Below are positions 1 through 64,000 of a stretch of 64,000 nucleotides of DNA, in pieces. The stretch is from NCBI RefSeq assembly GCF_022865125.1, contig NZ_CP094828.1, positions 1,364,001-1,428,000 of the forward strand. The letters run 5' to 3'. Position 1 is the first letter of the stretch; each line of letters opens with the position of its first letter. Origin of the DNA: Acuticoccus sp. I52.16.1 (GTDB lineage Bacteria > Pseudomonadota > Alphaproteobacteria > Rhizobiales > Amorphaceae). The notes beneath the pieces are model-generated. The model had not been told where the DNA came from and searched no databases. It saw only the letters and a list, made by a program, of their open reading frames with translations. A program made the position numbers and the translations under genes.

Positions 1-1
1 C

Positions 2-1570
2 ATCGGCCCGCTGCACATCCTGCGCGAGGCGGCCGTCGCCCCCCGCACCGCCAGCGCCGCGCCGCAGGAGGAGGTCGCCGCCTTCCGCGCCGCCCTGTCC
101 GCCGCGACCGCCGCGCTCGAGGAGACCCTCGCCGCCGAAGATCAGCTCGCCGGCGACATCCTGGAGTTCCAGGCCGCGCTCCTCGACGACCCCGACCTCG
201 TCGACCCCATCGCCGCGACCATCGCGGCCGGCACTGCCGCCGACGCCGCCTGGTCCGCCGCGATGGACGCCGAGATCGCCGACTATCGCGCCGGTGGCGA
301 CCCGGTGTTGACCGCCCGCGCCGACGACCTCGCCGACCTGAAGCGCCGCGTCCTCCTGGCGCTGTCGGGCGAGCGCGCGGCCGAAAGCGCGGTCCCGGCC
401 GGCGCGATCGTGCTCGCCGCAGAGCTGACCCCGTCCGCCTTCCTGGCGCTGGACCCGGCGCGGCTCGGCGGCATCGCCACCCTCGGCGGCAGCCCGACCA
501 GCCACGTTTCGATCCTCGCCAAGGCGCGCGGCGTCGCCCTCGTCGTCGGCCTTCGCACGGCGCTCGACGCATCGTGGGAGGGGGCGCCGGCGATCCTCGA
601 TGCGGCGGCCGGAACCCTCCTCACCCATCCCGCGCCCGATGCTCTGCGGGCGGCTGAGGCGCGCCGCGTGACAGGCGCCGCCGCCCGCGACGCGGCCGAC
701 GCGCACGCCGCCGAGCCCGCCGTCACCGCCGACGGCATCCCGGTCAAGGTGATGGTCAACATCGACGATCCGGCGATCCTCGACATGCTCGACCCGGCGA
801 TCTGCGACGGCGTCGGCCTGACGCGGACCGAGTTCCTCTTCCAGCACGGCGCGCCGGACGAAGCGGCGCAGCTCGCCTTCTACACGCGCCTGATCGCCTG
901 GGCGGACGGGCGGCCGGTCACCATCCGCACGCTCGACGCGGGCGGTGACAAGCCGATCCCCGGCGTCACCTTCGACGGCGAGGCGAACCCGTTTCTGGGC
1001 GTGCGCGGCGTGCGCCTGTCGCTCGGCCGGCCGGACCTCCTACGCACCCAGCTGCGCGCCCTCGCCCGCGCCGCTGCCACCGCGCCGGTGCCGCTCAAGG
1101 TGATGGTGCCGATGGTGACGGTGCCGGACGAGCTGGAGCGCGTGCGCGATCTCCTCGCCGAGGAGCTGGCCGGCCTCGCCGCGGCCGGCATCCCCGCCGC
1201 CGCCCCGGTGCTCGGCACCATGATCGAGGTGCCGGCCGCCGCCCTCACCGCCGAGACGTTCGACGCCGGCTTCTACTCCATCGGCTCCAACGACCTCGTC
1301 CAGTACGCGACCGCCTCGGCGCGCGACAATCCGGCCGTCGCCCCGCTCGCCGACCCCACCAACCCCGCGGTGCTGGAGCTGATCGCCCGCACCGTCGCCG
1401 CGGGCACCCAGCGGGGGGTCGAGGTCTCGCTGTGCGGCGACATGGCGTCCTCGCCGGCGCTCGCACAGGCGCTGCTGGAGGCGGGGCTGCGCGCCTTCTC
1501 GGTGGCGCCGGCCGAGGTTGGCGCGGTCAAGCAGGCGATCCGCGCGGCCACCGCGACCGGCGGGGAATGA
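2..1570 (+). CDS. Phosphoenolpyruvate-protein phosphotransferase (PTS enzyme I), 5' end outside window
   Basis: The frame is open from base 2, so the N-terminus lies upstream. About 522 residues are visible. They contain the helical HPr-binding region, the phospho-histidine swivel domain (motif GGSPTSHVSILAKARG, histidine codon at 503-505) and the C-terminal PEP-binding TIM barrel with TRTEFLF, SIGSNDLVQY and LCGDMAS, the last holding the active cysteine. Enzyme I takes phosphate from PEP and passes it to HPr. Because dhaK follows two genes downstream, the likely role is to phosphorylate the DhaM/HPr chain that feeds the dihydroxyacetone kinase, rather than a sugar PTS; this is inference from context. 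DhaL and the EIIA/HPr parts would be expected just upstream, or the missing N-terminus could carry them as a DhaM fusion. Confidence 0.9.
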   Translation: MGPLHILREAAVAPRTASAAPQEEVAAFRAALSAATAALEETLAAEDQLAGDILEFQAALLDDPDLVDPIAATIAAGTAADAAWSAAMDAEIADYRAGGDPVLTARADDLADLKRRVLLALSGERAAESAVPAGAIVLAAELTPSAFLALDPARLGGIATLGGSPTSHVSILAKARGVALVVGLRTALDASWEGAPAILDAAAGTLLTHPAPDALRAAEARRVTGAAARDAADAHAAEPAVTADGIPVKVMVNIDDPAILDMLDPAICDGVGLTRTEFLFQHGAPDEAAQLAFYTRLIAWADGRPVTIRTLDAGGDKPIPGVTFDGEANPFLGVRGVRLSLGRPDLLRTQLRALARAAATAPVPLKVMVPMVTVPDELERVRDLLAEELAGLAAAGIPAAAPVLGTMIEVPAAALTAETFDAGFYSIGSNDLVQYATASARDNPAVAPLADPTNPAVLELIARTVAAGTQRGVEVSLCGDMASSPALAQALLEAGLRAFSVAPAEVGAVKQAIRAATATGGE

Positions 1571-1576
1571 CGGACG

Positions 1577-1996
1577 GTGGACGACGCCGAGGCCGATAAC
1601 GCCGACCCGGTCGCCCACTACAAGCGCCTCCTCAAGGCGGCGCTGGAGCGGCGCCCGTCCGGCACGCGGCAAAAGCTCGCCGAGGCGATCGGCACGCACA
1701 AGAGCTTCATCAGCCAGGTCACGAATCCGGCCTACCGTGTCCCCCTCCCGGCCCAGCACATCCCGACGGTCTTTCGCGTGTGTCACTTCGGGCCGGAGGA
1801 GAAACGCACCTTCCTGGAGGCCTACCGCCTCGCCCATCCCGGTCAGGCCGGCGCCATCGAGGAGCTGGCCCGCATCGACGCGGACGTGTTGCGCATCCCG
1901 GTGCCCCATTTCGCCGACCCCGCGGTGCGGCACGAGGTGGAGGAGCTGATCCGCGATTTTGCCGAACGCGTCATCGCGCTCGCCCACAAGAGCTGA
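1577..1996 (+). CDS. Small helix-turn-helix protein of the dha locus
   Basis: 139 residues with GTG start, 6 bases after the enzyme I stop. Residues about 30-55 (KLAEAIGTHKSFISQVTNPAYRV region) read like a Cro/XRE-type helix-turn-helix, followed by a helical tail of no family I recognise. The gene sits between the PTS enzyme I gene and dhaK, so it may be the local regulator of dihydroxyacetone use; the DNA it binds is unknown. It ends 42 bases before dhaK, whose ribosome site is in that gap. An ATG at 1567 overlapping the upstream stop is in another frame and is not used. Confidence 0.75.
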   Translation: MDDAEADNADPVAHYKRLLKAALERRPSGTRQKLAEAIGTHKSFISQVTNPAYRVPLPAQHIPTVFRVCHFGPEEKRTFLEAYRLAHPGQAGAIEELARIDADVLRIPVPHFADPAVRHEVEELIRDFAERVIALAHKS

Positions 1997-2038
1997 CACG
2001 AACCCGAGGGACGCCAAGTCCCCGCCGAGGAGGAACCC

Positions 2039-3025
2039 ATGAAGAAGCTGATGAACGAGGCCGACACGCTGCTCGCCGAGAGCCTCACCGGCTTCGGCGC
2101 CGTGCACGCCGACCTCGTCACCGTGAGTCTCGACCCGATGTTCGTCGCCCGCAAGGACGCGCCGCGGCAGGGCAAGGTGGCGCTGATCTCGGGCGGCGGC
2201 ACGGGGCACGAGCCGATGCACGCCGGATTCGTCGGCACCGGCATGCTGGATGCGGCGTGCCCCGGCCAGGTCTTCACCTCGCCGACGCCGGACCAGATGA
2301 TCGCCGCGATGGAGGCGGTCGACGGCGGCGCCGGCACGCTCCTCATCGTCAAGAACTACGCCGGCGACGTGATGAACTTCGAGATGGCGGCGGAGATGGC
2401 CTCCGGGCCGGTGGAGACCGTCCTCACCAACGACGACGTCGCGGTCGAGGCGTCGACCCACAGCCAGGGCCGGCGCGGCGTGGCGGCGACCGTCATCGTC
2501 GAGAAGATCGTCGGCGCGGCGGCCGAGCGGGGCGACGATCTGGCGTCCCTGAAGGCGCTCGGCGACGCGGTGAACGCCGCCTCCGGCACCATGGGCGTCG
2601 CGCTGACGAGCTGCACCGTCCCGGCCGCCGGCACGCCGACCTTCACCCTCGCCGAGGACGAGATGGAGATGGGCATCGGCATCCACGGCGAGCCCGGCCG
2701 CCGGCGCGTCGCGATGATGAGCGCGCGCGACATCGCCGCCGAGATCGTCGGCGCCGTCGTCGAGGACGTGAAGCTCGCCAGGGGCGAGGAGGTGCTGCTT
2801 CTCGTCAACGGGATGGGCGGCACGCCGCTCCTGGAGCTCTACGGCCTCTACGATGCGGCGGCGCGGGTGGCCGCGGGCCACGGTCTCACCATCGCCCGCT
2901 CGCTCGTCGGCAATTATTGCACGTCGCTGGAAATGGCGGGCGCGTCGATCACGTTGACCCGGCTCGACGCCGAGCGCACGGCGCTGTGGGACGCGCCGGT
3001 CACGACTGCGGCGCTGCGGTGGTGA
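2039..3025 (+). CDS. dhaK: Dihydroxyacetone kinase substrate-binding subunit DhaK
   Basis: 328 residues, the usual DhaK length. The GGGTGHEP motif near residues 52-59 and the IGIHGEPG motif, whose His216 is the residue that forms the hemiaminal bond to dihydroxyacetone in the family, are both intact. DhaK binds dihydroxyacetone in the cytoplasm; phosphate comes from DhaL-ADP, which is recharged by DhaM using PEP. The strong Shine-Dalgarno GAGGAGG lies 6-12 bases before the ATG. DhaL is not in the window after dhaK, so if present it should be upstream of base 1. The following 198 bases carry control sites for the next gene. Confidence 0.95.
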   Translation: MKKLMNEADTLLAESLTGFGAVHADLVTVSLDPMFVARKDAPRQGKVALISGGGTGHEPMHAGFVGTGMLDAACPGQVFTSPTPDQMIAAMEAVDGGAGTLLIVKNYAGDVMNFEMAAEMASGPVETVLTNDDVAVEASTHSQGRRGVAATVIVEKIVGAAAERGDDLASLKALGDAVNAASGTMGVALTSCTVPAAGTPTFTLAEDEMEMGIGIHGEPGRRRVAMMSARDIAAEIVGAVVEDVKLARGEEVLLLVNGMGGTPLLELYGLYDAAARVAAGHGLTIARSLVGNYCTSLEMAGASITLTRLDAERTALWDAPVTTAALRW

Positions 3026-3086
3026 CCCCCGGCTGAACCCGGCCTGCGGCAGACGATTTCCGGCCGATTGCCGCAATAATAAGCAA

Positions 3087-3100
3087 TTGATTCACATCAA
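3087..3100. promoter_or_regulatory. Perfect FNR/FixK-type box
   Basis: The sequence TTGAT-TCAC-ATCAA is an exact match to the FNR/anaerobox consensus TTGAT-N4-ATCAA. It lies 62 bases after the dhaK stop and 124 bases before the TenA-family start, inside the only locally AT-rich patch of the area. The placement suggests oxygen- or nitrogen-oxide-responsive control of the downstream gene by an FnrL/FixK-type protein. A Crp/Fnr-family regulator is encoded at 48179-48868 but lacks the FNR iron-sulfur cysteines at its N-terminus. Confidence 0.6.
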
Positions 3101-3177
3101 CCGCGGCTCCGTGGCCGCGGCCGACCAAGTCTTTGCGATTTAATGTTCGATCGCTTGATAAGGAATCTCTATGCTAT

Positions 3178-3187
3178 ATTGTACAAT
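3178..3187. promoter_or_regulatory. Palindrome ATTGTACAAT near the TenA-family promoter
   Basis: A perfect 10-base palindrome overlapping a TATATT hexamer (3175-3180), with TTGATA at 3155-3160 upstream at sub-optimal spacing (14 bases). It could be an operator half-overlapping a promoter; no protein is identified for it. Confidence 0.3.
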
Positions 3188-3223
3188 CGTTCTTTCCCGG
3201 CATTTCGATACCCCCGAGGATCG

Positions 3224-3889
3224 ATGCGTTTTTCCGAAGCCGCCTGGGCGCGCTCCAAGCCCTCGTTCGACAAGATCCTGAGGACTCCGTTCGCCCAGGG
3301 CCTGGTCGCCGGTACGCTCGATCCCGTGCGGTTCAAGGGTTTCGTCGTCCAGGACGTCCATTTCCTCACCGGGATGGAGCGGGCGCTCGCCAGCAGCGCC
3401 GCGCGCGGGTCGGAGCGGCCCGCGGTCGCGCGGTTCTTCACCGCCGCCGACCGGGCGATGAAACAGGAGCATGCGCTCAAGCTGAACCTGTTCCACAGGC
3501 TGGACCTGTGCGCCAACTCGTTCAGCGAAACCTCCATCGACCCGACCTGCTACCAATATATCTCCTACCTGCAGGCCAGCGCGCAGAACGAGCCGGCCGA
3601 GATCTTCCTCGCCACCTTCCTGCCCTGCCTCTGGGTGTTCGCCGAGGTCGGGCGCGATCTGAAGGGCCGCTCGGTCGACGGCAACCCCTATCAGCCCTGG
3701 ATCGACAGCTACGCCGGCCTCGCCTACGCCGACGCCATGCACGAGATGCTGCAGGCGGTCGACGCCGTCGCCGCGGAGGCGAGCGAGACGGTGCGCGAGG
3801 AGATGCTGCTCGTCTACGTCGCGAGCGCCGAGCTGGAATATACCTTCTGGCAGAGCGCCTGCACCGAGGAGCTGTGGCCCGCCGCCTGA
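3224..3889 (+). CDS. TenA/THI-4 family protein (thiaminase II-like)
   Basis: 221 residues from the ATG at 3224, which matches TenA length; an upstream in-frame start at 3143 would add 27 residues with no support. The ATG is preceded by GAGG at 3216-3219. Family signatures are visible: an aromatic-rich four-helix core, the LPCLW stretch with the catalytic cysteine, and the C-terminal SAELEYTFWQ region with the conserved Glu. TenA proteins hydrolyse aminopyrimidine thiamine breakdown products for salvage, although several family members have other roles. The gene stands alone downstream of an FNR-type box, with no thi genes nearby, so the substrate is open. Confidence 0.8.
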   Translation: MRFSEAAWARSKPSFDKILRTPFAQGLVAGTLDPVRFKGFVVQDVHFLTGMERALASSAARGSERPAVARFFTAADRAMKQEHALKLNLFHRLDLCANSFSETSIDPTCYQYISYLQASAQNEPAEIFLATFLPCLWVFAEVGRDLKGRSVDGNPYQPWIDSYAGLAYADAMHEMLQAVDAVAAEASETVREEMLLVYVASAELEYTFWQSACTEELWPAA

Positions 3890-3921
3890 CGCGGCCGCCT
3901 GCGCCCTGCCCCCCCATCCCG

Positions 3922-4782
3922 TCAGTCGAGCGCGCTGTCGCGCATCAGGCCGGAGATGAACGTCTGCGGCGGCCAGCGGGACAGCTCGGCCTCGAAGAAG
4001 GCGGAGAGGCCCCCCTCGATCAGCGTCGACGGGACGCCCGCCTCGGCGAACATCTCGCGCGCATAGCGCACATCCTTCGCCGCGTTCTCCAGGCTGAACG
4101 GCAGGCCGTCGTACGTTCCGGCGACGACGCTCGGCATGATCCGCATGAAGGTCCCGGAGCGGCTGCCGCTGGCGGCGATCGCCTCCACCATGTGCGCCAT
4201 GTCGATGCCGACGGCCTCGCACCGGCGCATCGCCTCGATCGTCAACGCGGCCTGACCCTGGGTGATGAAATTGTTGATCAGCTTCGCCGCGTGCCCCGCC
4301 CCCGGCCCGCCGAAGTGGACGATGGTCTCCGACGTCAGCGCCAGGAAGGGCTCGACCCGCTGGTAATTCGCCTTCGTCGCACCGACCATGGAGACCAGCA
4401 TCCCGTCGGCCGCTTCGGCGGGGCCGCCGGTGGCCGGCGCGTCGATGAAGGCGAAGCCGGCCGCGGCGAGATCGGCGGCCAGCTCGCGGGTGACGGCGGG
4501 GTGCGAGGTGGTTGTGTCGACGATCATCGCGCCACCGGGGAGCACGCCGCGCACACGCTCGACGATGTCGCGCACGGTGTCGGCGTTGGGCAGACACAGG
4601 AAGAGAACGTCGGACCGCTCGGCGACGGCTTCGGCACGGTCGACGATCTCGATATCGGCGGCTCTGAGACGCGTTTCCTGGCCGCGATTGCGGTGGAGCA
4701 TCGTCACCACCGGATGGGCGCGCGACAGGCACAGCGCCATGCCCGAGCCCATCTGGCCCGCCCCGAGAAATCCGATCTGCAT
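3922..4782 (-). CDS. NAD(P)-dependent beta-hydroxyacid dehydrogenase (3-hydroxyisobutyrate dehydrogenase family)
   Basis: 286 residues from the ATG at 4782. The N-terminal Rossmann motif GFLGAGQMGSGMA (residues 4-16), the substrate loop DAPATGG (family form DAPVSGG) and the catalytic lysine in GHAAKLINN are all present. The family oxidises 3-hydroxyisobutyrate, tartronate semialdehyde, 6-phosphogluconate or related acids; motifs do not decide which. The frame continues upstream for 87 codons without homology, so the internal ATG is preferred. The gene ends 33 bases from the convergent TenA-family gene. Confidence 0.85.
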   Translation of the reverse strand: MQIGFLGAGQMGSGMALCLSRAHPVVTMLHRNRGQETRLRAADIEIVDRAEAVAERSDVLFLCLPNADTVRDIVERVRGVLPGGAMIVDTTTSHPAVTRELAADLAAAGFAFIDAPATGGPAEAADGMLVSMVGATKANYQRVEPFLALTSETIVHFGGPGAGHAAKLINNFITQGQAALTIEAMRRCEAVGIDMAHMVEAIAASGSRSGTFMRIMPSVVAGTYDGLPFSLENAAKDVRYAREMFAEAGVPSTLIEGGLSAFFEAELSRWPPQTFISGLMRDSALD

Positions 4783-5151
4783 CCTGTCCACGTCGTCCCC
4801 CGGTATGGTGCCTTCGTTACGCCAACGATCGCGTTTCGCTGGGAGCCTCGCCCTCCGTCCGGAGGGTCGTTGCCGACGGTCTGGGCCGGGCTGGAACCGG
4901 CGTCCGACGGGTCGTCGTCCGCGGCGTGGAGGGGACGCACGGCAGTCGCCCCGATGCTGCGGACCATTCGATCGAACAATGTCGGCTGCCAGCATACGCA
5001 AAAACCCCACGGAGGGGCAGGCAGGTATATTGCAAGATTGCAATTTTTTTGGACGCAGAATCGTGCGTCATCCGCGCTGACGCCGCCAGGTGCCGCCGGC
5101 TCCGGCAGGAATCCGCACCGACGATGGGGTCTGCGACGGAGGGCGCCGGCG
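4783..5151. other. Intergenic stretch without a recognised gene
   Basis: 369 bases between two minus-strand genes. It contains a possible terminator for the upstream regulator (5000-5018) and an AT-rich patch around 5026-5050 with an imperfect tandem ATTGCAAG/ATTGCAAT followed by seven T. This is presumably the promoter area of the dehydrogenase gene. No RNA gene or coding frame with support was seen. Confidence 0.5.
5000..5018 (-). terminator. Possible rho-independent terminator
   Basis: Read on the minus strand, GCCCC-TCCGT-GGGG is followed by a run of five T. The stem is only 4-5 bp. It lies about 135 bases downstream of the MmyB-like regulator stop, rather far, so the call is tentative. 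Confidence 0.35.
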
Positions 5152-6015
5152 TCAGAGCCGGCCGATGCCGATGGAGCGGGCGACGCGGCCGGTGCGAGAG
5201 CTCAGGAAACCGATCAGCCGCTCGCTGTCGCACACCGTGGCGGGCGTGTAGACCACCATCAGGAACCCCGGATGGCCGTTGAGGTGGTGGGGCGAATAGT
5301 CGAGCAGGATGGCACCGAACTCCGGCACCTCGACGATCTTGGTGCGCTCGCCGGCCTCGTTGGGAGGGGCGTCCCGCCACAGGCGGGCGAAGTCTTCGCT
5401 CTCGTGGCACAGGTCGTCCACCAGCGCCTTCGCCCGGTCCGACATCCCCATCTGGATGCCCTGCTGGCGGAAATCCTCCACCGCGTGGCGGGCCACCGTC
5501 TCCCAGTTCTGCAGCTTACGGCGCAGCGCCGTGTCGCCGAAGATGATGCGCAGCACGTTGCGGCGATCCGGCGGCACGGCCGCATAGTCCTCCAGCACCG
5601 CCCGCGCCGCACCGTTCCAGGCGACCACGTCCCAGCAGGGCGACTTGATGTAGGCCGGGCACACGCTGAGCGCATCCAAAGTGCGCTGCAATTTGGGCGG
5701 GACCATGTAGGTCCGGCTCGCACCGTGGGGGCCGGACATGGTGGCCGCGATATAATGCAGGTGCTCGCGATCCGGCTCGCTCAGCATGAGCGCGCTCGAC
5801 ACGCGATCGAGTACGTCCGCGGACGGCGCATCCTCCCACCCCTCCTCGAGCCATTGATACCACGCGACACTCACACCGGCGCGCTCGGCCACGTCCTCGC
5901 ACTGGAGCCCCATGTCGTGACGGTCCGCCCGCGCGATGCCGAACATCTCCGGGTCCAGCTGGCAGCGGCGGTCCTTCAGAAATTGGCCGAGCCTGTTTTC
6001 AACCATCTTTTGCAT
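5152..6015 (-). CDS. XRE-type regulator with MmyB-like ligand domain
   Basis: 287 residues from the ATG at 6015, which has GGAAGGGG five bases upstream; the frame extends 21 codons further but without a ribosome site. Residues 1-80 form a lambda-repressor-like helix-turn-helix (EDVAERAGVSVAWYQWLEEG). The rest matches the MmyB-like ligand-binding domain: CPAYIKSPCWDVVAWNGAA, a DYSPHHLNGHPGF stretch and a C-terminal VVYTPA region. Such proteins are transcription regulators thought to sense fatty-acid-like ligands. It is divergent from the exported acetamidase-like gene at 6373, which it could control; this is inference. Confidence 0.85.
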   Translation of the reverse strand: MQKMVENRLGQFLKDRRCQLDPEMFGIARADRHDMGLQCEDVAERAGVSVAWYQWLEEGWEDAPSADVLDRVSSALMLSEPDREHLHYIAATMSGPHGASRTYMVPPKLQRTLDALSVCPAYIKSPCWDVVAWNGAARAVLEDYAAVPPDRRNVLRIIFGDTALRRKLQNWETVARHAVEDFRQQGIQMGMSDRAKALVDDLCHESEDFARLWRDAPPNEAGERTKIVEVPEFGAILLDYSPHHLNGHPGFLMVVYTPATVCDSERLIGFLSSRTGRVARSIGIGRL

Positions 6016-6372
6016 GTGGCCCCTTCCACAACTGGCAAGAGCGCGCATCCGCGTCCGCCAGTATCTGGTCGATGACACGGTTTGGAAAAGGGGAACAATG
6101 CACGTATTACGCTATATGGTGAAAAAAACTGGCATGGTCGGCGCGAGTGACCCGCACAGCGCAACCAGTGGCATCCGATTACCGTATGGCATGTCTTTTT
6201 GCCTGAATGAAGCGTCTTGCTACTAAGATAGTTACCGGATGACACGCGTGCGCAATCGATGGCGCGGGTACGCGCCGATATTGCACCCGGCACACCTTCC
6301 ACACGCGCTGCGTGTGCTCTCATGGCATTGTCTTTGCAGGTCGGATCGATCTTCACCACAGCAGAGACACAG
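6016..6372. other. Divergent promoter region
   Basis: 357 bases between the MmyB-like regulator and the acetamidase-like gene, clearly lower in GC than its surroundings. The 9-mer GATGACACG occurs twice, at 6071-6079 and 6239-6247, as a direct repeat. No gene was seen; the region should hold both promoters and operators, but no hexamer pair with good spacing stood out. Confidence 0.45.
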
Positions 6373-7752
6373 ATGACCCACATTTCGAGCCGCCCCACCC
6401 TGCGGGTCCTCCTCGGTGCCACGGCCATGAGCACGATGGTGCTCGCCGCGGCGGGCGCCGCCTCCGCCCAGGACGCCCCCGAGGCCTGTGCCACCGCCCC
6501 CGAGAGCCCCGCGCACCATCTGATCCCGGCGAGTGCCGACACCGTCCACTGGGGCTACTTTTCCAAGACCCTCGATCCCGCCGCGGTCATCCACTCCGGC
6601 GACCTCGTCACCCTCGAGACGCTCACCCATCACGCCAACGACGACGCCTCGCGCATGGTGACGGGCGATCCGGGTGCGGAGAGCGTGTTCCGCTGGGAGC
6701 CCGGCAGCAAGGGGGTGAACCGTCGTGGCGCCGGCCCGGTCGACGCGTCGATCCACGGGCGCGGGGCGGGCGAGGGCTTCGGCGTGCACATCCTCACCGG
6801 CCCGGTCTACGTCTGCGGGGCCGAGCCGGGGGACGTGCTGAAGGTGGAGATCCTGGACCTGAAGCCGCGCCCCTCGGCCAACCCCGAGCACGCCGGCAAG
6901 ACCTTCGGCTCCAACGCCGCCGCCTGGTGGGGTTACCACTACAACGACCTCATCGAGGACCCGAAGCCGCGTGAGGTGATCACGATCTACGAGCTCGACT
7001 CGACCGGCAAGGAGGATTGGGCGCAGGCGGTCTACGCCTTCCGCTGGACGCCGCAGACCGACCCGGACGGCGTCGTACACGAGATGATCGACTATCCGGG
7101 CGTGCCGGTCGACCATGCCACCGTGGAGGAGACGGCCGCGCTGGAGGGCGTGCGCGTACCGATCCGCCCGCACTTCGGCACCATGGGGCTGGCGCCGGCG
7201 GAGGCGGATTTCGTCGATTCCATCCCGCCGTCCTCGTTCGGCGGCAACATCGACAACTGGCGCATCGGCAAAGGCGGGACGATGTATTATCCCGTCGCGG
7301 TCGAGGGTGGCCTATTGTCGGCCGGCGACCCGCACGCCGCGCAGGGCGATTCCGAGCTTGCCGGCACCGCGATCGAGACGTCGCTCACCGGTCTGGTGCG
7401 GGTGACGCTGGTCAAGGCGGACGAACTGGCCGGCACCCCGGTCGAGGGGCTGGACTTCCCGCTGCTGGAGACCGCCGGCGAGTGGGTCGTCCACGGCTTC
7501 TCCTTCGCCGACTACCTCAACGACCTCGGCGAGAGCGCGCAGAGCGACATCTATTCGAAGTCCTCGGTGGACGGCGCCATGCGCGACGCCTTCCGCAAGA
7601 TGCGCACCTTCCTGATGACCGCCTACGGGCTGTCCGAAGACGAGGCGATCTCGCTGATGTCGGTCGCGGCGGATTTCGGCGTGACACAGGTGGTGGACGG
7701 CAACTGGGGCGTCCACGGCGTCATCGACAAGCGCCTCTTCGCCGGACGCTGA
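6373..7752 (+). CDS. Exported acetamidase/formamidase-family protein
   Basis: 459 residues from the ATG at 6373. The first 32 residues form a Sec signal peptide (basic start, hydrophobic LGATAMSTMVLAAAGA, cleavage after ASA). The mature part carries acetamidase/formamidase family features: a HLIPASADTVHWGYFSKTL opening, THHANDD, an HILTGPVYV-GAEPGD stretch and PRPSANPEH, consistent with hydrolysis of short amides. A start at 6259 would bury the signal sequence and is rejected. Most characterised FmdA/AmdA enzymes are cytoplasmic, so periplasmic export is notable. No amide transporter or urea genes are adjacent. Confidence 0.85.
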   Translation: MTHISSRPTLRVLLGATAMSTMVLAAAGAASAQDAPEACATAPESPAHHLIPASADTVHWGYFSKTLDPAAVIHSGDLVTLETLTHHANDDASRMVTGDPGAESVFRWEPGSKGVNRRGAGPVDASIHGRGAGEGFGVHILTGPVYVCGAEPGDVLKVEILDLKPRPSANPEHAGKTFGSNAAAWWGYHYNDLIEDPKPREVITIYELDSTGKEDWAQAVYAFRWTPQTDPDGVVHEMIDYPGVPVDHATVEETAALEGVRVPIRPHFGTMGLAPAEADFVDSIPPSSFGGNIDNWRIGKGGTMYYPVAVEGGLLSAGDPHAAQGDSELAGTAIETSLTGLVRVTLVKADELAGTPVEGLDFPLLETAGEWVVHGFSFADYLNDLGESAQSDIYSKSSVDGAMRDAFRKMRTFLMTAYGLSEDEAISLMSVAADFGVTQVVDGNWGVHGVIDKRLFAGR

Positions 7753-7771
7753 GCCGGCCCCGGCCGGGCTC
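7751..7771. terminator. Hairpin between convergent genes
   Basis: GAGCC-GGCC pairs with GGCC-G-GGCTC around a short loop, starting at the acetamidase stop codon. There is no T tract, but the position between convergent ends suggests a bidirectional transcription stop. Confidence 0.35.
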
Positions 7772-7813
7772 GTTCCATGGCGCGTCGCCCGGCCCGGCGC
7801 GCCGCACGGCCCG

Positions 7814-8968
7814 TCAGGCGGCCAGGTGGGCGATGAGGCGGGCGATGAACCGCTCGCCCTTCGCCAGCTCGCTCTCCTCCAGGTACTCGTCCGCCTGGTG
7901 GGCCTGGGCGATGTCGCCCGGGCCGCACACCATCGCCGGCCATCCCGCCCGCTGGAACAGGCCCGCCTCCGTCCCGTAGGAGACCGCCGCGGGCGCCTCG
8001 CCGACCCCGAGCGCTGCGAAGAGGGCTTCGGCCCCGCCGCCCGGGTCCGGCATCAGCGGGGCGACGTCGCTGCGCCGCTCGATCCTGACGCCGGCGCCGG
8101 CGTGCTTGCGCTTCATCTCCGGCTCGATCACCTCGCGGATATGGCGTTCGTACTCGGCGAGGATCACCTCCGGATCTTCGGGCGGCACGACCCGCATGTC
8201 GGTCACGAAGCGGCAGCGGTCGGACACGATGTTGGCCGCGGTCCCGCCCTGGATCATGCCGCAATGGATCGTCGTGTAGGGCGGCACGAAGGGGCTCGCC
8301 GGGTCGGCGGCGCGCGCGTTGGCGGCCATCCTGTCCTCCAGCCAGGTGATCAGCCGGGCGGCCGTCATGACCGCGCTGACGCCGATGTCGATCCGGCTGG
8401 AGTGGACGGCATGGCCGGTGACATGCGTATGGAACGAGAACGAGCCCTTGTGGCCACCGACCGGCCGCATCCGGGTCGGCTCGCCGACGATCACCGCGCG
8501 CGGCGCCGGGAGCGCGGCCTTCATCGCCGCGATCAGCGGCGGCGCGCCGCGGCAGCCGACCTCCTCGTCATAGGAGAGCGCGATGTGGATCGGGACCGCG
8601 AGGCCGGCCGCCACCATCGCCGGGACCGCCGCCAGGACCAGCGCGTCGAACCCCTTCATGTCGCACGCGCCACGGCCGTAGAGGCGCCCGTCGCGCCGGG
8701 TCAGCGCCCAGGGGCCTGCGCTCCAGGTGTCCTCCTCGGCGGGCACCACGTCGGTATGGCCGGAGAGGACGACGCCGCCCTCCACCATCGGCCCGACCGT
8801 GGCGTAGAGGTTGGCCTTCTCCCCCGACGGGTCCGGCAGCAGCGTGGCCGTCACGCCGCATTGGGCGAGCGTGTCCTTCACGAAGGCCATCAGCTCGAGG
8901 TTGGAGCGGGACGAGACCGTGGGGAAGGCGACGAGCCGTTCCAGCATCTGCGTGGGGGTGAGGGTCAT
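7814..8968 (-). CDS. argE: Acetylornithine deacetylase-type M20 peptidase
   Basis: 384 residues from the ATG at 8968, with GAGGTG four bases upstream. All metal ligands of the M20 dizinc family are visible: SGHTDVV, GACDMKG, the SYDEEVGC catalytic Glu pair, VGEPT and the C-terminal QAHQADE. Length and motifs fit ArgE, which removes the acetyl group from N-acetylornithine in arginine synthesis. Related deacylases (succinyl-diaminopimelate, N-acyl amino acid) share these motifs, and no arg genes are adjacent, so exact substrate is not certain. Confidence 0.8.
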   Translation of the reverse strand: MTLTPTQMLERLVAFPTVSSRSNLELMAFVKDTLAQCGVTATLLPDPSGEKANLYATVGPMVEGGVVLSGHTDVVPAEEDTWSAGPWALTRRDGRLYGRGACDMKGFDALVLAAVPAMVAAGLAVPIHIALSYDEEVGCRGAPPLIAAMKAALPAPRAVIVGEPTRMRPVGGHKGSFSFHTHVTGHAVHSSRIDIGVSAVMTAARLITWLEDRMAANARAADPASPFVPPYTTIHCGMIQGGTAANIVSDRCRFVTDMRVVPPEDPEVILAEYERHIREVIEPEMKRKHAGAGVRIERRSDVAPLMPDPGGGAEALFAALGVGEAPAAVSYGTEAGLFQRAGWPAMVCGPGDIAQAHQADEYLEESELAKGERFIARLIAHLAA

Positions 8969-9151
8969 GGCACACCTCATCGCGCCGGCCCCATGCGGTC
9001 AAGGGGCCTCGCGGTGGGCGGCCGGCACCGGCCGGCGCCGCCGGGCCAAGCCTCGACAGCCGTCGATGCGGCATGGTCTTTGCCACCACCGTCGACGATG
9101 GCACGGGACCGGGCGGGCGCGGCGCGCCCCCACACCCGACTGGAGGGACCG

Positions 9152-10543
9152 TTGGACGAGATCGATATGCTGGTCATCGGCAGCGGCCCGGCGGGGCGGC
9201 GCGCCGCGGTACAGTCGGCCAAGCTCGGCAAGTCGGTGCTGGTGGTGGACCGTGGACGGCGGCTGGGCGGAGTATCGGTGCATACCGGCACGATCCCGTC
9301 GAAGACGCTGCGCGAGACGGTGCTCAACCTCTCCGGCTGGCGCGAGCGCGGCTTCTACGGCCAGGCCTACCGGGTGAAGAAGGACATCTCCGCCTTCGAC
9401 CTGATGCAGCGCCTGCACAAGACGCTCGATCACGAGGTGGAGGTGCTGCAGCACCAGTTCATGCGCAACATGGTGCGCAGCGCCTTCGCCGAGGCCAAGT
9501 TCGTCGACGCCCACACGGTGACCCTGACCGACGACGACGGCGACACCCACAAGGTCGTCTTCGACAAGGCGCTCATCGCCACCGGCACCAAGCCCTTCCG
9601 CCCGCCGCACGTCCCGTTCGACAAGACGCGCGTGTTCGACAGCGACGAGATCCTGGAGATCGAGGCGCTGCCCCGCTCGCTCACCGTGATCGGCGGCGGC
9701 GTCATCGGCGTGGAATACGCAACCATCTTCTCCGCACTCGACGTCCCGGTGACGCTGGTCGAGGCGCGCCGGACGATCCTCGACTTCGTCGACAAGGAGC
9801 TGGTCGACGACTTCATCCACCAGATGCGCGACCGTGGCATGACGATCCGCCTCGGCACCGAGGTCGACCGGATCACCAAGGGCGAGCGCGGCGTCGAGGT
9901 CGCGCTGTCGGACGGGCGCCGGGTACGCTCCGAGCTGCTGCTGTTCGCGGCCGGCCGCTCGGGCAACGTCGGGGCGCTGAACCTCGCCGCCATCGGCATC
10001 GAGCCGGACGCCCGCGGCCGGCTGACCGTGGACCCGGCGACCTACCAGACCGACGTCCCGAACATCTACGCCGCGGGTGACGTGATCGGCTTTCCGAGCC
10101 TGGCGTCGACCTCGATGGAGCAGGGGCGCGTCGCGGCGTGCCACGCCTTCGGCATCCCCTTGCCCCCGGCGCAGGACAGCTTTCCCTACGGCATCTACGC
10201 CGTGCCGGAGATCTCCACCGTGGGGATGACCGAGCAGGACGTGCGCGAGGCGGCGATCCCGTACGAGTGCGGCATCGCCCGCTTCCGCGAGACCTCGCGC
10301 GGGCACATCATGGGCGTCAACTCGGGCTTCCTGAAGCTGATCTTCTCGCTCGAGACGCGTCGCCTCCTGGGGGCGCACATCGTCGGCGAGGGGGCGACGG
10401 AGCTGATCCACATCGGCCAGGCGGTGATCAACCTGCACGGCACGGTCGACTTCTTCGTCGAGAACACCTTCAACTATCCGACTCTCGCCGAGGCGTACAA
10501 AGTCGCCGGGCTCGATGCGTGGAACCGCATGGGCCAGCTCTAG
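9152..10543 (+). CDS. sthA: Soluble pyridine nucleotide transhydrogenase (Si-specific)
   Basis: 463 residues from a TTG start at 9152, chosen because GGAGG lies five bases before it and because the reading then opens DEIDMLVIGSGPAG as in the family. It is a flavoprotein disulfide reductase fold: FAD motif GSGPAGRRAA, NAD(P) motif GGGVIGVEYA, FAD-binding IYAAGDVIG, and the C-terminal dimer domain. The position of the redox disulfide reads GGVSVHTGTIPSK, with both cysteines absent, which separates SthA from lipoamide dehydrogenase. It balances NADPH and NADH in the cytoplasm. It is divergent from argE. Confidence 0.9.
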   Translation: MDEIDMLVIGSGPAGRRAAVQSAKLGKSVLVVDRGRRLGGVSVHTGTIPSKTLRETVLNLSGWRERGFYGQAYRVKKDISAFDLMQRLHKTLDHEVEVLQHQFMRNMVRSAFAEAKFVDAHTVTLTDDDGDTHKVVFDKALIATGTKPFRPPHVPFDKTRVFDSDEILEIEALPRSLTVIGGGVIGVEYATIFSALDVPVTLVEARRTILDFVDKELVDDFIHQMRDRGMTIRLGTEVDRITKGERGVEVALSDGRRVRSELLLFAAGRSGNVGALNLAAIGIEPDARGRLTVDPATYQTDVPNIYAAGDVIGFPSLASTSMEQGRVAACHAFGIPLPPAQDSFPYGIYAVPEISTVGMTEQDVREAAIPYECGIARFRETSRGHIMGVNSGFLKLIFSLETRRLLGAHIVGEGATELIHIGQAVINLHGTVDFFVENTFNYPTLAEAYKVAGLDAWNRMGQL

Positions 10544-10909
10544 CGACGCGGCACGCGGCCAGCGCCGGCGGGGGCGGCCCGTGCCCCGCCAAGGGCGTGC
10601 ATCCGGCGCATAGCAGCTCCGCCGCGCCTTGCATCAGCTTTCGCTAGCGCCAGCTTGTGGGTGCGCTATCGTCGGCGCACCGAACACGCCGAGGACACTC
10701 CCCCGCGCAGCGGACGGCCACCGGTTCGCCGGTCCCACCCGGCCCCTGTGCTCCTTCGTGCGCGCCATCGCCACGGCTGCGGGACCGGCCGCGGCGGGAT
10801 GGCGCGGCCGAGGGTTCGCGGCGGGCCCGCGGCGGGGCTCCCGAACACCCGAGACGCACAGCCCGGTTCGCCCGGCGCCACCACGACCTTCGTCACGAAA
10901 GACGCCGCT
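10544..10909. other. Intergenic stretch without a recognised gene
   Basis: 366 bases between sthA and the MFS gene. The frame of the MFS gene stays open back to 10655, but that part has no transporter homology and no ribosome site. No RNA gene, repeat or clear promoter hexamers were seen. Confidence 0.45.
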
Positions 10910-12157
10910 ATGAGCAACGATCTGGCCGCAACGCCCACGACGCGCCTCGCCGCCGACCGGCCGGAGACGCGCGCCGGGCTCATCATTCTCGCCCTCGCCC
11001 TGGGCGGCTTCGCGATCGGTACGTCCGAGTTCGCATCCATGGCGTTGGTCCCCTACTTCTCCGCCGCGTTCGGCGTTACCGAGGCGGACGCCTCGGACGT
11101 GATCAGCGCCTATGCGCTGGGCGTGGTGGTCGGCGCGCCGCTCCTGGTGGTGCTCGGCGCGCGCTGGCCCAAGCGGCGGCTGCTGATCGCTTTCATGGGC
11201 GGCTTCGCGGTCTTCAACGCGATGTCCGCACTGGCTCCGAGCTACGAGTGGCTCGTCGCCGCGCGGTTTTTCTCGGGGTTGCCGCACGGCGCCTATTTCG
11301 GCGTCGCGGCGCTGGTCGCGGCGCGGCAGGTGGCGCCGAACCGCCGGTCGTCGGCCGTCGCGCGGGTCATGCTGGGGCTGACGGTGGCGACCATCATCGG
11401 TGTCCCCTTCGCCAACATGCTGGGGCAGACGGTGGGGTGGCGCTCGGCCTACGGCGTCGTCTCGCTGCTGGCGGCGGCGACGGCGGTCTCGGTCGCGCTC
11501 ACCGTGGCGCCGGGGCGGATGTCCAAGGAGAGCAGCCCGCTTCAGGAGCTGGGCGCCCTCGTCAACCGCCAGGTGCTCCTGACGCTCGCGACCGGCGCGG
11601 TCGGATTCGGCGGCATGTTCGCCGTCTACACCTACCTCGCCTCCACCATGATCACCGACATGGCACTCCCCGAGACGCTGGTGCCGATGGCGCTGGCGGT
11701 GATCGGCACGGGCATGACCGTCGGCGCGCTGGCCGCCGGCTGGGCAGCGGACCGCAACCAGACGCTGGCGGCCTTCGTCATCATGTTCGGCACGCTGGCG
11801 GCGATGGCGCTCTACCCCGCCGCCTCCGGCTCGCTGCCGACCTACCTGATGGTGATCTTCGTGGTCGGCGCCACCGGCGGCCTGTCGACCGTGTTGCAGA
11901 CCCGCCTGATGGACGTCGCCGGCGACGCGCAGCAGCTCGCCGCCGCGCTCAACCACTCGGCCTTCAACATGGCCAACGCGCTCGGCCCGTTCGCGGCGGC
12001 GACCGCGCTCACCATGGGCTACGGCTTCGCCGACGCGTCGGGCATCGTCGGCGTCGGCCTCAGCGTCGCGGGCATCCTCGTCTTCACCGTCACGGTGCTC
12101 GACGCGCGCCGCCTGCGCGGCGGCACGGCGAGCGCCGCCCCCGTGCCGGCCGAATAG
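10910..12157 (+). CDS. MFS transporter of the arabinose/AraJ-like efflux type
   Basis: 415 residues with about 12 hydrophobic segments. The loop between segments 2 and 3 reads GARWPKRRLL, the usual MFS basic motif, and ARFFSGLPHGAYFGVAA marks segment 4, a signature of the AraJ/YdhP/drug-proton antiporter group. Such carriers usually export sugars, arabinose-like compounds or purine analogues at the inner membrane. The ATG at 10910 is chosen because the hydrophobic part starts about 20 residues later. It converges on the dehydratase gene across a tandem repeat; substrate is unknown. Confidence 0.8.
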   Translation: MSNDLAATPTTRLAADRPETRAGLIILALALGGFAIGTSEFASMALVPYFSAAFGVTEADASDVISAYALGVVVGAPLLVVLGARWPKRRLLIAFMGGFAVFNAMSALAPSYEWLVAARFFSGLPHGAYFGVAALVAARQVAPNRRSSAVARVMLGLTVATIIGVPFANMLGQTVGWRSAYGVVSLLAAATAVSVALTVAPGRMSKESSPLQELGALVNRQVLLTLATGAVGFGGMFAVYTYLASTMITDMALPETLVPMALAVIGTGMTVGALAAGWAADRNQTLAAFVIMFGTLAAMALYPAASGSLPTYLMVIFVVGATGGLSTVLQTRLMDVAGDAQQLAAALNHSAFNMANALGPFAAATALTMGYGFADASGIVGVGLSVAGILVFTVTVLDARRLRGGTASAAPVPAE

Positions 12158-12205
12158 CTAGCCGGCCGAGTGGCTGTCCGGCCGAGTAGCTAGCCGGCTC
12201 AGTAG
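12146..12205. repeat. 16-base tandem repeat, about 3.75 copies, spanning two convergent stop codons
   Basis: Units begin at 12146, 12162, 12178 and 12194. The consensus is CCGGCCGARTRGCTAG; the fourth unit is partial. The first copy contains the stop codon of the MFS gene and the last contains the stop of the dehydratase gene read from the other strand. The CTAG tetramer, rare in proteobacteria, occurs in two copies. Confidence 0.85.
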
Positions 12206-13947
12206 ATGTCGGGCTCTCCGGCGGGCCGGCCGAAGTCGGCCTGGAGGAAGGTGAAGTCGCAGCCCTGGTCGGCCTGGGTGACGTGCTGCGAGAACATCCA
12301 CCCCCAGCCGCGCTCGAAGCGCGGCGCGGGCGGCGTCCAGGCGGCGCGGCGCCGCTCGATCTCGGCGTCGTCGACCAGCATGTCGAGCCGCCGCGCCGGC
12401 AGGTCGAGCCGCACGATGTCGCCGGTCTTCAGGAGCGCCAGCGGTCCGCCGATGTAGGCCTCCGGCGCGACGTGCAGGATGCAGGCGCCATATGACGTAC
12501 CCGACATGCGCGCGTCCGAGATGCGCAGCATGTCCCGGTGGCCCTTCTTGATGAGCGCCTTGGGGATCGGCAGCATCCCCCACTCCGGGAACCCCGGCCC
12601 GCCCTGCGGTCCGGCGTTGCGCAGCACCATCACGTGGTCGGGCGTGACGTCGAGGCTCTCGTCGTCGACCGCGGCCTTCATCTCCGGGTAGCTGTCGAAC
12701 ACCAGCGCCGGGCCTTCGTGGACGTGGAAGGCCGGGTCGCAGGCGGCCGGCTTGATCACCGCCCCGTCCGGCGCCAGGTTGCCGCGCAGCACCGCGAGCG
12801 ACCCCTCGTGGTAGACCGGGTTGGCGAGCGAGCGGATGACGTCGTCGTTGTAGACCTCGGCCCCGGCGATCCCCTCGGTCACGGGGCGGCCGGTGACGGT
12901 GATCGCTTCGCCGTCGAGCCGGTCCTCCAGCTGACGCATCAGCGCGCGCAGGCCGCCGGCATAGTAGAAGTCCTCCATCAGGTACTCTTTGCCGGACGGG
13001 CGCACGTTGGCGATCAGCGGCGTCACCCGGCCCAGCGCGTCGAGGTCGTCGAGCGTCAGGTCAACGCCGGCGCGGCGCGCGATGGCGATGAGGTGGACCA
13101 CAGCGTTGGTCGAGCAGCCGGTCGCCATGGCGACGATCGCCGCGTTCTTCACCGCCGCGGGGGTGACGATCTCGTCCGGGGTCAGGTCGTCCCACACCAT
13201 GTCGACGATGCGCCGGCCGCAGTCGGCCGACATGCGCTGGTGGCCCGAATCCACCGCCGGGATCGACGACGCGCCCGGCAGCGTGAGCCCCAGCGCCTCG
13301 GCGATCGACATCATCGTCGCCGCCGTTCCCATCGTCATGCAGGTGCCGGCCGAGCGGGCGATGCCGCCCTGGATGCCGCGCCATTCGGCGTCGGAGATGT
13401 TGCCGGCGCGCCGCTCATCCCAGTACTTCCACGCGTCCGAGCCGGAACCCAGCGTCTTGCCGGCGTAGTTGCCGCGCAGCATCGGCCCGGCGGGGAGGAA
13501 GATCATCGGCACCCCGGCCGAGATCGCGCCCATCACCAGGCCGGGGGTGGTCTTGTCGCAGCCGCCCATCAGCACCACACCGTCGAGCGGGTGGGAGCGG
13601 ATCATCTCCTCGGTCTCCATCGCCAGCATGTTGCGGTAGAGCATCGAGGTCGGCTTGGTGAAGCTCTCGTCCACCGACAGCGCCGGCATCTCGACGCCGA
13701 GTCCGCCCGCCTGGGCGATGCCGCGCTTCACGTCGGCGACGCGCTCGGGAAAGTGGGCGTGGCAGGTGTTGAGCTCGGACCAGGTGTTGAGCACGCCGAT
13801 GATGGGCCGGCCGCGGAAATCCTCCTCCGAAAAGCCGAGCTGCATCATGCGCGAGCGATGGCCGAAGCTGCGGAGGTCGTCCGGCGCGAACCAGCGCGCC
13901 GAGCGCAGCTGATCCGGACTGCGCCGCGTTCGTGTCGTTCGTGTCAC
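12199..13947 (-). CDS. IlvD/Edd-family dehydratase, sugar-acid type
   Basis: 582 residues from the GTG at 13947; a TTG at 13959 with GGGGGA upstream is a possible alternative. The family motifs GGCDKTTPG and GTCMTMGTAATM (iron-sulfur cysteines), the ATGCSTNAVVHL stretch and SDARMSGTSYGACILHVAPEA are present. Together with the RSxRWFxPDDLRSFGHRSR opening, these point to the aldonic-acid dehydratase branch (arabonate, xylonate, galactonate or similar) rather than dihydroxyacid dehydratase of isoleucine-valine synthesis. It is divergent from a TRAP transporter with a GntR regulator, which fits uptake and dehydration of a sugar acid. The product would be a 2-keto-3-deoxy acid. Confidence 0.85.
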   Translation of the reverse strand: MTRTTRTRRSPDQLRSARWFAPDDLRSFGHRSRMMQLGFSEEDFRGRPIIGVLNTWSELNTCHAHFPERVADVKRGIAQAGGLGVEMPALSVDESFTKPTSMLYRNMLAMETEEMIRSHPLDGVVLMGGCDKTTPGLVMGAISAGVPMIFLPAGPMLRGNYAGKTLGSGSDAWKYWDERRAGNISDAEWRGIQGGIARSAGTCMTMGTAATMMSIAEALGLTLPGASSIPAVDSGHQRMSADCGRRIVDMVWDDLTPDEIVTPAAVKNAAIVAMATGCSTNAVVHLIAIARRAGVDLTLDDLDALGRVTPLIANVRPSGKEYLMEDFYYAGGLRALMRQLEDRLDGEAITVTGRPVTEGIAGAEVYNDDVIRSLANPVYHEGSLAVLRGNLAPDGAVIKPAACDPAFHVHEGPALVFDSYPEMKAAVDDESLDVTPDHVMVLRNAGPQGGPGFPEWGMLPIPKALIKKGHRDMLRISDARMSGTSYGACILHVAPEAYIGGPLALLKTGDIVRLDLPARRLDMLVDDAEIERRRAAWTPPAPRFERGWGWMFSQHVTQADQGCDFTFLQADFGRPAGEPDIY

Positions 13948-14020
13948 CTGGCCGTCCAACGCAAAGTCCCCCAAACCGTCGCATCGTTTATCCGGCCCGC
14001 CGCCGAGCCGCAATTTTATG

Positions 14021-14048
14021 TTGACACAGCTTCGATCGCATTTCTAAT
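14021..14048 (+). promoter_or_regulatory. Sigma-70-type promoter of the TRAP operon
   Basis: TTGACA at 14021-14026 (perfect -35) and TCTAAT at 14043-14048 (5 of 6), separated by 16 bases, in an AT-rich island 41 bases before the dctP-like start. It is the best promoter match seen in the window. Confidence 0.6.
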
Positions 14049-14088
14049 CTTCCATCACAACTAAAATTTCAATTTGGGAGGAATACCA

Positions 14089-15066
14089 ATGACCATGACC
14101 GCCATCGGTCGGTGTCTCGCCGTTCTCGTCGCCGGCGCCGCCCTCGCCGCGCCCGCCGCGGCCGAGACGACGCTGCGCATCGGCACCGTCCTCGCCCCCA
14201 GCGACCCGATGGGTCAGGGGCTCGACAAGTTCGCCAAGGAGGTGGAGGAGCAGACCGGCGGCGAGGTCGTCGTCGAGGTGTTTCACAACAGCCAGCTCGG
14301 CGACACGACCGAGATGCTCGACCAGGCTCGCGCCGGCGCCAACGTGGGCACCGTGACGGACGTGGCCCGCCTCTCCTCGTTCGTGCCCTCGCTCGCCATC
14401 ATGTCGGCCCCCTTCCTGTTCGACACCTACGAGCAGGCCGACAAGTTCGCCCTGTCCGACGCCTACATGGGCTGGGGCGAGGAGCTGGCCGACAAGGCCG
14501 GTCTCGTGATGCTGGCCTCCAACTGGTACCAGGGCGCCCGCCACGCGCTGACGCAGAAGCCGTTCACCACGCCGGCCGAGCTGTCGGGCGTCAGGATGCG
14601 CACCATCGGCGCGCCGGTGTGGATCGAGACGATCCGCGCGATGGGCGCCGAGCCGACGCCGATCGCCTGGGGCGAGGTCTATTCCGCGTTGCAGCTCGGC
14701 ACGATCGACGCGGCCGAGGCGCAGCCCACCGCCATCACCGGCGCCAAGCTGAACGAGGTGGTGAAGCACGTCACCAAGACCGGCCACATCCAGCTCGTCA
14801 CCGCCCTCGTCATCTCGGCCGACACCTGGGGTGACATCTCGCCCGAGAACCAGAAGATCGTGCGCGATCTCGCGGTCGAGAACGGCCGCTACGCCTCCGG
14901 CCTCACCATCGAGCTGGGCGACAAGGCGCTGGCGGACGTCGCCGCGTCCGGCGTCGAGGTGCACGAGGTCGACCTCGCGCCCTTCAAGGAGGCGGTCGCC
15001 AGCGTCTACACCGAGCTGAACCTCGAGAAAGAGGCCGAGATCGCGAAATCGGTGATCGGCGACTGA
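14089..15066 (+). CDS. TRAP transporter substrate-binding protein (DctP family)
   Basis: 325 residues; ATG at 14089 with GGGAGG seven bases upstream. Residues 1-25 are a signal peptide ending APAAA, so the protein works in the periplasm. The mature part has the DctP pattern: LRIGTVLAPSDPMGQGLDKFAKEVEEQTGG, the LSGVRMRTIGAPVW motif with the carboxylate-binding Arg, and QPTAI. It captures an organic or sugar acid for the membrane subunits encoded next, 6 bases downstream. The divergent dehydratase suggests an aldonate or related hydroxyacid as ligand, by inference. Confidence 0.92.
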   Translation: MTMTAIGRCLAVLVAGAALAAPAAAETTLRIGTVLAPSDPMGQGLDKFAKEVEEQTGGEVVVEVFHNSQLGDTTEMLDQARAGANVGTVTDVARLSSFVPSLAIMSAPFLFDTYEQADKFALSDAYMGWGEELADKAGLVMLASNWYQGARHALTQKPFTTPAELSGVRMRTIGAPVWIETIRAMGAEPTPIAWGEVYSALQLGTIDAAEAQPTAITGAKLNEVVKHVTKTGHIQLVTALVISADTWGDISPENQKIVRDLAVENGRYASGLTIELGDKALADVAASGVEVHEVDLAPFKEAVASVYTELNLEKEAEIAKSVIGD

Positions 15067-15072
15067 GGCCGG

Positions 15073-15600
15073 GTGCCGGATCACGTCATGTCGAGCGCCT
15101 CGATGCTCACCGCAGGCACCGTCCTTCGCAAAGTGGAGGGGGGCGCCGCGGTCCTCCTCCTCGTCGCCATCGTCGTCCTCGTCGCCGGCGCGTCCATCGC
15201 GCGGGCGGTCGGCTCGCCGATCATCTGGTCGATCGAGGTGGCGCAGCTCCTCTTCGTGTGGCTGTGCGTGCTGGCGGCGGACCTCGCCTTGCAGGAAAGC
15301 CGCCACTTCGGCCTCGCCATCCTCGCCGATTGGCTGGGCCCGGCCCGCTATCGCTGGGTCGAGCTCGTCAATCTCGCGGTGCTGGCGGTGCTGCTCGCCT
15401 TCCTGCTGCGCTACGCGGTGAAGAACACCGTGCTGATGAACCCGCGCCTCTTCGGCGCCGCGCAGATGCCGGGCTCGTGGACGCACGCGTCCATGGCGCT
15501 CGGCTTCGCGCTGATGCTGCGCACCGTCCTGTCCCGCTTCATCGCCATCGCCCGCGGCCGCGCCGTCGCCGCGCCGATGTCCGCCAACAGTCAATCCTGA
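15073..15600 (+). CDS. TRAP transporter small membrane subunit (DctQ family)
   Basis: 175 residues from a GTG at 15073; an ATG at 15088 is equally possible and would shorten it by five residues. Four hydrophobic segments are visible, with the DctQ-typical IWSIEVAQLLFVWLCVLAADLALQ stretch around residues 51-75. It joins the binding protein and the large channel subunit in the inner membrane. Its stop overlaps the dctM-like start by one base, indicating coupled translation. Confidence 0.9.
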   Translation: MPDHVMSSASMLTAGTVLRKVEGGAAVLLLVAIVVLVAGASIARAVGSPIIWSIEVAQLLFVWLCVLAADLALQESRHFGLAILADWLGPARYRWVELVNLAVLAVLLAFLLRYAVKNTVLMNPRLFGAAQMPGSWTHASMALGFALMLRTVLSRFIAIARGRAVAAPMSANSQS

Positions 15601-16880
15601 TGCTGCTACTCATCGCCGGGCTCTTCGCCCTCTTCCTCCTCGTCGGCCAGCCGGTCGCGTTCGCGCTCGGGCTCGCGGCCATCCCCGTCTTCATCTTCTC
15701 CGGCACGATGCCGCCGACGGTGGCGGTGCAGAAGATGGTCGGCGCCACGCAGAGCTTCCCGCTCCTCGCGGTGCCCTTCTTCATCCTCGCCGGCAACCTG
15801 ATGAACGTGTCGGGCATCACCGAGCGGCTGGTGCGCTTCTCCCGCCTCCTCACCGGATGGCTCGCGGGGGGCCTCGCGCAGGTCTCCATCGTCCTGTCGT
15901 TCATGATGGGCGGCATCTCAGGCTCGGCCGTCGCCGACGCCTCGATGGAGAGCCGCCTGCTCGGCCCGTCGATGATCGCGCAGGGGTACTCCCGGCCCGT
16001 CACCGCGGCGATCCTCGCCTTCGGGTCGATCATCACGGCGACGATCCCGCCCTCCATCGGGCTCATTCTGTTCGGCTACATCAACGAGGTGTCGATCGGG
16101 CGGCTCTTCCTGGCCGGCGTCCTGCCGGGCGCGCTGCTGACGCTGGTGCTGATGGCGACCACCTGGCTCGTCGCCCGCCACAAGGGCTACGCGGCCGACC
16201 TCGCCGAGCTGCCGAAGAGGCGCGAGCTGTGGGCGAGCTTCAAGGAGAGCGTCTGGGCGCTGATGTTCCCGGTGATCCTGATCGTCGGCTTCCGCTTCGG
16301 CATCTTCACCGCCACCGAGGCCGGCGCCTTCCTGGTGGTCTACGCCGGCATCATCGGCGTCTTCGTCTACCGCGAGCTGACGCCGGCCCGCATGCTCGAA
16401 GCGCTGCGGGCCTCGGTCTCGGACCTCGGCATGATCATGCTCCTCATCATGATGGCGGGCGTCCTCGGCTACGCGATCACCATCGAGCGGGCGCCGCAGC
16501 AGATCACCGAGTTCGTGACCACGCTGTCGGAGAATCCGGCGGTGATCCTGGCGCTGGTGATGGGCGTCCTCGTCGTCTCGGGCATGTTCCTGGAGGGCGC
16601 GGCCAACATCCTCCTGGTGACGCCGATCATCATGCCGGTGGTGACCGCGGCGGGGTTCGACCCGATCCACATGGGTATCCTGATGGTCTTCCTCATCAAC
16701 CTCGGTGGTCTCACCCCGCCGGTGGGGGTCATCATGTTCGCCGTATGCGGCATTCTGGATGTGAAGACCGGTGCCTATACCCGCGCTTCGATGCCGTTCT
16801 TCCTTGCGCTTTTCGTCTTCTTCATCCTACTCATCCTGGTTCCAAGCATCTCGACGTCGCTGCCGCGGCTTCTGATGTGA
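15600..16880 (+). CDS. TRAP transporter large permease (DctM family)
   Basis: 426 residues and about 12 membrane segments. The family motifs are seen: PFFILAGNLMN, GGISGSAVADASMES near residue 105, ITATIPPSIGLILFGY, and the repeat-related NLGGLTPPVGVIMFAV near the C-terminus. This is the sodium-coupled channel subunit of the TRAP system. It begins in the stop codon of the small subunit and its own stop overlaps the start of the GntR regulator (TGATG), so four genes form one operon. Confidence 0.93.
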   Translation: MLLLIAGLFALFLLVGQPVAFALGLAAIPVFIFSGTMPPTVAVQKMVGATQSFPLLAVPFFILAGNLMNVSGITERLVRFSRLLTGWLAGGLAQVSIVLSFMMGGISGSAVADASMESRLLGPSMIAQGYSRPVTAAILAFGSIITATIPPSIGLILFGYINEVSIGRLFLAGVLPGALLTLVLMATTWLVARHKGYAADLAELPKRRELWASFKESVWALMFPVILIVGFRFGIFTATEAGAFLVVYAGIIGVFVYRELTPARMLEALRASVSDLGMIMLLIMMAGVLGYAITIERAPQQITEFVTTLSENPAVILALVMGVLVVSGMFLEGAANILLVTPIIMPVVTAAGFDPIHMGILMVFLINLGGLTPPVGVIMFAVCGILDVKTGAYTRASMPFFLALFVFFILLILVPSISTSLPRLLM

Positions 16881-17635
16881 TGACGGGACGACGTGGGGGC
16901 GCCGCCATGTATTCGCCTCGGCTGGACGGAGAGAGCGACATCCTCGCCAAAGCACCGGGGACGAGCGCCTACCTGCCGACGTCCGCCCGCGTGTTCGACG
17001 AGCTGCGGGCGCGCATCGTCGCGCTCGACCTCGCCCCCGGCATGCGCCTCTCGCGCCCCGATCTCGCCAAGGCGTTCGGCGTCAGCCAGTCGCCGGTGCG
17101 CGAGGCGTTGCAGCGCCTCGAGACGCTGGGCCTCGTCGCCACCTACCGCCAGTCCCGCACCGAGGTGACGCACATCGACCAGGCGATGGTGCGTCACGAG
17201 CAGTTCTTCCGCACCGGGATCGAATGCGAGGTGGTCAACCGCCTCGCCGGCCTCGGCGACACGTCGGGCCTCCTGGAGGCGCGGGGGATTCTCAAGATGA
17301 GTCAGGCGCTCGCCGACGATTCCTCGCAGATCGACCTCTTCCGCCGGCTCGACGAGGATTTTCACCGCGCGCTCTTCATGGCCGCCGGGCAGGAGGCGCT
17401 GCACGCGCTGGTGCTGGAGCGCACCAGCCAGATGGCGCGGCTGCGCACGCTGGACCTCCCCAGCGCCGGCAAGATGCAGTCCGTGCTGGAGGGGCACGGC
17501 GCGGTGCTGGCCGCCATCGAGGCCGGCGACCGCCACGGCGCCACCGACGCCATGCGCCGCCACCTCTCCGGCACCATCGAGCGCATGCCCGCCATCGTCG
17601 CCCAGCAGCCGGACTTCTTCGTCCCCGCCCCGTGA
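16880..17635 (+). CDS. GntR-family regulator, FadR/FCD subgroup
   Basis: 251 residues if translation starts at the ATG overlapping the permease stop; a second ATG at 16907 would give 242. A winged helix occupies roughly residues 30-100, with SRPDLAKAFGVSQSPVREALQRLETLGLV, followed by an all-helical FCD ligand domain carrying DEDFHRALFMAAG and HGAVLAAIEAGD with metal-binding histidines. Location at the end of the TRAP operon suggests it responds to the transported acid or its product and controls the divergent dehydratase and TRAP promoters. Confidence 0.88.
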   Translation: MTGRRGGAAMYSPRLDGESDILAKAPGTSAYLPTSARVFDELRARIVALDLAPGMRLSRPDLAKAFGVSQSPVREALQRLETLGLVATYRQSRTEVTHIDQAMVRHEQFFRTGIECEVVNRLAGLGDTSGLLEARGILKMSQALADDSSQIDLFRRLDEDFHRALFMAAGQEALHALVLERTSQMARLRTLDLPSAGKMQSVLEGHGAVLAAIEAGDRHGATDAMRRHLSGTIERMPAIVAQQPDFFVPAP

Positions 17636-17648
17636 GGTGCGCCCCGCC

Positions 17649-18926
17649 TCAGCCCCGTCGCGAGCGGGAGGCGGGGGCGAGGATGCCGGCGTCGAGGGCG
17701 GCGAGGGAGCCGAGCCCGAGCATCGCCATGTCGCGATCGACCTCGGCGGCGAGGATCGCGGCGGCGTGGCGCACGCCGAGCGTACCGGCGACGGCGGCCG
17801 CGAACAGGAAGGGCCGGCCGACGAAGGCGAAGTCCGCCCCCAGCGCCAGCGCCCGCAGGACGTCCGAACCGCGCCGCACGCCGCTGTCGAGCATCACCGC
17901 CATGTCGCCCGCGGCGGCCTTCACCGCCGGAAGCGCGGCGATGGCGCTGAGCGAGCCGTCGAGCTGACGGCCCCCGTGGTTGGAGACGACGATGCCGTCG
18001 GCGCCGATGTCGCGCGCGCGGGCCGCGTCCTCCGGCGCGATCACGCCCTTGATGACGAGCTTGCCGGGGAAGGTCCGGCGCACCAGCTCGGCGTGATGCC
18101 AGGAAAGCGTCGCACGGCCGGCGAAGGAGCGCACCACGTCGCGCGCGACGATGGGCGGGCCGCGGGTGACGTCCTGGTTCTCGAAGTGGGGAACGCCGTG
18201 GGTGAGAAGCGTGCGGGCGAAGGTGCCGAAGACCCAGCCCGGCCGCGTCGCCCCCTGCAGGAAGAGATCGAGGCTCGGCTTCATCGGCGCGCCGAAGTTG
18301 TCGCGCTTGGAATCCTCGCGGTTGCCGGCGACGGGGACGTCCCCGGTCATCACCAGCACCTCGTAGCCGGCGGCGGCGATGCGCTCCACCATCGGCACGA
18401 CGCGCGCGTCGTCGCCCGGCAAATAGGCCTGGTACCAGCGGCTCGGCCCTTCGGCGGCGACCCGCTCCATCGCCGTCAGCGACGTGGCGCTCATCACCGC
18501 CGGGATCCCGGCCGCGGCGGCGCCCTTGGCGAGGGCGACGTCACCGTCGTAGGCGGCGAGCGCGGAGAGACCCATCGGCGAGATGCCGAAGGGGTGGGCG
18601 TAGGTCCGGCCGAACAGCGTGGTGCGCTGGTCGCGCGTGCCGTGACCGCCCAGCACCCGCGGCATCAGCCGCACCGCGTCGAAGTCGGCGCGGTTGCGGG
18701 CCATGGCGACGGTGTCGTCCGACCCGCCGGCTACGTAGGAGTAGACGCCGCGCGGCAGCTTGCGCCGCGCGACCCGTTCGAAATCGTCGAGGTTGAAGAC
18801 CCGGCGCAGCGCCCGCGGCAACGCCTCGTGCGGCCGCTTCTCGATCGCGGGGTCCGAGCGCGCCGGGGCATCCCCGGCGCGGGCCGCCGCCGGGTCGGGA
18901 CGCGCGGTGGCGGCCTCTTCGCTCAC
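17649..18926 (-). CDS. FMN-dependent alpha-hydroxyacid dehydrogenase/oxidase
   Basis: 425 residues from a GTG that overlaps the stop of the preceding RraA-like gene (GTGA). Family hallmarks are the N-terminal LDDFERVARRKLPRGVYSYVAGG, FMN-binding GISPMGLSALA, the QAYLPGD strand, the catalytic SNHGGRQLDGS with base histidine and substrate arginine, and DSGVRRGSD near the end. The enzyme oxidises an L-2-hydroxyacid (lactate, glycolate or mandelate type) to the 2-oxoacid. The first 40 or so residues are a charged extension without homology. It is the last gene of a four-gene minus-strand operon divergent from a tripartite carboxylate transporter. Confidence 0.88.
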   Translation of the reverse strand: MSEEAATARPDPAAARAGDAPARSDPAIEKRPHEALPRALRRVFNLDDFERVARRKLPRGVYSYVAGGSDDTVAMARNRADFDAVRLMPRVLGGHGTRDQRTTLFGRTYAHPFGISPMGLSALAAYDGDVALAKGAAAAGIPAVMSATSLTAMERVAAEGPSRWYQAYLPGDDARVVPMVERIAAAGYEVLVMTGDVPVAGNREDSKRDNFGAPMKPSLDLFLQGATRPGWVFGTFARTLLTHGVPHFENQDVTRGPPIVARDVVRSFAGRATLSWHHAELVRRTFPGKLVIKGVIAPEDAARARDIGADGIVVSNHGGRQLDGSLSAIAALPAVKAAAGDMAVMLDSGVRRGSDVLRALALGADFAFVGRPFLFAAAVAGTLGVRHAAAILAAEVDRDMAMLGLGSLAALDAGILAPASRSRRG

Positions 18927-19603
18927 GCCTCGAACTCGCAGCCCCGCGCTTCCAGCGTCTTGTCGACCCAGGCGCGGTCCTGCGTGCCGGCGGCGATCGC
19001 CTCGAACTCGCGCCCCTCGGCCGCTTTCTTGGCCTCGGACGCCGCGAGCACCGTCTCGGCCTCGGCGTAGGGCACGCACAGCATGCCGTCGCCGTCGCCG
19101 ATGACGAGGTCGCCCGGCTCGATGATCATGCCGTCGATCGCGACCGGCACGTTGATCTCGCCCGGCCCGTCCTTGTAGGGCCCGCGGTGGGTGACGCCGG
19201 CGGCGAACATACCGATGCCCGATTCGCGGATCTCGTCCACGTCGCGGATCGCCCCGTCGATCACGAAGCCGACGATGCCGGCCTTCTTGCCGATCGTCGT
19301 CATGATGTCGCCGAGGATGGAGTTGGTGAGATCGCCGCCCGCGTCGACGACGATGACGTCGCCCGGCCCGGCCATGTCCAGCGCCTTGTGCACCATGAGA
19401 TTGTCGCCCGGCCGCGTCTTCACGGTGAGGGCGACGCCGGCGAAGCGGGTCCCCTCCTTGTGGTAGGGGCGCAGGCGCGCGCCGCCGGCGGTCATGCGCC
19501 ACATCGAGTCGGAGACGTTGGCGACGGGGAGCGCGGCGAAGCGCTCGACGATGGCCGCGGGGACGGTGCGTTTGCGCTTCATCACGCGGAAACCGATGGT
19601 CAT
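18923..19603 (-). CDS. RraA-like protein (4-hydroxy-4-methyl-2-oxoglutarate aldolase family)
   Basis: 226 residues; AAGGAGG lies six bases before the ATG, one of the strongest ribosome sites here. The RraA fold is marked by VANVSDSMWRM, the GDVIVVDAGG strand and the catalytic/metal part GFVIDGAIRDVDEI near residue 115, where the Arg and Asp of the active aldolases are kept. Retention of these residues and the operon with a hydroxyacid oxidase and dehydrogenase favour an aldolase or oxaloacetate-decarboxylase-like role over inhibition of RNase E. Confidence 0.85.
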   Translation of the reverse strand: MTIGFRVMKRKRTVPAAIVERFAALPVANVSDSMWRMTAGGARLRPYHKEGTRFAGVALTVKTRPGDNLMVHKALDMAGPGDVIVVDAGGDLTNSILGDIMTTIGKKAGIVGFVIDGAIRDVDEIRESGIGMFAAGVTHRGPYKDGPGEINVPVAIDGMIIEPGDLVIGDGDGMLCVPYAEAETVLAASEAKKAAEGREFEAIAAGTQDRAWVDKTLEARGCEFEA

Positions 19604-19639
19604 GGGGATCCTCCTTCGGATCGTGTTGCGGCCGGCGCG

Positions 19640-20548
19640 TCAGGCGTCGACGGATTGGAGAGCGGCGAGAACCTTGTCGACGACGGCGGTGCCGACGTTG
19701 AGGAGGGCACGGTGGGTCTGCGCGCCCGCGTGCGGCGTCGCGACGAAGTTGGGGGCGGCGAGGAGCGGGCTCTGGAAGCTCGGCTCCGCCTCGAAGACGT
19801 CGGACGCGGCGCCGGCGAGGCGGCCGTCGTGGAGCGCGGCGGCGAGGGCCGCCTCGTCGACGATCCCGCCGCGGGCGCAGTTGACGAGGAAGGCCCCCGG
19901 CCGCATCCGCGCGATCCGGTCCGCGTCGATCAGGTGGCGCGTCTCGTCGTCGAGCGGGACATGCAGGAAGACGACGCGCGATTCGGCGAGCAGCGCGTCG
20001 AGGCTTTCGACGCGGCGCACGCCCTCCGGCCACCGCTCCAGGTAGGGATCGAAAGCGGCGACCGGGGCGCCGAAACCGCCGATCAGCCGGCGCGCGACGC
20101 GGCTGCCGATGGCGCCGAGGCCGACGATGCCGGCTTCCATCTCGCCGACTTCGTAGCCGCGGTGCTGCGGGCCGCGCTGCGCCTCGCCGGCGCGCAGTGC
20201 GTCGGTGTGCTGGACGAGGCGGCGCGACAGCGCCAACGCCATCGTCAGCGCCAGGTCCGCCACCGAATCGGCGTTGACGCCGGGGGTGGAGCGCACCGCG
20301 AGGCCGGCCGCCTCGCACGCCGCGACGTCGATATTGTCGAGCCCGGCGCCGTGCTTGGCGACGACGCGCAGGCGCGGCGCGGCGGCGACGTCGGCGGCGG
20401 TGATCGGGTGGGCGCGCACGATCACCGCATCGGCCACGTCGCGCCAATGATCGGCCTCGCCGGGGCCGAGGACGTCGGCGTGCCGGGCGAGGCGGTCCAT
20501 CGCCTGCTGATGGATGGGGTCGAGTACGGCGACGACGGGGCGGCTCAT
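19640..20548 (-). CDS. D-isomer specific 2-hydroxyacid dehydrogenase (SerA/GyaR-like)
   Basis: 302 residues with AGGAGAGG upstream of the ATG. The NAD motif GLGAIGSRVARR near residue 140, and the catalytic set Arg in NCARGGIVDE, Glu in DVFEAEP and His in TPHAGAQT are all present. It interconverts a D-2-hydroxyacid and a 2-oxoacid, with phosphoglycerate, glyoxylate and hydroxypyruvate reductases as closest known types. Its start overlaps the stop of a small upstream ORF, so the two are probably translated together. Confidence 0.88.
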   Translation of the reverse strand: MSRPVVAVLDPIHQQAMDRLARHADVLGPGEADHWRDVADAVIVRAHPITAADVAAAPRLRVVAKHGAGLDNIDVAACEAAGLAVRSTPGVNADSVADLALTMALALSRRLVQHTDALRAGEAQRGPQHRGYEVGEMEAGIVGLGAIGSRVARRLIGGFGAPVAAFDPYLERWPEGVRRVESLDALLAESRVVFLHVPLDDETRHLIDADRIARMRPGAFLVNCARGGIVDEAALAAALHDGRLAGAASDVFEAEPSFQSPLLAAPNFVATPHAGAQTHRALLNVGTAVVDKVLAALQSVDA

Positions 20549-20799
20549 CGGGCCTCTCCTGCGAGCCAGCGGGCTGTTCTGGCGGTGTCGGGACGGGGGG
20601 ACGGCGCGGCGCCGGCGAGACGGCCGGCGGTGACGCGGAAGCGGGCGAGGACGGCGGCGGACGGACCGGCATCGAGTTGGTGCGCGGCGGGTGGGCGACC
20701 AGTCTCGCCGTAGTGGGCGAGCCGGACGCGTGTCGCTCCCTCCTTCGGCGCATCGAGGCCGGGCGAATTCTGCACGTCCCTCGCGTTTCCTGCGGCCAT
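20545..20799 (-). CDS. Small protein of unknown function, first gene of hydroxyacid operon
   Basis: 84 residues, not matching any family I recognise. Support for coding: GGGAGG seven bases before the ATG at 20799, GC-rich third positions, and a TGA that overlaps the ATG of the dehydrogenase (ATGA). The sequence is rich in Ala, Arg and Pro with a single predicted basic stretch and no membrane segment. It may act as a leader that couples translation of the dehydrogenase rather than as an enzyme. Confidence 0.5.
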   Translation of the reverse strand: MAAGNARDVQNSPGLDAPKEGATRVRLAHYGETGRPPAAHQLDAGPSAAVLARFRVTAGRLAGAAPSPRPDTARTARWLAGEAR

Positions 20800-20823
20800 C
20801 GCGATCCTCCCGTGGCTCTCTTT

Positions 20824-20849
20824 TCCGTACAGAAAAAATACAAAACGGA
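20824..20849. promoter_or_regulatory. Inverted repeat in divergent control region
   Basis: TCCGT and ACGGA arms separated by 16 A-rich bases, 25 bases before the small ORF start. The AT-rich core contrasts with the surroundings. It may be an operator for the GntR regulator at 24234 or part of the minus-strand promoter. Confidence 0.3.
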
Positions 20850-20967
20850 GTGGGAGCGCAATCCCTGCGGTGGTGCCGAGCGTCAGTTTGTTTCGCCAAG
20901 CCGGGAGGTATTCCTGGCGTTTATTGCGCCCATAGGCGCACCGGATTGCATTTCCGTGCCGAAGCTC

Positions 20968-20995
20968 TTGCCCCGTGCATTTGGGTTCGTATAGC
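20968..20995 (+). promoter_or_regulatory. Possible promoter of the tctCBA operon
   Basis: TTGCCC at 20968-20973 and TATAGC at 20990-20995 with a 16-base spacer, each matching 4 of 6 consensus bases, 72 bases before the tctC start. Confidence 0.35.
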
Positions 20996-21066
20996 GTTGT
21001 TCGTGTCCAAAAAGCGGGGCCAGCGGCGATCAACGCCGTGGTCGATCGTCTCGATTGGGAGGGACC

Positions 21067-22032
21067 ATGAAGAAATCCATCGCGCTCGCCGCAACCCTTG
21101 CGGCGTCGGTCGCCGCCACGTCCGCATACGCGGAATATCCCGAGCGGCCCATCACCATGATCGTCGCCTACAGCGCCGGCGGCGGCACCGACATCGCCGC
21201 CCGCACCCTCGTCCCCTTCATCGAGAAGGAGCTCGGCGACGGCGCGTCGATCACCGTCGTGAACCGTCCGGGCGCCGGCGGCGAGATCGGCTTCACCGCC
21301 CTCGCCCAGGCCAAGCCCGACGGCTACACCATCGGCTTCATCAACACGCCGAACCTCCTGTCGATCCCGATCCAGCGCAAGGCGCGCTACGACATCGACA
21401 GCTTCGCCCCGATCGCCAACATCATCTACGATCCGGGCGCGTTCAGCCTGCGTCCCGACGAGGGCATCTCCACCCTCGACGAGCTGGTCGCCTTCGCCAA
21501 GGAGCATCCGGGCGAGGTCACCTACGGCACCACCGGCATCGGCTCCGACGATCACCTCGCCGCGCTCAACTTCGAGCGTCTGGCCGGCGTCAAGTTCGAG
21601 CACATCCCCTTCTCCGGCAACGCCGACGTGCGCGCCGCGGTCATCGGCGGCCACGTCATGATGGCCTCGATGAACGTCTCCGAGACGGTGCAGGACGTCG
21701 ACGACGGCACGCTGGTGCTGCTGGGCCAGATGTCCGAGGAGCGCTGGGAAGGCGCGCCGGACGTGCCGACCTTCCAGGAGCAGGGCTACGACGTGATCAT
21801 GGGCTCCAACCGTGGCATGGCCGCCCCCGCCGGCGTCGACGCCGCGGAGTTGCAGACGCTGTCCGACGCGGTCGGTCGCGCCGTCGCCAACCCGGAGTTC
21901 CGCGCCGCGGCGGCCAAGCAGGACCTCGCCCTCGCCTTCCAGGACCGCGAGTCCTTCCGCACCTCGCTCGAGCGGCTCGATTCCACGCTGCAGACGCTGT
22001 GGAAGGAAGAGCCCTGGGTCGCCAACGACTGA
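21067..22032 (+). CDS. tctC: Tripartite tricarboxylate transporter binding protein (TctC family)
   Basis: 321 residues; GGGAGGG is four bases before the ATG. Residues 1-22 form a signal peptide ending AYA. The mature start YPERPITMIVAYSAGGGTDIAAR is the TctC signature that forms the carboxylate-binding loop, followed by VVNRPGAGGEIGF. It binds a carboxylate in the periplasm. A stable stem-loop follows immediately, before tctB. Companion genes on the opposite strand (2-hydroxyacid enzymes, RraA-like aldolase) suggest a hydroxy-carboxylate ligand. Confidence 0.92.
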   Translation: MKKSIALAATLAASVAATSAYAEYPERPITMIVAYSAGGGTDIAARTLVPFIEKELGDGASITVVNRPGAGGEIGFTALAQAKPDGYTIGFINTPNLLSIPIQRKARYDIDSFAPIANIIYDPGAFSLRPDEGISTLDELVAFAKEHPGEVTYGTTGIGSDDHLAALNFERLAGVKFEHIPFSGNADVRAAVIGGHVMMASMNVSETVQDVDDGTLVLLGQMSEERWEGAPDVPTFQEQGYDVIMGSNRGMAAPAGVDAAELQTLSDAVGRAVANPEFRAAAAKQDLALAFQDRESFRTSLERLDSTLQTLWKEEPWVAND

Positions 22033-22038
22033 CCCACA

Positions 22039-22057
22039 CCGCCCCTTCGCGGGGCGG
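22039..22057 (+). other. Intergenic stem-loop between tctC and tctB
   Basis: A perfect 7-bp GC stem CCGCCCC/GGGGCGG with loop TTCGC starts 6 bases after the tctC stop and has no T tract. Its likely effect is to protect the tctC message or reduce read-through so that more binding protein than permease is made. Confidence 0.5.
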
Positions 22058-22238
22058 CAGCGGCCGGGGGCGGCACACGCCGCGCCCGGCCTAGCCCGAC
22101 AGGCACGATGCCCGCGGGCGACGTCGACGACGGCATCGTCCTCGGCGGCGGACCCGCCAACACGGGCCGCCGCGACGAGCACCAAGAAGCCGGCAAACGG
22201 CTCGGACACGACCTATCGACATATTCCGGGAGGGGCTG

Positions 22239-22700
22239 ATGGCGAACAGAGCTGCCATCGAACTCGCGACGGCGCTCGGCGTCGGCGCGATATCGGTTTT
22301 GGGGGTGATCGAGGCGGCGGGGTATCGCGGCGCCTCCTCCTACATGCCGTTGGCGGTGACGGGCTTCGCCGCGGCGCTCTCGGCGGTCTGGGCGACGCAA
22401 TCGGCCCTCGCGCTCTCACGCGGCACGGGGGTGCGGGTGACGCTCGACCGCGGCCTTCTCCTGCGTTTCGCCATCATCGTCGCGGCCGTGATCGGCTATG
22501 TCCTCGCCGTCACCTATGTCGGCTTCTTCACCGCCACGCTGATCATGGTGCCGGGGCTGTCGTTCCTCATCGGCTACCGCAACCTGCCGGTGGCGCTGAT
22601 CACGTCGGCGGGCTTCTGCGTGGTCCTCTACGGCGTTTTCCGGCTGCTGCTGTCGATCCCGCTGCCGCCCGAGACGCTCCTCCAAGCCCTGGGCCTGTGA
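22239..22700 (+). CDS. tctB: Tripartite tricarboxylate transporter small membrane subunit (TctB family)
   Basis: 153 residues with four hydrophobic segments and little sequence conservation, as is usual for TctB. GGGAGGGG lies three to ten bases before the ATG. It is 206 bases after tctC and 4 bases before tctA, so identity rests on size, topology and position. Confidence 0.85.
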   Translation: MANRAAIELATALGVGAISVLGVIEAAGYRGASSYMPLAVTGFAAALSAVWATQSALALSRGTGVRVTLDRGLLLRFAIIVAAVIGYVLAVTYVGFFTATLIMVPGLSFLIGYRNLPVALITSAGFCVVLYGVFRLLLSIPLPPETLLQALGL

Positions 22701-22704
22701 TCCG

Positions 22705-24237
22705 ATGGACATGATTTCCCCGATCCTCGACGCTGCGCCCGCCGTCTTCGCGCCCAGTGTCGTCATCGCGATGATCGTCGGCGTGGTCGTCGGCATCTCG
22801 GTGGGCGCGCTGCCCGGCCTGTCGGCCACCATGGGCATCGCTGTCCTCATCCCGCTGACCTTCGCGATGGAGCCGCTCGTCGCGCTCGGCATGATCGCCG
22901 GCATCTACAACGGGGCGATGTACGGCGGGTCGATCCCGGCGATCCTGCTCCGCATCCCCGGCACGCCGGCCGGCATCGCCACCGTGTTCGACGGGCACGA
23001 GATGGCCAAGAAGGGCGAGGCACGCCTGGCGCTCGACATCTCGCTGGCCTCGTCCTCGCTGGGCAGCGCGGTGTCGGCGCTCGCGCTCCTCTTCCTGGCG
23101 CCGCCGCTGGCGGCCATCGCGCTGAAGTTCTCGCCGGCGGACTACTTCTGGCTGGCGCTCTTCGGGCTCACGACGATCTCGGTGCTCCTCGCCGGCAATC
23201 CGGCCAAGGGCTTCCTGTCGGCCTCCTTCGGCCTCGTCCTCGGCATGGTCGGCATCGACAGCCTGACCGGCGCCGAGCGCTTCACCTTCGGCACGCTGGA
23301 TCTGCTTTCGGGGATCGACATCATCGTCCTCCTCACCGGCCTCTACGCCATCCCCCCGGCGATCGACCTGATGCTTGGCGGCGAGGCGCTCACCAAGGGC
23401 AGTCTCTCGCTCGGCAACAAGCGCACGCCGTTCCGCTGGCGCACGCTGATCCCGGTGTGGATCCGCAGCTCTCTGATCGGCCTCTTCGTCGGCATCATCC
23501 CGGCGCTCGGCGGCAACATCGCGGCGCTTCTGGCCTGGAACGAGCAGCGCCGCGTCACCAAGGACAAGGCCAATTACGGCAAGGGCATGCCTGAGGGCCT
23601 CGCCGCCCCCGAGTGCGCCAACAACGCCGACACCGGCGCCACGCTGATCCCGGCGCTGACCTTGGGCGTGCCGGGCAACGCCGTCGCCGCGGTCATCCTC
23701 GGCGCGCTGCTGGTGCACGGCCTTCGCCCCGGCCCGGAGCTCTTCCGCGCCGACGCCGACACCGTCTACGGCTTCATGCTGACGATGCTGGTGACGGCGG
23801 GCCTGATGTTCGTCATCGGCAAGATCGGCGCGCGGGCGTTCATCAACGTCCTGCGGATGCCGTCGCGCATCCTGGGCCCGATGATCATCGCGCTCACCAC
23901 CGTCGGCGTCTACGCGGTCCACAACTCGATGTTCGAGGTGTGGCTGATGCTGGCGTTCGGTGCGGTCGGTTACGGCATGGAGAAGCTCGACATTCCCACG
24001 GCACCGGCGGTGCTGGCGGTGATCCTGGGGCCGATGGCGGAGGAATCGTTCCGCCGTGCGCTGCTGATCGGCCGCGGCGACCCGCTCTACTTCGTCGCCG
24101 GACCGATCTCGTGGGTGCTGATCGCACTGATCGTGCTCACGGTGCTGACACCGGCGTGGCGGGCCTGGCGCAGCCGCCGGGGTGCCGGTGACGATGCCGC
24201 TCCCGACGACGGCGGCGAGGCGACGAGCGCCGGATGA
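22705..24237 (+). CDS. tctA: Tripartite tricarboxylate transporter large permease (TctA family)
   Basis: 510 residues with about 12 membrane segments. The TctA signature GALPGLSATMGIAVLIPLTF (residues 33-52) and its inverted-repeat counterpart with the GIIPALGGNIAALLAW stretch are visible, as are YGGSIPAILLRIPGTPA and the second PGNAVAA loop. It is the channel subunit for carboxylate uptake driven by an ion gradient. The stop overlaps the start of the GntR gene (ATGA). Confidence 0.95.
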   Translation: MDMISPILDAAPAVFAPSVVIAMIVGVVVGISVGALPGLSATMGIAVLIPLTFAMEPLVALGMIAGIYNGAMYGGSIPAILLRIPGTPAGIATVFDGHEMAKKGEARLALDISLASSSLGSAVSALALLFLAPPLAAIALKFSPADYFWLALFGLTTISVLLAGNPAKGFLSASFGLVLGMVGIDSLTGAERFTFGTLDLLSGIDIIVLLTGLYAIPPAIDLMLGGEALTKGSLSLGNKRTPFRWRTLIPVWIRSSLIGLFVGIIPALGGNIAALLAWNEQRRVTKDKANYGKGMPEGLAAPECANNADTGATLIPALTLGVPGNAVAAVILGALLVHGLRPGPELFRADADTVYGFMLTMLVTAGLMFVIGKIGARAFINVLRMPSRILGPMIIALTTVGVYAVHNSMFEVWLMLAFGAVGYGMEKLDIPTAPAVLAVILGPMAEESFRRALLIGRGDPLYFVAGPISWVLIALIVLTVLTPAWRAWRSRRGAGDDAAPDDGGEATSAG

Positions 24238-24977
24238 GCGTCGGCGAGAAGGTCTATTCCACGCTGCGACGGCGGCTGATGTCGGGCTATTACGAGCCCG
24301 GCAGCAAGCTGAAGGAAGAGGTGGTCGCGGCTGACCTCTCCGTCAGCCGAACGCCGGTGCGCGCGGCGATCCACCGGCTGATCGCCGAGGGGCTCTTGGA
24401 GCCGGCGCCCAAGCGCGGCGCGCTGGTGACGCCCTGGGGCGCGCAGGACGTGGAAGACATCTTCAACCTGCGCATCATGCTGGAGGGCTATGGGGCATCG
24501 CTCGCGGCCAAGAACGCGACGCGCGAAGAGGTCGACCGGCTGGAGGCGCTGAACGAGGAGATCGCCGCCGCGGTCGACAGCGAGCGGGAGGACCGGCTGC
24601 AGGTCATCCATACCGCCAACCTCGACTTCCACACCGGCCTCTACGAGGCATCGCGCAGCCCGCACCTGCGGACCTTCGGCGTCAAGCTGCTGGAGTATCC
24701 GTTGGTCATCGGCGGGTTCTACATCTACGACCGCGACGACATGATCGAGAGCGTGCGCCAGCACAGCGAGATCGTCGCGGCGCTGCGGGCGGGCAACCCG
24801 GACTGGGCGCGCGCGGCGATCGCCTGCCACCTGGCCGCGGCGATCGAGCGCTTCCGCCGCGCCGGCCGCGTCGACGGTGCGACGACCTTCCGCTTTCCCA
24901 TCCCCTCCTCGGAGATGAGCGCCGCAATGGAAGACGCCGCGCCCCCGCCGAAACCGCCCGACAAGGCGCGCCGCTAG
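24234..24977 (+). CDS. GntR-family regulator, FCD subgroup, with an IS inserted in its stop codon
   Basis: 247 residues. The winged helix covers residues 1-70 (VVAADLSVSRTPVRAAIHRLIAEGLL) and an FCD ligand domain follows (NLDFHTGLYEASRSPHL, HSEIVAALRAGN, ACHLAAAIERF). It is the last gene of the tctCBA operon and probably controls it. The TAG stop at 24975-24977 is made of TA from the target site and G from the first base of the IS630-type element; the base after the right-hand TA copy is also G, so the protein end is unchanged. Confidence 0.88.
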   Translation: MSVGEKVYSTLRRRLMSGYYEPGSKLKEEVVAADLSVSRTPVRAAIHRLIAEGLLEPAPKRGALVTPWGAQDVEDIFNLRIMLEGYGASLAAKNATREEVDRLEALNEEIAAAVDSEREDRLQVIHTANLDFHTGLYEASRSPHLRTFGVKLLEYPLVIGGFYIYDRDDMIESVRQHSEIVAALRAGNPDWARAAIACHLAAAIERFRRAGRVDGATTFRFPIPSSEMSAAMEDAAPPPKPPDKARR

Positions 24978-24991
24978 AGCGGTTCGCGCTC
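24977..24991. repeat. Left terminal inverted repeat of the IS630-type element
   Basis: Pairs with 26015-26029 with two mismatches at positions 5 and 6. Confidence 0.85.
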
Positions 24992-25066
24992 GGAATGAAT
25001 CGCTGTGGGATTCCCGAATCAGCGGAAGTCTGATTCAGCATCATGGCTGGCGATGGGGGGCCAGTC

Positions 25067-26016
25067 ATGATGCCCAAGCTGCTCTCTGAGGATCTTCGCC
25101 TTCGCGTGGTTCGCGCCATCGACGATGGAATGTCCCGCCGGCAGGCCGCGGCGCGGTTCGAGGTCGCCCCGTCCACGGCGATCCGATGGTACGAGGCTTG
25201 GCAACGCACCGGCTCATGCCGCGCCAAGCGCCAGGGCGGCGACCGCTGGTCCCACGTCACCGAAGCCCACGCCGAGCGCATCCTCGCGATCCTGGACGGC
25301 ACCGGCGACATCACCCTGGTCGAGCTGAAGGCAAGGCTCGGTGAGAGCGGCGGCACGGTCTCCATCTCGGCGCTGTCGCGCTTCTTCCGTCGCCACGGGA
25401 TCACGCGCAAAAAAAGACCGGCCACGCGGCCGAGCAGGACCGCGCGGATGTCCTTGCCCGGCGGCACGCCTGGTTCGACGGGCAGGACGAGCTCGACGCC
25501 GAGCGCCTGATCTTCATCGACGAGACCTGGGCCAACACGAAGATGGCCCGCACCCACGGCCGCTGCGCCCGGGGGACAAGGCTGCGCATGCCGCTGCCGT
25601 TCGGCCATTGGAAGACGACCACGCTGGTCGCCGGGCTCTCGCTGTCCGGGATCGTCGCGCCTATGGTGCTCGACCGGGCGATCAACGGCGTATGGTTCGA
25701 GACCTACGTGGAGCAGGTTCTCGCACCATGCCTGTCGCCGGGCGACGTCGTCGTGATGGACAACCTCGGCAGTCACAAGGGTTGGCGCGTTCGCGACCTG
25801 ATCGAGAGCGCCGGGGCGAGGCTCGTGTTCCTCCCGCCCTACAGCCCCGACTTCAACCCGATCGAGATGGCCTTCGCCAAGATCAAGGCGCTCCTTCGAA
25901 AGGCGGCGGAGCGAACCGTCGATGACCTGTGGGACCGCATCGGCGCGGTCCTCGACCTCGTCACGCCAGACGAAGCCCGAGCCTACTTCCGAGCCGCCGG
26001 CTATGACCCGGACTGA
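25067..26016 (+). CDS. IS630-family transposase made by -1 frameshift
   Basis: The first frame (from ATG 25067; ATG 25070 and 25043 are also in frame) encodes the helix-turn-helix part, MPKLLSEDLRLRVVRAIDDG through FFRRHGITRKK. It would end at 25510. The second frame, open from before the A7 tract at 25409-25415, continues as KTGHAAEQDRADVLARRH and carries the DDE catalytic set: FIDETW, VVMDNLGSHK and the PPYSPDFNPIEM motif. The sequence at the tract, CGC AAA AAA AGA, allows a one-base backward slip. Frameshift production is well known for this IS group, so this is a functional design rather than a pseudogene. Confidence 0.85.
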
Positions 26017-26029
26017 GCGCGAAGTGCTC
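26015..26029. repeat. Right terminal inverted repeat of the IS630-type element
   Basis: Inverted copy of 24977-24991. It overlaps the two last bases of the transposase stop codon. Confidence 0.85.
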
Positions 26030-26168
26030 TAGCCAGCCGACGGACGCCGGCTCGCGACGCCGACGAAGGCGAGCGGAGAGGCTACGATACGAAACATGAC
26101 TTCGAGAGTTGCCGACTGACGTGCGGCGAACGTGTCTGGCGCGGCCTATCGCCCCTTACCGGGTGCGA

Positions 26169-26245
<77 letters not shown>

Positions 26246-26370
26246 CCATTGTCGGCGAGCGCTGCGTTCGCAGCCGCATCGCGTCGACGCCCCTCATCTA
26301 GCAAGCCACGGCGCCGAGTGAAAGGGGGGGCGACACCCAATCGTCACAAAAAATGGGCGCAACATAGCTC

Positions 26371-27798
26371 CTATGCCGAATTGCTGGGCATCGGTGCCCC
26401 TCCGCCCGGCAACGCCATCCGCGACGACGCGGTCTCGGCCGGCCGGGGAAGCCCCACGGCGTCGAGGGCGGCCCCCTGGCGCGCGGCGACATCGTCGATC
26501 GTGAACGTCTCCAGCTGCTGCTGGAAGATCTGGAAGAAGTTCAGCTCGGCCTGCAGGTGCAGGAGCACCGCGCCGAGGCCGACCGCCGCACGGTCCATGA
26601 ACACGAATTCGCGCGGGACCGTCACCGGCCCCTTCTCCTTGAGCGCCTGGTGCACCTTGAAGGCTTCGCGCCGGCCGTATTCGCCGGGCTTGGTGCCGTC
26701 GGCGAGGGTCCGCACACGATCGTCCAGGATGGGGCCGTAGATGAAGCGGGCCCAGATGTTGAGGATGTCGATCAGCTCGCGATGCAGCCCCTTGAAGCCC
26801 CATGTCTCGTAGGCGTGGACGACGCGCGCCTCGTCCCCCGAGCGCAGACCTTCGTAGAGGTCGACCACACCGCCGACGAAACTGACGGGGAAGATCCGGA
26901 TGCAGCCATAGTCGAGAAGGTTGATGCCGGCCGGTGCCCCATCCTCCTCGAACACCGCGTAGTTGCCGAGGTGTGGATCGCCGTGGATGACGCCGATGCG
27001 CGCGAACGGCGCCCAATAGGCCCGGAAAAGCGCGCGGGCGATGGTGTTGCGGTCCTCGAGGGAAGCCTCGCGGTAGGTCAGGAGGCGCTTGCCCTCCATC
27101 CAGCTCATCGTCAGCAGGCGGCGGGTGGAGAGGTCGTCGTGCACCGTCGGCACGCGGATGGTGTCGTCGCCGGCGAAGGTGGCGCCGTAGAGCTTCGCCG
27201 CCCGCGCCTCGCGCGTGTAGTTCAGCTCCTCGCGCAGGCGGTCGGCGATCTCCTCCGCGATCTCGGAGGTGTCGATGCCGGGACGCATGCGGCGATGCAG
27301 GCCGAAGATGAACCCGAGCTGCCGCAGGTCCGCCTCGATGGCCGAATCCATGTTGGGATATTGCAGCTTCGCCGCGACCTCCTCGCCGGCATGGGTGGCG
27401 GCGCGGTGCACCTGGCCGAGCGAGGCGGCAGCGGCAGGCGTCTTGTCGAACCGGGCGAAACGCCGGAGCCAGTCGGGGCCCAGCTCGGCGGCCATGCGGC
27501 GCTTGACGAAGGGGTAGCCCATCGGCGGCGCGTCGGACTGGAGCGATTGCAGTTCGGCGGCATATTCGGGCGGCAGCGCGTCGGGGATGGTGGAGAGGAG
27601 CTGGGCCACCTTCATCAGCGGGCCCTTGAGGTTGCCCAGCGCCTTGGCGAGTTCCTGGGCGGTCTTGTCGTTGTCCAGCTCGGTGCCGAAGACGCGGGCG
27701 GCCATCATCTTCGCCGCCACGCCGGACATGTTGCCGCCGACGCGCGCGTAGCGGCCGGCGCGGCCGGCGAAGGTGTTCCGCTCGCGATCGCTCGCCAT
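26371..27798 (-). CDS. ABC1/AarF/UbiB-family atypical kinase
   Basis: 475 residues. The family's ordered elements are present: the N-terminal KxGQ-type motif in the form GPLMKVAQLLSTIPDALPPEYAAEL (near residue 60), the alanine-rich nucleotide loop AAAASLGQVHRA, the ion-pair lysine in VAAKLQYP, the catalytic HGDPHLGN and the metal-binding LLDYG. Proteins of this family are tied to ubiquinone synthesis and lipid homeostasis, with ATPase activity. The KVAQ spelling departs from KxGQ. It stands alone between the tRNA and the YcjF/YcjX pair. Confidence 0.88.
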   Translation of the reverse strand: MASDRERNTFAGRAGRYARVGGNMSGVAAKMMAARVFGTELDNDKTAQELAKALGNLKGPLMKVAQLLSTIPDALPPEYAAELQSLQSDAPPMGYPFVKRRMAAELGPDWLRRFARFDKTPAAAASLGQVHRAATHAGEEVAAKLQYPNMDSAIEADLRQLGFIFGLHRRMRPGIDTSEIAEEIADRLREELNYTREARAAKLYGATFAGDDTIRVPTVHDDLSTRRLLTMSWMEGKRLLTYREASLEDRNTIARALFRAYWAPFARIGVIHGDPHLGNYAVFEEDGAPAGINLLDYGCIRIFPVSFVGGVVDLYEGLRSGDEARVVHAYETWGFKGLHRELIDILNIWARFIYGPILDDRVRTLADGTKPGEYGRREAFKVHQALKEKGPVTVPREFVFMDRAAVGLGAVLLHLQAELNFFQIFQQQLETFTIDDVAARQGAALDAVGLPRPAETASSRMALPGGGAPMPSNSA

Positions 27799-27918
27799 GG
27801 ACGTCTCCCGTTGCTCCTGCGCGGAGCATATAGGGACGCGCGACCGGCGCGACCCGCGCGATGCGACGATCGGCCGGCACCCGCCGCGGGCGGCCGGCCG
27901 CCGTCCTCGATGAGGCCG

Positions 27919-29049
27919 CTACTTGTCGTCCTTGGGGGCGATCTTGGCGATCTCGCTCATGACGTCGTTGATGCGCGGCCGGCGGGTGCCGTGGAACGGC
28001 AGCGGGCGCAGCACGTCGAGTGCGGCCAACCCCAGTCGCGCCGTCATCAGCCCGTTGACGATACCCTCGCCGAGGCGGGCGGACAGCTTGGCGGCGATCC
28101 CCTTGCCGATCACCTCGCCGATGAGCGAATCGGTCGCCGCCATTCCGCCGGTGACGGCGAGGTGGGCGATGGCGTGGCGCAGGACGCGCAGGAAGCCCAG
28201 CGTGCCGGGACGGCCGCCGTAGATCGTCGCGATCTGTCGCACCAGCGACAACGCCGCGAACACCACGTAGGCGATGTCGACGAGGGCGCGGGGCGAGAGC
28301 GCGGTGACGGCCGCCACCCGCCGGGCAGACGAGACGATGTGCGTCACCGCCTGGCGATCGAGCGGCGAGAGCACCTCGCGTTCGCCCAGCGCGATGAGGT
28401 CGCGACCGTCGATCACCTCGCGCATGTGGCTCTTGAGGGCCTTGCGGCCGCGCGCGGTGGCGGGACGGTCGTCGTAAAGGGCGATGAGATCGGCCAGCAC
28501 GTCGCGCGCGTCGGCGGGATCGTCGGTGAGGACGGCGTCGTCGGCGCGGCGGCGCAGGTCCTCGATCTGCTTGAGGTGACGGATCGCCAGCCACTCGCGC
28601 AGCACCATGCCGACGAGGCCGGCGATGACGAGCGCGGTGAGCACCGCCGCCAGCCAGCCCAGCGCCGGCACGCGGGCGAGCAGATCCTCGACGAAGGCGT
28701 AGAGCGAAAGGGAGAGCGCCAGCGCCGCGAGGCCGGAGATGCCGACGGTGAAGACCTTCAGCCAGCTCCAGCGGCGCTTCTTCTTCAGCGGCGCGGGGGT
28801 GACGACGGCCTCGCCGCGCGCGTCACCGCGTCCGTCCGCATCGGCGACGGGGTCCGCCTCGCGCCGCCGGCGACCGCCGCGGCGGCCACGCGGGGCGGCG
28901 CCGGTCCCGGGCTCGGCCTCGGGCTCGGGCGCTGCCTCGAGCCGCTCGGCGCCGAGCGGCTCGTCCGCGACCGGGTCGGGCTCGAAGATGTCCTCCTCGT
29001 CGAACTCCACCTCGTCGATGTCGAATACGATGGGGCGGCGCCTGGTCAT
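27919..29049 (-). CDS. YcjF/TIGR01620-like membrane protein
   Basis: 376 residues: an acidic and then Arg/Gly-rich cytoplasmic N-terminus of about 95 residues, two hydrophobic segments (about 95-150) and a C-terminal DUF697-type domain with glycine-rich GGRPGTLGFLRVLRHAIAHLAVTGG. YcjF-like proteins always travel with YcjX ATPases, as here, where its ATG overlaps the YcjX stop by four bases. Function is not established; the pair is stress- or envelope-related in enterobacteria. Confidence 0.85.
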   Translation of the reverse strand: MTRRRPIVFDIDEVEFDEEDIFEPDPVADEPLGAERLEAAPEPEAEPGTGAAPRGRRGGRRRREADPVADADGRGDARGEAVVTPAPLKKKRRWSWLKVFTVGISGLAALALSLSLYAFVEDLLARVPALGWLAAVLTALVIAGLVGMVLREWLAIRHLKQIEDLRRRADDAVLTDDPADARDVLADLIALYDDRPATARGRKALKSHMREVIDGRDLIALGEREVLSPLDRQAVTHIVSSARRVAAVTALSPRALVDIAYVVFAALSLVRQIATIYGGRPGTLGFLRVLRHAIAHLAVTGGMAATDSLIGEVIGKGIAAKLSARLGEGIVNGLMTARLGLAALDVLRPLPFHGTRRPRINDVMSEIAKIAPKDDK

Positions 29050-30491
29050 TGGAGGCGGTCTCCGATGAGGTACTGAAGGACCCGGTCCAGCCGAATATGG
29101 GGCAGCGAGAGCGTCGTGTCGCCCGACGTCTCGATCTTGCCCGGGCGGAAGCGGAGCGTCGTCACGCCGTACTCGTCCCGCGGGGTCTCGAACACCTCGC
29201 GCGGATCGTCGGGGAGGTCGCCGGGGAAGAGGCCCACCTCGCGCCGGCCGTCGAACACCCGCTCGCCGATCCGCTCGCCCTCCATCGGGGTTCCGGCGAT
29301 GGCGAGGAAGGTCTCGCCCGCCCGGGTGACGCTGGCTTCGCGGGTGGCGCGCACGGCGGCCATCGCGGCGACGTCCACCTCGGCGCCGGAGAACTCGGCC
29401 GCCTCCACCGCTTCGGCGACGAGGTGCTTGAGGATGCGCTCCAGGCGGTCATGGTCGGCGTGGTGGATGTGGTCGGCCTTGGTGGCGACGAACAGGATCT
29501 TCTGGATTCGCCGGTCCACCAGGGCACCGAGGAACGAGAGCCGGCCGGTACGGAAGCAGGCGAGCACGCCCCGCAACGCCCGTCGCAGCTCGTCGAGCGC
29601 CTGCGGGCCGCCGTTGAGCGCGGCCAGCACGTCGACCAGGACGATCTGCCGATCGAGCCGGGCGAAGTGGTCTTTGAAGAAGGGGCGCACGACGTGCGTC
29701 TTATAGCTCTCGTAGCGCCGCTCCATCATCGCCGCCAGCGAGCCCGCCGGCGGCTCGCCGTCGCTCACCGGCAGCGGCGCGAAGGTGAGCGCGGGGGAGC
29801 CTTCCATGTCGCCCGGCATCAGAAAGCGGCCCGGCGGCAGGGAGGCGAGCGCGTCGGGATCGGCCCGCGCGTCCCTCAGATAGCGGGTGAACGCCTCGGC
29901 GAGGTGCTGCGCGGTCGCCTCGCTGGCGGGGGCGGCAGGGTCGATCCCCTGGAGGGCGGCGGTGAACGGCGCGGCGTCGGCGGGGCGGCGGGCGGCCTCG
30001 TCCATCGCCTCGCGGCACCACTGCGCATAGTCGAGGTTCATCAGCGGCAGGTCGAGCAGCCACTCGCCCGGGTAATCCACCAGGTCGAGGTGCAACCGGC
30101 CGGCCCCGAAGCGACGGTTGAAGAGCCGGGCGCTCTCGTATTCGATGGTGACGCGAAGCTGCGCGATCTTGCGCGTGGAGGAGGGCCAGATACGCTCGTC
30201 CACCAGCGCCCGGACGTGATCCTCGTAGGGGAAGCGCGGCACCTCGTCGTCCGGCTGCGGGGCGAGACCCGCACTCGACAGGCGCCCTTCGGCGTAGGGC
30301 GCGAACAACGGCAGCCGCCCGCCGTGCACCAGATTGTGCACCAGCGCGGCGAGGAATACGGTCTTGCCGGAGCGCGACAGACCTGTCACGCCCAGACGCA
30401 AGGTCGGCGAGAAGGCCTCGCCCAGACGCTCGGTGACGGCCTCCGCGGCCGTCCACGCCTCACCACCGATCCGCCGCCACCGCTCGTGCAC
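29046..30491 (-). CDS. ycjX: YcjX-like P-loop ATPase/GTPase
   Basis: 481 residues from a GTG at 30491 with GAGGGGA upstream. The Walker A motif is GLSRSGKT near residue 40, the Walker B-like region is LHLDLVDYPGEWLLDLP and ATKADHIHHAD gives the base-recognition segment. It is a cytoplasmic dynamin-like or stress-related nucleotide hydrolase partnered with the YcjF-like membrane protein that follows in the same operon. Confidence 0.9.
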   Translation of the reverse strand: MHERWRRIGGEAWTAAEAVTERLGEAFSPTLRLGVTGLSRSGKTVFLAALVHNLVHGGRLPLFAPYAEGRLSSAGLAPQPDDEVPRFPYEDHVRALVDERIWPSSTRKIAQLRVTIEYESARLFNRRFGAGRLHLDLVDYPGEWLLDLPLMNLDYAQWCREAMDEAARRPADAAPFTAALQGIDPAAPASEATAQHLAEAFTRYLRDARADPDALASLPPGRFLMPGDMEGSPALTFAPLPVSDGEPPAGSLAAMMERRYESYKTHVVRPFFKDHFARLDRQIVLVDVLAALNGGPQALDELRRALRGVLACFRTGRLSFLGALVDRRIQKILFVATKADHIHHADHDRLERILKHLVAEAVEAAEFSGAEVDVAAMAAVRATREASVTRAGETFLAIAGTPMEGERIGERVFDGRREVGLFPGDLPDDPREVFETPRDEYGVTTLRFRPGKIETSGDTTLSLPHIRLDRVLQYLIGDRLQ

Positions 30492-30592
30492 GTCGTCCCC
30501 TCGCTCGTCCTGGCTCCATTAGATGGCAGCGCCCACCGTGAACACCCGTCCGCCGCCGTCGATCACCAAAAACCGGCGAATGGCAACAAATC

Positions 30593-30610
30593 TGAATGCA
30601 CAAGCGTTCA
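30593..30610. promoter_or_regulatory. Imperfect palindrome between ycjX and the lipid kinase
   Basis: TGAATG-N6-CGTTCA, a dyad with one mismatched pair, 27 bases before the lipid kinase start in a locally AT-richer 145-base divergent region. It is a candidate operator only. Confidence 0.3.
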
Positions 30611-30636
30611 TGCTCTAGTTCGAACGCGAGACCCCG

Positions 30637-31527
30637 ATGCCGTCGGCTGCCCTGATCTTCAACGCCTCCTCCGGGCGCCACCTCAATTCCGCGAACGCGC
30701 TGGCGTCCACCGTCGCCGCGCTGGAACAGGCTGGCCTGACCGTCAACCCCATGCGCGGCGACTTCGGCGCGCAGCTCAAAGCCAGCCAGAAGTCCGAGGA
30801 CGACATCATCGTCGTCAGCGGCGGCGACGGCACCATCCGCGCCGTGATCGAGGCGCATCGCGGCGGGGGGCGGCCCATCGGCATCCTCCCGGCTGGGACG
30901 ATGAACCTCCTCGCCTACGACTTCGACATTCCCGAGGACCTCGACGCCGCCGCCGAGGTGATCGCCGCGGGCACCAAGCGTGACGTCGACTACGGGTGCG
31001 TCGGCGGGCGGGTCTTCCTGCACACGCTGTTCACCGGGCTCCCGGTGCGCATCGGCGTCCACCGCGAGGCGCGGCGCGGTCACATGCGCCTGGTCGACAG
31101 GATCTGGCTCTTCGCGCACGCGCTGACGACGCTGCCGCGGGACCCCAAGATGCTGCTGACCGCGTCCACGCCGACCGGCGAGAAAAAGCTCGACTCGCAG
31201 TCCTTCGCCGTGCTGATCGGCACCATCGGCGAGCGGATGCTGCCCCGTCCGCGACGCGATACGGTGGCCGGCGGCCAGATGACCGTGTTCGCGATCCATC
31301 CGCACAGCGGGGCGGACGTGGCGCGGATGCTGCTGCGCGGCGCCTTCGGCCAGCTCGCCAGCGACGAGCACGTCGACAAGCTGGTCGCGACCGGGGCCAC
31401 CATCGCCGGGCCGCGGCGGCGCATGCACGCCATGCTCGACGGCGAGAGCACCCTCATCGCCTCCCCCTGCACGGTCGAGATCGTGCGCGGAGAGATCCAA
31501 GTGTTCGCCCCTCAGGAGGTGCCGTGA
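30637..31527 (+). CDS. Diacylglycerol/lipid kinase catalytic-domain protein
   Basis: 296 residues. The DAGK/sphingosine-kinase/YegS catalytic domain is recognised from LIFNASSGR at the start, the nucleotide motif VSGGDGTIRAVI near residue 60, and GILPAGTMNLLAYDF. The C-terminal beta-sandwich follows. Such enzymes phosphorylate lipids at the inner membrane surface. Its stop overlaps the start of the metallophosphoesterase (GTGA), making a kinase-phosphatase pair that may act on the same lipid or nucleotide; that link is inference. Confidence 0.87.
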   Translation: MPSAALIFNASSGRHLNSANALASTVAALEQAGLTVNPMRGDFGAQLKASQKSEDDIIVVSGGDGTIRAVIEAHRGGGRPIGILPAGTMNLLAYDFDIPEDLDAAAEVIAAGTKRDVDYGCVGGRVFLHTLFTGLPVRIGVHREARRGHMRLVDRIWLFAHALTTLPRDPKMLLTASTPTGEKKLDSQSFAVLIGTIGERMLPRPRRDTVAGGQMTVFAIHPHSGADVARMLLRGAFGQLASDEHVDKLVATGATIAGPRRRMHAMLDGESTLIASPCTVEIVRGEIQVFAPQEVP

Positions 31528-32378
31528 CCAGACTAGCCCAGGTCTCCGACCTGCACTTCGGTTCGGAAGACCCGGCGACGACCGAGACGCTGATCCACGA
31601 GCTGAACCGCGCCCGGCTCGACCTCGTCATTCTCTCCGGCGACCTCACCCTCGCCGCCCGCAACGACGAATTCGAGCGCGCGAGAGATTTCATCGACCGC
31701 CTCGAGGCGCCGACCCTCTCGGTTCCCGGCAATCACGACATCACCCCCTGGAACATCCCCGAGCGGATGTTCCAGCCCTACAAGCGGTGGCGCCGCCATG
31801 TCGGCGAGGATCTGGAACCGACGTGGTTCTCCGACGACGTGGCGGTCGTCGGGCTCAACACCGCGCGGCGCATGCGCTTCAAACTGGACTGGTCGCGCGG
31901 CAGCCTGTCGCGCGCGCAGATCCGCGGGCTCGGCGCGCGCTTCGAAGGCGCGGCGCGTCACGCGTTCCGCATCATCGTCGCGCACCACCCCTTCCTCGAG
32001 GAGGAGGACGGCGAGTTCGCCACCAAGCCGAAGGCGATCGTGCAGCGGGCGCAGCGGGCGCTGGCCGCGTTCGTGGACGAGCGCGTCGACCTCGTCACCG
32101 CCGGCCACCTGCACCGCACCTACGCCGCCGCGTTCCAGACCCCGCCGGCCACCGCCGCCGTGGTCACCGAGGTGGGCGAGCCGCAGCACCGGGTGACGGT
32201 GATCCAGGCCGGCACCGCGCTCTCCTCGCGCACTCGCGGCGAGGCGAACGCCTTCAACCTGATCGAGATCGAGGCGGGCCGGATGGAGGTCCACCCGGTC
32301 TCGTGGACGGGGGTGAAGTGGGAGCGGGCGGCGGACCCGCTCGTGCGGATCGACCACCCCTCCGCCACCACGCCCTGA
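31524..32378 (+). CDS. Calcineurin-like metallophosphoesterase
   Basis: 284 residues from the GTG at 31524 with a perfect AGGAGG five bases upstream. Dimetal ligands are in order: QVSDLHFG (D, H), LSGDLT (D), VPGNHD (N, H), VAHHPF (H) and AGHLHRTY (H, H). The group resembles CpdA-type 3',5'-cAMP phosphodiesterases and related phosphohydrolases. It is translationally coupled to the upstream lipid kinase. Confidence 0.9.
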   Translation: MTRLAQVSDLHFGSEDPATTETLIHELNRARLDLVILSGDLTLAARNDEFERARDFIDRLEAPTLSVPGNHDITPWNIPERMFQPYKRWRRHVGEDLEPTWFSDDVAVVGLNTARRMRFKLDWSRGSLSRAQIRGLGARFEGAARHAFRIIVAHHPFLEEEDGEFATKPKAIVQRAQRALAAFVDERVDLVTAGHLHRTYAAAFQTPPATAAVVTEVGEPQHRVTVIQAGTALSSRTRGEANAFNLIEIEAGRMEVHPVSWTGVKWERAADPLVRIDHPSATTP

Positions 32379-32460
32379 CGCCGGGCCTCCTCCGCGCCAC
32401 GAGCGCTGCGCCGCCGTCCGCCGGCTCACCGCCCGCCGACCCGAACCGCGGGAGAAGGCT

Positions 32461-33243
32461 TCAGAGGCTGGCGGTGATGCCGCCGTCGACGAAGAGGGTA
32501 TGACCGTTGACGAAGCTCGCCGCGTCCGACGAGAGGAAGACGCAGGCGCCGACCAGCTCGGGCAGGTTCCCCCAACGGCCCTGCGGCGTGCGCCCGGCGA
32601 GCCACTTTGAGAACGTCTCGTCCGCCACCAGCGCGGCGTTGAGCGGGGTGTCGAAGTAACCCGGCGCGATGGCGTTGACGTTCAGGCCGTGCCGCGCCCA
32701 GTCGGTCGCCATGCCCTTGGTGAGGTTGGCGACCGCGCCCTTGGAGGCGGTGTAGGGCGCGATGCCCGGCCGCGCCAGCGCGGTCTGCACCGAGGCGATG
32801 TTGATGATCTTGCCCGCCCCGCGGCCGATCATGTGCCGCGCCACCGCCTGGCCGACGTTGAAGACGCTGGTGACGTTCGTTTTCATCAGCCGCTCGAACG
32901 CCTCCGCCGGGAACTCCTCCAGCGGGGCGCGGTGCTGCATGCCGGCATTGTTGACGAGGATGTCGATCGCGGCGCCCTCCGCCTCCGCCGCGTCGACGGC
33001 GGCGCGCACCGCGGCGTGGTCCGTCGCGTCAAAGGGGAGCGTGCGCACGTCGGCGCCGGTGGACCGCAGCCGCTCGGCGGCGGCCTCCAACTTTGCGGTG
33101 TCGCGGCCGTTGAGGATGACCGCGGCGCCGGCGGCGGCGAGCCCCTCGGCCAGCGCGGCGCCGATACCCTGGCTGGAGCCCGTCACCAGCGCCGTGCGGC
33201 CCTGGAGCGAGAAGGCGGACAATCCGTTCGGCAGATCAGTCAT
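32461..33243 (-). CDS. Short-chain dehydrogenase/reductase, gluconate 5-dehydrogenase-like
   Basis: 260 residues. The cofactor motif TGSSQGIG (residues 22-29), NNAG, the catalytic Ser in NIASVQTA and YTASK are present, and the C-terminus has FVNGHTLFVDGG. A basic residue pattern after beta-2 (NGRD) suggests NADP(H). Best resemblance is to IdnO-type 5-keto-gluconate reductases, but SDR substrates cannot be read from motifs. GGGGAAACG precedes the ATG. Confidence 0.85.
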   Translation of the reverse strand: MTDLPNGLSAFSLQGRTALVTGSSQGIGAALAEGLAAAGAAVILNGRDTAKLEAAAERLRSTGADVRTLPFDATDHAAVRAAVDAAEAEGAAIDILVNNAGMQHRAPLEEFPAEAFERLMKTNVTSVFNVGQAVARHMIGRGAGKIINIASVQTALARPGIAPYTASKGAVANLTKGMATDWARHGLNVNAIAPGYFDTPLNAALVADETFSKWLAGRTPQGRWGNLPELVGACVFLSSDAASFVNGHTLFVDGGITASL

Positions 33244-33275
33244 CGTTTCCCCGTGCGTGACCTCCGGGTGAGACG

Positions 33276-33656
33276 TCAACCGTCGTCCCAGAGCGTTCCG
33301 TTGGCCTGTAGTCCTGCACGCTGGGGGCCGACGACGCAAAAGCGATGGCCGGTCGGCGCCTCCATGACGGTCCAGCGTGGCCGCGCGTCCACGGTCCGCG
33401 CGCCGAGCCGCTCCATGCGGGCGACCTCGGCGGCGATATCGTCGGTCTCGATGTCGAGATGGACCCGGCTCTCGTGCGCGACCGCCTGGAGCAGCACCCG
33501 CGGCTCGTTGCCGGCGCCCTGCATAACGGCATACTTGCCGTCGGGGTCGACGGCACCGGGCTGCCCCAGCGCGGCGGACCAGAAGGCAAGCGCGTCGCCA
33601 AGGTCCTCGGTCCTGCAATCCACCACGACCACTCCCAGTCGGCTCCGATGGGCCAT
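33276..33656 (-). CDS. Glyoxalase/VOC-superfamily protein
   Basis: 126 residues from the ATG at 33656; GGGAA lies upstream. The beta-alpha-beta-beta-beta repeat of the VOC fold is visible with VVVDCRTEDLGDALAFWSAALG at the start and RVHLDIETDDIAAEVARMERLGA in the middle. One metal ligand (H in VHLDIE) is evident. Function unknown; many such small proteins are lyases or resistance factors. It lies 32 bases upstream of the SDR gene on the same strand. Confidence 0.8.
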   Translation of the reverse strand: MAHRSRLGVVVVDCRTEDLGDALAFWSAALGQPGAVDPDGKYAVMQGAGNEPRVLLQAVAHESRVHLDIETDDIAAEVARMERLGARTVDARPRWTVMEAPTGHRFCVVGPQRAGLQANGTLWDDG

Positions 33657-33803
33657 CACGCGCTTCCCTCTCTCCCTCTGCGGCCGCCACAATAGAGAAC
33701 ATTATCGGAACATCAAGCACCATGGCCCTCTCCCGTCGTGGAGCGGGCTTTGGCGCGCCGCGCACCGGCGACGCTTCGACGAGGAGCGTACCCTCGCCGC
33801 GCC

Positions 33804-35597
33804 TCAGGCGGCCGCGCGGGTGGCCTCGGCGCCGCCACGCCCCCCGCCGATCTGCCGCAGGCGGGCGAGCGCGGGCGGCATCACCGCCTCCTCCGGGATG
33901 GCGCAGAGGCCGGCCCGCGTCATCAGCCGGCCGAGCGACGGGTCCGCCGTCAGCACCGCGAACGGGATCGCCAGGACCAGCCCGGCGATCACCGGCGCGG
34001 CGAGCCAGAGGATGTCCGGCGCCAGGGCTGCGATCAGCACGCCGAGGGCGAGGCCGAAGACCGTCTGCGGCAAGAAGGTGCGCACCGCCTCGCCCCAGGT
34101 GACCGAGCGGACGGCGCGCGGCTGCGCCCCCCAGGCGACCCGCCGGCCGAAGATCAGCGCGAAGGCGAACACCGCGACCGCGAACGCCACCGCCGGCGCC
34201 ATCAGCATCGAGGCCGTCAGCTCGAAGGCGCCGCCGGCCGCCGCCCGCAGCCGCCCGCCGTAGCGGCGCGACTGCACCGGGCTCGCCACCACCGCCACGA
34301 GGCCCATGATCTTCGGCGCGAAGCACATGAAGAGGATCACCCCGACGAGCGCCAGCCCCCACCCGGCCGGCACCGCGGCGCCGTGCACCGCGACCGCGAC
34401 GGCGCCCAGCAGGATGAACATCATCCACGCCGGCGCGCCGAGATACATGACGATGGCGAGCGCCAGCTGCACGCGGCTGATCGCCTTCAGCCCCGGCATG
34501 GCCAGAAGCTGAAAATACTGGAAATTCCCCTGGCACCAGCGCAGCTCGCGGCGGATGAAGTCCGGCAGCGTCGGCGGGTTCTCCTCCCAGCTCTCGCTCT
34601 CTTCCGCGATCACCCGCACGTGGTAGCCGGCGCGGCGCATCAGCACCGCCTCCACCTGATCGTGGCTCATGATGTGCCCGCCCAGCGGCCCGGAGCCGGC
34701 GAGCTTGGGCAACCGGCAATGCGCCGCGAACGGTGCCATCCGGATCAACGCGTTGTGACCCCAGTAAGGCCCGCAATCTCCCGTCCACCAGACCGAGCCG
34801 GCGGTGTAGGCGCGCATCCCGTGACGCATTCCGAACTGGAAGGTGCGCGTGAACATCGAGGTGGAGGGCGTGCCGATCGCCAGTGTCTGAAGGATGCCGA
34901 TGTGCGCGGCGGCCTGCATCGTGCGCACCAGGCGCAGGACGACGCGTGCGGCGAGGTAGCTGTCGGCGTCGAGCGTCAGGAAGAAGTCGTACTCGGCCGC
35001 GTGGGTGGCGCAGAAATCCTCGACGTTGCCGGCCTTGAAGCCGCGATTGTCGCTGCGGCGGCGGTAGTGGATCCGGCCGGCGCGCGCGTTCTCGTGGCGC
35101 CAATGGGCGATCTCGTCCGCCTCCGCGGCGGCGATGGCCGGGTCGTCGGTATCGGACAGGACATGGACGTGGAAATGGTCGGCCTCGCCGGCGGCGTCCA
35201 GCTCGTCGAACATCAGCCTCAGCCGGCCGATCGCCTCCGCCGGCGCCTCGTTGCGCAGCGTCATGACGATGGCGGTGCGGGTGGTGATGGCGCTGCCCGC
35301 CGCCTCGTCGAGCGCCAGCGGGTCGTCCGCGCGCGGACCGCGCACCAGCAGCCACGTGCCGATGACGGCGTTCCAGAACCCGATCGACAGCCACGGCAGC
35401 GTGACCACGTAGGCGCCCCACATCAGCCCCTCCCCGAGCCCGATGCCGTCGCCCGCCAACAGCGCCAGCATCGCCCCGGCGAGCCCGGCGACCGTGACCA
35501 CGTTGAGCAGTGTGAAGACGATCCGCCGCCCCAGCAGGCGCCGTTCGAGATTCACGGGGTGCATTCGCGGAGGGGCGCCGGCCATCATCATCGTCAT
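33804..35597 (-). CDS. opgH: Osmoregulated periplasmic glucan glucosyltransferase OpgH/MdoH
   Basis: 597 residues, the short form seen in alphaproteobacteria (the enterobacterial enzyme is about 850). A GT2 domain contains TLRNE, LSDTDDP, LTLDADS (DxD-type), the GDCGPYWGHNALIR acceptor motif and RRELRWCQGN (QxxRW-type), between two N-terminal and about five C-terminal membrane segments. It polymerises UDP-glucose into beta-linked periplasmic glucans at the inner membrane. The usual partner opgG is not adjacent. The ATG at 35597 lacks a good ribosome site; ATGs at codons 3-5 are alternatives. Confidence 0.9.
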   Translation of the reverse strand: MTMMMAGAPPRMHPVNLERRLLGRRIVFTLLNVVTVAGLAGAMLALLAGDGIGLGEGLMWGAYVVTLPWLSIGFWNAVIGTWLLVRGPRADDPLALDEAAGSAITTRTAIVMTLRNEAPAEAIGRLRLMFDELDAAGEADHFHVHVLSDTDDPAIAAAEADEIAHWRHENARAGRIHYRRRSDNRGFKAGNVEDFCATHAAEYDFFLTLDADSYLAARVVLRLVRTMQAAAHIGILQTLAIGTPSTSMFTRTFQFGMRHGMRAYTAGSVWWTGDCGPYWGHNALIRMAPFAAHCRLPKLAGSGPLGGHIMSHDQVEAVLMRRAGYHVRVIAEESESWEENPPTLPDFIRRELRWCQGNFQYFQLLAMPGLKAISRVQLALAIVMYLGAPAWMMFILLGAVAVAVHGAAVPAGWGLALVGVILFMCFAPKIMGLVAVVASPVQSRRYGGRLRAAAGGAFELTASMLMAPAVAFAVAVFAFALIFGRRVAWGAQPRAVRSVTWGEAVRTFLPQTVFGLALGVLIAALAPDILWLAAPVIAGLVLAIPFAVLTADPSLGRLMTRAGLCAIPEEAVMPPALARLRQIGGGRGGAEATRAAA

Positions 35598-35695
35598 TTC
35601 AGCTACCGTTTCTCGGGATATCGCAGGACGCAGGCCCTGGCGCTGTGCTCGTCGGCACTCGACACGCGCGACACTTCGGATTTAACGACGTCGAT

Positions 35696-36700
35696 ATGGA
35701 AGAACGTCCCGTCACGACCACCGGGGTGCGACAAGCCACGGCACTCTGGTGCGTGGCGGCGGGACGATATGCCTTGCGCCCCGCCCCGCAACCGCTCGCC
35801 GGCGCCGACACCGTCCGCATCGCCGCGCGCTACTCCGCCGTCAGCCGCGGGACCGAGCGGCTCGTCCTCGAAGGGCGTGTGCCGGACAGCGAGGCCGACC
35901 GGATGCGATGCCCCAACCAGGAGGGCGAATTCCCCTTCCCGGTGAAATACGGCTACGCAATGGTCGGCGAAATCGTCGACGGACCGGCCGAACGCCGCGG
36001 CGAACGCGTCTTCCTCCTGCACCCGCATCAGACCCTCGTCACCGTCCCCGCGGCGGCGGCCGTCGCAGTGCCGCCGGCCGTGCCGTCCCGCCGCGCGACC
36101 CTGGCCGCCAATATGGAGACGGCACTCAACGTCGTATGGGACAGCAGGGCCGCACCCGGGGATCATATCCTCGTGATCGGCGCCGGCGTCGTGGGGCTCC
36201 TCGTCGCGCGCATCCTGGCGCGGATCCCCGGCACCACCGTCACCGTGATGGACCGCGACGAGGCCAAACGCGGCGTCGTCTCGGCGATGGGCGCCGCGTT
36301 CGGTGCGGGCGCCCTGCCCGGCGCGCCGGTGGACGTCGCCATCAATGCCAGCGGCAGCGGCGCGGCGCTGACGGATGCGATCGCCGGCGCGGGCCTGGAG
36401 GCGCGCATCGTCGAGGCGTCGTGGGTGGGAGACGGGACGGTCGCCGTCCCGCTCGGCGGCGCCTTCCATTCGCAGCGGCTGACGCTGGTGTCCTCGCAGG
36501 TGGGACGCGTGCCGGCCGAGCGCGCGGCCCGCTGGACCACCACGCGGCGGCTTCAAACCGCACTCGCCCTGCTGGACGACCCCGCACTCGACGTGCTTCT
36601 GACGCACAATATCGCGTTTGGCGATGCACCCGACTGCCTGCCCCGCCTCCTCACCGACGACGGTCCCCTGGCGATCACGCTCGAATACGTACCGGAGTGA
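35696..36700 (+). CDS. Medium-chain (zinc-type) dehydrogenase, first gene of pterin-like cluster
   Basis: 334 residues from the ATG at 35696; a GTG at 35645 would extend it by 17. It has the MDR two-domain plan: a GroES-like N-terminal part with YSAVSRGTERLVLEGRV and FPVKYGYAMVGEIVDG, then a Rossmann domain with VIGAGVVGLLVARI. The GHE zinc motif of classical alcohol dehydrogenases is absent (SRGTE in its place) and there is no four-cysteine structural zinc lobe. It resembles the BchC-like branch. It starts a plus-strand run of four genes spaced 3 bases, 2 bases, and an overlap, with GTP-derived-cofactor enzymes nearby, so it may oxidise or reduce a side chain of the product. Confidence 0.8.
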   Translation: MEERPVTTTGVRQATALWCVAAGRYALRPAPQPLAGADTVRIAARYSAVSRGTERLVLEGRVPDSEADRMRCPNQEGEFPFPVKYGYAMVGEIVDGPAERRGERVFLLHPHQTLVTVPAAAAVAVPPAVPSRRATLAANMETALNVVWDSRAAPGDHILVIGAGVVGLLVARILARIPGTTVTVMDRDEAKRGVVSAMGAAFGAGALPGAPVDVAINASGSGAALTDAIAGAGLEARIVEASWVGDGTVAVPLGGAFHSQRLTLVSSQVGRVPAERAARWTTTRRLQTALALLDDPALDVLLTHNIAFGDAPDCLPRLLTDDGPLAITLEYVPE

Positions 36701-36703
36701 ACC

Positions 36704-37102
36704 ATGTACGCCCTCGAAGTCCGCGACCACATCATGATCGCCCACAGCCTGCCCGGTCCCGCCTTCGGCCCGGCGCAGAACATGCACGGCGCGACCTTCG
36801 TGGTGGACGCGACCTTCTATTCCGAAGTGCTCGGCCCCAACGACATCGTCATCGACATCGGCCTCGCCACCGAGACGCTGAAGGAGGTGCTGGCCCCGCT
36901 GAACTACGCCAACCTCGACGTGCTGCCCGACTTCCAGTCCAAGCGCTCGACCACCGAGGTGCTGTGCCGCTGGGTGTTTGACCGGCTGGCCGCCGCGGCG
37001 CGCGACGGCACGCTGGGCGACGACGGGCGCAACGTGACGCGCATCCGCGTGACCTTGAACGAATCCCACATCGCAAAGGCCTGGTACGAAGCCGCGCTCT
37101 GA
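36704..37102 (+). CDS. 6-pyruvoyl-tetrahydropterin synthase/QueD-family protein with altered active site
   Basis: 132 residues, the family length, with T-fold features DIVIDIGLATETLKEVL and STTEVLCRWVFDRL. In QueD/PTPS enzymes a Cys four residues before an HxH zinc pair and a DHH motif do the chemistry. Here His14 and His28 are kept, but the Cys position is Ala24, the third zinc ligand is Ala30 (MHGAT), and DHH reads Asn67-Tyr68-Ala69. The C-terminal Glu (LNESH) is retained. The frame is intact and embedded in an operon, so this looks like a subfamily with different chemistry and not decay. Substrate unknown, probably a pterin or pyrimidine from GTP. Confidence 0.8.
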   Translation: MYALEVRDHIMIAHSLPGPAFGPAQNMHGATFVVDATFYSEVLGPNDIVIDIGLATETLKEVLAPLNYANLDVLPDFQSKRSTTEVLCRWVFDRLAAAARDGTLGDDGRNVTRIRVTLNESHIAKAWYEAAL

Positions 37103-37104
37103 GG

Positions 37105-38148
37105 ATGCGCATCGCCTTCGCGATCCCAGGTGACATCGACGCCCCGTCCGGCGGCTACCGCTACGACCGGCGGATGCTGGGCGAGCTGCGGGCGCTGGGT
37201 CACGATGTCACCCACCTGGTGCTGGACGGCGCCTTTCCCGTCCCCACGTCCGCCGAGGCCGCCCGCGCGGCGGACGCCTTGGCGGCGGCCGACGCCGACG
37301 TTCTGCTGGTGGACGGTCTCGCCTTCAGCGCCATGCCGGCCGACGCGCTCGGCGGCGTCCAGACCCCCATGGTGGCGCTGATCCACCACCCGCTGGCGCT
37401 GGAGACCGGCCTCTCCGCGGCCGCGGCGGCGCATCATCGCGAGATGGAGACCGCCGCGCTCGGCCAGGCGGCCGGCGTCGTCGTCACCAGCCCGCCGACG
37501 GGGGAGAGCCTGGTCGCGGCCTATGGCGTCCCCGCGGGCCGAATCAGCGTCGCGGTGCCGGGGCTGGACCCCGCCTGGCACCAGGAACGCCGGCCGGTGG
37601 ACCCGCCCCTCATCGTAGCTGTCGCCTCGATAATTGCACGCAAAGGTTACGACGTGCTAATCGCGGCGTTGACCGAGATCAGTGACATGCCGTGGCGCTG
37701 CGCTATCATCGGCTCCAAAGACTGGGACCCGATCCTGGCTTCGTCGCTCGAAACGTCGATCGAACCGCTGGCAGGCCGCATCATGCTGACGGGTGAACTC
37801 GATGAACCGAACATTCGCCGACACTATGCGGACGCGAGCGTCTTCGCGCTCGCGACGCGATACGAGGGGTTCGGAATGGTGTTTCTCGAAGCCATGGCGT
37901 CCGGCCTCCCGGTCGTCACGACGCGCGGCGGCGCAGTGCCGACGGTCGTGCCCCCGGACGCCGGCATCCTCGTCGACGTGGACGACGTGGGCGCCTTCGC
38001 CGCCGGTCTGCGCACCGTGCTGAGCGATCCCGCCTGCGCCGAGCGCCTCTGCGCCGGCGCCCGCCGTGCCGCCCGGTCCGCCGTCCGCTGGGAGGACAGT
38101 GCGGCGGTGATCGCGGCCCGCCTTGCCGAGGTCGTCACCACGCCATGA
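37105..38148 (+). CDS. GT4-family glycosyltransferase
   Basis: 347 residues, starting 2 bases after the PTPS-like gene. The GT-B fold is indicated by an N-terminal PSGGYRYDRRML loop, ALIHHPLALE, the VASIIARKGYDVLIAAL nucleotide-sugar region and the E-x7-E motif in RYEGFGMVFLEAMASGLPVV near residue 255. It transfers a sugar from a nucleotide-sugar donor with retention. Within this operon the acceptor is probably the pterin-like product, by inference; a lipid or polysaccharide acceptor cannot be excluded. Confidence 0.87.
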   Translation: MRIAFAIPGDIDAPSGGYRYDRRMLGELRALGHDVTHLVLDGAFPVPTSAEAARAADALAAADADVLLVDGLAFSAMPADALGGVQTPMVALIHHPLALETGLSAAAAAHHREMETAALGQAAGVVVTSPPTGESLVAAYGVPAGRISVAVPGLDPAWHQERRPVDPPLIVAVASIIARKGYDVLIAALTEISDMPWRCAIIGSKDWDPILASSLETSIEPLAGRIMLTGELDEPNIRRHYADASVFALATRYEGFGMVFLEAMASGLPVVTTRGGAVPTVVPPDAGILVDVDDVGAFAAGLRTVLSDPACAERLCAGARRAARSAVRWEDSAAVIAARLAEVVTTP

Positions 38149-38924
38149 GCTTCAGCTCGAGCTGGCTCGCTCTGCGCAGCGATGCCGACCGCCGCGCCCG
38201 CTCCACCCTGACCACGCGGCTCACCCGCCTGACCGAGCCGATGCGCCGCCCGCTGCGGGTGATCGACATAGGCTCCGGCACCGGCGCGACCGTGCGCGAG
38301 CTCTTCCCGCATATCCGCCCCCCGCAGGACTGGACCCTGGTCGACGCCGATCCGGAGCTGCTTGCGATCGCCAAGGCGCAGCTCGCCGGGCACGGCGGGC
38401 TGCGCATCGCGACGCACGTCGCCGACCTGCGGGTCGAGCCGCTGTGGACCGAACCGCCGGACGTCGTCACCGCCTCCGCCGTGTTCGACATCACCTCCCA
38501 GGAATTCGTCGACCGGCTAGCCAAGGCGCTGGCCGCGCACAAGATCCCCTTCCTGTCGATGCTGACCTACGACGGCCGCCTCGCGATCACGCCCGAGCAC
38601 CCCTTCGACGAGACGGTGATCGAGGCGTTCAACGCCCATCAGCGGGGCGAGAAGTCGTTCGGGCCGGCGCTGGGACCGGCCGCCGCCGACGCGCTGACCA
38701 CGGCGCTCCGCGCGGTCGGCGCCACCGTCGAGGAGGCGGACAGCGCGTGGAGCCTACAGTGGCAGCTCGACCCGGAACTGATGCAGGCGACGCTCGACGG
38801 GTTCGCGGCCGCCGCGACCGAGATCCTGCCCGAGCGCGCGGACGAGGTCGCCGCCTGGCGCCGGGACCGCAAGACCGTGTCGACGATCTTCGTCGGCCAC
38901 CGCGATCACTTCGCGACGTTCTGA
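38145..38924 (+). CDS. Class I SAM-dependent methyltransferase
   Basis: 259 residues; ATG overlaps the glycosyltransferase stop (ATGA). Motif I is VIDIGSGTGATVREL near residue 40, and TLVDADPELL gives the acidic end of beta-2 that binds SAM ribose. The rest does not match a methyltransferase subfamily with a known substrate. Its last 19 bases overlap the end of the RibD-like gene on the other strand. The placement suggests it methylates the product of the cluster. Confidence 0.85.
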   Translation: MSFSSSWLALRSDADRRARSTLTTRLTRLTEPMRRPLRVIDIGSGTGATVRELFPHIRPPQDWTLVDADPELLAIAKAQLAGHGGLRIATHVADLRVEPLWTEPPDVVTASAVFDITSQEFVDRLAKALAAHKIPFLSMLTYDGRLAITPEHPFDETVIEAFNAHQRGEKSFGPALGPAAADALTTALRAVGATVEEADSAWSLQWQLDPELMQATLDGFAAAATEILPERADEVAAWRRDRKTVSTIFVGHRDHFATF

Positions 38925-39619
38925 AGGCCGCCGAGGTCGCAGTCGAAGACGACGTCCCCGCCCGCCAAGGTCGACACCTCGACGGCCGGCCGCAGCGCGC
39001 CATCGAGCCGGTCGATCGGCGGTAGCGCGATGCCGATCGGGCCGGAGCCGATGATCATCGGCGCGACCAGCACGGCGATCCGGTCGATGACACCGGCGGC
39101 GAGAAAGCCGCTGACGGTCGTCGCCCCGCCCTCCACCAGGACCCGCGTCAGGCCCCGCTCGGCGAGCGCATGCAGCACGGCGGCCGGCGCCAGCGGCTCG
39201 CCCTCGGCCGCCGCGCCGGGCGGGATCGTCTCCACCCCGGCCGGATCGTGCGCGTGCGGCGGGCCGAAGACGATGCGCCGGCAACCGTCCTCGCGCAGCA
39301 GCTTCAGCGCCGCGCCGGCCGAGCGCCGCCGGTCGATCAGCACCCGCGCCGGATCCCGTCCCTCGACGTGCCGCACCGTCAGCCGCGGGTCGTCCGCCCG
39401 CGCGGTGCCGGCGCCGATCACCACCGCGTCCACCTCCGCCCGCAGGCGGTGCAGCAACGTGATCGCCTCCGGGCCGTTGATGTAGTGGGAGTGGCCGGTG
39501 GGCGTCGCGATGCGCCCGTCGAGCGACTGGCCGAGCTGGGCCACGACCAGCGGCCGTCCCGCCGCCGCCGCCTCGCGCAGCGCCTCGAGGATGCGCATGC
39601 CGCGGCGCCCCGCCGTCAC
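38906..39619 (-). CDS. Stand-alone RibD C-terminal reductase-domain protein
   Basis: 237 residues from a GTG overlapping the cytochrome b561 stop (GTGA); an ATG at 39598 would give 230. The reductase half of RibD is complete: VVAQLGQSLDGRIAT, GAGTARADDPRLTVR, ARVLIDRRR and LVEGGATTVSGFL. There is no deaminase domain with its zinc HAE/PCxxC motifs. In bacteria the reductase normally follows deamination within one protein; separate reductases acting on the still-aminated GTP product are known from fungi and archaea. The neighbouring GTP cyclohydrolase II supports a reaction on its product. Confidence 0.87.
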   Translation of the reverse strand: MTAGRRGMRILEALREAAAAGRPLVVAQLGQSLDGRIATPTGHSHYINGPEAITLLHRLRAEVDAVVIGAGTARADDPRLTVRHVEGRDPARVLIDRRRSAGAALKLLREDGCRRIVFGPPHAHDPAGVETIPPGAAAEGEPLAPAAVLHALAERGLTRVLVEGGATTVSGFLAAGVIDRIAVLVAPMIIGSGPIGIALPPIDRLDGALRPAVEVSTLAGGDVVFDCDLGGLQNVAK

Positions 39620-40161
39620 CGGCCGGGCCACATGCGTTGAAACACCCCGTCGCGCTTGACGAGGAGATGGAACAGCGCGCCAGCGATGTGCAGCGCGGCC
39701 ACGGCGATCAAGACGAACGCCGCCGTCTCGTGCCAGGCGGCGACGAGCTTGTAGGTCTCCTTGTCGGGTGCGGTGAGGGCCGGGAGGGAGAACCAGTCGA
39801 ACACCTGGCGGGCCGGGAACAGTGACACCGCCGTCCACCCCAGCAGCGGCAACACGACGAGGAGCGCGTAGAGCGCCCAGTGCGTCGCCGCGGCGACGAC
39901 GCGCTGGAGCGGGTGCAACGGCGGATCGATCGCCGGAGCACCCGCGAGGAGACGGTTGACCAATCGCAAAGTCGTGAACCACAAGATCGTGAAGCCGACG
40001 AGCTTGTGGCTGGAATAGAGCCAGTTGGTCAGTGCATCCCAGATGCCGAGGTCGCCGCCGCGGTAGGTCATGAGGAAACCGGTCGCCAGCATGAACAGCA
40101 CCGCCAAGACGGTAAGCCAATGAAACCCCTTGGCGATCGCCGAATACGAGCCTTGCCTCAT
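39616..40161 (-). CDS. Cytochrome b561 family protein
   Basis: 181 residues from the ATG at 40161, preceded by AGGACG; the frame is open 13 codons further. Four membrane segments carry the four heme histidines expected of bacterial diheme b561: KGFHWLT, SSHKLVG, ATHWALY and AALHIAGAL. These proteins pass electrons between quinol and superoxide or other acceptors across the inner membrane. Translational overlap with the RibD-like gene puts it in the pterin cluster, where it could serve a redox step, though this is speculative. Confidence 0.88.
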   Translation of the reverse strand: MRQGSYSAIAKGFHWLTVLAVLFMLATGFLMTYRGGDLGIWDALTNWLYSSHKLVGFTILWFTTLRLVNRLLAGAPAIDPPLHPLQRVVAAATHWALYALLVVLPLLGWTAVSLFPARQVFDWFSLPALTAPDKETYKLVAAWHETAAFVLIAVAALHIAGALFHLLVKRDGVFQRMWPGR

Positions 40162-40353
40162 CGCTTCGTCCTGCCTCTCGCTCGTGCGGCGGTTGGTCAC
40201 CGGACTGGTCGAACCAACGTGTCAGCCCCAAACTAATACAACATCGAGGCAACCGGAGTGCACGATGTCGATGCCGCGTGCAGTGTTGCCGAGCACACTT
40301 AAGCCGGCCGACGACGGGCATAGCGTGTCGTCGGCCAACGGAGAGTGGAACGA

Positions 40354-41055
40354 ATGTCTCTGTCGCAAGCCCTGTCGTTCGCGGCGCTCAACCTCGTCGC
40401 CGTCACCCCGGTGGAAATCCGCCGTCAGGTCGCCGTGTGCGTGGCGTTCGAGCCGCTCGGCGTGTCGATGGGTGACGCGCCGCATCTCGCGATCCTCTAC
40501 AGCAAGCGCAATTGGCTGGCGGCGCAGGATCTCGGTGCGGCGGTGGAGGACGAGTTCGCCGGCGCCAAGTCGGTGCTGACACGGATCCACTCGGAGTGCC
40601 TGCTCGGCGACGCGTTCGGCTCCTCGATGTGCGACTGCGGCAGCCAGATGCGCACCGCGATGGAGGCGATGGCCGAGCAGCGCGAGGGGATCTTCATCTA
40701 CCTGCGCCAGGAGGGCCGCGGCATCGGCATGCGCGCCAAGCTCGACTGCCTGGCGTTGCAGTACGGCTTCGTGGACGGCAAGCGCACCCAGCGGCGCCAC
40801 ACCTCCGACGAGGCCAACCTCGCCCTAGGCCACGACATCGACGAACGCTCGTTCGACATCGCCGGCAAGCTGATCCGGGCGCTCGACATCGCCTCGGTCC
40901 GGCTCGTCACCGGCAACCCACGCAAGATGGCCGACCTCGAGGCCGCGGGCGTCACCATCGCCTCGACGGTGGACCTTTGGGACGGCTGCATGTCGACCCG
41001 CGCGGCCGAGGAACTGGCCGAGAAGGTGGCCCGCGGCTACACCTACGAGCGCTGA
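40354..41055 (+). CDS. GTP cyclohydrolase II, divergent type
   Basis: 233 residues from the ATG at 40354, with GGAGAG eight bases upstream; a GTG at 40345 is less well placed. Zinc ligands Cys82, Cys93 and Cys95 keep the canonical spacing, and YLRQEGRGIGM, EANLALG and DERSF are present. The usual TNNP reads TGNP and there is an insert around GKRTQRRHTSDE. The enzyme opens GTP to 2,5-diamino-6-ribosylamino-pyrimidinone phosphate and formate. There is no DHBP-synthase fusion. Context with a lone RibD reductase and a PTPS homologue argues for a pathway separate from riboflavin; housekeeping ribA should be elsewhere. Confidence 0.9.
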   Translation: MSLSQALSFAALNLVAVTPVEIRRQVAVCVAFEPLGVSMGDAPHLAILYSKRNWLAAQDLGAAVEDEFAGAKSVLTRIHSECLLGDAFGSSMCDCGSQMRTAMEAMAEQREGIFIYLRQEGRGIGMRAKLDCLALQYGFVDGKRTQRRHTSDEANLALGHDIDERSFDIAGKLIRALDIASVRLVTGNPRKMADLEAAGVTIASTVDLWDGCMSTRAAEELAEKVARGYTYER

Positions 41056-41111
41056 GCCGGGCCGCCCTGCGAGGGCCCCGGCCGACGTGCGGGCGGATCG
41101 GGCCCGGCCGG

Positions 41112-42431
41112 TCAGGTCCGGTCGGTTTCCGGGATGATGCCGCGCGGGGCGAAGCGCAGCACCACCAGCAGCAGGACGCCCATCACGATGTAGCGCATGT
41201 GCGAGGCGTTCTGCAGGAGGTGCTGGCGGATCGACGAGCCGTCGCCCAGCCCGCGCGTCGCCCAGTCGATTAGGAAGGTGCCGACCGGCTCGGCCTCCAC
41301 CCACGCGAACCAGATGATGAACGCGCCCACCGTGGCGCCCCAGTTGTTGCCCGCCCCGCCGACGATCACCATCACCCAGATCAGGAAGGTGAAGCGCAGC
41401 GGCTGGTAGGCCGTCGGCACGAACTGCCCGTCGAGCGTGACGAGCATCGCCCCCGCCACGCCGATCAGCCCGGAACCGACGACGAACACCAGGAGGTGCA
41501 GCCGCTTGACGTCCTTGCCCATGGCGTTGGCGGCGGTCTCGTTGTCGCGCACGGCGCGCATGGTGCGCCCCCAGGGCGAGGCGAGCGCCCGTTCGGCCAG
41601 CCACAGGATGAGCCCCAGGACCACCACGAAGAGCCCGATATAGCCGAGCTTGACCACCATCGAGGAGAGCGGGATCGCCGGCATGCCGAGCGTGTCGACG
41701 AGGGACTGGAACCACTCGGTGGTCCGCATGTCGACCTCGTAGGGCACCGGGCGCGGCAGGCCGACGACGTTCTTCACTCCGCGCGCCAGCCAGTCCTCGT
41801 TCATCAGGACGGCGATGATGATCTCCGAGACGCCGAGCGTCGCGATGGCGAGGTAGTCCGCCCGCAGCCCCAGCGCGATCTTGCCGATGACGAAGGCCGC
41901 GGCCGCCGCCAGCAGACCGCCAACGACCCAGGCCAGGAGCACCGGCAGCCCCATGCCGCCGAGGTAGCCTTCCATCGCCGGGTTGACGCCCTCGACCGCC
42001 TCGACCGAGGGGCCGAGCACCTCCATCCCGGCCCAGAGGCCGGCCACGACGAGCACGACCGTCAGCAGCGCTTTGGCGATGCGCCCGCTCACCAGCCTGC
42101 GGGCCGCCACCGTGACGGCTGCCGTCGCCAGCAGCACGAAGAGACCGAAGAGGACGCCGGGCCCGCCGACCTCCCACGCCGCGTCCACCGTCGGCACCGC
42201 GACGATCACCACCGCGACGCCGCCCAGCGCCGTGAACCCCATGACGCCGAAGTTGACGAGCCCGGCGTAACCCCACTGCACGTTCACGCCGAGCGCCATG
42301 ATCGCCGAGACGAGGCACATGTTCATGATCGTCAGCGCGACCGTCCAGCTCTGGACGAAGCCGGTCACCGCCACGAGGACGAAGAAGATCGCGAACGGCA
42401 GCACCGTGCGCAGCGGAGAATTCTTCGTCAT
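41112..42431 (-). CDS. livM: Branched-chain amino-acid ABC transporter permease LivM
   Basis: 439 residues from the ATG at 42431; AGGAGG lies five bases upstream and the ATG overlaps the livH stop. About ten membrane segments and the LivM marks GYAGLVNFGVMGFTALGG, GLRADYLAIATLGVSEII and WGRTMRAVRDNETAANAMGKDV are visible. It is longer than most LivM proteins because of an inserted hydrophobic stretch around residues 80-160. It is the last gene of the liv operon. Confidence 0.93.
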   Translation of the reverse strand: MTKNSPLRTVLPFAIFFVLVAVTGFVQSWTVALTIMNMCLVSAIMALGVNVQWGYAGLVNFGVMGFTALGGVAVVIVAVPTVDAAWEVGGPGVLFGLFVLLATAAVTVAARRLVSGRIAKALLTVVLVVAGLWAGMEVLGPSVEAVEGVNPAMEGYLGGMGLPVLLAWVVGGLLAAAAAFVIGKIALGLRADYLAIATLGVSEIIIAVLMNEDWLARGVKNVVGLPRPVPYEVDMRTTEWFQSLVDTLGMPAIPLSSMVVKLGYIGLFVVVLGLILWLAERALASPWGRTMRAVRDNETAANAMGKDVKRLHLLVFVVGSGLIGVAGAMLVTLDGQFVPTAYQPLRFTFLIWVMVIVGGAGNNWGATVGAFIIWFAWVEAEPVGTFLIDWATRGLGDGSSIRQHLLQNASHMRYIVMGVLLLVVLRFAPRGIIPETDRT

Positions 42432-43441
42432 GCGGGCCTCCTGTTGAAGAGGCCTTGTGGCCGTATGAGCAGCGTGATCACCAGGATCACGAACGCAACC
42501 GCGAATTTGTACTCGGTGCCCAGGAGCTGGACGAGGCCGTCCGGCATCCAACCGTCGGGCAGGAGGTGGTCGAGAAAACGCTTGTAGGCGTAGGTGGTCA
42601 GCACCTCGGCGAAGGCGATGACGTAGCCGCCGACGATGGCGCCGATCGGCGAGCCGAGCCCGCCGACGATCGCCGCCGCGAAGATCGGCAGCAACAGCTC
42701 CTGAAAGACGAACGGCTTGTAGCTCTTGTCGAGCCCGTAGAGGACGCCGGCGACGACGGCGAGCGTCCCCGACAGCATCCACGCGATCATCACCACGCGC
42801 CCGGCGTCGATGCCGGAGAGGGTCGCCAGGTCCTCGTTGTCGGCGTAGGCGCGCATGGACTTGCCGGTGCGCGTCTTCTGCAGGAACAGGAAGAGGGCGA
42901 CCACGCAGATCAGCGCCGTCACCAGGGTGACGACCTGGGTGGTCTTGAGCGCCAGCCCCTCGTCGAGCCCGGTCGCCTCCTTGAAGTCGCGGACGTTGAA
43001 GACGAAGCGGGCGCCGTCGGTGAAGATCTGGTCGTTCGGGCCGATGATGAAGCGGATGAGACCGGCCGTCACGAACATCACGCCGATGGAGGCGATGATG
43101 AAGATCACCTGATCCGACCGCTTTTCGCGATAATAGCTGTAGACCACCTTGTCGGTGACGAGGACGAGGCCGACGGTGAAGAGAATGCCGACCGGGAGCG
43201 CCAGCAGCGCGGTGGGGAGCGGGTCGATCGACACGCCCCAGGACTGCAGCCCCCAGGTGACGAAGATCGTCACCATGGCGCCGATCGACATCGTCTCGCC
43301 GTGCGCGAAGTTGGAGAACCTGAGGACCGCGAAGATCAAGGTGACGCCGAGCGCGCCGAGCGCCAGCTGCGAGCCGTAGGCCGCGCCGGGCACGAGGGCG
43401 AAGTTGGCGATCAGGACGACCGCGTTGAGGAACCCTTCCAC
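42428..43441 (-). CDS. livH: Branched-chain amino-acid ABC transporter permease LivH
   Basis: 337 residues from a GTG at 43441 with CGGAGG upstream, one base after the livF stop. LivH features include LGALGVTLIFAVLRFSNFAHGETMSIGA, GKSMRAYADNEDLATLSGIDAGRV and VGGLGSPIGAIVGGYVIA. It forms the heterodimeric channel with LivM in the inner membrane. Confidence 0.94.
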   Translation of the reverse strand: MEGFLNAVVLIANFALVPGAAYGSQLALGALGVTLIFAVLRFSNFAHGETMSIGAMVTIFVTWGLQSWGVSIDPLPTALLALPVGILFTVGLVLVTDKVVYSYYREKRSDQVIFIIASIGVMFVTAGLIRFIIGPNDQIFTDGARFVFNVRDFKEATGLDEGLALKTTQVVTLVTALICVVALFLFLQKTRTGKSMRAYADNEDLATLSGIDAGRVVMIAWMLSGTLAVVAGVLYGLDKSYKPFVFQELLLPIFAAAIVGGLGSPIGAIVGGYVIAFAEVLTTYAYKRFLDHLLPDGWMPDGLVQLLGTEYKFAVAFVILVITLLIRPQGLFNRRPA

Positions 43442-43442
43442 G

Positions 43443-44147
43443 TCAGCCTCCGAGGAAGGTGCGGCGCACGTCCGGGTCGGCGAGCAGGGCCTCTCCGGTG
43501 TCGGTGTGCGCGTTGGTGCCATGTTGCAGGACGTAGCCGCGCGTCGCGATCTCGAGCGCCTGCTTGGCGTTCTGCTCGACCATCAGGACGGCGATGCCGG
43601 TCCTGGCGACGTCGATGATGCGGTCGAACAGCTCGTCCATCACGATGGGAGAGACGCCCGCGGTCGGCTCGTCCAGCATCAGGAGCGAAGGCTTGGTCAT
43701 CAGTGCGCGGCCGACCGCGACCTGCTGGCGCTGCCCGCCCGACAATTCGCCCGCCGGCTGCCGGCGCTTCTCGGCCAGCACCGGGAAGAGGCCGTACACT
43801 TCGTCCATGGTCGCCGTGTAGTCGTCGCGGCGGATGAAGGCGCCCATCTCGAGGTTCTCTTCCACCGTCATGGACGGGAAGACGTTGCGGACCTGCGGCA
43901 CGAAGCTCATGCCGTTCTTGACGCGGTCGGTCGGCTTCATGGCGGTGAGGTCGGCACCGTCGAGGGAGATGGCGCCCGCCCGCAGGCGCAGCATGCCGAA
44001 GATCGCCTTCATGGCGGTGGACTTGCCCGCGCCGTTGGGGCCGACGATCACCGCGATCTCGCCGCGGTCGGCCTCCACCGTGCAGCCCTGGAGGATGTCC
44101 TCCGCGCCGTAGCCGCCGCGCATGTCGCGGGCGATGAGAAAGCTCAT
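43443..44147 (-). CDS. livF: Branched-chain amino-acid ABC transporter ATPase LivF
   Basis: 234 residues from the ATG at 44147. Walker A GPNGAGKST, signature LSGGQRQQVAVGRALM, Walker B LLMLDEPTAGVSP and the H-loop replaced by VEQNAKQAL, as is normal in LivF. It hydrolyses ATP with LivG to power uptake. A small membrane-protein gene lies between it and livG. Confidence 0.94.
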   Translation of the reverse strand: MSFLIARDMRGGYGAEDILQGCTVEADRGEIAVIVGPNGAGKSTAMKAIFGMLRLRAGAISLDGADLTAMKPTDRVKNGMSFVPQVRNVFPSMTVEENLEMGAFIRRDDYTATMDEVYGLFPVLAEKRRQPAGELSGGQRQQVAVGRALMTKPSLLMLDEPTAGVSPIVMDELFDRIIDVARTGIAVLMVEQNAKQALEIATRGYVLQHGTNAHTDTGEALLADPDVRRTFLGG

Positions 44148-44169
44148 CGGCTCATGCTCTCCAAATCGT

Positions 44170-44496
44170 TCATCGCGCCTCGTCCGGCACCCCGGCCAGG
44201 GTCGCCAGCGGCGGCACATAGGGAAGTCGCGTCAGGACGCGGCTGGTGCGGTTCACCTCGGTGATGGCGCGCGTCACGCACTCGGTGCTCGGCGCCGATC
44301 CCCAGCGCCGGCAGACCCATTCGGGCGAATCGAACGGCCGCAGAAAGTTCGCCCCGCGCACGATGGCGACGAACCCGTCCGGGATCCCCGGCCGCGGCGC
44401 GATCACGAAGAGGCGAAAGCCGAGCACCGGCGTCAGCGCCGCGGCGATCAGGAGGAAGATCACCGCGATCATCGCATATCGCATGGGGCGAGACAT
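44170..44496 (-). CDS. Small membrane-anchored protein within the liv operon
   Basis: 108 residues with GGAGGGGG nine bases before the ATG. One hydrophobic segment spans about residues 8-28; the remainder is probably periplasmic and contains two cysteines (CRRWG, ECV) that could pair. I recognise no family. Location between livG and livF with 18- and 22-base gaps means it is co-transcribed with the transporter, where it might be an accessory factor. Confidence 0.7.
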   Translation of the reverse strand: MSRPMRYAMIAVIFLLIAAALTPVLGFRLFVIAPRPGIPDGFVAIVRGANFLRPFDSPEWVCRRWGSAPSTECVTRAITEVNRTSRVLTRLPYVPPLATLAGVPDEAR

Positions 44497-44514
44497 GGCG
44501 GTGCACCCCCTCCG

Positions 44515-45449
<935 letters not shown>

Positions 45450-45453
<4 letters not shown>

Positions 45454-46637
45454 CGATACTGCACCGTCTCGATGGCGCCGTCCTTCACCTCGATCTCGCG
45501 GAACGAGCCGCCGGACTCGCCACCGTTGATCAGCTCGACGGACGAGGCGCCGACGTAGTCGATGTCGCCGCCGCCGGCGATGATCTCGAGCGCCTTGCCC
45601 AGTTCGCCCGGCAGGATCTGCTCGCCGGGGGCGTTGGCCAGCTCCATGATGGCGCTCTTGTAGGTGGCGGGGTCGGTCGAGCCGGTCTTCTGCATCGCGA
45701 GCATCATCAGCGCGGCGCCGTCATAGGCCTCGGGCGCGTAGACGCCGGTCGCATTGCCGGCCTCCTCGGAGAGCTTGGCGAAGATCTGCGAGCCTTCCGA
45801 GTCCGAGCCCGGCAGCACGCCGTAGGAGCCGTCGAGATCGTCGCCGATGGCCTCGACGAGCGCCTCGCCGACCATGCCGTCGGGCAGGAAGAAGGTGTCG
45901 AACGCGCCGGAGTCGAGCGAGGCCTGGATGATGCCGCGGCCGCCCTGGTCGAGGTAGCCGGCGACGATCAGGATGTCGCCGCCTGCGGAGGCGAGCGCGG
46001 CGACTTCGGCCGAGTAGTCGCCCTTGCCGTCCTCGTGCGGGGCGTTGATCGTGATCTCGATGCCCTTCTCCTCGGCGGCCGCGGCGATCGAGTCGGCCAG
46101 ACCCTTGCCGTAGTCGTTGTTGGTGAAGGTCAGCGCGGCGGAGGAGACGCCCTTGTCGGTCAGGATGTCGGCGATGATGACGCCCTGGCGCGCGTCGGAC
46201 GGCGCCGTGCGGAAGAAGAGCCCGTCATCCTCGACCGAGGTCAGCGCCGGCGAAGTGGCCGACGGGGAGATCATCACGATGCCGTTGGGGATGGCGACGT
46301 TCTGCAGGACCGCACCGGTCACGCCCGAGCACATCGCGCCGACGATGCCGTTGACGCCGTCGGAGGTGACGAGGCGCTCGCCGGCGGTGGTGGCGGCGCC
46401 GGCGTCGATGCAGGTGTCGTCGCCGCGCACGGAGGTGACGGAGCCGCCGTCCATGAACTTACCGGAGTCGTTGACCTCGGCGATGGCGAGCTCGGCGCCC
46501 AGCGCCATGGCGGGCGACAGGCTTTCCAGCGGACCGGTGAAGCCGAGCAGGATGCCGATCTTGGCGTCGTCGGCGAGGACGGGCGCGGCGGTGACGAGTG
46601 CGGCGGCGCTGACCAGCGCCATGAGGGTGGTTTTCAT
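45450..46637 (-). CDS. Branched-chain amino-acid type ABC substrate-binding protein (LivK family)
   Basis: 395 residues; GAGGAG lies five bases before the ATG at 46637. A signal peptide of 22 residues ends VLA. The mature protein has the periplasmic-binding type 1 fold with IGILLGFTGPLESLSPAM, DDTCIDAGAATTAGERLV and FTNNDYGKG. An extra cysteine pair (TCIDA and AMCSG) may form a disulfide. Ligands of this family include branched amino acids, amides, urea and aromatic acids; the ligand here is undetermined. It is the first gene of the operon. Confidence 0.92.
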
Positions 46638-47165
46638 CTTTGGCTCCTCAGGCGAGCATTTTCGCTTGGCATGAAGCCTGACCATAGGCCTTGCCGCTTC
46701 GCAAGATGGTGCCGCCCCCTCTCGCGCCATCGCGCCGTCACGCGGCCGTCACGCCCCGCCCACGGCGCCGGTGTCACCCGGACGCCGCACTGCACGTCCC
46801 TGTGAAGCGAAATCCACCGCTTGTGATGACCGCCGCCCTGGCACGCCCCCGACCTCGATGCTACCTGCCCGTCGACCACGACGGCCCGCCGCCCGCGCGG
46901 CTCATGAGGACATTTTACGATTAACCAAAGAAACAGTGCCGCCTACGCCTGTTTTGCTTTACGTGATATTCACCACCGGACGAGGCCGATCGTGTATATG
47001 GGTCGGGAGATCTGTCGCGGGGCGTCGCAACCTCTTAGAGTTTGCGCGCGAATGTCCCACCCGCGCTGGATCATGTGTCTCATCCACTCCGCATGAAATT
47101 CAGTCAGCGTGGCCTGAAACCAATCGGTGACGGTGCCCGTTGTTGTGGCGCATAGGAAAAGAACG
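46638..47165. other. Intergenic region upstream of livK and of a small ORF
   Basis: 528 bases. The part from about 46905 to 46985 is distinctly AT-rich (CATTTTACGATTAACCAAAG, TTTTGCTTTACGTGATATTC) and probably contains the livK promoter on the minus strand. No protein gene or structured RNA was recognised in the rest. Confidence 0.45.
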
Positions 47166-47297
47166 ATGCCGCAAGACAAAGACCACCTCGAAACTCCCTC
47201 TTCCGAGACGGCCCAGTCCCCCCTCCCCGAATACCTGATCCTGCTGGCCCTCGTCGCCGGCAGCCTGACGGCCGGCATCAACGCCTTTCCGTTCTGA
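47166..47297 (+). CDS. Small single-pass membrane protein, 43 residues
   Basis: ATG at 47166 with AGGAAA ten bases upstream and stop at 47295-47297. A polar, acidic N-terminus (MPQDKDHLETPSSETAQ) is followed by one hydrophobic segment, LILLALVAGSLTAGI. It resembles no family I know. It stands alone 127 bases before an RraA-like gene on the same strand. Confidence 0.45.
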   Translation: MPQDKDHLETPSSETAQSPLPEYLILLALVAGSLTAGINAFPF

Positions 47298-47424
47298 TCG
47301 ACGCGCGGCATCCGCCCGCGCACGACCGGACACCGACTCCCGGGGCGTTGCGCATGCCCCGTGGTGGATTGACCAGAGGCCCGTCCGTCGCCGAGGAAGT
47401 AGGCGACAATAAAGGGCCACCGGA

Positions 47425-48135
47425 ATGACCACCGAACTCGACCCCCGCCAGATCCTCGAGGGGGTCACCACGGCGACGATTACCACCATCCTCCTGAAGA
47501 AGGGCCTGCGGAACGTGTGGATCCGCGGCGCACGGCCGACCCGTGAGGGGCAGAAGCGCCTCGTCGGCCGGGCCTTCACGCTGCGCTTCGTGCCGGCGCG
47601 CGAGGACCTCGCCACCCCCGCCTCCTGGGCTTCTCCGATCTCCACCCGCGCCGCCATCGAGGCGATGCCGGAAGACGCGATCGTCGTCGCCGGCGCGATG
47701 GGGATCACCGACGCCGGCATCTTCGGCGACATCCTGTGCGCGCGGATGGCCAAGCGCGGCGTCGCCGGCCTCGTGACCGATGGCGTGATGCGCGACGCAG
47801 CGGGCGTCCTGGCGACCGGGCTGCCGGTGTGGTGCGATGGGGCAGCCGCGCCCCCCTCCGTGGCCGGGCTGACCTTCGTCGGCTGGCAGGAGCCGATCGG
47901 CTGCGGCGGCGTCGCCGTGTTCCCGGACGATCTCGTAGTGGTGGACGACGACGGCGCGGTGATCATCCCGGCCGCCCTGGTCGAGGCCGTGTGCGCCGAG
48001 GCGCCCGAGCAGGAGCGCATGGAGGCCTGGATCATGACCGAGGTCGACCGCGGCGTTCCCCTCCCCGGCCTCTACCCGATGAACGACGAGACCAAGGCCC
48101 GCTACGAAGCCGCCAAGGCCGCCGGCAAAGCCTGA
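47425..48135 (+). CDS. RraA-like aldolase-family protein (second copy in window)
   Basis: 236 residues with AAAGG nine bases before the ATG. The RraA fold is seen in VGRAFTLRFVPAR, the GAMGITDAGIFGDILCARMAKRG stretch and AGLVTDGVMRDAAGV with the conserved Asp-Gly-x-x-Arg-Asp. It is clearly different in sequence from the copy at 18923. Probable activity is aldol cleavage of a 4-hydroxy-2-oxo acid or decarboxylation of oxaloacetate; no pathway partner is adjacent. Confidence 0.83.
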   Translation: MTTELDPRQILEGVTTATITTILLKKGLRNVWIRGARPTREGQKRLVGRAFTLRFVPAREDLATPASWASPISTRAAIEAMPEDAIVVAGAMGITDAGIFGDILCARMAKRGVAGLVTDGVMRDAAGVLATGLPVWCDGAAAPPSVAGLTFVGWQEPIGCGGVAVFPDDLVVVDDDGAVIIPAALVEAVCAEAPEQERMEAWIMTEVDRGVPLPGLYPMNDETKARYEAAKAAGKA

Positions 48136-48178
48136 TCCGCGGGCCGCACCACGGGCGCGGGGCTGCGGCCCCGCGCGA

Positions 48179-48868
48179 TCAGATCGTGGCGAGGGCGCGC
48201 AGGACCGATGCGTTCTCGATGCAGTAGTAGCCCGAGATCCGGCTGATGTGCCCCTCGCGCTTCCAGTCGTTGAGGACGCGCGAGACGTTCTCGCGCGCCG
48301 CGCCGACCATCGCCGCGAGGTCCGCCTGGCTGATCTTGTGGTGCACCAAAGTGCGCCCCTGGCCGACGTCCTTGCCGAAGAGGTCGGCCAGGTGCAGCAG
48401 GGTCTGCGCCACACGGCCGGCGAGCGGCAGCAGCGAGCGCGCCGCCAGCGACGCGTTGGACGCGCGCAGCCGCTTGCCGACGATCGCCAGCATGTGCCGA
48501 TAGACGAGGGGATTGTCGTCGGCGAAGCGGTAGACGGCGGACTTGTCGAAGAAGGCGACGCGGGAGGCCTTGGCGGCGACGACGCTCGCCGAGCGCGGCT
48601 GCCCGTCGAACAGCGACATCTCGCCGAAGATCGCGCCGGGGGAGAGGATGGCGAGCACCTGCTCGTTCTCCTCGCCGCGCAGCACGACGCGCAGCGAGCC
48701 TTCCAGCAAGGCGTAGAACCCGTCGCCGGGGTCGCCGGCCTCGAACACCGACTGGCCGGACTTGACGGGGCGCGTGCGCGCGACTTTCGTCAGCTCTTCC
48801 GCCAGGTCTTCCGGCAATCCGTCAAGCGCGACACTTTGGGAAAGAACTTGCGGATTGACGCGCATCAT
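48179..48868 (-). CDS. Crp/Fnr-family transcription regulator
   Basis: 229 residues. A cyclic-nucleotide-binding fold occupies residues 15-130 (FEAGDPGDGFYALLEGSLRVVL, GAIFGEMSLFDGQPRSASVVA), where the GEMSLFDG-x-PRSAS phosphate cassette is intact, hinting at a nucleotide ligand. A C-terminal helix-turn-helix follows (SQADLAAMVGAARENVSRVLNDW). The N-terminal cysteine cluster of FNR is absent. Targets are unknown. Confidence 0.88.
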   Translation of the reverse strand: MMRVNPQVLSQSVALDGLPEDLAEELTKVARTRPVKSGQSVFEAGDPGDGFYALLEGSLRVVLRGEENEQVLAILSPGAIFGEMSLFDGQPRSASVVAAKASRVAFFDKSAVYRFADDNPLVYRHMLAIVGKRLRASNASLAARSLLPLAGRVAQTLLHLADLFGKDVGQGRTLVHHKISQADLAAMVGAARENVSRVLNDWKREGHISRISGYYCIENASVLRALATI

Positions 48869-48983
48869 CCCTCGCCGAGTTGGGCCGCTCCCGCCTGCGC
48901 GGCCGTGCCACAGTAGGAAAGACTCGCACGATTTTGCAATGAAGAATGTTGCGCGACTGATGAAGTCGGCAAACGCGCCGGCC

Positions 48984-49007
48984 CACCGGCGTGATCGCCC
49001 GCCGGTG
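48984..49007. terminator. GC-rich hairpin downstream of the L,D-transpeptidase gene
   Basis: CACCGGCG pairs perfectly with CGCCGGTG around an 8-base loop, about 90 bases beyond the transpeptidase stop and before the Crp/Fnr start. No T tract; it may end or slow minus-strand transcription. Confidence 0.4.
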
Positions 49008-49094
49008 CGCCGGGGCTGATCAAGACACCGTTCGCCGGAGACTTCGCCGGCGGGTACCCGTCGCGCCCGCCGACGCCGCGTCGCGGCGCGCGCC

Positions 49095-49916
49095 TCAGCG
49101 CCTGACGATCACCTTGGTGCCGACGTCGACGCGGGCGTAGAGGTCCATGACGTCCTCGTTGCGCATGCGAATGCAGCCGGAGGACACCTCGTGGCCGATC
49201 GTCCAGGGGGCGTTGGAGCCGTGGATGCGGTAGAGCGTCGAGCCGAGATACATGGCCCGCGCGCCGAGCGGGTTGTCCGGTCCACCTTCCATGTAGGCCG
49301 GCAGTTCGGGTTGCCGCTTGCGCATCTGCGCCGGCGGGGTCCAGCCCGGCCATTCGCGCTTCGAGGTGATGCGATGCGTCCCCGCCCACTGGAAGCCCGG
49401 ACGACCGACGCCGACGCCATATCGCTTGGCCGTGCCGCCCGGCATCGCGAGGTAGAGGTACTTCTCCTCGGTGTCGATGACGATCGTGCCGGGGGCGTAG
49501 CCGCTGAACGCCACCTCGGTCGGCAGGAACTGCGGGTCGATCTGGCGCGAGCTCGGCGCGTTGGCGCTGGCGGGCACGGTCGCGGCGCGGTGGATCACCT
49601 GGCGCTGCTCGGCGGCCGAGGTCGGATCCAGCGGCATCACGCGGCCGGCGACCATGCGGTAGCGCGGCGCGGACTGGGCGGTGGCGACGGTGGAGACGCC
49701 CGGCGCCGTCACGGTCACGCGCGGCTGCGTGGCGGCGACGCGCTGCTGCGTCGTCGACGTCACCGGAGCGACCGTGGTGCTCGCCTTCGACTGGTGCTCG
49801 CGCAGCGTCTGGATCCACCAGGCACGATCACCGTCGGCGGATGCGGGCAGCGCCAAGCCGATCGCGAGCGCCACGCCGAACGTGCCGCTCGCAAGACGCG
49901 TGAAGTGATGAGACAT
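49095..49916 (-). CDS. L,D-transpeptidase (YkuD domain)
   Basis: 273 residues from the ATG at 49916. A signal peptide ends around ALPASA near residue 27. A Ser/Thr/Ala-rich linker follows, then the YkuD domain from about residue 140: TIVIDTEEKYLYL, the catalytic motif starting IHGSNAPWTIG and ending SSGCIRMRNED with the active cysteine. It crosslinks peptidoglycan 3-3 or attaches proteins to it in the periplasm. Confidence 0.92.
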   Translation of the reverse strand: MSHHFTRLASGTFGVALAIGLALPASADGDRAWWIQTLREHQSKASTTVAPVTSTTQQRVAATQPRVTVTAPGVSTVATAQSAPRYRMVAGRVMPLDPTSAAEQRQVIHRAATVPASANAPSSRQIDPQFLPTEVAFSGYAPGTIVIDTEEKYLYLAMPGGTAKRYGVGVGRPGFQWAGTHRITSKREWPGWTPPAQMRKRQPELPAYMEGGPDNPLGARAMYLGSTLYRIHGSNAPWTIGHEVSSGCIRMRNEDVMDLYARVDVGTKVIVRR

Positions 49917-50045
49917 ACGGCACAATCCCTTTCTCAGCTGACCGGGTCCAACGGGATACGCGACCATGATATGTTCGCGCTGGTTGATTTCGGCCACTCA
50001 CAGTGGCGAGAGAACGGAGATTTTGTGCCGAATGTGATTTTATGG

Positions 50046-50888
50046 TTACGGATCGGTAAACGCGACGTGATGTGTAACGGCCGGACGCCGCGCCATAATT
50101 TCCGGAAGACGCTGCCGGACGTCGGCGATCACGGCCGGTAAAATTGCCGCGACCTCGTCGATCCGCATGCCCGCTTGCACGCGCGGGTCGTACAGCATGT
50201 TCAGGATATACCAGTCAAACACACCGAACACGTTCACGTCGGACGAGTCGTTGAAGATCGAATCCGGCAGGTCGTCGCTGTCGTTGGCGGGGCCGAGGCT
50301 CTGGGAGATCTCCTCCACCATGCAGTGGGCGAGCGGCGTGAACCCCTCGTCGGCGACGAGGAAGACGAACGCCTGCTCGATCCCCGTCCGCCGCGCCGCG
50401 ATGACCGCCGAGCAGGCGTTGATCTCGAGGAAGGCGGTGTCGATCCCCGGCCAGACCTTGGCGCGGATGGTGGGGATATAATCGCGCCGGTCGATCAGAT
50501 AGATGACCATCTGCGCCGTCTCGGGCGAGAGGGCCTGGGCGATCGTCAGCCCCTCGACCGCGTCCGATAGGTCGGCCAGGAAGGCGCGCACGCTGGCCGC
50601 GTAGTTGCTGCTGGCGCCGTTGACGATGGTGTAGCCCACCGGGCCGGTGAACTTCTTCACGACGCTTGCCGCCTCGAGGTCGCGCAGCGTGTTGCCGTCT
50701 TCCGCGCCGAAAACCGTGAGCATGAAGCCGTCGATCAGCTCGGCGTCACCGTAGGGGGTCTGCGCGGTGCCGCGGGCTGGGGCACCGAGGAGCGCGCCCG
50801 CCAGGACGATGGCGACGAGAGCGGCCCGGACCAGACCGGACGACCGAGGGTCCCGGCCGCGACACGACCGGTTCAGCGCAAGGCGCAT
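50046..50888 (-). CDS. Exported DUF2927-like protein
   Basis: 280 residues from the ATG at 50888, with GGGAGG upstream. A basic N-terminus and hydrophobic AALVAIVLAGALLG form a signal peptide. The body contains CMVEEISQSLGPANDSDDLPDSIFND, which resembles the DUF2927 family pattern of cysteine, EE and SIFND. It may be a zinc-independent peptidase-like relic, but no catalytic function is known. Not in an evident operon. Confidence 0.65.
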   Translation of the reverse strand: MRLALNRSCRGRDPRSSGLVRAALVAIVLAGALLGAPARGTAQTPYGDAELIDGFMLTVFGAEDGNTLRDLEAASVVKKFTGPVGYTIVNGASSNYAASVRAFLADLSDAVEGLTIAQALSPETAQMVIYLIDRRDYIPTIRAKVWPGIDTAFLEINACSAVIAARRTGIEQAFVFLVADEGFTPLAHCMVEEISQSLGPANDSDDLPDSIFNDSSDVNVFGVFDWYILNMLYDPRVQAGMRIDEVAAILPAVIADVRQRLPEIMARRPAVTHHVAFTDP

Positions 50889-51112
50889 GTTGCGGGATCT
50901 CCCTCCCCCTACGCTCGGGTGCGGCGCGTCCCGGTGCGCCGCCGGCACAACCTCTCCGTAGAGAATACCGGGCGACACGGCGGCGTTCCCGCACGATGCG
51001 GGGCGCCGCCTCTCCGGCTCTGCACTCTAAGCGAGAATATGCCGTGCCCGAACGATGCAGCAAGCGCCCGCGGTCGATTGGCCACAGGCGCCCACGGCAT
51101 CGAGCCGCGAAA

Positions 51113-52189
51113 TTATTGCGGCAGCTGTCCGTCGACGCCCTCGATGTAGAAGTTGAGGCCGAGGAGCTCGCCTTCCGACGCCTCCTTGCCCTCTTCCAGC
51201 CAGACCGAGCCGTCCTGCTTGTTGATCGGGCCGGTGAAGGGCTCCAGCTCGCCGGAGGCGATCGCCTTGGCGGTCTCGGCGGCCTTGGCGGCCACGTCGT
51301 CGGGCATGTTGGTGTAGGGGGCCATGGCGACGTTGCCGGTGTCGAGGCCGTGCCAGGTGTCCTGCTGCTCCCAGGTCCCGTCCATCACCGCGCCAACGCG
51401 CTCGATATAGTAGGGCGCCCAGTCGTCGATGATGGCGGTGAGCTGCGTCTGCGGCCCGAACGCGATCTGATCGGAAGCCTGGCCGAAGGCGTGCACGCCG
51501 CGCTCGGCCGCGACCTGCATCGGCGCGGTGGAGTCGGTGTGCTGGGTGATGATGTCGACGCCCTGGTCGATCAATGCGCGCGCCGCGTCGGCCTCGCGCG
51601 GCGGGTCGAACCAGGTGTTGACCCAGATGACCTTCAGCTCGAAGTCCGGATCGACCGACTGCGCGCCGAGCAGGAAGGCGTTGATGCCGCGCACCACCTC
51701 CGGGATCGGGAAGGAGGCGATGTAGCCGGCCGTCCCCGTCTGCGACACCGCCGCCGCGATCTGCCCGATCACGTAGCGCCCCTCGTAGAACTTCGAGTTG
51801 TAGGTGGAGACGTTCGGGTGCTCGCGCTTGTAGCCGGTCGCGTGCTCGAACTTGATGTCGGGGAAGCGGGCGGCGACGCGGTTGGTCGCGTCCATGAAGC
51901 CGAACGAGGTGGTAAAGACGATGTCGCAACCCGAGCGGGCCATCCGCTCGATCGCGCGCGCGGCGTCGGCACCCTCGGCGACGTTCTCGAGGTAGGCCGT
52001 CTCGACCTTGTCGCCGTATTCCGCCTCGACCGCCTTGCGGCCCTGATCGTGCTGATAGGTCCAGCCGAAGTCACCGACCGAGCCGACGTAGATGAAGCAG
52101 GCCTTCGTCGGATCGTCCTGCGCGCTGGCAGGGGCGGCGAGCAAGGCGGCGGCGGCAGTCAAGGCGAAGAGAGGCGCAAAACGCGTCAT
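51113..52189 (-). CDS. BMP-family ABC substrate-binding protein (Med/PnrA-like)
   Basis: 358 residues with a 23-residue signal peptide ending ASA. The BMP family is recognised from FIYVGSVGDFGWTYQHDQGRKAVE, TTSFGFMDAT, SKFYEGRYVIGQIAA and AFGQASDQIAFGP. These proteins bind purine nucleosides or autoinducer-like sugars for ABC import. The ATPase and permease genes expected next to it are not in this window on either side, so it is an orphan here. Confidence 0.88.
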   Translation of the reverse strand: MTRFAPLFALTAAAALLAAPASAQDDPTKACFIYVGSVGDFGWTYQHDQGRKAVEAEYGDKVETAYLENVAEGADAARAIERMARSGCDIVFTTSFGFMDATNRVAARFPDIKFEHATGYKREHPNVSTYNSKFYEGRYVIGQIAAAVSQTGTAGYIASFPIPEVVRGINAFLLGAQSVDPDFELKVIWVNTWFDPPREADAARALIDQGVDIITQHTDSTAPMQVAAERGVHAFGQASDQIAFGPQTQLTAIIDDWAPYYIERVGAVMDGTWEQQDTWHGLDTGNVAMAPYTNMPDDVAAKAAETAKAIASGELEPFTGPINKQDGSVWLEEGKEASEGELLGLNFYIEGVDGQLPQ

Positions 52190-52339
52190 ATCAGGCTCGT
52201 CTGTTGTACGTGTCGCGCAACGTTACAATCCGCTTCAGCAAAAAGGAAAGGATTTCGAGGCGCGGCCGCGGTCTCTCACGGCGGCTCTCCACCGTGCGCG
52301 ATGAAGGACTTGCATCCGCCGCCCGGCTGCGGGACGTTG

Positions 52340-52545
52340 GCGGCGATGGTTCCCGCCCCGGCAGACGAGTGGGGCGGGTGAAAAGGGAACACGGTGTGGC
52401 GTACCCATCAGGGACCGAAACCGTGGCTGCCCCCGCAACTGTATGCGGCGAGCGACATCCCGTGACACCACTGGCCGCGCCCTCGGGCGAGGCTGGGAAG
52501 GTGGGATCGAGCTGCGACCCGCGAGCCAGGACACCTGCCATCGTC
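52340..52545 (+). promoter_or_regulatory. Cobalamin (B12) riboswitch
   Basis: The full set of conserved elements is present in order: GATGGTTCCCGC at the start, GGGCGGGTGAAAAGGGAACACGG in two pieces, CCGAAACCGTGGCTGCCCCC, GCAACTGTATGCGGCGAGC, CCACTGGCC, GGGAAGGTGG, and the B12 box AGCCAGGACACCTGCC at 52524-52539. It precedes a CbiM-like cobalt permease gene. Binding of adenosylcobalamin should lower expression of that gene. Confidence 0.95.
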
Positions 52546-52574
52546 GTGCGGGCTCGCCCCGCGTCCTGAAATCC

Positions 52575-52599
52575 CCTTTGCACGGTGGGTGCAGAAAGG
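52575..52599 (+). promoter_or_regulatory. Ribosome-site hairpin forming the riboswitch expression platform
   Basis: CCTTTGCAC (52575-52583) can pair with GTGC-AG-AAAGG (52589-52599) across a 5-base loop, with a 2-base bulge, covering the AAAGG ribosome site of the cbiM-like gene. This indicates control of translation initiation, not transcription termination. Confidence 0.55.
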
Positions 52600-52606
52600 T
52601 GAACGC

Positions 52607-53284
52607 ATGCATATCGAACCCGGCGTCGTCGACGGCGCCAAGATGGCTCTCGCGGTGGCGACGGCGGCGGCCTCGGCCGGCATCGCCGCCAAGCTGACGT
52701 GGGACACGATCCGCGAGGACGGCCCCGTCGCGATGATGACGCGCTCGGTCCTGGCGACCGCGGCGGTCTTCGTCTTCTTCCAGGTCTTCCCGCACTACCC
52801 CGTCGGCATCTCCGAGGTGCACCTCATCCTGGGGTCGACGATCTTCCTCGTCTTCGGGGCCGGTCCGGCGGCCATCGGGCTCGCCGTTGGCCTCCTCCTG
52901 CAAGGGCTCTTCTTCGCGCCGACCGACCTGCCGATGTTCTTCGTCAACGTGACGACGCTGATCGTGCCGCTGGGCGGCGTGGCGCTGCTGGCCAAGCGCA
53001 TCATCGCGCCCAGGACGCCTTACGTCGACGTGAGCTACGTGCAGGCGCTGGCGCTGTCGTCCGCCTACCAGGGCGGCATCGTCGCCTGGGTCGCCTTCTG
53101 GGCGTTCTACGGCCAGGGCTTCGGCGCGGCCAACCTGGCGAGCGTCGCCAGCTTCGGCGGCGCCTACCTGCTGGTGATCGCGATCGAGCCGCTGGCCGAC
53201 CTCGCGGTGCTGGCGGCCGCCAAGCTCGGCGCCGGCCTGCTGGGCCGCCCGCTGGTGTCCTCGCGCGTCTACCAGCCGGCCTGA
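52607..53284 (+). CDS. CbiM-family cobalt transport permease, solitary
   Basis: 225 residues with about six membrane segments. The ATG at 52607 is chosen because it places MHIEPG at the N-terminus; in CbiM the N-terminal Met and His2 coordinate cobalt and must be terminal. A start at 52589 would hide them. ISEVHLILGSTIFLVFGAGPAAIGLAVGLLLQG matches the CbiM core. The second His of the motif sits in EVHL. CbiN, CbiQ and CbiO genes are not adjacent; the next gene is on the other strand. The upstream B12 riboswitch confirms a cobalt or cobalamin role. Confidence 0.88.
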   Translation: MHIEPGVVDGAKMALAVATAAASAGIAAKLTWDTIREDGPVAMMTRSVLATAAVFVFFQVFPHYPVGISEVHLILGSTIFLVFGAGPAAIGLAVGLLLQGLFFAPTDLPMFFVNVTTLIVPLGGVALLAKRIIAPRTPYVDVSYVQALALSSAYQGGIVAWVAFWAFYGQGFGAANLASVASFGGAYLLVIAIEPLADLAVLAAAKLGAGLLGRPLVSSRVYQPA

Positions 53285-53355
53285 CCCTCGGCGGCCGGGG
53301 TCACCCGGCCGCTTCCCATCGGCGCCTCTATCGTCGCGTCGCGACCCGCGCGGCG

Positions 53356-53904
53356 CTATCCACGCGCCACCGCCACGGCCGCCGCGATGCCCGCCTCCTG
53401 CGGGGGCCACGGGTCGGCCGCGAGGGGCCCCTCCAGCGGCCGCAGCAGCGCGCGCTGCATCAGCCGGTGCCGCTCCACCGGCCCCGGCATCACGATCCGG
53501 TCCCACACCTGCACGAATCCGGACGGCTCGTAGAAGGCCGGATCGCCGACGAGGACGATCGTGTCCGCCTCGGTCGCCGCCGCCTCCTCGATCGAGCGAT
53601 TGAGGAGCGCGCGGCCGATCCCCTGCTTGGCCGCCGTCTCGGCCACCGCCAGCGGCCCAAGAAGGTAGGCCGGCCTCCCGCCGACGGTCACCGCCGTCTG
53701 CCGGATCGCGCCGATCACCAGGCCGTAACGCTCGGCCACGAAGCTGACGCGCGGGTCGTGCAGCACCCCCTCGCGCAGGCGGTAGGCGGTGCGCGAGAAG
53801 CGCCCCGGGCCGAACGCGACGCGGTACAACGCCTCGACGGCGTCGTCGTCGCGCGGGGTCTCGGGGCGGATGGTGAGGTCGTTGGGGGGCGGGCGCCCGG
53901 GCAT
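53356..53904 (-). CDS. GNAT-family N-acetyltransferase (YhbS-like)
   Basis: 182 residues from the ATG at 53904. GNAT motif A is seen in YLLGPLAVAETAAKQGIGRALLNRSIEEA with the acetyl-CoA pyrophosphate loop, and motif B in DPAFYEPSGFVQVW. YhbS-like enzymes acetylate small molecules, but substrate is unknown. It follows the dpp-type operon on the same strand after 121 bases. Confidence 0.85.
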   Translation of the reverse strand: MPGRPPPNDLTIRPETPRDDDAVEALYRVAFGPGRFSRTAYRLREGVLHDPRVSFVAERYGLVIGAIRQTAVTVGGRPAYLLGPLAVAETAAKQGIGRALLNRSIEEAAATEADTIVLVGDPAFYEPSGFVQVWDRIVMPGPVERHRLMQRALLRPLEGPLAADPWPPQEAGIAAAVAVARG

Positions 53905-54025
53905 GGCGGCTAGCTCTGGCAGTGGGCCGGCCCGTCGGCGGTGGGGCGCTCGGTCATGTCCGGCGCCTAGCACGCGCACGCACGGGCGACAACCGGCCGG
54001 CCCCGCTCGCCGCCGTCCCGTCGCC

Positions 54026-55054
54026 TCAGGCACGCCCCTCGGCGACGGCGTGGCAGGCGACCATCGCCGGGCCCGCGGCCGTCAGCTCCGGCCGTTCGCT
54101 GCGGCAGCGCTCGTTCGCGAGCGGACAGCGCGGGTTGAAGGCGCACCCCGGCGGCGGGTCGATCGGGTTGGCGATCTCGCCCACCACCGGCACCCGGTCC
54201 CGGCCCGACATGTCGAGGTCCGGCACAGCGCCGAGCAGCATCTGCGTGTAGGGGTGGCGCGGGCTCTCGAACAGGCCCTTCGCCGGCGCCACCTCGGCGA
54301 GCCGGCCGAGGTAGAGGACACCGATGCGCGTCGCCATGTGGCGCACGACGGCGAGGTCGTGGCTGATGAAGAGGTAGGTGAGGTCCTGCGCGTCCTGCAG
54401 GTCGCGCATCAGGTTGAGGATCTGCGCCTGGACCGAGACGTCGAGCGCGGAAGTCGGCTCGTCGCACACCAGGAAGGTCGGGCTGGAGGCCATCGCCCGT
54501 GCGATGCAGATGCGCTGGCGCTGGCCGCCGGAGAACTCGTGCGGGAACTTCTGCCCGTCACGCGGGTCGAGGCCGACGCCGCGCAGCAGCTCGGCGACCA
54601 TCTCCTTGACCGGCCGCCCCTTGGCGCGGCCGAACGCGCGGATCGGCTCGGCGATGATCCGGTCGACCCGCATGCGCGGGTTGAGGCTGGCGTAGGGGTC
54701 CTGGAAGATCATCTGCATGCGCCGCCGCAATTGGCGCAGCGCGGCCGAGTCCCGGCCCACCGGCACCCCCTCGACCACCACCTCCCCCGCCGTCGCCGAG
54801 AGGAGCCCGACGACGATCTTGGCGATGGTCGACTTGCCCGACCCGGACTCGCCGACGAGCGCGAAAGTCTCGCCGTGGCGGATCTCGAACGAGACGTCCG
54901 AGACCGCCTTCAGGAGCGCGCGCTTCTGCAGGTTGAGCATCCGGTCGAGCCACGGCGCCGAGACGTCGAACGTCTTCGACAGGTGGTCGACCTTGACGAT
55001 GATGTCGCCGGCACGGGTCGCGGCGGGGAGCGCGGGGGCGGCGGTCTCGCTCAT
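54026..55054 (-). CDS. dppF: Dipeptide/nickel-type ABC transporter ATPase (DppF family)
   Basis: 342 residues; the ATG at 55054 overlaps the dppD-type stop. Walker A GESGSGKST, signature FSGGQRQRICIARAM, Walker B LVCDEPTSALD and the oligopeptide C-terminal domain with cysteines (CAFNPRCPLANERC), which bind an iron-sulfur cluster in some members. It pairs with the DppD-type ATPase. It is the last gene of the operon. Confidence 0.93.
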   Translation of the reverse strand: MSETAAPALPAATRAGDIIVKVDHLSKTFDVSAPWLDRMLNLQKRALLKAVSDVSFEIRHGETFALVGESGSGKSTIAKIVVGLLSATAGEVVVEGVPVGRDSAALRQLRRRMQMIFQDPYASLNPRMRVDRIIAEPIRAFGRAKGRPVKEMVAELLRGVGLDPRDGQKFPHEFSGGQRQRICIARAMASSPTFLVCDEPTSALDVSVQAQILNLMRDLQDAQDLTYLFISHDLAVVRHMATRIGVLYLGRLAEVAPAKGLFESPRHPYTQMLLGAVPDLDMSGRDRVPVVGEIANPIDPPPGCAFNPRCPLANERCRSERPELTAAGPAMVACHAVAEGRA

Positions 55055-56046
55055 GCCGGTTCCGTGGCGTGCTCGTGCGCGTAGGGCGAGTGCAGCCAGC
55101 AGGCGACGCGCGATGCGTCCACCTCCATGGGGTCGGGCCGCTTCAGGACACAGCGCGCGAACGCCTCGGAGCAGCGCGGGTTGAAGGCGCAGCCGGGCGG
55201 AATCGCGTCGAGCCGGGGCATCGAGCCGGGGATCTGCCTCAGCCGCGGGTCGGCATGGTCGAGCTTGGGGATCGAGCCCATGAGCCCCACCGTGTAGGGA
55301 TGCTTGGGCGCGGAGACGACGTCGCGCACCGGGCCGATCTCGGCGACGCGGCCCGAGTAGAGCACGCACACCCGGTCCGCCGTCTCGGCGATCACGCCCA
55401 TGTCGTGGGTGATCAGCATGACCGAGGCACCGTGCTCGCGGCACATGCGCTTCAGGACGCCGATGATCTGCGCCTGCACCGAGACGTCGAGCGCGGTGGT
55501 CGGCTCGTCGGCGATGACCATTACCGGGTCGGCCGCCAGCGCCAGCGCGATGACGACCCGCTGCCGCATGCCGCCGGAGAACTGGTGCGGGTAGGCGTCG
55601 ATACGGCTCTTGGCGGCGGGGATGCCCACCTCGTCGAGCAGGGCGATGGCGCGCTTGCGGGCGGCGCGGGCACCGAGGCCGAGGTGGGTGCGGATCGTCT
55701 GCGTGAGCTGGAAGCCGACGGTGTAGAGCGGGTTGAGGCTCGTCAGCGGGTCCTGGAAGACCATGCCGATGCGCCGCCCGCGGATCCGCCGCATCTCCTC
55801 GGCCGGCAGATCGTCGATCCGCCGGCCTTCGAGGCGCACCTCCCCGGCGGCGATGCGGCCCGGCGGGTCGAGCAGGCCGATGATCGCGGCCCCGGTGAGC
55901 GACTTGCCGGCCCCCGATTCGCCGACGACGCCGAGCACCTCGCCGGGTGCGATATCGAACGATACGTCGTCGATGGCGCGCAGCACGCCGCGGCGGGTCG
56001 GGAACTCGACCTTCAGGCGGCGGACGGAGAGGACGGGTTCGCTCAT
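55051..56046 (-). CDS. dppD: Dipeptide/nickel-type ABC transporter ATPase (DppD family)
   Basis: 331 residues from the ATG at 56046, which overlaps the stop of the homocysteine methyltransferase gene (ATGA). Walker A GESGAGKSLT (usual T moved by one Leu), signature FSGGMRQRVVIALALA, Walker B VIADEPTTALD and a C-terminal CAFNPRCSEAFARC segment. It acts with the DppF-type subunit on the cytoplasmic side. Confidence 0.93.
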   Translation of the reverse strand: MSEPVLSVRRLKVEFPTRRGVLRAIDDVSFDIAPGEVLGVVGESGAGKSLTGAAIIGLLDPPGRIAAGEVRLEGRRIDDLPAEEMRRIRGRRIGMVFQDPLTSLNPLYTVGFQLTQTIRTHLGLGARAARKRAIALLDEVGIPAAKSRIDAYPHQFSGGMRQRVVIALALAADPVMVIADEPTTALDVSVQAQIIGVLKRMCREHGASVMLITHDMGVIAETADRVCVLYSGRVAEIGPVRDVVSAPKHPYTVGLMGSIPKLDHADPRLRQIPGSMPRLDAIPPGCAFNPRCSEAFARCVLKRPDPMEVDASRVACWLHSPYAHEHATEPA

Positions 56047-56936
56047 GGGTGGTCGATCAGCTCCCTCAGGCGGGCGATATGGGCCGGTCCGATCTGGCAG
56101 CAGCCGCCGACGATCGTCGCCCCGTTGGCGATCCACCGGGCGACGTGGCGGGCGTAGGTGTCTGGGTCGAGGTCGGCACGCTCGGCGAGGTCGGCCACGC
56201 CGGCGGTGAGGCCGAAGCCGTCCGGGATCGGGCCGAAGCCGTTGGCGTAGCCGCCGAAGGGGATCGGCAGGTCGAGCGCGGCGAGCTCGGCCATGGCATA
56301 TCCCACCGCCTCGGGCATCGAGCAGTTGACGAGGATCGCGTCGATCGGCAGCGGTCCCGCGGCCGAGATCGCCGCCAGCGCCGCCGCCAGCGGCTCACCC
56401 CCGCGCAGGCGCGGCGGCCCCTCCTCCTCCAACGTGAACGAGATCCAGGCGCGACGGTCGGTGGTGGCGACGGCGCGTGCGGCCGCGATCGCCTCCGCCG
56501 AGGTGGACAGCGTCTCGACGAGGAAGAAGTCCACCCGCGGCGCCAGCATCAGGACGTGCTCGGCATATTCGGCGTCGAGCGTCGCGGTGGGGACGAAATC
56601 GGCCTGGTAGGCCTGGCGCAGCGGCGGCACCGAGCCGGCGATCAGTGCCCCCGGATTGATCGCCTCGCGCGCCGCCTCGGCGACCTCGCAGGCGGCCTGG
56701 TTGATGGCGGACCAGTGCTCGTCCAGCTTCTCCTGACGCAGCCGCCAGCGGTTGGTGACGTAGGTGTGGGCGGTCAGGATATCCGCCCCCGCCCGCAGGA
56801 AGTCCTCGTGCACGGACTGCACCGCGCCCGGCGCGTCGAGCAGCGCACGGGCCGAGAAGATGAGGCTGTCGGCCGGGCCGACGGCGCGTTTGCGCAGCTC
56901 CTGGCCCATGCCGCCGTCGAGCAGGCGTACCGTCAT
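56043..56936 (-). CDS. Homocysteine S-methyltransferase family protein inside the dpp-type operon
   Basis: 297 residues; AAAGGAG six bases upstream of the ATG. The TIM-barrel opening LLDGGMGQELRKR, TAHTYVTNRWRL and the zinc cysteines in VNCSMPEAV and GGCCQIGPAHI are complete. Such enzymes methylate homocysteine from S-methylmethionine, betaine or related donors to give methionine. Both flanking junctions are tight (43 bases after dppC, overlap with dppD), so it is part of the transporter operon, which hints that the imported substrate is a methyl donor or sulfur compound. Confidence 0.88.
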   Translation of the reverse strand: MTVRLLDGGMGQELRKRAVGPADSLIFSARALLDAPGAVQSVHEDFLRAGADILTAHTYVTNRWRLRQEKLDEHWSAINQAACEVAEAAREAINPGALIAGSVPPLRQAYQADFVPTATLDAEYAEHVLMLAPRVDFFLVETLSTSAEAIAAARAVATTDRRAWISFTLEEEGPPRLRGGEPLAAALAAISAAGPLPIDAILVNCSMPEAVGYAMAELAALDLPIPFGGYANGFGPIPDGFGLTAGVADLAERADLDPDTYARHVARWIANGATIVGGCCQIGPAHIARLRELIDHP

Positions 56937-56979
56937 CGGCGCTCCTTTCGGGGTCGTGCGGGTCGCAGCGCTGCCATTC

Positions 56980-57960
56980 TCAGCGCAGCCGCGGGTTCAG
57001 CGCGTCGCGCAGCCAGTCGCCCAGCAGGTTTACAGCGAGCACCAGGATGGCCAGCATCGCGCCGGGGAAGATCGTGATCCACCACTCGCCGGAGAACAGG
57101 AAGTCCTGGCCGACCCGGATCAGGGTGCCGAGCGAGGGCTCCGTCGGCGGCACGCCCACGCCCAGGAAGGACAGCGTCGCCTCCAGGATGATGGCCAGCG
57201 CCAGGTTGATCGTCGCGATGACGAGCACCGGCCCCAGCACGTTGGGCAGCACGTGGCGCAGCATGATGGTGAAGCGCGACAGGCCGATCAGCCGCGCGGC
57301 CATCACGTATTCCTTGTTGGCCTCGACCAGCGTGGAGCCGCGAACGGTGCGCGCATACTGCACCCAGAACGAAAGGCCGATGGACAGGGTGAGGACGTAG
57401 AAGGCCGAGTCCTCGCGGCTGAGGCCGGGGAACAAGCCGCGCGCGGTCCCGTCGATCAGCAGCGCGATGAGGATGGCCGGGAAGGTCAGCTGCACGTCGG
57501 CGACACGCATGATGATGGTGTCGACCGCGCCGCCGACATAGCCGGCGAGCAAGCCGAGCGATATGCCGAGCACCGCCGCGAACGCCACCGAGGCGAAGCC
57601 CACTCCCAGCGAGATGCGCGTCCCGTAGAGGATCGCCGAGAGCATGTCGCGGCCCTGATCGTCGGTGCCGAGGAGATAGTCCGGGTTGCCGCCGTTCAGC
57701 CACACCGGCGGCGTCAGGCTGTCGAGCAGCGACAGGGAGGCGAGGTCGAACGGATCGTGCGGCGCGATCCACGGTGCGGCGATCGCCGAGGCGAAGATCG
57801 CCACGGTGACGATCGCGGCCAGGATCGTCACCGGCGACTTGGCGAACGAGTGCCACAGGTCGGAATCGAAGGCGCGGCCGACGGCGCCCCCGGGCCGCTC
57901 CGGCGGTGCGGCGGCCCTCGCCTCGACCGCCAGCGCGGAGGGGTCCGGATCGACGCTCAT
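56980..57960 (-). CDS. dppC: Dipeptide/nickel-type ABC transporter permease (DppC family)
   Basis: 326 residues from the ATG at 57960, with GGGAGG six bases upstream and overlap with the dppB-type stop. A long N-terminal cytoplasmic stretch precedes about six membrane segments. Family marks are LGTDDQGRDMLSAILYGTRISLGVG and the EAA loop EYVMAARLIGLSRFTIMLRHVLPN. It forms the channel with the DppB-type protein. Confidence 0.93.
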   Translation of the reverse strand: MSVDPDPSALAVEARAAAPPERPGGAVGRAFDSDLWHSFAKSPVTILAAIVTVAIFASAIAAPWIAPHDPFDLASLSLLDSLTPPVWLNGGNPDYLLGTDDQGRDMLSAILYGTRISLGVGFASVAFAAVLGISLGLLAGYVGGAVDTIIMRVADVQLTFPAILIALLIDGTARGLFPGLSREDSAFYVLTLSIGLSFWVQYARTVRGSTLVEANKEYVMAARLIGLSRFTIMLRHVLPNVLGPVLVIATINLALAIILEATLSFLGVGVPPTEPSLGTLIRVGQDFLFSGEWWITIFPGAMLAILVLAVNLLGDWLRDALNPRLR

Positions 57961-58934
57961 GCCGAGCCTCCCGACAGGCGGATGCGCGGGTCGACCGCCA
58001 CGTAGAGGAGATCGACGACGAGATTGATGGTCACGAACAGCGCCGCGATCAGCAACAGGTAGGCGGCCATGATCGGGATATCGACGTTCTGCACCGCCTG
58101 CAGGAACAAGAGCCCCATGCCCGGCCACTGGAACACCGTCTCGGTGATGATGGCGAAGGCGATCACCGAGCCGAGCTGGAGCCCGGTGATGGTGATCACC
58201 GGCACCAGCGTGTTCTTCAGCGCGTGGCCGAAGTTGATCGCCCGGCGCGTCAGCCCGCGGGCCCGCGCGAAGCGGATATAGTCCGAGCGCATCACCTCCA
58301 GCATCTCCGAGCGGACGAGGCGCATGATCAGCGTCATCTGGAAGAGGCCGAGCGTGATCGACGGCAGGATCAGCGCCTTGAGCCCGCTCGCGGTGAGGAG
58401 CCCGGTGGTCCAGAAGCCGAGGTCCACCACCTGGCCGCGCCCGAACGAGGGCAGCCAGTGGAGGTGCACCGAGAAGATGAAGATCAGCAGGATGCCGATG
58501 AGGAACGGCGGCAGCGAGATACCGACCAGCGAGACGGTCAGGAACACCTTCGACAGCGCCGCGTGGCGCTTGAGCCCGGTGTAGACCCCCATCGGGATCC
58601 CCACGAAGAGGGCGAAGATCGCCGAGACGATGGAAAGCTCCAGCGTCGCCGGCGCGCGCGCCTTCAGGAGATCCGCGACGGGCTGCTTGAACTGGTAGGA
58701 GAAGCCGAAGTCACCCTGCGCGGCTTTGGAGATGAAGCGCCAGAACTGCACCGGCACCGGGTCGTCGAGGCCCAGGCGCTCACGCAGCGCGGCGCGCTCG
58801 GCAGGTGTCGTCTCGATGCCGACCATCTGGTTCACGGGGTCGCCGACGAACCGGAACAGGCTGAAGGCGATGAGCGCCACGACCGCCATGACGACGACGG
58901 CCTGGACGATACGGCGGATGATGAAAGCAATCAC
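57957..58934 (-). CDS. dppB: Dipeptide/nickel-type ABC transporter permease (DppB family)
   Basis: 325 residues from a GTG at 58934. Six membrane segments, with IIRRIVQAVVVM at the start, the LGLDDPVPVQFWRF loop, the EAA loop DYIRFARARGLTRRAINFGHALKN and TETVFQWPGMG. It follows the binding-protein gene after a stem-loop. Confidence 0.94.
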   Translation of the reverse strand: MIAFIIRRIVQAVVVMAVVALIAFSLFRFVGDPVNQMVGIETTPAERAALRERLGLDDPVPVQFWRFISKAAQGDFGFSYQFKQPVADLLKARAPATLELSIVSAIFALFVGIPMGVYTGLKRHAALSKVFLTVSLVGISLPPFLIGILLIFIFSVHLHWLPSFGRGQVVDLGFWTTGLLTASGLKALILPSITLGLFQMTLIMRLVRSEMLEVMRSDYIRFARARGLTRRAINFGHALKNTLVPVITITGLQLGSVIAFAIITETVFQWPGMGLLFLQAVQNVDIPIMAAYLLLIAALFVTINLVVDLLYVAVDPRIRLSGGSA

Positions 58935-58953
58935 GACTCGGCCGGGGCGATGG

Positions 58954-58973
58954 GGGGCGGCCGGAGCCGCCCC
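58954..58973 (-). other. Intergenic stem-loop between dppA and dppB type genes
   Basis: GGGGCGGC pairs perfectly with GCCGCCCC around a 4-base loop (8-bp stem) in the 45-base gap. There is no T tract. As with the tctC hairpin it probably raises the ratio of binding protein to permease by message protection or partial termination. Confidence 0.5.
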
Positions 58974-58979
58974 GCCAGG

Positions 58980-60581
58980 TCAGTTCTTGTTGACGTGATA
59001 GAGCATCAGCGTGTTGTCGGCACGCTGCTGGAGGTCGACGTTGGTCGACTTGCCCCACGCGAGGCCCTGCTGATGCAGCGGGATGTGCGCCACGTCGTCG
59101 TGGATGATCTTGAACGCGTCGTAGATCAGGTCGTCGCGCTTCTCCGCGTCGTTCTCGACCAGGATCTGGTCCGCGAGCGCGTCAAGCTCCTCGTTGCAGT
59201 AGCCGCCGAGGTTGAACGGGCCGCCCTCGGTGCCGGTCTCGTTGCGGCAGCCGTTGAGGTTGTGGATGACGTTCCAGCTGTCGAACGAGCCGGGCGTCCA
59301 GCCGAGCAGGTAGAACGAGGTGTCGAACTTGTTGGAGGCCAGCACCTTGGCGAAATACTGCGTCTTGGGCTGGAAGTTCGGGTCGATCTTGATGCCGATC
59401 TTCGCCAGCATCGACGAGATCGCCTGGCAGATCTGCTCGTCGTTGACGTAGCGGTCGTTGGGGCAGTCCATCATGACCGAGAAGCCGTCGCCGTAGCCGG
59501 CCTCCTCGAGCAGCGCCTTGGCGGCGTCCGGGTCGTAGGGGTAGCGCTCGAACTCCTCGGAGCGGGAGTAGAGCTGCGGCGAGATCATCAGCGCCGACGG
59601 GGTCGACAGACCGCGCATGATCTTCTGCTTGATCGCCTCGATGTCGATCGCCTGGTAGAAGGCCTGGCGGACGCGCTTGTCCTTGAAGGGGTTCTCACCC
59701 TTGACGGACGAGGAGACGAGTTCGGGCCGCATCTGGTCGAAGCCGAGGAAGATCGTGCGCAGCTCCGGCCCGGTCATCGCCTCGGTGTCGGCGTTGGCCT
59801 CGACGCGCTGGATGTCCTGCACCGGGATCGGGTAGGCCATGTCGATCTGGCCCGAAAGCAACGCGTTGACGCGCGTCGCGTCCTGGCCGATCGGCGTGAA
59901 CTCGACGCGGGTGACGTTGAAGTCCTTGTCGCCCCAGTTCCACCAGTCCTCGTTGGCCTCGAAGACGGTCTTCACGCCCGCCTCGTGGCTGGTGATCTTG
60001 AACGGGCCGGTGCCGTTGGCGTTGAGGGCGGCGTAGTTCTGACTGTCGGCGCCGGCGGAGGTGGCGGACGTCACGGCGACCGCGTCGTGCTCCTCGGACC
60101 ACTCCTTGTCCATGATGCCCCAGGTGTCCCACTCGTAGTGGAGGATGGGGTTGGGGGTGGCGAGTTTCACGTCCACGGTGTGGTCGTCGACGGCGACGAA
60201 CTCGGCGTCGGCGGGGATGCGGGTCTTGAGGTCCGAGCCCTCGGAGCGCACGCGGTCGGCCGAGAAGACCACGTCGTCGGCGGTGAAATCGTTGCCGTTG
60301 TGGAACGTGACGCCTTCGCGCAGGTGGAAGCGCCAGGTGGTGTCGTCGACGATCTCCCAGCTCTCGGCGAGGCCGGGGATGATGTTGAGGTCCTTGTCGC
60401 GTCGGGTCAGGCCCTCGTAGACGTTGCCGAGGGTGCCCAGCGAAAAGGTCTCGTTCAGCGTATACTGGTCGAGCGACTTCAATTCGCCCTGGAACGCGAA
60501 CGTGAACGTCTTGTCGTCTTGCGCGAGTGCAGCGCTCGTCAGCACGGCAGCAGCCACCGTCCCGAGCAGTAACCGTCTCAT
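58980..60581 (-). CDS. dppA: Dipeptide/nickel-type ABC substrate-binding protein (SBP family 5)
   Basis: 533 residues with GAGGAG six bases upstream of the ATG. The signal peptide is MRRLLLGTVAAAVLTSAALA. Family 5 features: SLDQYTLNETFSLGTLGNVYEGLTRRD, WRFHLREGVTFHNGNDFTADDVVFS, GTGPFKITSHEAG and DKRVRQAFYQAIDIEAI. A cysteine pair (DCPNDRYVNDEQIC) and a second (NGCRNET, GYCNEEL) are present. Ligands range from peptides to nickel, opines and glutathione; the co-operonic homocysteine methyltransferase is the only hint here. Confidence 0.92.
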   Translation of the reverse strand: MRRLLLGTVAAAVLTSAALAQDDKTFTFAFQGELKSLDQYTLNETFSLGTLGNVYEGLTRRDKDLNIIPGLAESWEIVDDTTWRFHLREGVTFHNGNDFTADDVVFSADRVRSEGSDLKTRIPADAEFVAVDDHTVDVKLATPNPILHYEWDTWGIMDKEWSEEHDAVAVTSATSAGADSQNYAALNANGTGPFKITSHEAGVKTVFEANEDWWNWGDKDFNVTRVEFTPIGQDATRVNALLSGQIDMAYPIPVQDIQRVEANADTEAMTGPELRTIFLGFDQMRPELVSSSVKGENPFKDKRVRQAFYQAIDIEAIKQKIMRGLSTPSALMISPQLYSRSEEFERYPYDPDAAKALLEEAGYGDGFSVMMDCPNDRYVNDEQICQAISSMLAKIGIKIDPNFQPKTQYFAKVLASNKFDTSFYLLGWTPGSFDSWNVIHNLNGCRNETGTEGGPFNLGGYCNEELDALADQILVENDAEKRDDLIYDAFKIIHDDVAHIPLHQQGLAWGKSTNVDLQQRADNTLMLYHVNKN

Positions 60582-60603
60582 GGCGAGCTCCTCATTGTCT
60601 CAC

Positions 60604-60621
60604 ATTCCGTCGTCGCGGAAT
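60604..60621. promoter_or_regulatory. Palindrome upstream of the dppA-type gene
   Basis: ATTCCG-TCGTCG-CGGAAT, perfect 6-base arms, 23 bases before the ATG on the minus strand. It is placed like an operator or a structured leader. Confidence 0.35.
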
Positions 60622-60713
60622 TTAGACAGGGAGACTAGTCACGGGACGCGCGAGGCGTCCAGCCATTCTCTTATGCAGATCCAAAGTGTTTCCGTTGGTG
60701 CGCGAGCGGCCTG

Positions 60714-61517
60714 TCAGCGCGGGCGCGTTCCCAAAAGAATCGCCAGATCCGCGCGGGTCACGTCGCGCAGGAGGTCGATAAAGGCGTCGGCCTGATGCTC
60801 GGCAAGGCGTCGTCCGAGGGCGGCGTTGCCTACCCGCGCGTCACCCACGACCCCGTCCGGCGACAGGTCCTGCGCCTTCCACGCGAAGGGCTGTCTCCCG
60901 TGCGCGACGAGCTGGCGAAACTCGGCGGAATAGCGCGACTGGGCACTGGGGAAGGCCCGCGCGGCCTCCTCCCGCACCAGCTCGGGGCGGAAATGGCGGA
61001 TCAGCGCGGTCTCCAGCGTGCCGCCGTGAATGCCGATCGCCCGCTCCTCCTCGCCGATCAGGTCCGCGTCGCCGAAGCGCATCCAGTTGGCGTGGACGGC
61101 GAGCATGTCGAACCGGACGCGCAGCTCACGGGTGACGACATCGAGGAGCGCGATGTTGCCGCCGTGCGAATTGGCGAAGACGATCCGTCGCACCCCGGCC
61201 CGCGCGATCGACTCGCCGATCTCGATCCACGCGCGGATCGCCGTTTCCCAGGTCAGCGTGATGGTGCCGCGATAGTCGATGTGCTCGTTGGACTTGCCGA
61301 CCGTCTGCACCGGCAGGAAGGTGGCCGGGATGTCGGCCGGGAGCCGTTCCAGCACGGTCTTCACCATACCCTCGGCGATGAGGGAGTCGGTCCCGATGGG
61401 CAGGTGCGGCCCGTGCTGCTCGATCGCCGCGGTCGGCACCACCGCCACCCAGTCGTCCGGATGGTCGGGGATGTCGTGCGTGGTCATCTCCACCCAGTGC
61501 GGGCGCGGCGAAGTCAT
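60714..61517 (-). CDS. Creatininase-family amidohydrolase
   Basis: 267 residues; GGAGACG precedes the ATG. Metal ligands are in order: Glu33, His35 and Asp44 in AAIEQHGPHLPIGTD, His in ANSHGGN and Glu in HGGTLETAL. Family members hydrolyse creatinine or open rings in riboflavin/F420 precursor degradation (ArfB-type formamide hydrolases) and mycofactocin-type peptides. It lies upstream of the dpp-type operon on the same strand, 132 bases away. Confidence 0.9.
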   Translation of the reverse strand: MTSPRPHWVEMTTHDIPDHPDDWVAVVPTAAIEQHGPHLPIGTDSLIAEGMVKTVLERLPADIPATFLPVQTVGKSNEHIDYRGTITLTWETAIRAWIEIGESIARAGVRRIVFANSHGGNIALLDVVTRELRVRFDMLAVHANWMRFGDADLIGEEERAIGIHGGTLETALIRHFRPELVREEAARAFPSAQSRYSAEFRQLVAHGRQPFAWKAQDLSPDGVVGDARVGNAALGRRLAEHQADAFIDLLRDVTRADLAILLGTRPR

Positions 61518-61587
61518 CGAGGGCGTCTCCGGGTGCGACGGGCGTGGATCTAGCGCATGGGGCCGCGCGCCGGCAACCGCGCGGGCC

Positions 61588-61971
61588 TCAGCGGATGGCC
61601 GCCAGCGCCTCGACCTCGACGACGAACGCCTCGCGCGCGAATCCGGAGACGATCATCAGCGTCGACGCCGGGGCGGGGTCGGCGACGAAGCGGTCGCGCG
61701 CGGCCATGTAACCGGGGAGATGCTCGCGCCCGGTCACGTAGGCGTTGAGCTTGACGATGTCGGCCGGGGTGGCCCCCGCCTCGGCGAGGATGGCGGCGAT
61801 GTTGGCGAAGCACAGCTGCGCCTGCGCCTCGGCGCCCTCGGGCACGCTGTCGTCCGGCGCGACGCCGAGCTGGCCGGAGAGCAGCAGCAGGCGCATCCCC
61901 GCCGGCACCTCCACGGCATGCGGATAATTGGCGAACGGACGGCGGATCGTCGACGGCGTGTGGCGCTTCAT
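61588..61971 (-). CDS. RidA/YjgF-family protein lacking the canonical arginine
   Basis: 127 residues. The chorismate-mutase-like trimer fold is shown by LLLLSGQLGVAPDD, QLCFANIAAILAEAGATPADIVKLNAYVTG and VEVEALAAI. The position of the catalytic Arg of RidA (PARS in the archetype) reads PAST here, so the imine deaminase activity of the archetype is not expected. It sits 70 bases upstream of the creatininase-family gene on the same strand and may act in the same degradation pathway. Confidence 0.85.
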   Translation of the reverse strand: MKRHTPSTIRRPFANYPHAVEVPAGMRLLLLSGQLGVAPDDSVPEGAEAQAQLCFANIAAILAEAGATPADIVKLNAYVTGREHLPGYMAARDRFVADPAPASTLMIVSGFAREAFVVEVEALAAIR

Positions 61972-62182
61972 CGGGCCACGTTAGCACGGACGCCGGCCGG
62001 GTCGACGGGCCTTCGGTGGCGGCGCCCCGCTCCCGCCCTCGGCACGAACGTTGCACGCGCGAAGGGCCGTTGCGCGTTCGGTCCTGGGTGGTATCCCTTC
62101 CGCGGTCGGCCGCGACGCGACGCGACGCGCAAAGCGATCCGCAATCGAAGCGAGCCGGCCGCCGGCTCCAGGGGGAAAGACG

Positions 62183-63190
62183 ATGACACGGACCGTTCTG
62201 ACACTGGCGTCCCTGCTGGTCGCCCTGCCCGCCGCGGCGCAGGACCCGACCCCGGTCACCTTCGGCACCAACTGGCTGCCCCAGGCCGAGCACGGCGGCT
62301 ACTATCAGGCCCTCGCCGACGGCACCTACGAGGAATGCGGCCTCGACGTCACGATCGCGCCGGGTGGACCGCAGGTGAACAACCGCGCGCTGCTGCTGGC
62401 GGGGAAGATCCAGTTCCACATGGGCGGCAACCTGTTGCAGGCGTTCAGCGCCGCCAACGAGGGCATCCCGCTGAAGGTCGTCGCGGCGCACTTCCAGAAG
62501 GAGCCGCAGGTGATCATGACCCACCCCGGCGAAGGGTTCGACACCTGGGAGAGCCTGACCGAGGTTCCGACGCTGTTCCTCGGCGAGAACGGCTACCAGT
62601 CCTACTACCAGTGGATGATGGACGCCTACGGGTTCAAGGCCGAGCAGCGCAAACCCTACACGTTCAACCCCGCCCCCTTCCTCGCCGACAAGAAGAGCGG
62701 CCAGCAGGGCTACGTCACCTCCGAGCCCTACGCCATCGAGCAGGCCGGCGGGTTCGTGCCCAACATCTTCCTCATCGCCGACTACGGGTTCGACACCTAC
62801 GCCACCACCGTCGAGGTCATGTCGTCGTTGATCGAGGAGGACCCGGAGGCGGTGCAGTGCTTCGTGGACGCGTCGGCGCTGGGCTGGACGACCTACCTCT
62901 ATGGCGACGCGTCGGCCGGCAACGCCCTGATCCTGGAGGCGAACGCCGACATGACGCAGGATCAGATCGATTTCTCGATCGCGAAGATGAAAGAATACGG
63001 CATCGTCGATTCGGGTGAGTCCGAGACGGTCGGCATCGGCGCCATGACGGCCGAGCGGATCGAGGGCTTCTACGAGAAGATGGTCGCCGCCGGAGTCGCC
63101 CCGGAGGGGATCGAGCTGACGGACATCTACACGCTCGATTTCGTCAACAAGGGGGTCGGCGTCGACCTGAAGAAGGAGCTGACCCAGTAA
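62183..63190 (+). CDS. NMT1/ThiY-type ABC substrate-binding protein
   Basis: 335 residues from the ATG at 62183 with GGGGGA upstream. The signal peptide ends PAAAQ around residue 20. The NMT1/ThiY domain has FGTNWLPQAEHGGYYQALADGTYEECGLDVTIAPGG and the QVNNRALLLAGKIQFHMGG loop. The family binds thiamine pyrimidine precursors, riboflavin, nitrate or sulfonates. The ATPase gene follows directly. Confidence 0.9.
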   Translation: MTRTVLTLASLLVALPAAAQDPTPVTFGTNWLPQAEHGGYYQALADGTYEECGLDVTIAPGGPQVNNRALLLAGKIQFHMGGNLLQAFSAANEGIPLKVVAAHFQKEPQVIMTHPGEGFDTWESLTEVPTLFLGENGYQSYYQWMMDAYGFKAEQRKPYTFNPAPFLADKKSGQQGYVTSEPYAIEQAGGFVPNIFLIADYGFDTYATTVEVMSSLIEEDPEAVQCFVDASALGWTTYLYGDASAGNALILEANADMTQDQIDFSIAKMKEYGIVDSGESETVGIGAMTAERIEGFYEKMVAAGVAPEGIELTDIYTLDFVNKGVGVDLKKELTQ

Positions 63191-63255
63191 GCGCCCTGGC
63201 CGACCCAGCCGCCCCTACCGCCACGGCGGGGGCTCCGATCGTCTCCCTCTCGGGC

Positions 63256-63981
63256 GTGACCAAGACGTTCGAGAGCGGCACGCGTGCCCTGGCCGGCGTC
63301 GACCTCGACGTCGGGCGCGGCGAATTTCTGAGCCTGCTCGGCCCCTCCGGCTGTGGCAAGTCCACCGTGCTGCGCCTCGTCGCGGGGCTCGACAAGCCCT
63401 CCGGCGGGTCGATCACCTGGGCCGACCGGCGCCGCCCGCGCGACGTCGGCTTCGTCTTCCAGGAGCCGACGTTGATGCCGTGGGCGCGGGTCTACGAGAA
63501 CGTATGGCTGCCGCTGCGCCTGAAGGGCGTCTCCGCCAGGGACGCCGAGCCGCGGATCGTCGAAGCGCTCGAGAGCGTCGGCCTCGCCGACTTCCGCCGC
63601 GCCTACCCGCGCGAGCTGTCGGGCGGGATGAAGATGCGCGTCTCCATCGCCCGCGCGCTCGCCACCGACCCGTCGGTCCTGCTGATGGACGAGCCGTTCG
63701 CCGCGCTCGACGAGATCACCCGCTTCAAGCTCAACGACGATCTGCTCCGCCTGTGGAAGGATCGGGGGTGGACGATCGTCTTCGTCACCCATTCGGTCTT
63801 CGAGTCCGTCTACCTCTCCACCCGGATCGCGGTGATGACCTCCCGCCCCGGCCGCGTCGCCGAGGAGATCGCCGTCGACGAACCTGCGCCGCGAACGCCG
63901 GACTTCCGCATGAGCGCGCATTATGCCGACTATGCGCGCGCCACGTCCGAGGCCCTGTCCCGCGCGATGGGCGAGACGTGA
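63256..63981 (+). CDS. ABC transporter ATPase of the nitrate/sulfonate/pyrimidine type
   Basis: 241 residues if the GTG at 63256 is used. Walker A GPSGCGKST, signature LSGGMKMRVSIARAL, Walker B LLMDEPFAALDE and THSVFESV are present. The GTG start cuts off part of the first beta strand, because in-frame residues just upstream read APIVSLSGVTKTF as in complete relatives; no ATG, GTG or TTG lies upstream in frame after the preceding stop, only CTG at 63196. Either a rare start is used or a shorter strand suffices. Confidence 0.88.
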   Translation: MTKTFESGTRALAGVDLDVGRGEFLSLLGPSGCGKSTVLRLVAGLDKPSGGSITWADRRRPRDVGFVFQEPTLMPWARVYENVWLPLRLKGVSARDAEPRIVEALESVGLADFRRAYPRELSGGMKMRVSIARALATDPSVLLMDEPFAALDEITRFKLNDDLLRLWKDRGWTIVFVTHSVFESVYLSTRIAVMTSRPGRVAEEIAVDEPAPRTPDFRMSAHYADYARATSEALSRAMGET

Positions 63982-64000
63982 GCGGCGACGGCGGCGTGGC
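63978..64000 (+). CDS. Start of next gene, probably the permease of the ABC system (cut by window end)
   Basis: GTG at 63978 overlaps the ATPase stop (GTGA), the junction style seen throughout this genome. Only about seven codons are visible, so the identity as a permease is inferred from operon logic only. Confidence 0.35.

Follow-up and report, generated by a model that had tools for sequence, protein, structure and literature searches.

What is the 84-codon open reading frame (ORF) that lies directly 5' of a hydroxyacid dehydrogenase gene in Acuticoccus sp. I52.16.1? It runs from 20799 to 20545 on the minus strand of the window (the whole 64,000-nucleotide stretch of DNA that was analysed), from an ATG start to a TGA stop, and encodes 84 amino acids. 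The first-pass annotation argued that it is translated, given a strong ribosome site and an overlap with the dehydrogenase gene, stated that it matches no known family, and proposed either a leader for coupled translation or a new small protein. The ORF, its ribosome site, and its ATGA overlap with the dehydrogenase gene are all present as it described them. Judging from comparisons of related loci, the ORF is very probably the relict of the first gene of a catabolic operon, a gene for a 6-phosphogluconate-dehydrogenase-like NAD(P)-binding/DUF1932 oxidoreductase. Ordinary genome decay, rather than a new protein family, is the most likely explanation, because relatives still carry the larger enzyme gene whole at the same spot. 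The features of the ORF are as follows.

20545 to 20799, minus strand: the 84-codon ORF, very probably what remains of a gene for a DUF1932 NAD(P)-binding oxidoreductase after an in-frame internal deletion
20545 to 20548, minus strand: ATGA stop/start overlap between the ORF and the dehydrogenase gene, with the same ATGA in all three intact relatives
20548 to 20679, minus strand: C-terminal part of the ORF, residues 41 to 84, homologous to the final 45 residues of the intact A. mangrovi protein
20680 to 20799, minus strand: N-terminal part of the ORF, residues 1 to 40, in which V-x4-YGE-x-G weakly resembles the start of a Rossmann fold
20806 to 20810, minus strand: Shine-Dalgarno sequence GGAGG of the ORF, 6 nucleotides 5' of its ATG and equivalent in place to that of the intact A. 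mangrovi gene
20827 to 20845, minus strand: conserved upstream element, TTTTGTATTTTTTCTGTAC

Searched directly, the ORF product matched no Pfam or NCBIfam family at E ≤ 1, and in the PDB no match had an E-value below 0.37. Among the eight genomes of the genus, a protein match at E ≤ 0.001 was found in its own genome only, the seven congeners being negative. An Rfam scan of positions 20400-21200 returned 0 matches. Four weak matches on plasmids (E 3 to 8) were taken as chance; of the two that were inspected, one is antisense to a gene and the other lies in an unannotated stretch. That the ORF is open is weak evidence of coding, because an 83-codon stretch of its base composition is free of stops with a probability of ~0.36, and the remaining two frames on the same strand also have no stop. 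The 84-residue ORF shares its frame with a stop-free stretch of 555 codons (20545-22209, minus strand) that lies antisense to TctC. This long stretch is probably a shadow of GC-rich coding that would mislead ORF callers.

The genes around the ORF are the following.

19640 to 20548, minus strand: D-isomer-specific 2-hydroxyacid dehydrogenase (PF02826, E 1.6e-54; PF00389, E 1.5e-21), the downstream gene, with its own AGGAG 7 nucleotides 5' of its ATG
18923 to 19603, minus strand: RraA-like aldolase family protein (PF03737, NF004850)
17649 to 18860, minus strand: FMN-dependent alpha-hydroxyacid dehydrogenase (PF01070), start not fixed
21067 to 22032, plus strand: TctC transporter receptor gene, divergent
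22239 to 22700: TctB, after TctC
22705 to 24237: TctA, after TctB

A GntR/FCD regulator stands beyond TctC, TctB, and TctA. Elsewhere in the window, two consecutive plus-strand ORFs at 25043-26016 have HTH and DDE_3 matches and look like a transposase in two frames, which we take to be of IS630 type, the HTH_Tnp_IS630 match being below threshold.

Orthologues of the dehydrogenase, with 57 to 59% identity, occur in three of the seven other genomes of the genus, namely A. kalidii (G001), A. mangrovi (G002), and the congener G005. Outside the genus, no orthologue at E ≤ 1e-75 turned up among 397 sampled genomes of the order and 385 of the class, a search that scored just the top few first-look candidates of each genome. 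A scan of the wider collection yielded 168 relatives of the dehydrogenase, of which the best 80 were chosen and all examined; four of these are at least 57% identical to the window's enzyme, and belong to A. kalidii, A. mangrovi, Salinarimonas rosea, and Roseivivax halodurans. The genes for TctABC, the dehydrogenase, the RraA-like protein, and the FMN-dependent dehydrogenase are common to the window, A. kalidii, A. mangrovi, G005, Salinarimonas, and Roseivivax, with TctA running off the end of the locus in two of the five comparison loci. The dehydrogenases of these five other genomes are all 57 to 59% identical to that of the window. A DUF1932 relative is held by 5 of the 80 examined loci (the best 80 of 168). 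One of them, in a distant Hyphomicrobiales metagenome-assembled genome (MAG), has a DUF1932 gene and an RraA gene between TctC and the dehydrogenase in a reordered cluster (L070:2265-3884, plus strand), and another MAG (L073) has a DUF1932 gene just 5' of a dehydrogenase.

In three of the six genomes with the cluster, an intact gene lies directly 5' of the dehydrogenase gene, where the window has its ORF. These are A. mangrovi (L036:7024-7896, minus strand; 291 residues), Salinarimonas rosea (L064; 293 residues), and Roseivivax halodurans (L063; 287 residues), the starts being those chosen in our analysis; the A. mangrovi gene can also be read as 309 amino acids. Each of the three overlaps the dehydrogenase gene by ATGA, and each encodes a protein that matches DUF1932 (PF09130), with E 1.1e-8, 4e-8, and 2.1e-7, respectively. 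The A. mangrovi protein also matches NAD_binding_2 (E 1.8e-8, residues 32-169 of the 309-residue reading) and the Salinarimonas protein matches NAD_binding_7 (E 3.2e-5); neither domain was detected in the Roseivivax protein at E ≤ 0.001. Structures matched by the A. mangrovi protein include 1i36, 4ezb, and 3qsg, the last of which is named an NAD-binding phosphogluconate-dehydrogenase-like protein. A literature search on DUF1932 returned nothing related by title.

The C-terminal part of the ORF is homologous to the end of this intact gene. BLASTP aligns residues 41-84 with the final 45 residues of the A. mangrovi protein, both sequences ending at the same residue, with 47% identity over 45 columns (E 4e-6, for a single comparison). 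Summed over the three intact C-termini, the ORF scores 183 versus a shuffle mean of 72, a score that none of 3000 shuffles and none of 11616 segments from the six frames of the window reached. When the ORF was used as query against ten genomes, its best match in A. mangrovi was the end of the syntenic gene (E 0.007); a match to residues 26-64 elsewhere, in G004, is slightly better (E 0.005). We also searched a profile of the three intact C-termini over four whole genomes, in six frames for the ORF's own genome. The ORF was the best match in that genome (E 1.7e-4, the next being 0.106), and in A. kalidii and G005 nothing was better than E 0.158 and no match lay at the locus. Two other alignments were not used for claims of homology: a two-sequence DNA alignment, in which the C-terminus was misplaced because of the large gap, and a global protein alignment, in which the N-terminal half was placed arbitrarily. 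The C-terminal tail and the genomic place together point to descent from a DUF1932 oxidoreductase gene. The earlier statement that the ORF matches no known family is thus accurate for direct searches of Pfam and NCBIfam, but not for its origin, which very probably lies in the end of a DUF1932 gene.

The ORF resembles the intact gene in position, strand, ATGA overlap, and its C-terminal ~45 residues and, in the case of A. mangrovi and Salinarimonas, also in the upstream element. However, it has 84 residues rather than 287 to 293, and its codon pattern is flat. By Pfam, both the dinucleotide-binding Rossmann domain and the DUF1932 domain are absent from it; the latter occupies residues 211-280 of the A. 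mangrovi protein, of which the ORF coverage begins only at residue 265. As expected of a gene relict, it is homologous to an intact gene and lacks the essential parts. With the cofactor fold and the greater part of DUF1932 gone, the ORF product cannot work as an enzyme. No intact orthologue was found elsewhere in its own genome, where the best relative is 35% identical.

The N-terminal half of the ORF carries the pattern V-x4-YGE-x-G where the intact proteins begin their Rossmann fold, and the score of residues 1-45 was reached by 95 of 3000 shuffles, so that this match to the intact protein is suggestive only. The start of the ORF is better supported by the upstream element. Its core, TTGTATTTTTT-N-TGTA, is exact in four of the seven loci tested (the window, A. 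mangrovi, Salinarimonas, and A. kalidii), has one change in G005, and is absent from Roseivivax and L070. From the end of the core to the start there are 28 nucleotides for the ORF, 30 for the A. mangrovi gene, and 47 for the chosen Salinarimonas start. The element occurs once in the ORF's whole genome, even when 2 mismatches are allowed, and is perhaps a putative operator or promoter of this cluster alone.

Base composition bears on whether the ORF is still under coding constraint. Its G+C content at codon positions 1/2/3 is 79/68/76%, compared with 65-82/47-53/93-96% in five neighbouring genes, the dehydrogenase for example having 82/50/93%, and with 77/52/89% for the intact gene of A. mangrovi. 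The coding pattern of G+C is therefore lost, a caveat being that the flat pattern is read from 84 codons. Among 1581 overlapping 85-codon stretches of seven neighbouring genes, none has a GC3 or a GC3-GC2 as low as that of the ORF, and the N-terminal 40 codons alone are equalled in GC3-GC2 by 3 of 1896 stretches. The three intact genes contain no stretch as low in GC3-GC2; in GC3, 148 of 204 stretches of the Roseivivax gene are as low as the ORF. Differences between the ORF and the A. mangrovi gene at codon positions 1/2/3 are 35/47/42% (43 codons, a small sample), versus 27/29/39% for the dehydrogenase genes. The tail of the ORF is 49% identical in amino acids to that of A. mangrovi, and the intact A. 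mangrovi and Salinarimonas tails are 53% identical. Decay in the C-terminal block would thus be mild, as it is hardly more diverged than an intact pair, and some constraint on this block may persist. Because the G+C pattern is lost yet tail identity is near that of an intact pair, relaxed constraint on the ORF is supported by composition and, weakly, by divergence.

Where the intact gene would be, A. kalidii and G005 have only a short spacer; in A. kalidii, 132 nucleotides separate the conserved element from the start of the dehydrogenase gene. Both have the cluster but no DUF1932 gene, and nothing in them is recognisable as the ORF's counterpart. In A. kalidii, a stop 5 codons upstream of the ATGA closes the frame that runs into it. 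The corresponding G005 frame stays open for 70 codons and begins upstream of the element; counting from the first ATG beyond the element leaves 24 codons, and this ATG has no evident Shine-Dalgarno sequence. The G005 frame is unrelated in sequence to the ORF, a score as high being reached by 2271 of 3000 shuffles. We also sought traces of a decayed gene in the two spacers and claim none. One of three G005 frames scored against the intact C-termini at a level reached by 0 of 1000 residue shuffles; under better null models, however, the score is equalled or exceeded by 34 of 3000 Markov-resampled sequences and by 234 of 3000 genomic pieces, and the frame contains stops. The A. kalidii spacer gave nothing against the intact C-termini. 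The best of six spacer frames against the ORF itself, an A. kalidii frame, had a score reached by 18 of 2000 shuffles, which is weak after six tests.

One alternative accepts the relict origin, and its odds overlap with those of the explanation we favour. The decayed enzyme gene would have been reused, and kept by selection, as a translated leader that sets dehydrogenase output, with termination at the ATGA leading to re-initiation on the dehydrogenase gene. Such a candidate would be consistent with the strong Shine-Dalgarno sequence, the in-frame deletion, the retained ATGA, and the same overlap in all three intact relatives, and coupling at ATGA overlaps is documented as a general phenomenon (PMC6728339). 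Like ATGA-coupled upstream ORFs, the ORF combines a stop/start overlap with a strong upstream ribosome site, and the translation and coupling suggested in the first-pass annotation are plausible. Unlike them, its short form shows no sign of conservation. Stops or frameshifts in relatives had been named beforehand as the observation that would speak against the ORF, and the ORF is not kept in its congeners: in A. kalidii, which has the same cluster, the frame is closed, in G005 it is open but unrelated, and in A. mangrovi a full-length gene takes its place. Moreover, the dehydrogenase has an AGGAG of its own, and the codon pattern is flat, though a leader needs no particular peptide. We consider this reuse unlikely; if it is true, the in-frame deletion was kept because it saved the operon's ribosome entry while the enzyme was lost.

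The other alternatives are weaker still. The proposal of a new small protein, made functional from the deleted gene, could appeal to the open frame and to a C-terminal block that is no more diverged than expected, but the coding pattern is lost, codon-position differences depart from those of the dehydrogenase in the small sample available, most of both domains is gone, and the seven congeners have no similar ORF at E ≤ 0.001. The proposal is unsupported, given that the ORF ends, in its C-terminal half, like an oxidoreductase of an already known type (DUF1932), and we regard it as quite improbable. An ORF without ancestry, arisen by chance in GC-rich DNA, would readily explain an open frame where two others are just as open; the C-terminal homology, found at the same locus and in the frame that ends in the ATGA, and the reciprocal best hits across whole genomes contradict this reading and make it hardly credible. 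Equally hard to credit is an assembly error that collapsed an intact gene, since the remaining residues have themselves diverged, no intact copy was found elsewhere in the genome, and the assembly has six contigs and is 97.25% complete.

If the ORF is a relict, as we favour, a net in-frame loss of ~620 nucleotides (~207 residues) would have cost the gene its cofactor fold and the greater part of DUF1932. What was left over would be the old promoter region, the Shine-Dalgarno sequence, probably the start, and the 3' end with its ATGA overlap. The ORF would then have been made by deletion, its N-terminus would be the old one, and any peptide would presumably be functionless; the present comparisons revealed no signs of selection for the peptide. 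If the region is transcribed, ribosomes recruited at the inherited site would make an 84-residue peptide and arrive at the ATGA, from which the dehydrogenase could be started by re-initiation, or it could start from its own AGGAG.

The short form is seen in one genome only. In a tree built by concatenating five proteins of the cluster (four in the case of L070), the window, G005, and A. kalidii fall on one side, with support of 100 for this split and for the G005/A. kalidii pair, and the other side holds four loci with the DUF1932 gene (A. mangrovi, Salinarimonas, Roseivivax, and L070). This topology fits a single loss begun before the lineages of the window, G005, and A. kalidii parted, with a remnant surviving only in the window's genome, and two separate losses of the gene are also conceivable. 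The tree also groups the A. mangrovi cluster with that of Salinarimonas, apart from the other Acuticoccus clusters. This placement hints that the cluster may have been transferred between lineages.

With a relict origin, one seeming orphan small protein could be struck off the list, and the case would illustrate how such calls arise, as a relict inherits a convincing Shine-Dalgarno sequence and stop/start overlap from its parent gene. Such an origin further suggests that one group of Acuticoccus can do without the enzyme encoded first in this TctABC-linked hydroxyacid cluster.

Follow-up and report, generated by a model that had tools for sequence, protein, structure and literature searches.

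The window, the whole 64,000-nucleotide stretch of DNA from Acuticoccus sp. I52.16.1 that was analyzed, contains a recurrent gene neighborhood around a T-fold protein of the PTPS-IV family. In our judgment, there is an even chance that this neighborhood encodes a dedicated pathway from GTP to a 2-amino-4-oxo-pyrimidine or pterin that carries a sugar and probably a methyl group and is destined for the cell envelope. Gene content, conservation, residue states and presence or absence at the genome level were observed; from these we infer all of the reactions, including the opening of GTP by the divergent GTP cyclohydrolase II (GCHII), as well as their order and the product. The idea of a glycosylated and/or methylated GTP-derived product had been put forward in a preliminary description of this DNA, and a product with both modifications appears plausible from the sequence.

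The gene order, overlaps and families given in that description were borne out by coordinates and Pfam matches. On the plus strand, a zinc-less dehydrogenase of the MDR superfamily (35696-36700, weakly similar to BchC and polyol dehydrogenases; the ORF opens at 35645, the ATG at 35696 being the likelier start) is followed by PTPS-IV (36704-37102; PF01242, 78.7 bits), a GT4 glycosyltransferase (37105-38148; PF13692/PF00534) and a class I SAM-dependent methyltransferase (38145-38924; PF13649), with intergenic gaps of 3, 2 and -4 bases. The gene for a stand-alone RibD_C reductase (38906-39598, minus strand; PF01872, 126 bits) overlaps the methyltransferase gene tail-to-tail by 19 bases. It is neighbored by the gene for cytochrome b561, an optional member (39616-40200, minus strand; PF01292), and, 144 bases from the latter, by the gene for GCHII (40345-41055, plus strand; PF00925, 123 bits). 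The genes listed previously are thus real but number seven, not six families, and the list had left out a conserved gene for an OpgH/MdoH-like membrane glucosyltransferase, a cluster-specific paralogue (33804-35597, minus strand; two NCBIfam MdoH models over cut-off), which is divergent from the MDR gene with a 47-base gap between them.

The window PTPS carries the FGPAQ signature within the motif FGPAQNMHGA, resembles SCO6650 from Streptomyces coelicolor over its full length (E 2.7e-39) and is the sole PTPS-family protein of its genome (G000). The pattern FGP[AG]Q..HGA was present in all 64 cluster PTPS sequences among the matches listed, a set restricted to loci with MDR, PTPS, GT4, methyltransferase and RibD all within 8 kb. 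A role as QueD in queuosine synthesis was rejected: the protein has HGA without the Cys, as opposed to CxxxHGH in QueD, and scores 40.9 bits vs. a curated cut-off of 89.25, in agreement with the earlier exclusion of queuosine. In public records, PTPS-IV is labeled 6-carboxytetrahydropterin synthase. SCO6650 and SCO6655 from S. coelicolor have reportedly been studied biochemically; structure 3d7j is that of SCO6650, a solved PTPS relative, and SCO6655 is reportedly a GCHII that makes FAPy and has Tyr105 changed to Met. Compared with the SCO6650-SCO6655 region, the window features Leu instead of Met in GCHII, a creatininase that is not adjacent, and an OpgH-like enzyme plus b561 where the former has a CDP-alcohol transferase. 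A cluster on a Streptomyces plasmid (L085) has the same MDR-PTPS-GT4-methyltransferase order as the window together with a creatininase and a Met-containing GCHII.

The name PTPS-IV for the FGPAQ family is already in print, and a link of this family to PF00925 and PF01872 was published in 2017 (PMC5445326, accessible part), such that the overall idea is not wholly new and the former term "unrecognised" was too strong. Both domains are encoded beside the window PTPS-IV, and the window shares FGPAQ, GCHII (PF00925) and RibD_C (PF01872) with AGeNNT cluster-node 62 of that work. The accessible account of this node names no MDR, GT4, methyltransferase, OpgH-like, CDP-alcohol or creatininase partners and refers to PF00925 as GTP cyclohydrolase I (FolE2), unlike our assignment as GCHII. 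New here are the Gln residue in the reductase, the MDR without zinc ligands, the envelope genes in the cluster and the improbability of a role in F420 synthesis and, for the window's clade, the Leu-containing GCHII together with the missing GTP cyclohydrolase I. No description of the product of a PTPS-IV cluster was found in the openly licensed (CC) literature searched.

A search of 398 evenly sampled Pseudomonadota genomes revealed PTPS-IV in 27 (about 7%), and it also occurs on actinobacterial plasmids. For gene counts, we used 100 loci among the matches listed, each of at least 12 kb with a PTPS match and stand-alone PTPS included; the 80 loci from relatives are the best 80 of 548 confirmed and therefore biased to close relatives. 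The survey subset (n = 25) is evenly drawn and consists of the 26 non-self survey loci minus L100 (3.4 kb). In this subset, MDR and GT4 were encoded near PTPS-IV in all 25 loci, the methyltransferase in 23 (absent from 2), the RibD-type reductase in 21 (absent from 4), GCHII in 10 and b561 in 7 (absent from 18). The corresponding numbers among the 100 loci listed were 97 for MDR, 92 each for GT4 and methyltransferase, 74 for RibD_C and 43 for b561. All seven genes lay within 10.5 kb in 20 of the 100 loci listed and in 4 of the 25 survey loci, i.e., the proposed co-occurrence holds for a recurring neighborhood but not for a fixed seven-gene set. Restriction to close relatives had been named beforehand as the finding that would speak against the earlier reading; as far as neighborhoods are concerned this attempt at refutation fails, because the genes are found together in much more distant bacteria as well, namely in alpha-, beta- and gammaproteobacteria and on actinobacterial plasmids. 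Carriers of the cluster include Methylosinus trichosporium OB3b, where it resides on pOB3b1, and Xanthobacter autotrophicus (L059). In 12 of the 27 PTPS-IV genomes, a GCHII gene lies 5 kb or less from PTPS, a number about 80-fold above the roughly 0.15 expected from 67 GCHII copies in about 123 Mb, and this proximity is not due to chance. Extending the distance to 15 kb raised the number to only 13 of 27, and all 27 genomes contain at least one GCHII somewhere. Six Streptomyces plasmids matched PTPS-IV, and three of the four regions inspected contained PTPS-IV alone, without partners. GT4 and methyltransferase were read as one ORF in L140 and L142. Pfam and NCBIfam searches at E 1e-5 gave no match for an annotated "sulfatase" in L083 or for two other recurring neighbors (L077, L035).

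The RibD-type reductase of the window has neither a deaminase domain nor the Lys of deaminase-fused RibD (K151 in Bacillus subtilis), which is replaced by Gln in 62 of the 64 cluster reductases listed and kept in the fused RibD of G000 itself. In being a stand-alone RibD_C protein devoid of this Lys, it conforms to 2,5-diamino-pyrimidinone reductases. The cluster reductase profile is nearest to the 2,5-diamino-pyrimidinone reductases 6p8c and 2azn, while the window sequence alone reached 102.9 bits with the fused-RibD model vs. 99.7 bits with the archaeal diamino-reductase model TIGR01508 (cut-off 186.45 bits), both being sub-cut-off values. Judged from the sequences, the replacement of Lys by Gln points to an undeaminated, pterin-type pyrimidine as substrate. 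The start of archaeal riboflavin synthesis (ArfB/ArfC-type; 2azn, 6p8c) is comparable in that reduction precedes deamination, as sequence would suggest here, and in that it involves a creatininase-family deformylase, as encoded in some PTPS-IV clusters. The cluster differs from it by the additional PTPS-IV, MDR, GT4 and methyltransferase and by Gln instead of Asn at the key site.

The GCHII of the window was rightly described as divergent. It stays below two NCBIfam RibA cut-offs (145.9 vs. 148 and 133.7 vs. 205.85 bits) and retains the zinc Cys residues, Asp126 and Arg128, with Leu at the position of Tyr105 (E. coli numbering). Leu at this site was found in the window, L002 (A. yangtzensis), L003 and L005 (A. 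kalidii), among aligned GCHII sequences only in the window's clade. Outside this clade Tyr105 is changed in one aligned cluster only, L085 (Met), and FAPy chemistry is therefore not general. The window enzyme is altered at the same site as FAPy-forming SCO6655-like GCHII, albeit to Leu and not to Met, and FAPy as its product is a prediction. GCHII and RibD_C belong to riboflavin enzyme families, and another GCHII-type copy in G000 (L151) is devoid of the zinc cysteines in the alignment, leaving this genome without a surplus of canonical GCHII; the cluster might thus be taken to supply a flavin or riboflavin precursor. We consider this very unlikely, in accordance with the earlier statement that the product is not riboflavin, because G000 encodes its own fused RibD elsewhere (270.8 bits, over cut-off) and a complete GCHII at C1:220 kb with zinc Cys, Tyr105 and Arg128 all kept, and because the cluster features no deaminase domain and Gln in place of Lys.

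Zinc-dependent MDR proteins bind the metal via Cys and GHE motifs. In the cluster MDR these ligands are missing and SRG-x-E and G-Y are invariant in their place (25 of 25 sequences). Profile matches include polyol and secondary-alcohol dehydrogenases, among others, and a fold search with the predicted structure suggested similarity to general MDRs including TarJ, idonate and sorbitol dehydrogenases. In profile comparisons, GT4 resembles Tll1590 and D-inositol-3-phosphate glycosyltransferase much more closely than UDP-glucose:tetrahydrobiopterin glucosyltransferase (5ze7), which is also of the GT4 type and acts on a pterin. With E 5e-12 for 5ze7 as opposed to E 1.3e-41 for the best GT4 match, assignment as a pterin-specific GT4 was rejected. 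The methyltransferase model (pLDDT 95.3) has no close solved relative, and its fold search yielded generic class I enzymes only.

Envelope genes belong to the cluster, in the form of either a dedicated OpgH-like glucosyltransferase or a CDP-alcohol phosphatidyltransferase. An OpgH-like gene resides no more than 10.5 kb from PTPS in 57 of the 100 loci listed and in 8 of the 25 survey loci, a CDP-alcohol phosphatidyltransferase gene in 25 of the 100 loci listed, and the two were together in none of these 100; this mutual exclusion tracks taxonomy to a large extent. Eight of ten non-self matches to the window OpgH-like protein at 46-53% identity adjoin PTPS-IV, whereas other full-length OpgH matches show 32-39% identity and most lie beside OpgG. 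The window protein belongs to the same family as OpgH (MdoH) of periplasmic glucans but is a separate paralogue; OpgG was not found beside its gene, the nearest in G000 being 1.4 Mb away, and OPG synthesis proper was rejected as its function. In the survey, OpgG is encoded at a distance of up to 10.5 kb from PTPS in 6 of the 25 loci. Taken by themselves, the OpgH-like and GT4 genes suggest glycan synthesis; moreover, GCHII and b561 are optional and the PTPS has no catalytic site. All of this would also fit two unrelated gene sets, an operon for envelope glycans next to a side branch of riboflavin synthesis, with PTPS-IV as a non-catalytic binding protein. Such an arrangement appears unlikely given that the reductase gene accompanies PTPS across several classes, in 21 of the 25 survey loci, that Gln is common to nearly all listed cluster reductases and that GCHII adjacency so far exceeds expectation; family distance matrices for the 64 loci listed also correlate (0.71-0.79), an argument of little weight as shared species phylogeny may inflate the values.

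In the dedicated pathway that we propose, GCHII would open GTP, with the Leu form of the window's clade probably going no further than FAPy, a formyl intermediate. The formyl group may then be taken off by an amidase of the creatininase type. A candidate is the creatininase-family amidohydrolase at 60768-61490 (domain match, ORF longer; minus strand; PF02633, 227 bits), although its membership is uncertain at about 20 kb from the cluster. It is 41-44% identical to the creatininases of six PTPS-IV clusters and 29-33% to eleven others; a creatininase gene is no more than 10.5 kb away from PTPS in 16 of the 100 loci listed and adjoins GCHII on a Streptomyces plasmid. The stand-alone reductase would convert the ribosylamino to a ribitylamino group on the undeaminated pyrimidine and the zinc-less MDR a secondary alcohol of the ribityl chain to a ketone, both steps together amounting to the equivalent of an Amadori rearrangement. 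The zinc-less PTPS-IV could bind the resulting compound and then close or rearrange the ring, before glycosylation by GT4 and methylation by the methyltransferase. Transfer to the membrane or periplasm would be brought about by the OpgH-like enzyme, elsewhere by CDP-alcohol phosphatidyltransferase plus a flippase, and b561 may exchange electrons there. An envelope-bound pterin or pyrimidine glycoside would be novel either as a cofactor or as a decoration of lipids or glucans.

The Acuticoccus clade is special with respect to folate. GTP cyclohydrolase I (PF01227) is absent from all three genomes tested (G000, L002 and L005) and present in 25 of the 26 other PTPS-IV genomes, the exception, G341, having FolE2. 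FolE2 was not found in G000, which does contain FolK and FolP. These absences, the presence of FolK and FolP, the confinement of Leu-containing GCHII to this clade among aligned sequences and the sole PTPS-family protein being PTPS-IV raise the question whether GCHII chemistry feeds folate there. Leu-GCHII, reductase, MDR and PTPS-IV would then have replaced GTP cyclohydrolase I and supply the dihydropterin for folate, for which the combination of GCHII and TrpF in Chlamydia, reportedly described by Adams in 2014, is a precedent for a route without GTP cyclohydrolase I. We regard this as improbable, since the loss of FolE would be explained equally well by import of folate, by a route via TrpF or by another cyclohydrolase, and since a scan of 2.05 of the 5.53 Mb of G000 with a distant query revealed no FolB; because the cluster coexists with FolE elsewhere, folate supply is not its general role. 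Quite doubtful, too, is the broader notion of a second bacterial pterin route without GTP cyclohydrolase I (GCHII, two redox steps by the reductase and the zinc-less dehydrogenase for the Amadori rearrangement, and ring closure by a zinc-less T-fold protein) that in most carriers leads to an envelope-bound glycoside as a redox cofactor served by b561, and on which the Acuticoccus clade came to rely for folate, with loss of GTP cyclohydrolase I.

A function of PTPS-IV in coenzyme F420 synthesis has been suggested as unpublished work in a remark in the accessible part of PMC5041015. For these genomes it is disfavored and, in our estimation, extremely improbable: FO synthase (TIGR03551, cut-off 374.1 bits) exceeded the cut-off in none of the 27 PTPS-IV genomes as compared to 3 of 14 controls, with no match whatever in G000. 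Sub-threshold matches, which together with that remark are what speaks for F420, were obtained in 11 of the 27 genomes, and in G200 two adjoining FO synthase pieces (208 and 106 bits) may constitute one broken or misread gene.

All seven genes listed in the preliminary description were found in the window as stated, and the cluster that they form is a real, conserved and uncharacterised pathway, partly noticed before, the product of which is most likely a 2-amino-pyrimidine or pterin glycoside that derives from GTP and is destined for the cell envelope. The genes for an MDR dehydrogenase, a PTPS homologue, a GT4 glycosyltransferase and a methyltransferase constitute a plus-strand operon with intergenic gaps of 3, 2 and -4 bases. 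Those for a RibD_C reductase and a cytochrome b561 form a minus-strand pair, tail to tail with the methyltransferase end of the operon, and GTP cyclohydrolase II (GCHII) is encoded beyond this pair on the plus strand. An OpgH/MdoH-like membrane glucosyltransferase (33804-35597), divergent from MDR and 47 bases upstream of its reading frame, had been omitted although it belongs to the conserved neighbourhood. A LIV-type ABC transporter set named from sequence (two permeases, two ATPases and a binding protein; 41112-46730, minus strand) lies directly downstream of GCHII. Among the best 80 of 548 loci, the nearest named relative by PTPS identity is Acuticoccus yangtzensis (L002, 83%), followed by a 'Rhodobacteraceae' MAG (L003, 72%), an alphaproteobacterial MAG (L004, 71%) and A. 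kalidii (L005, 71%).

QueD was ruled out as the identity of the window PTPS (40.9 bits vs. a cut-off of 89.25; HGA, not HGH). HGA replaces the HGH of zinc-binding homologues in 64 of 64 cluster PTPS sequences, i.e., those from loci with MDR, PTPS, GT4, methyltransferase and RibD within 8 kb. The single close solved relative is Streptomyces coelicolor SCO6650 (3d7j, E 2.7e-39); Spoonamore is said to have reported in 2008 that its structure lacks zinc and the catalytic triad and that the protein has no PTPS activity. PMC5445326 gives FGPAQ as the PTPS-IV signature and places PF00925 and PF01872 in the neighbourhood of a PTPS-IV node of 561 sequences. For three of the seven families a link had therefore already been printed, and the proposal of an unrecognised pathway from GTP is supported in part: it holds for the co-occurrence of the neighbourhood but not for its complete novelty. 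A role in archaeal F420 synthesis is stated for PTPS-IV, as unpublished, in PMC5041015. The present analysis adds an altered substrate site in the reductase, a connection to the envelope, results that speak against F420, and the absence of GTP cyclohydrolase I in the Acuticoccus clade.

Among 398 Pseudomonadota genomes drawn, PTPS (E <= 1e-20) was present in 27, representing 20 of 213 genera. Its neighbours at 25 survey loci, each of 19.6 kb or less and counted with the window and one 3.4 kb locus left out, were MDR (25), GT4 (25), methyltransferase (23), RibD_C (21), CDP-alcohol phosphatidyltransferase (12), a flippase-like protein (11), GCHII (10), the OpgH-like paralogue (8), b561 (7), an FkbM methyltransferase (7), creatininase (6), OpgG (6) and a sulfatase-annotated protein (5). 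The core gene order also occurs on plasmids of rhizobia, Methylosinus, Thiodictyon, Streptomyces and Microbacterium; on Rhodobacterales plasmids GT4 is located outside the operon. Co-occurrence beyond close relatives, the lack of which would by the preliminary description have refuted its proposal, was checked and confirmed. Cytochrome b561 and GCHII are optional neighbours of PTPS-IV. The complete set of seven genes is present at 4 of the 25 survey loci and at 20 of 100 PTPS loci of at least 12 kb, many of them from the best 80 of 548 and leaning to close relatives. In 12 of 27 PTPS-IV genomes a GCHII gene is found no more than 5 kb from PTPS, where chance would give about 0.15 (67 copies over about 123 Mb); a further genome has one at 15 kb. 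At two loci a single reading frame runs through GT4 and methyltransferase (L140, 649 codons; L142, 644 codons), a sign of linked function. PTPS-IV stands without any partner in three of four Streptomyces plasmid regions examined (six such plasmids matched); there (L087, L088, L091), it lies near genes for an MBL hydrolase, a sigma factor and a BTAD regulator and perhaps has a different role. Two further neighbour families recur, represented by L077 6074-7165 (minus strand; 18 loci) and L035 14718-17138 (plus strand; 14 loci), and no Pfam or NCBIfam model matched either at E 1e-5.

The cluster RibD_C protein lacks a deaminase domain. A profile of 22 cluster reductases was nearest to the 2,5-diamino-6-ribosylamino-pyrimidinone reductases 6p8c and 2azn, and for the window reductase alone fused-RibD and archaeal models scored about equally, both below cut-off. 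The position of Bacillus subtilis RibG Lys151, reportedly proposed by Chen in 2009 to select the deaminated substrate, is occupied by Gln in 62 of 64 cluster reductases (His in one, one unread), by Lys in aligned fused RibD proteins, including that encoded elsewhere in the same Acuticoccus genome, and by Asn in both diamino reductases. We read the substrate from these residues as a 2-amino pyrimidine, and the product would therefore be pterin-type rather than lumazine-type.

GCHII of the window, L002, L003 and L005 is short and divergent with Leu at the Tyr105 site, and the window protein retains the zinc cysteines, Asp126, Arg128, Thr149 and Lys154. Other aligned proteobacterial cluster enzymes keep Tyr105 and mostly have the long RibA form; that of one Streptomyces plasmid cluster carries Met. 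SCO6655, also with Met, is said to have been described by Spoonamore in 2006 as yielding the formyl intermediate of GTP opening (FAPy), with GCHII activity restored when Tyr was put back, and on this precedent the Leu form is predicted to make FAPy. Creatininase-family deformylases serve the FAPy step in archaea (model ArfB), and in riboflavin synthesis of S. meliloti such a deformylase is reported in PMC9478397. Creatininase-family genes occur in 16 of the 100 PTPS-IV clusters; in the window a creatininase-family amidohydrolase, a candidate deformylase, is encoded 20 kb from the cluster (60768-61490, minus strand), with 41-44% identity to those of six PTPS-IV clusters in other bacteria and 29-33% to eleven others. 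The genome encodes a second, long RibA-type GCHII with Tyr105 outside the cluster (L149 8963-10015, plus strand, at about 220 kb of contig C1), with FolD- and PurU-like genes nearby, along with a molybdenum-hydroxylase-like set, all named from sequence. At about 3156 kb (L151), a 436-aa frame contains a GCHII-type domain without zinc cysteines in the alignment, perhaps a RibBA with a dead GCHII half.

The cluster MDR lacks the usual zinc ligands. Its profile matches solved alcohol, iditol, butanediol and galactitol-phosphate dehydrogenases, its best NCBIfam match, BchC, is weak (37.9 bits vs. a cut-off of 291.25), and the top matches of its model (pLDDT 87) are RspB and threonine dehydrogenases, TarJ and idonate dehydrogenase ranking lower. 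C1' reduction by the reductase and C2' oxidation by MDR would amount to a net Amadori rearrangement, after which ring closure by a T-fold protein would be possible.

Neither GTP cyclohydrolase I (PF01227) nor FolE2 (PF02649) was found in the Acuticoccus sp. I52.16.1 genome searched with both, and PF01227, searched alone, had no match in the L002 and L005 genomes, i.e., it is absent from three of three Acuticoccus-type genomes tested. It is present in 25 of 26 other PTPS-IV genomes, the remaining one having FolE2. The Leu-GCHII clade is the clade without GTP cyclohydrolase I, a correlation within one clade, and folate uptake or an as yet unrecognised enzyme would also explain the absence; a bypass by GCHII and TrpF is said to have been described by Adams in a 2014 Chlamydia study. 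In the Acuticoccus sp. I52.16.1 genome, FolK and FolP adjoin each other (about C1:4902870-4904090), and FolD and PurU, named from sequence, are located at C1:211-231 kb.

The OpgH-like enzyme has ten non-self matches at 46-53% identity, eight of which adjoin PTPS-IV; other full-length matches show 32-39%, most of them beside OpgG. The canonical OpgH of the genome adjoins an OpgG 2 Mb away, and sequence comparison sets the PTPS-side enzyme apart as a separate paralogue. At 6 of 25 survey loci, in two beta/gamma families, an OpgG gene is located 10.5 kb or less from PTPS, vs. about 0.2 expected (42 copies, about 123 Mb), the six genomes being related to each other. Other clusters have a CDP-alcohol phosphatidyltransferase in place of the OpgH-like gene, often with a flippase-like protein: the OpgH-like gene occurs at 57 of the 100 loci, the CDP-alcohol gene at 25, both at none and neither at 18, an exclusion that is in part a taxonomic effect. 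We read the cluster product as bound for membrane or periplasm. A glucan-exporter-type ABC protein is encoded at 8 of the 100 loci and at none of the 25 survey loci; the one scored passed the NCBIfam cut-off (832.4 vs. 733 bits).
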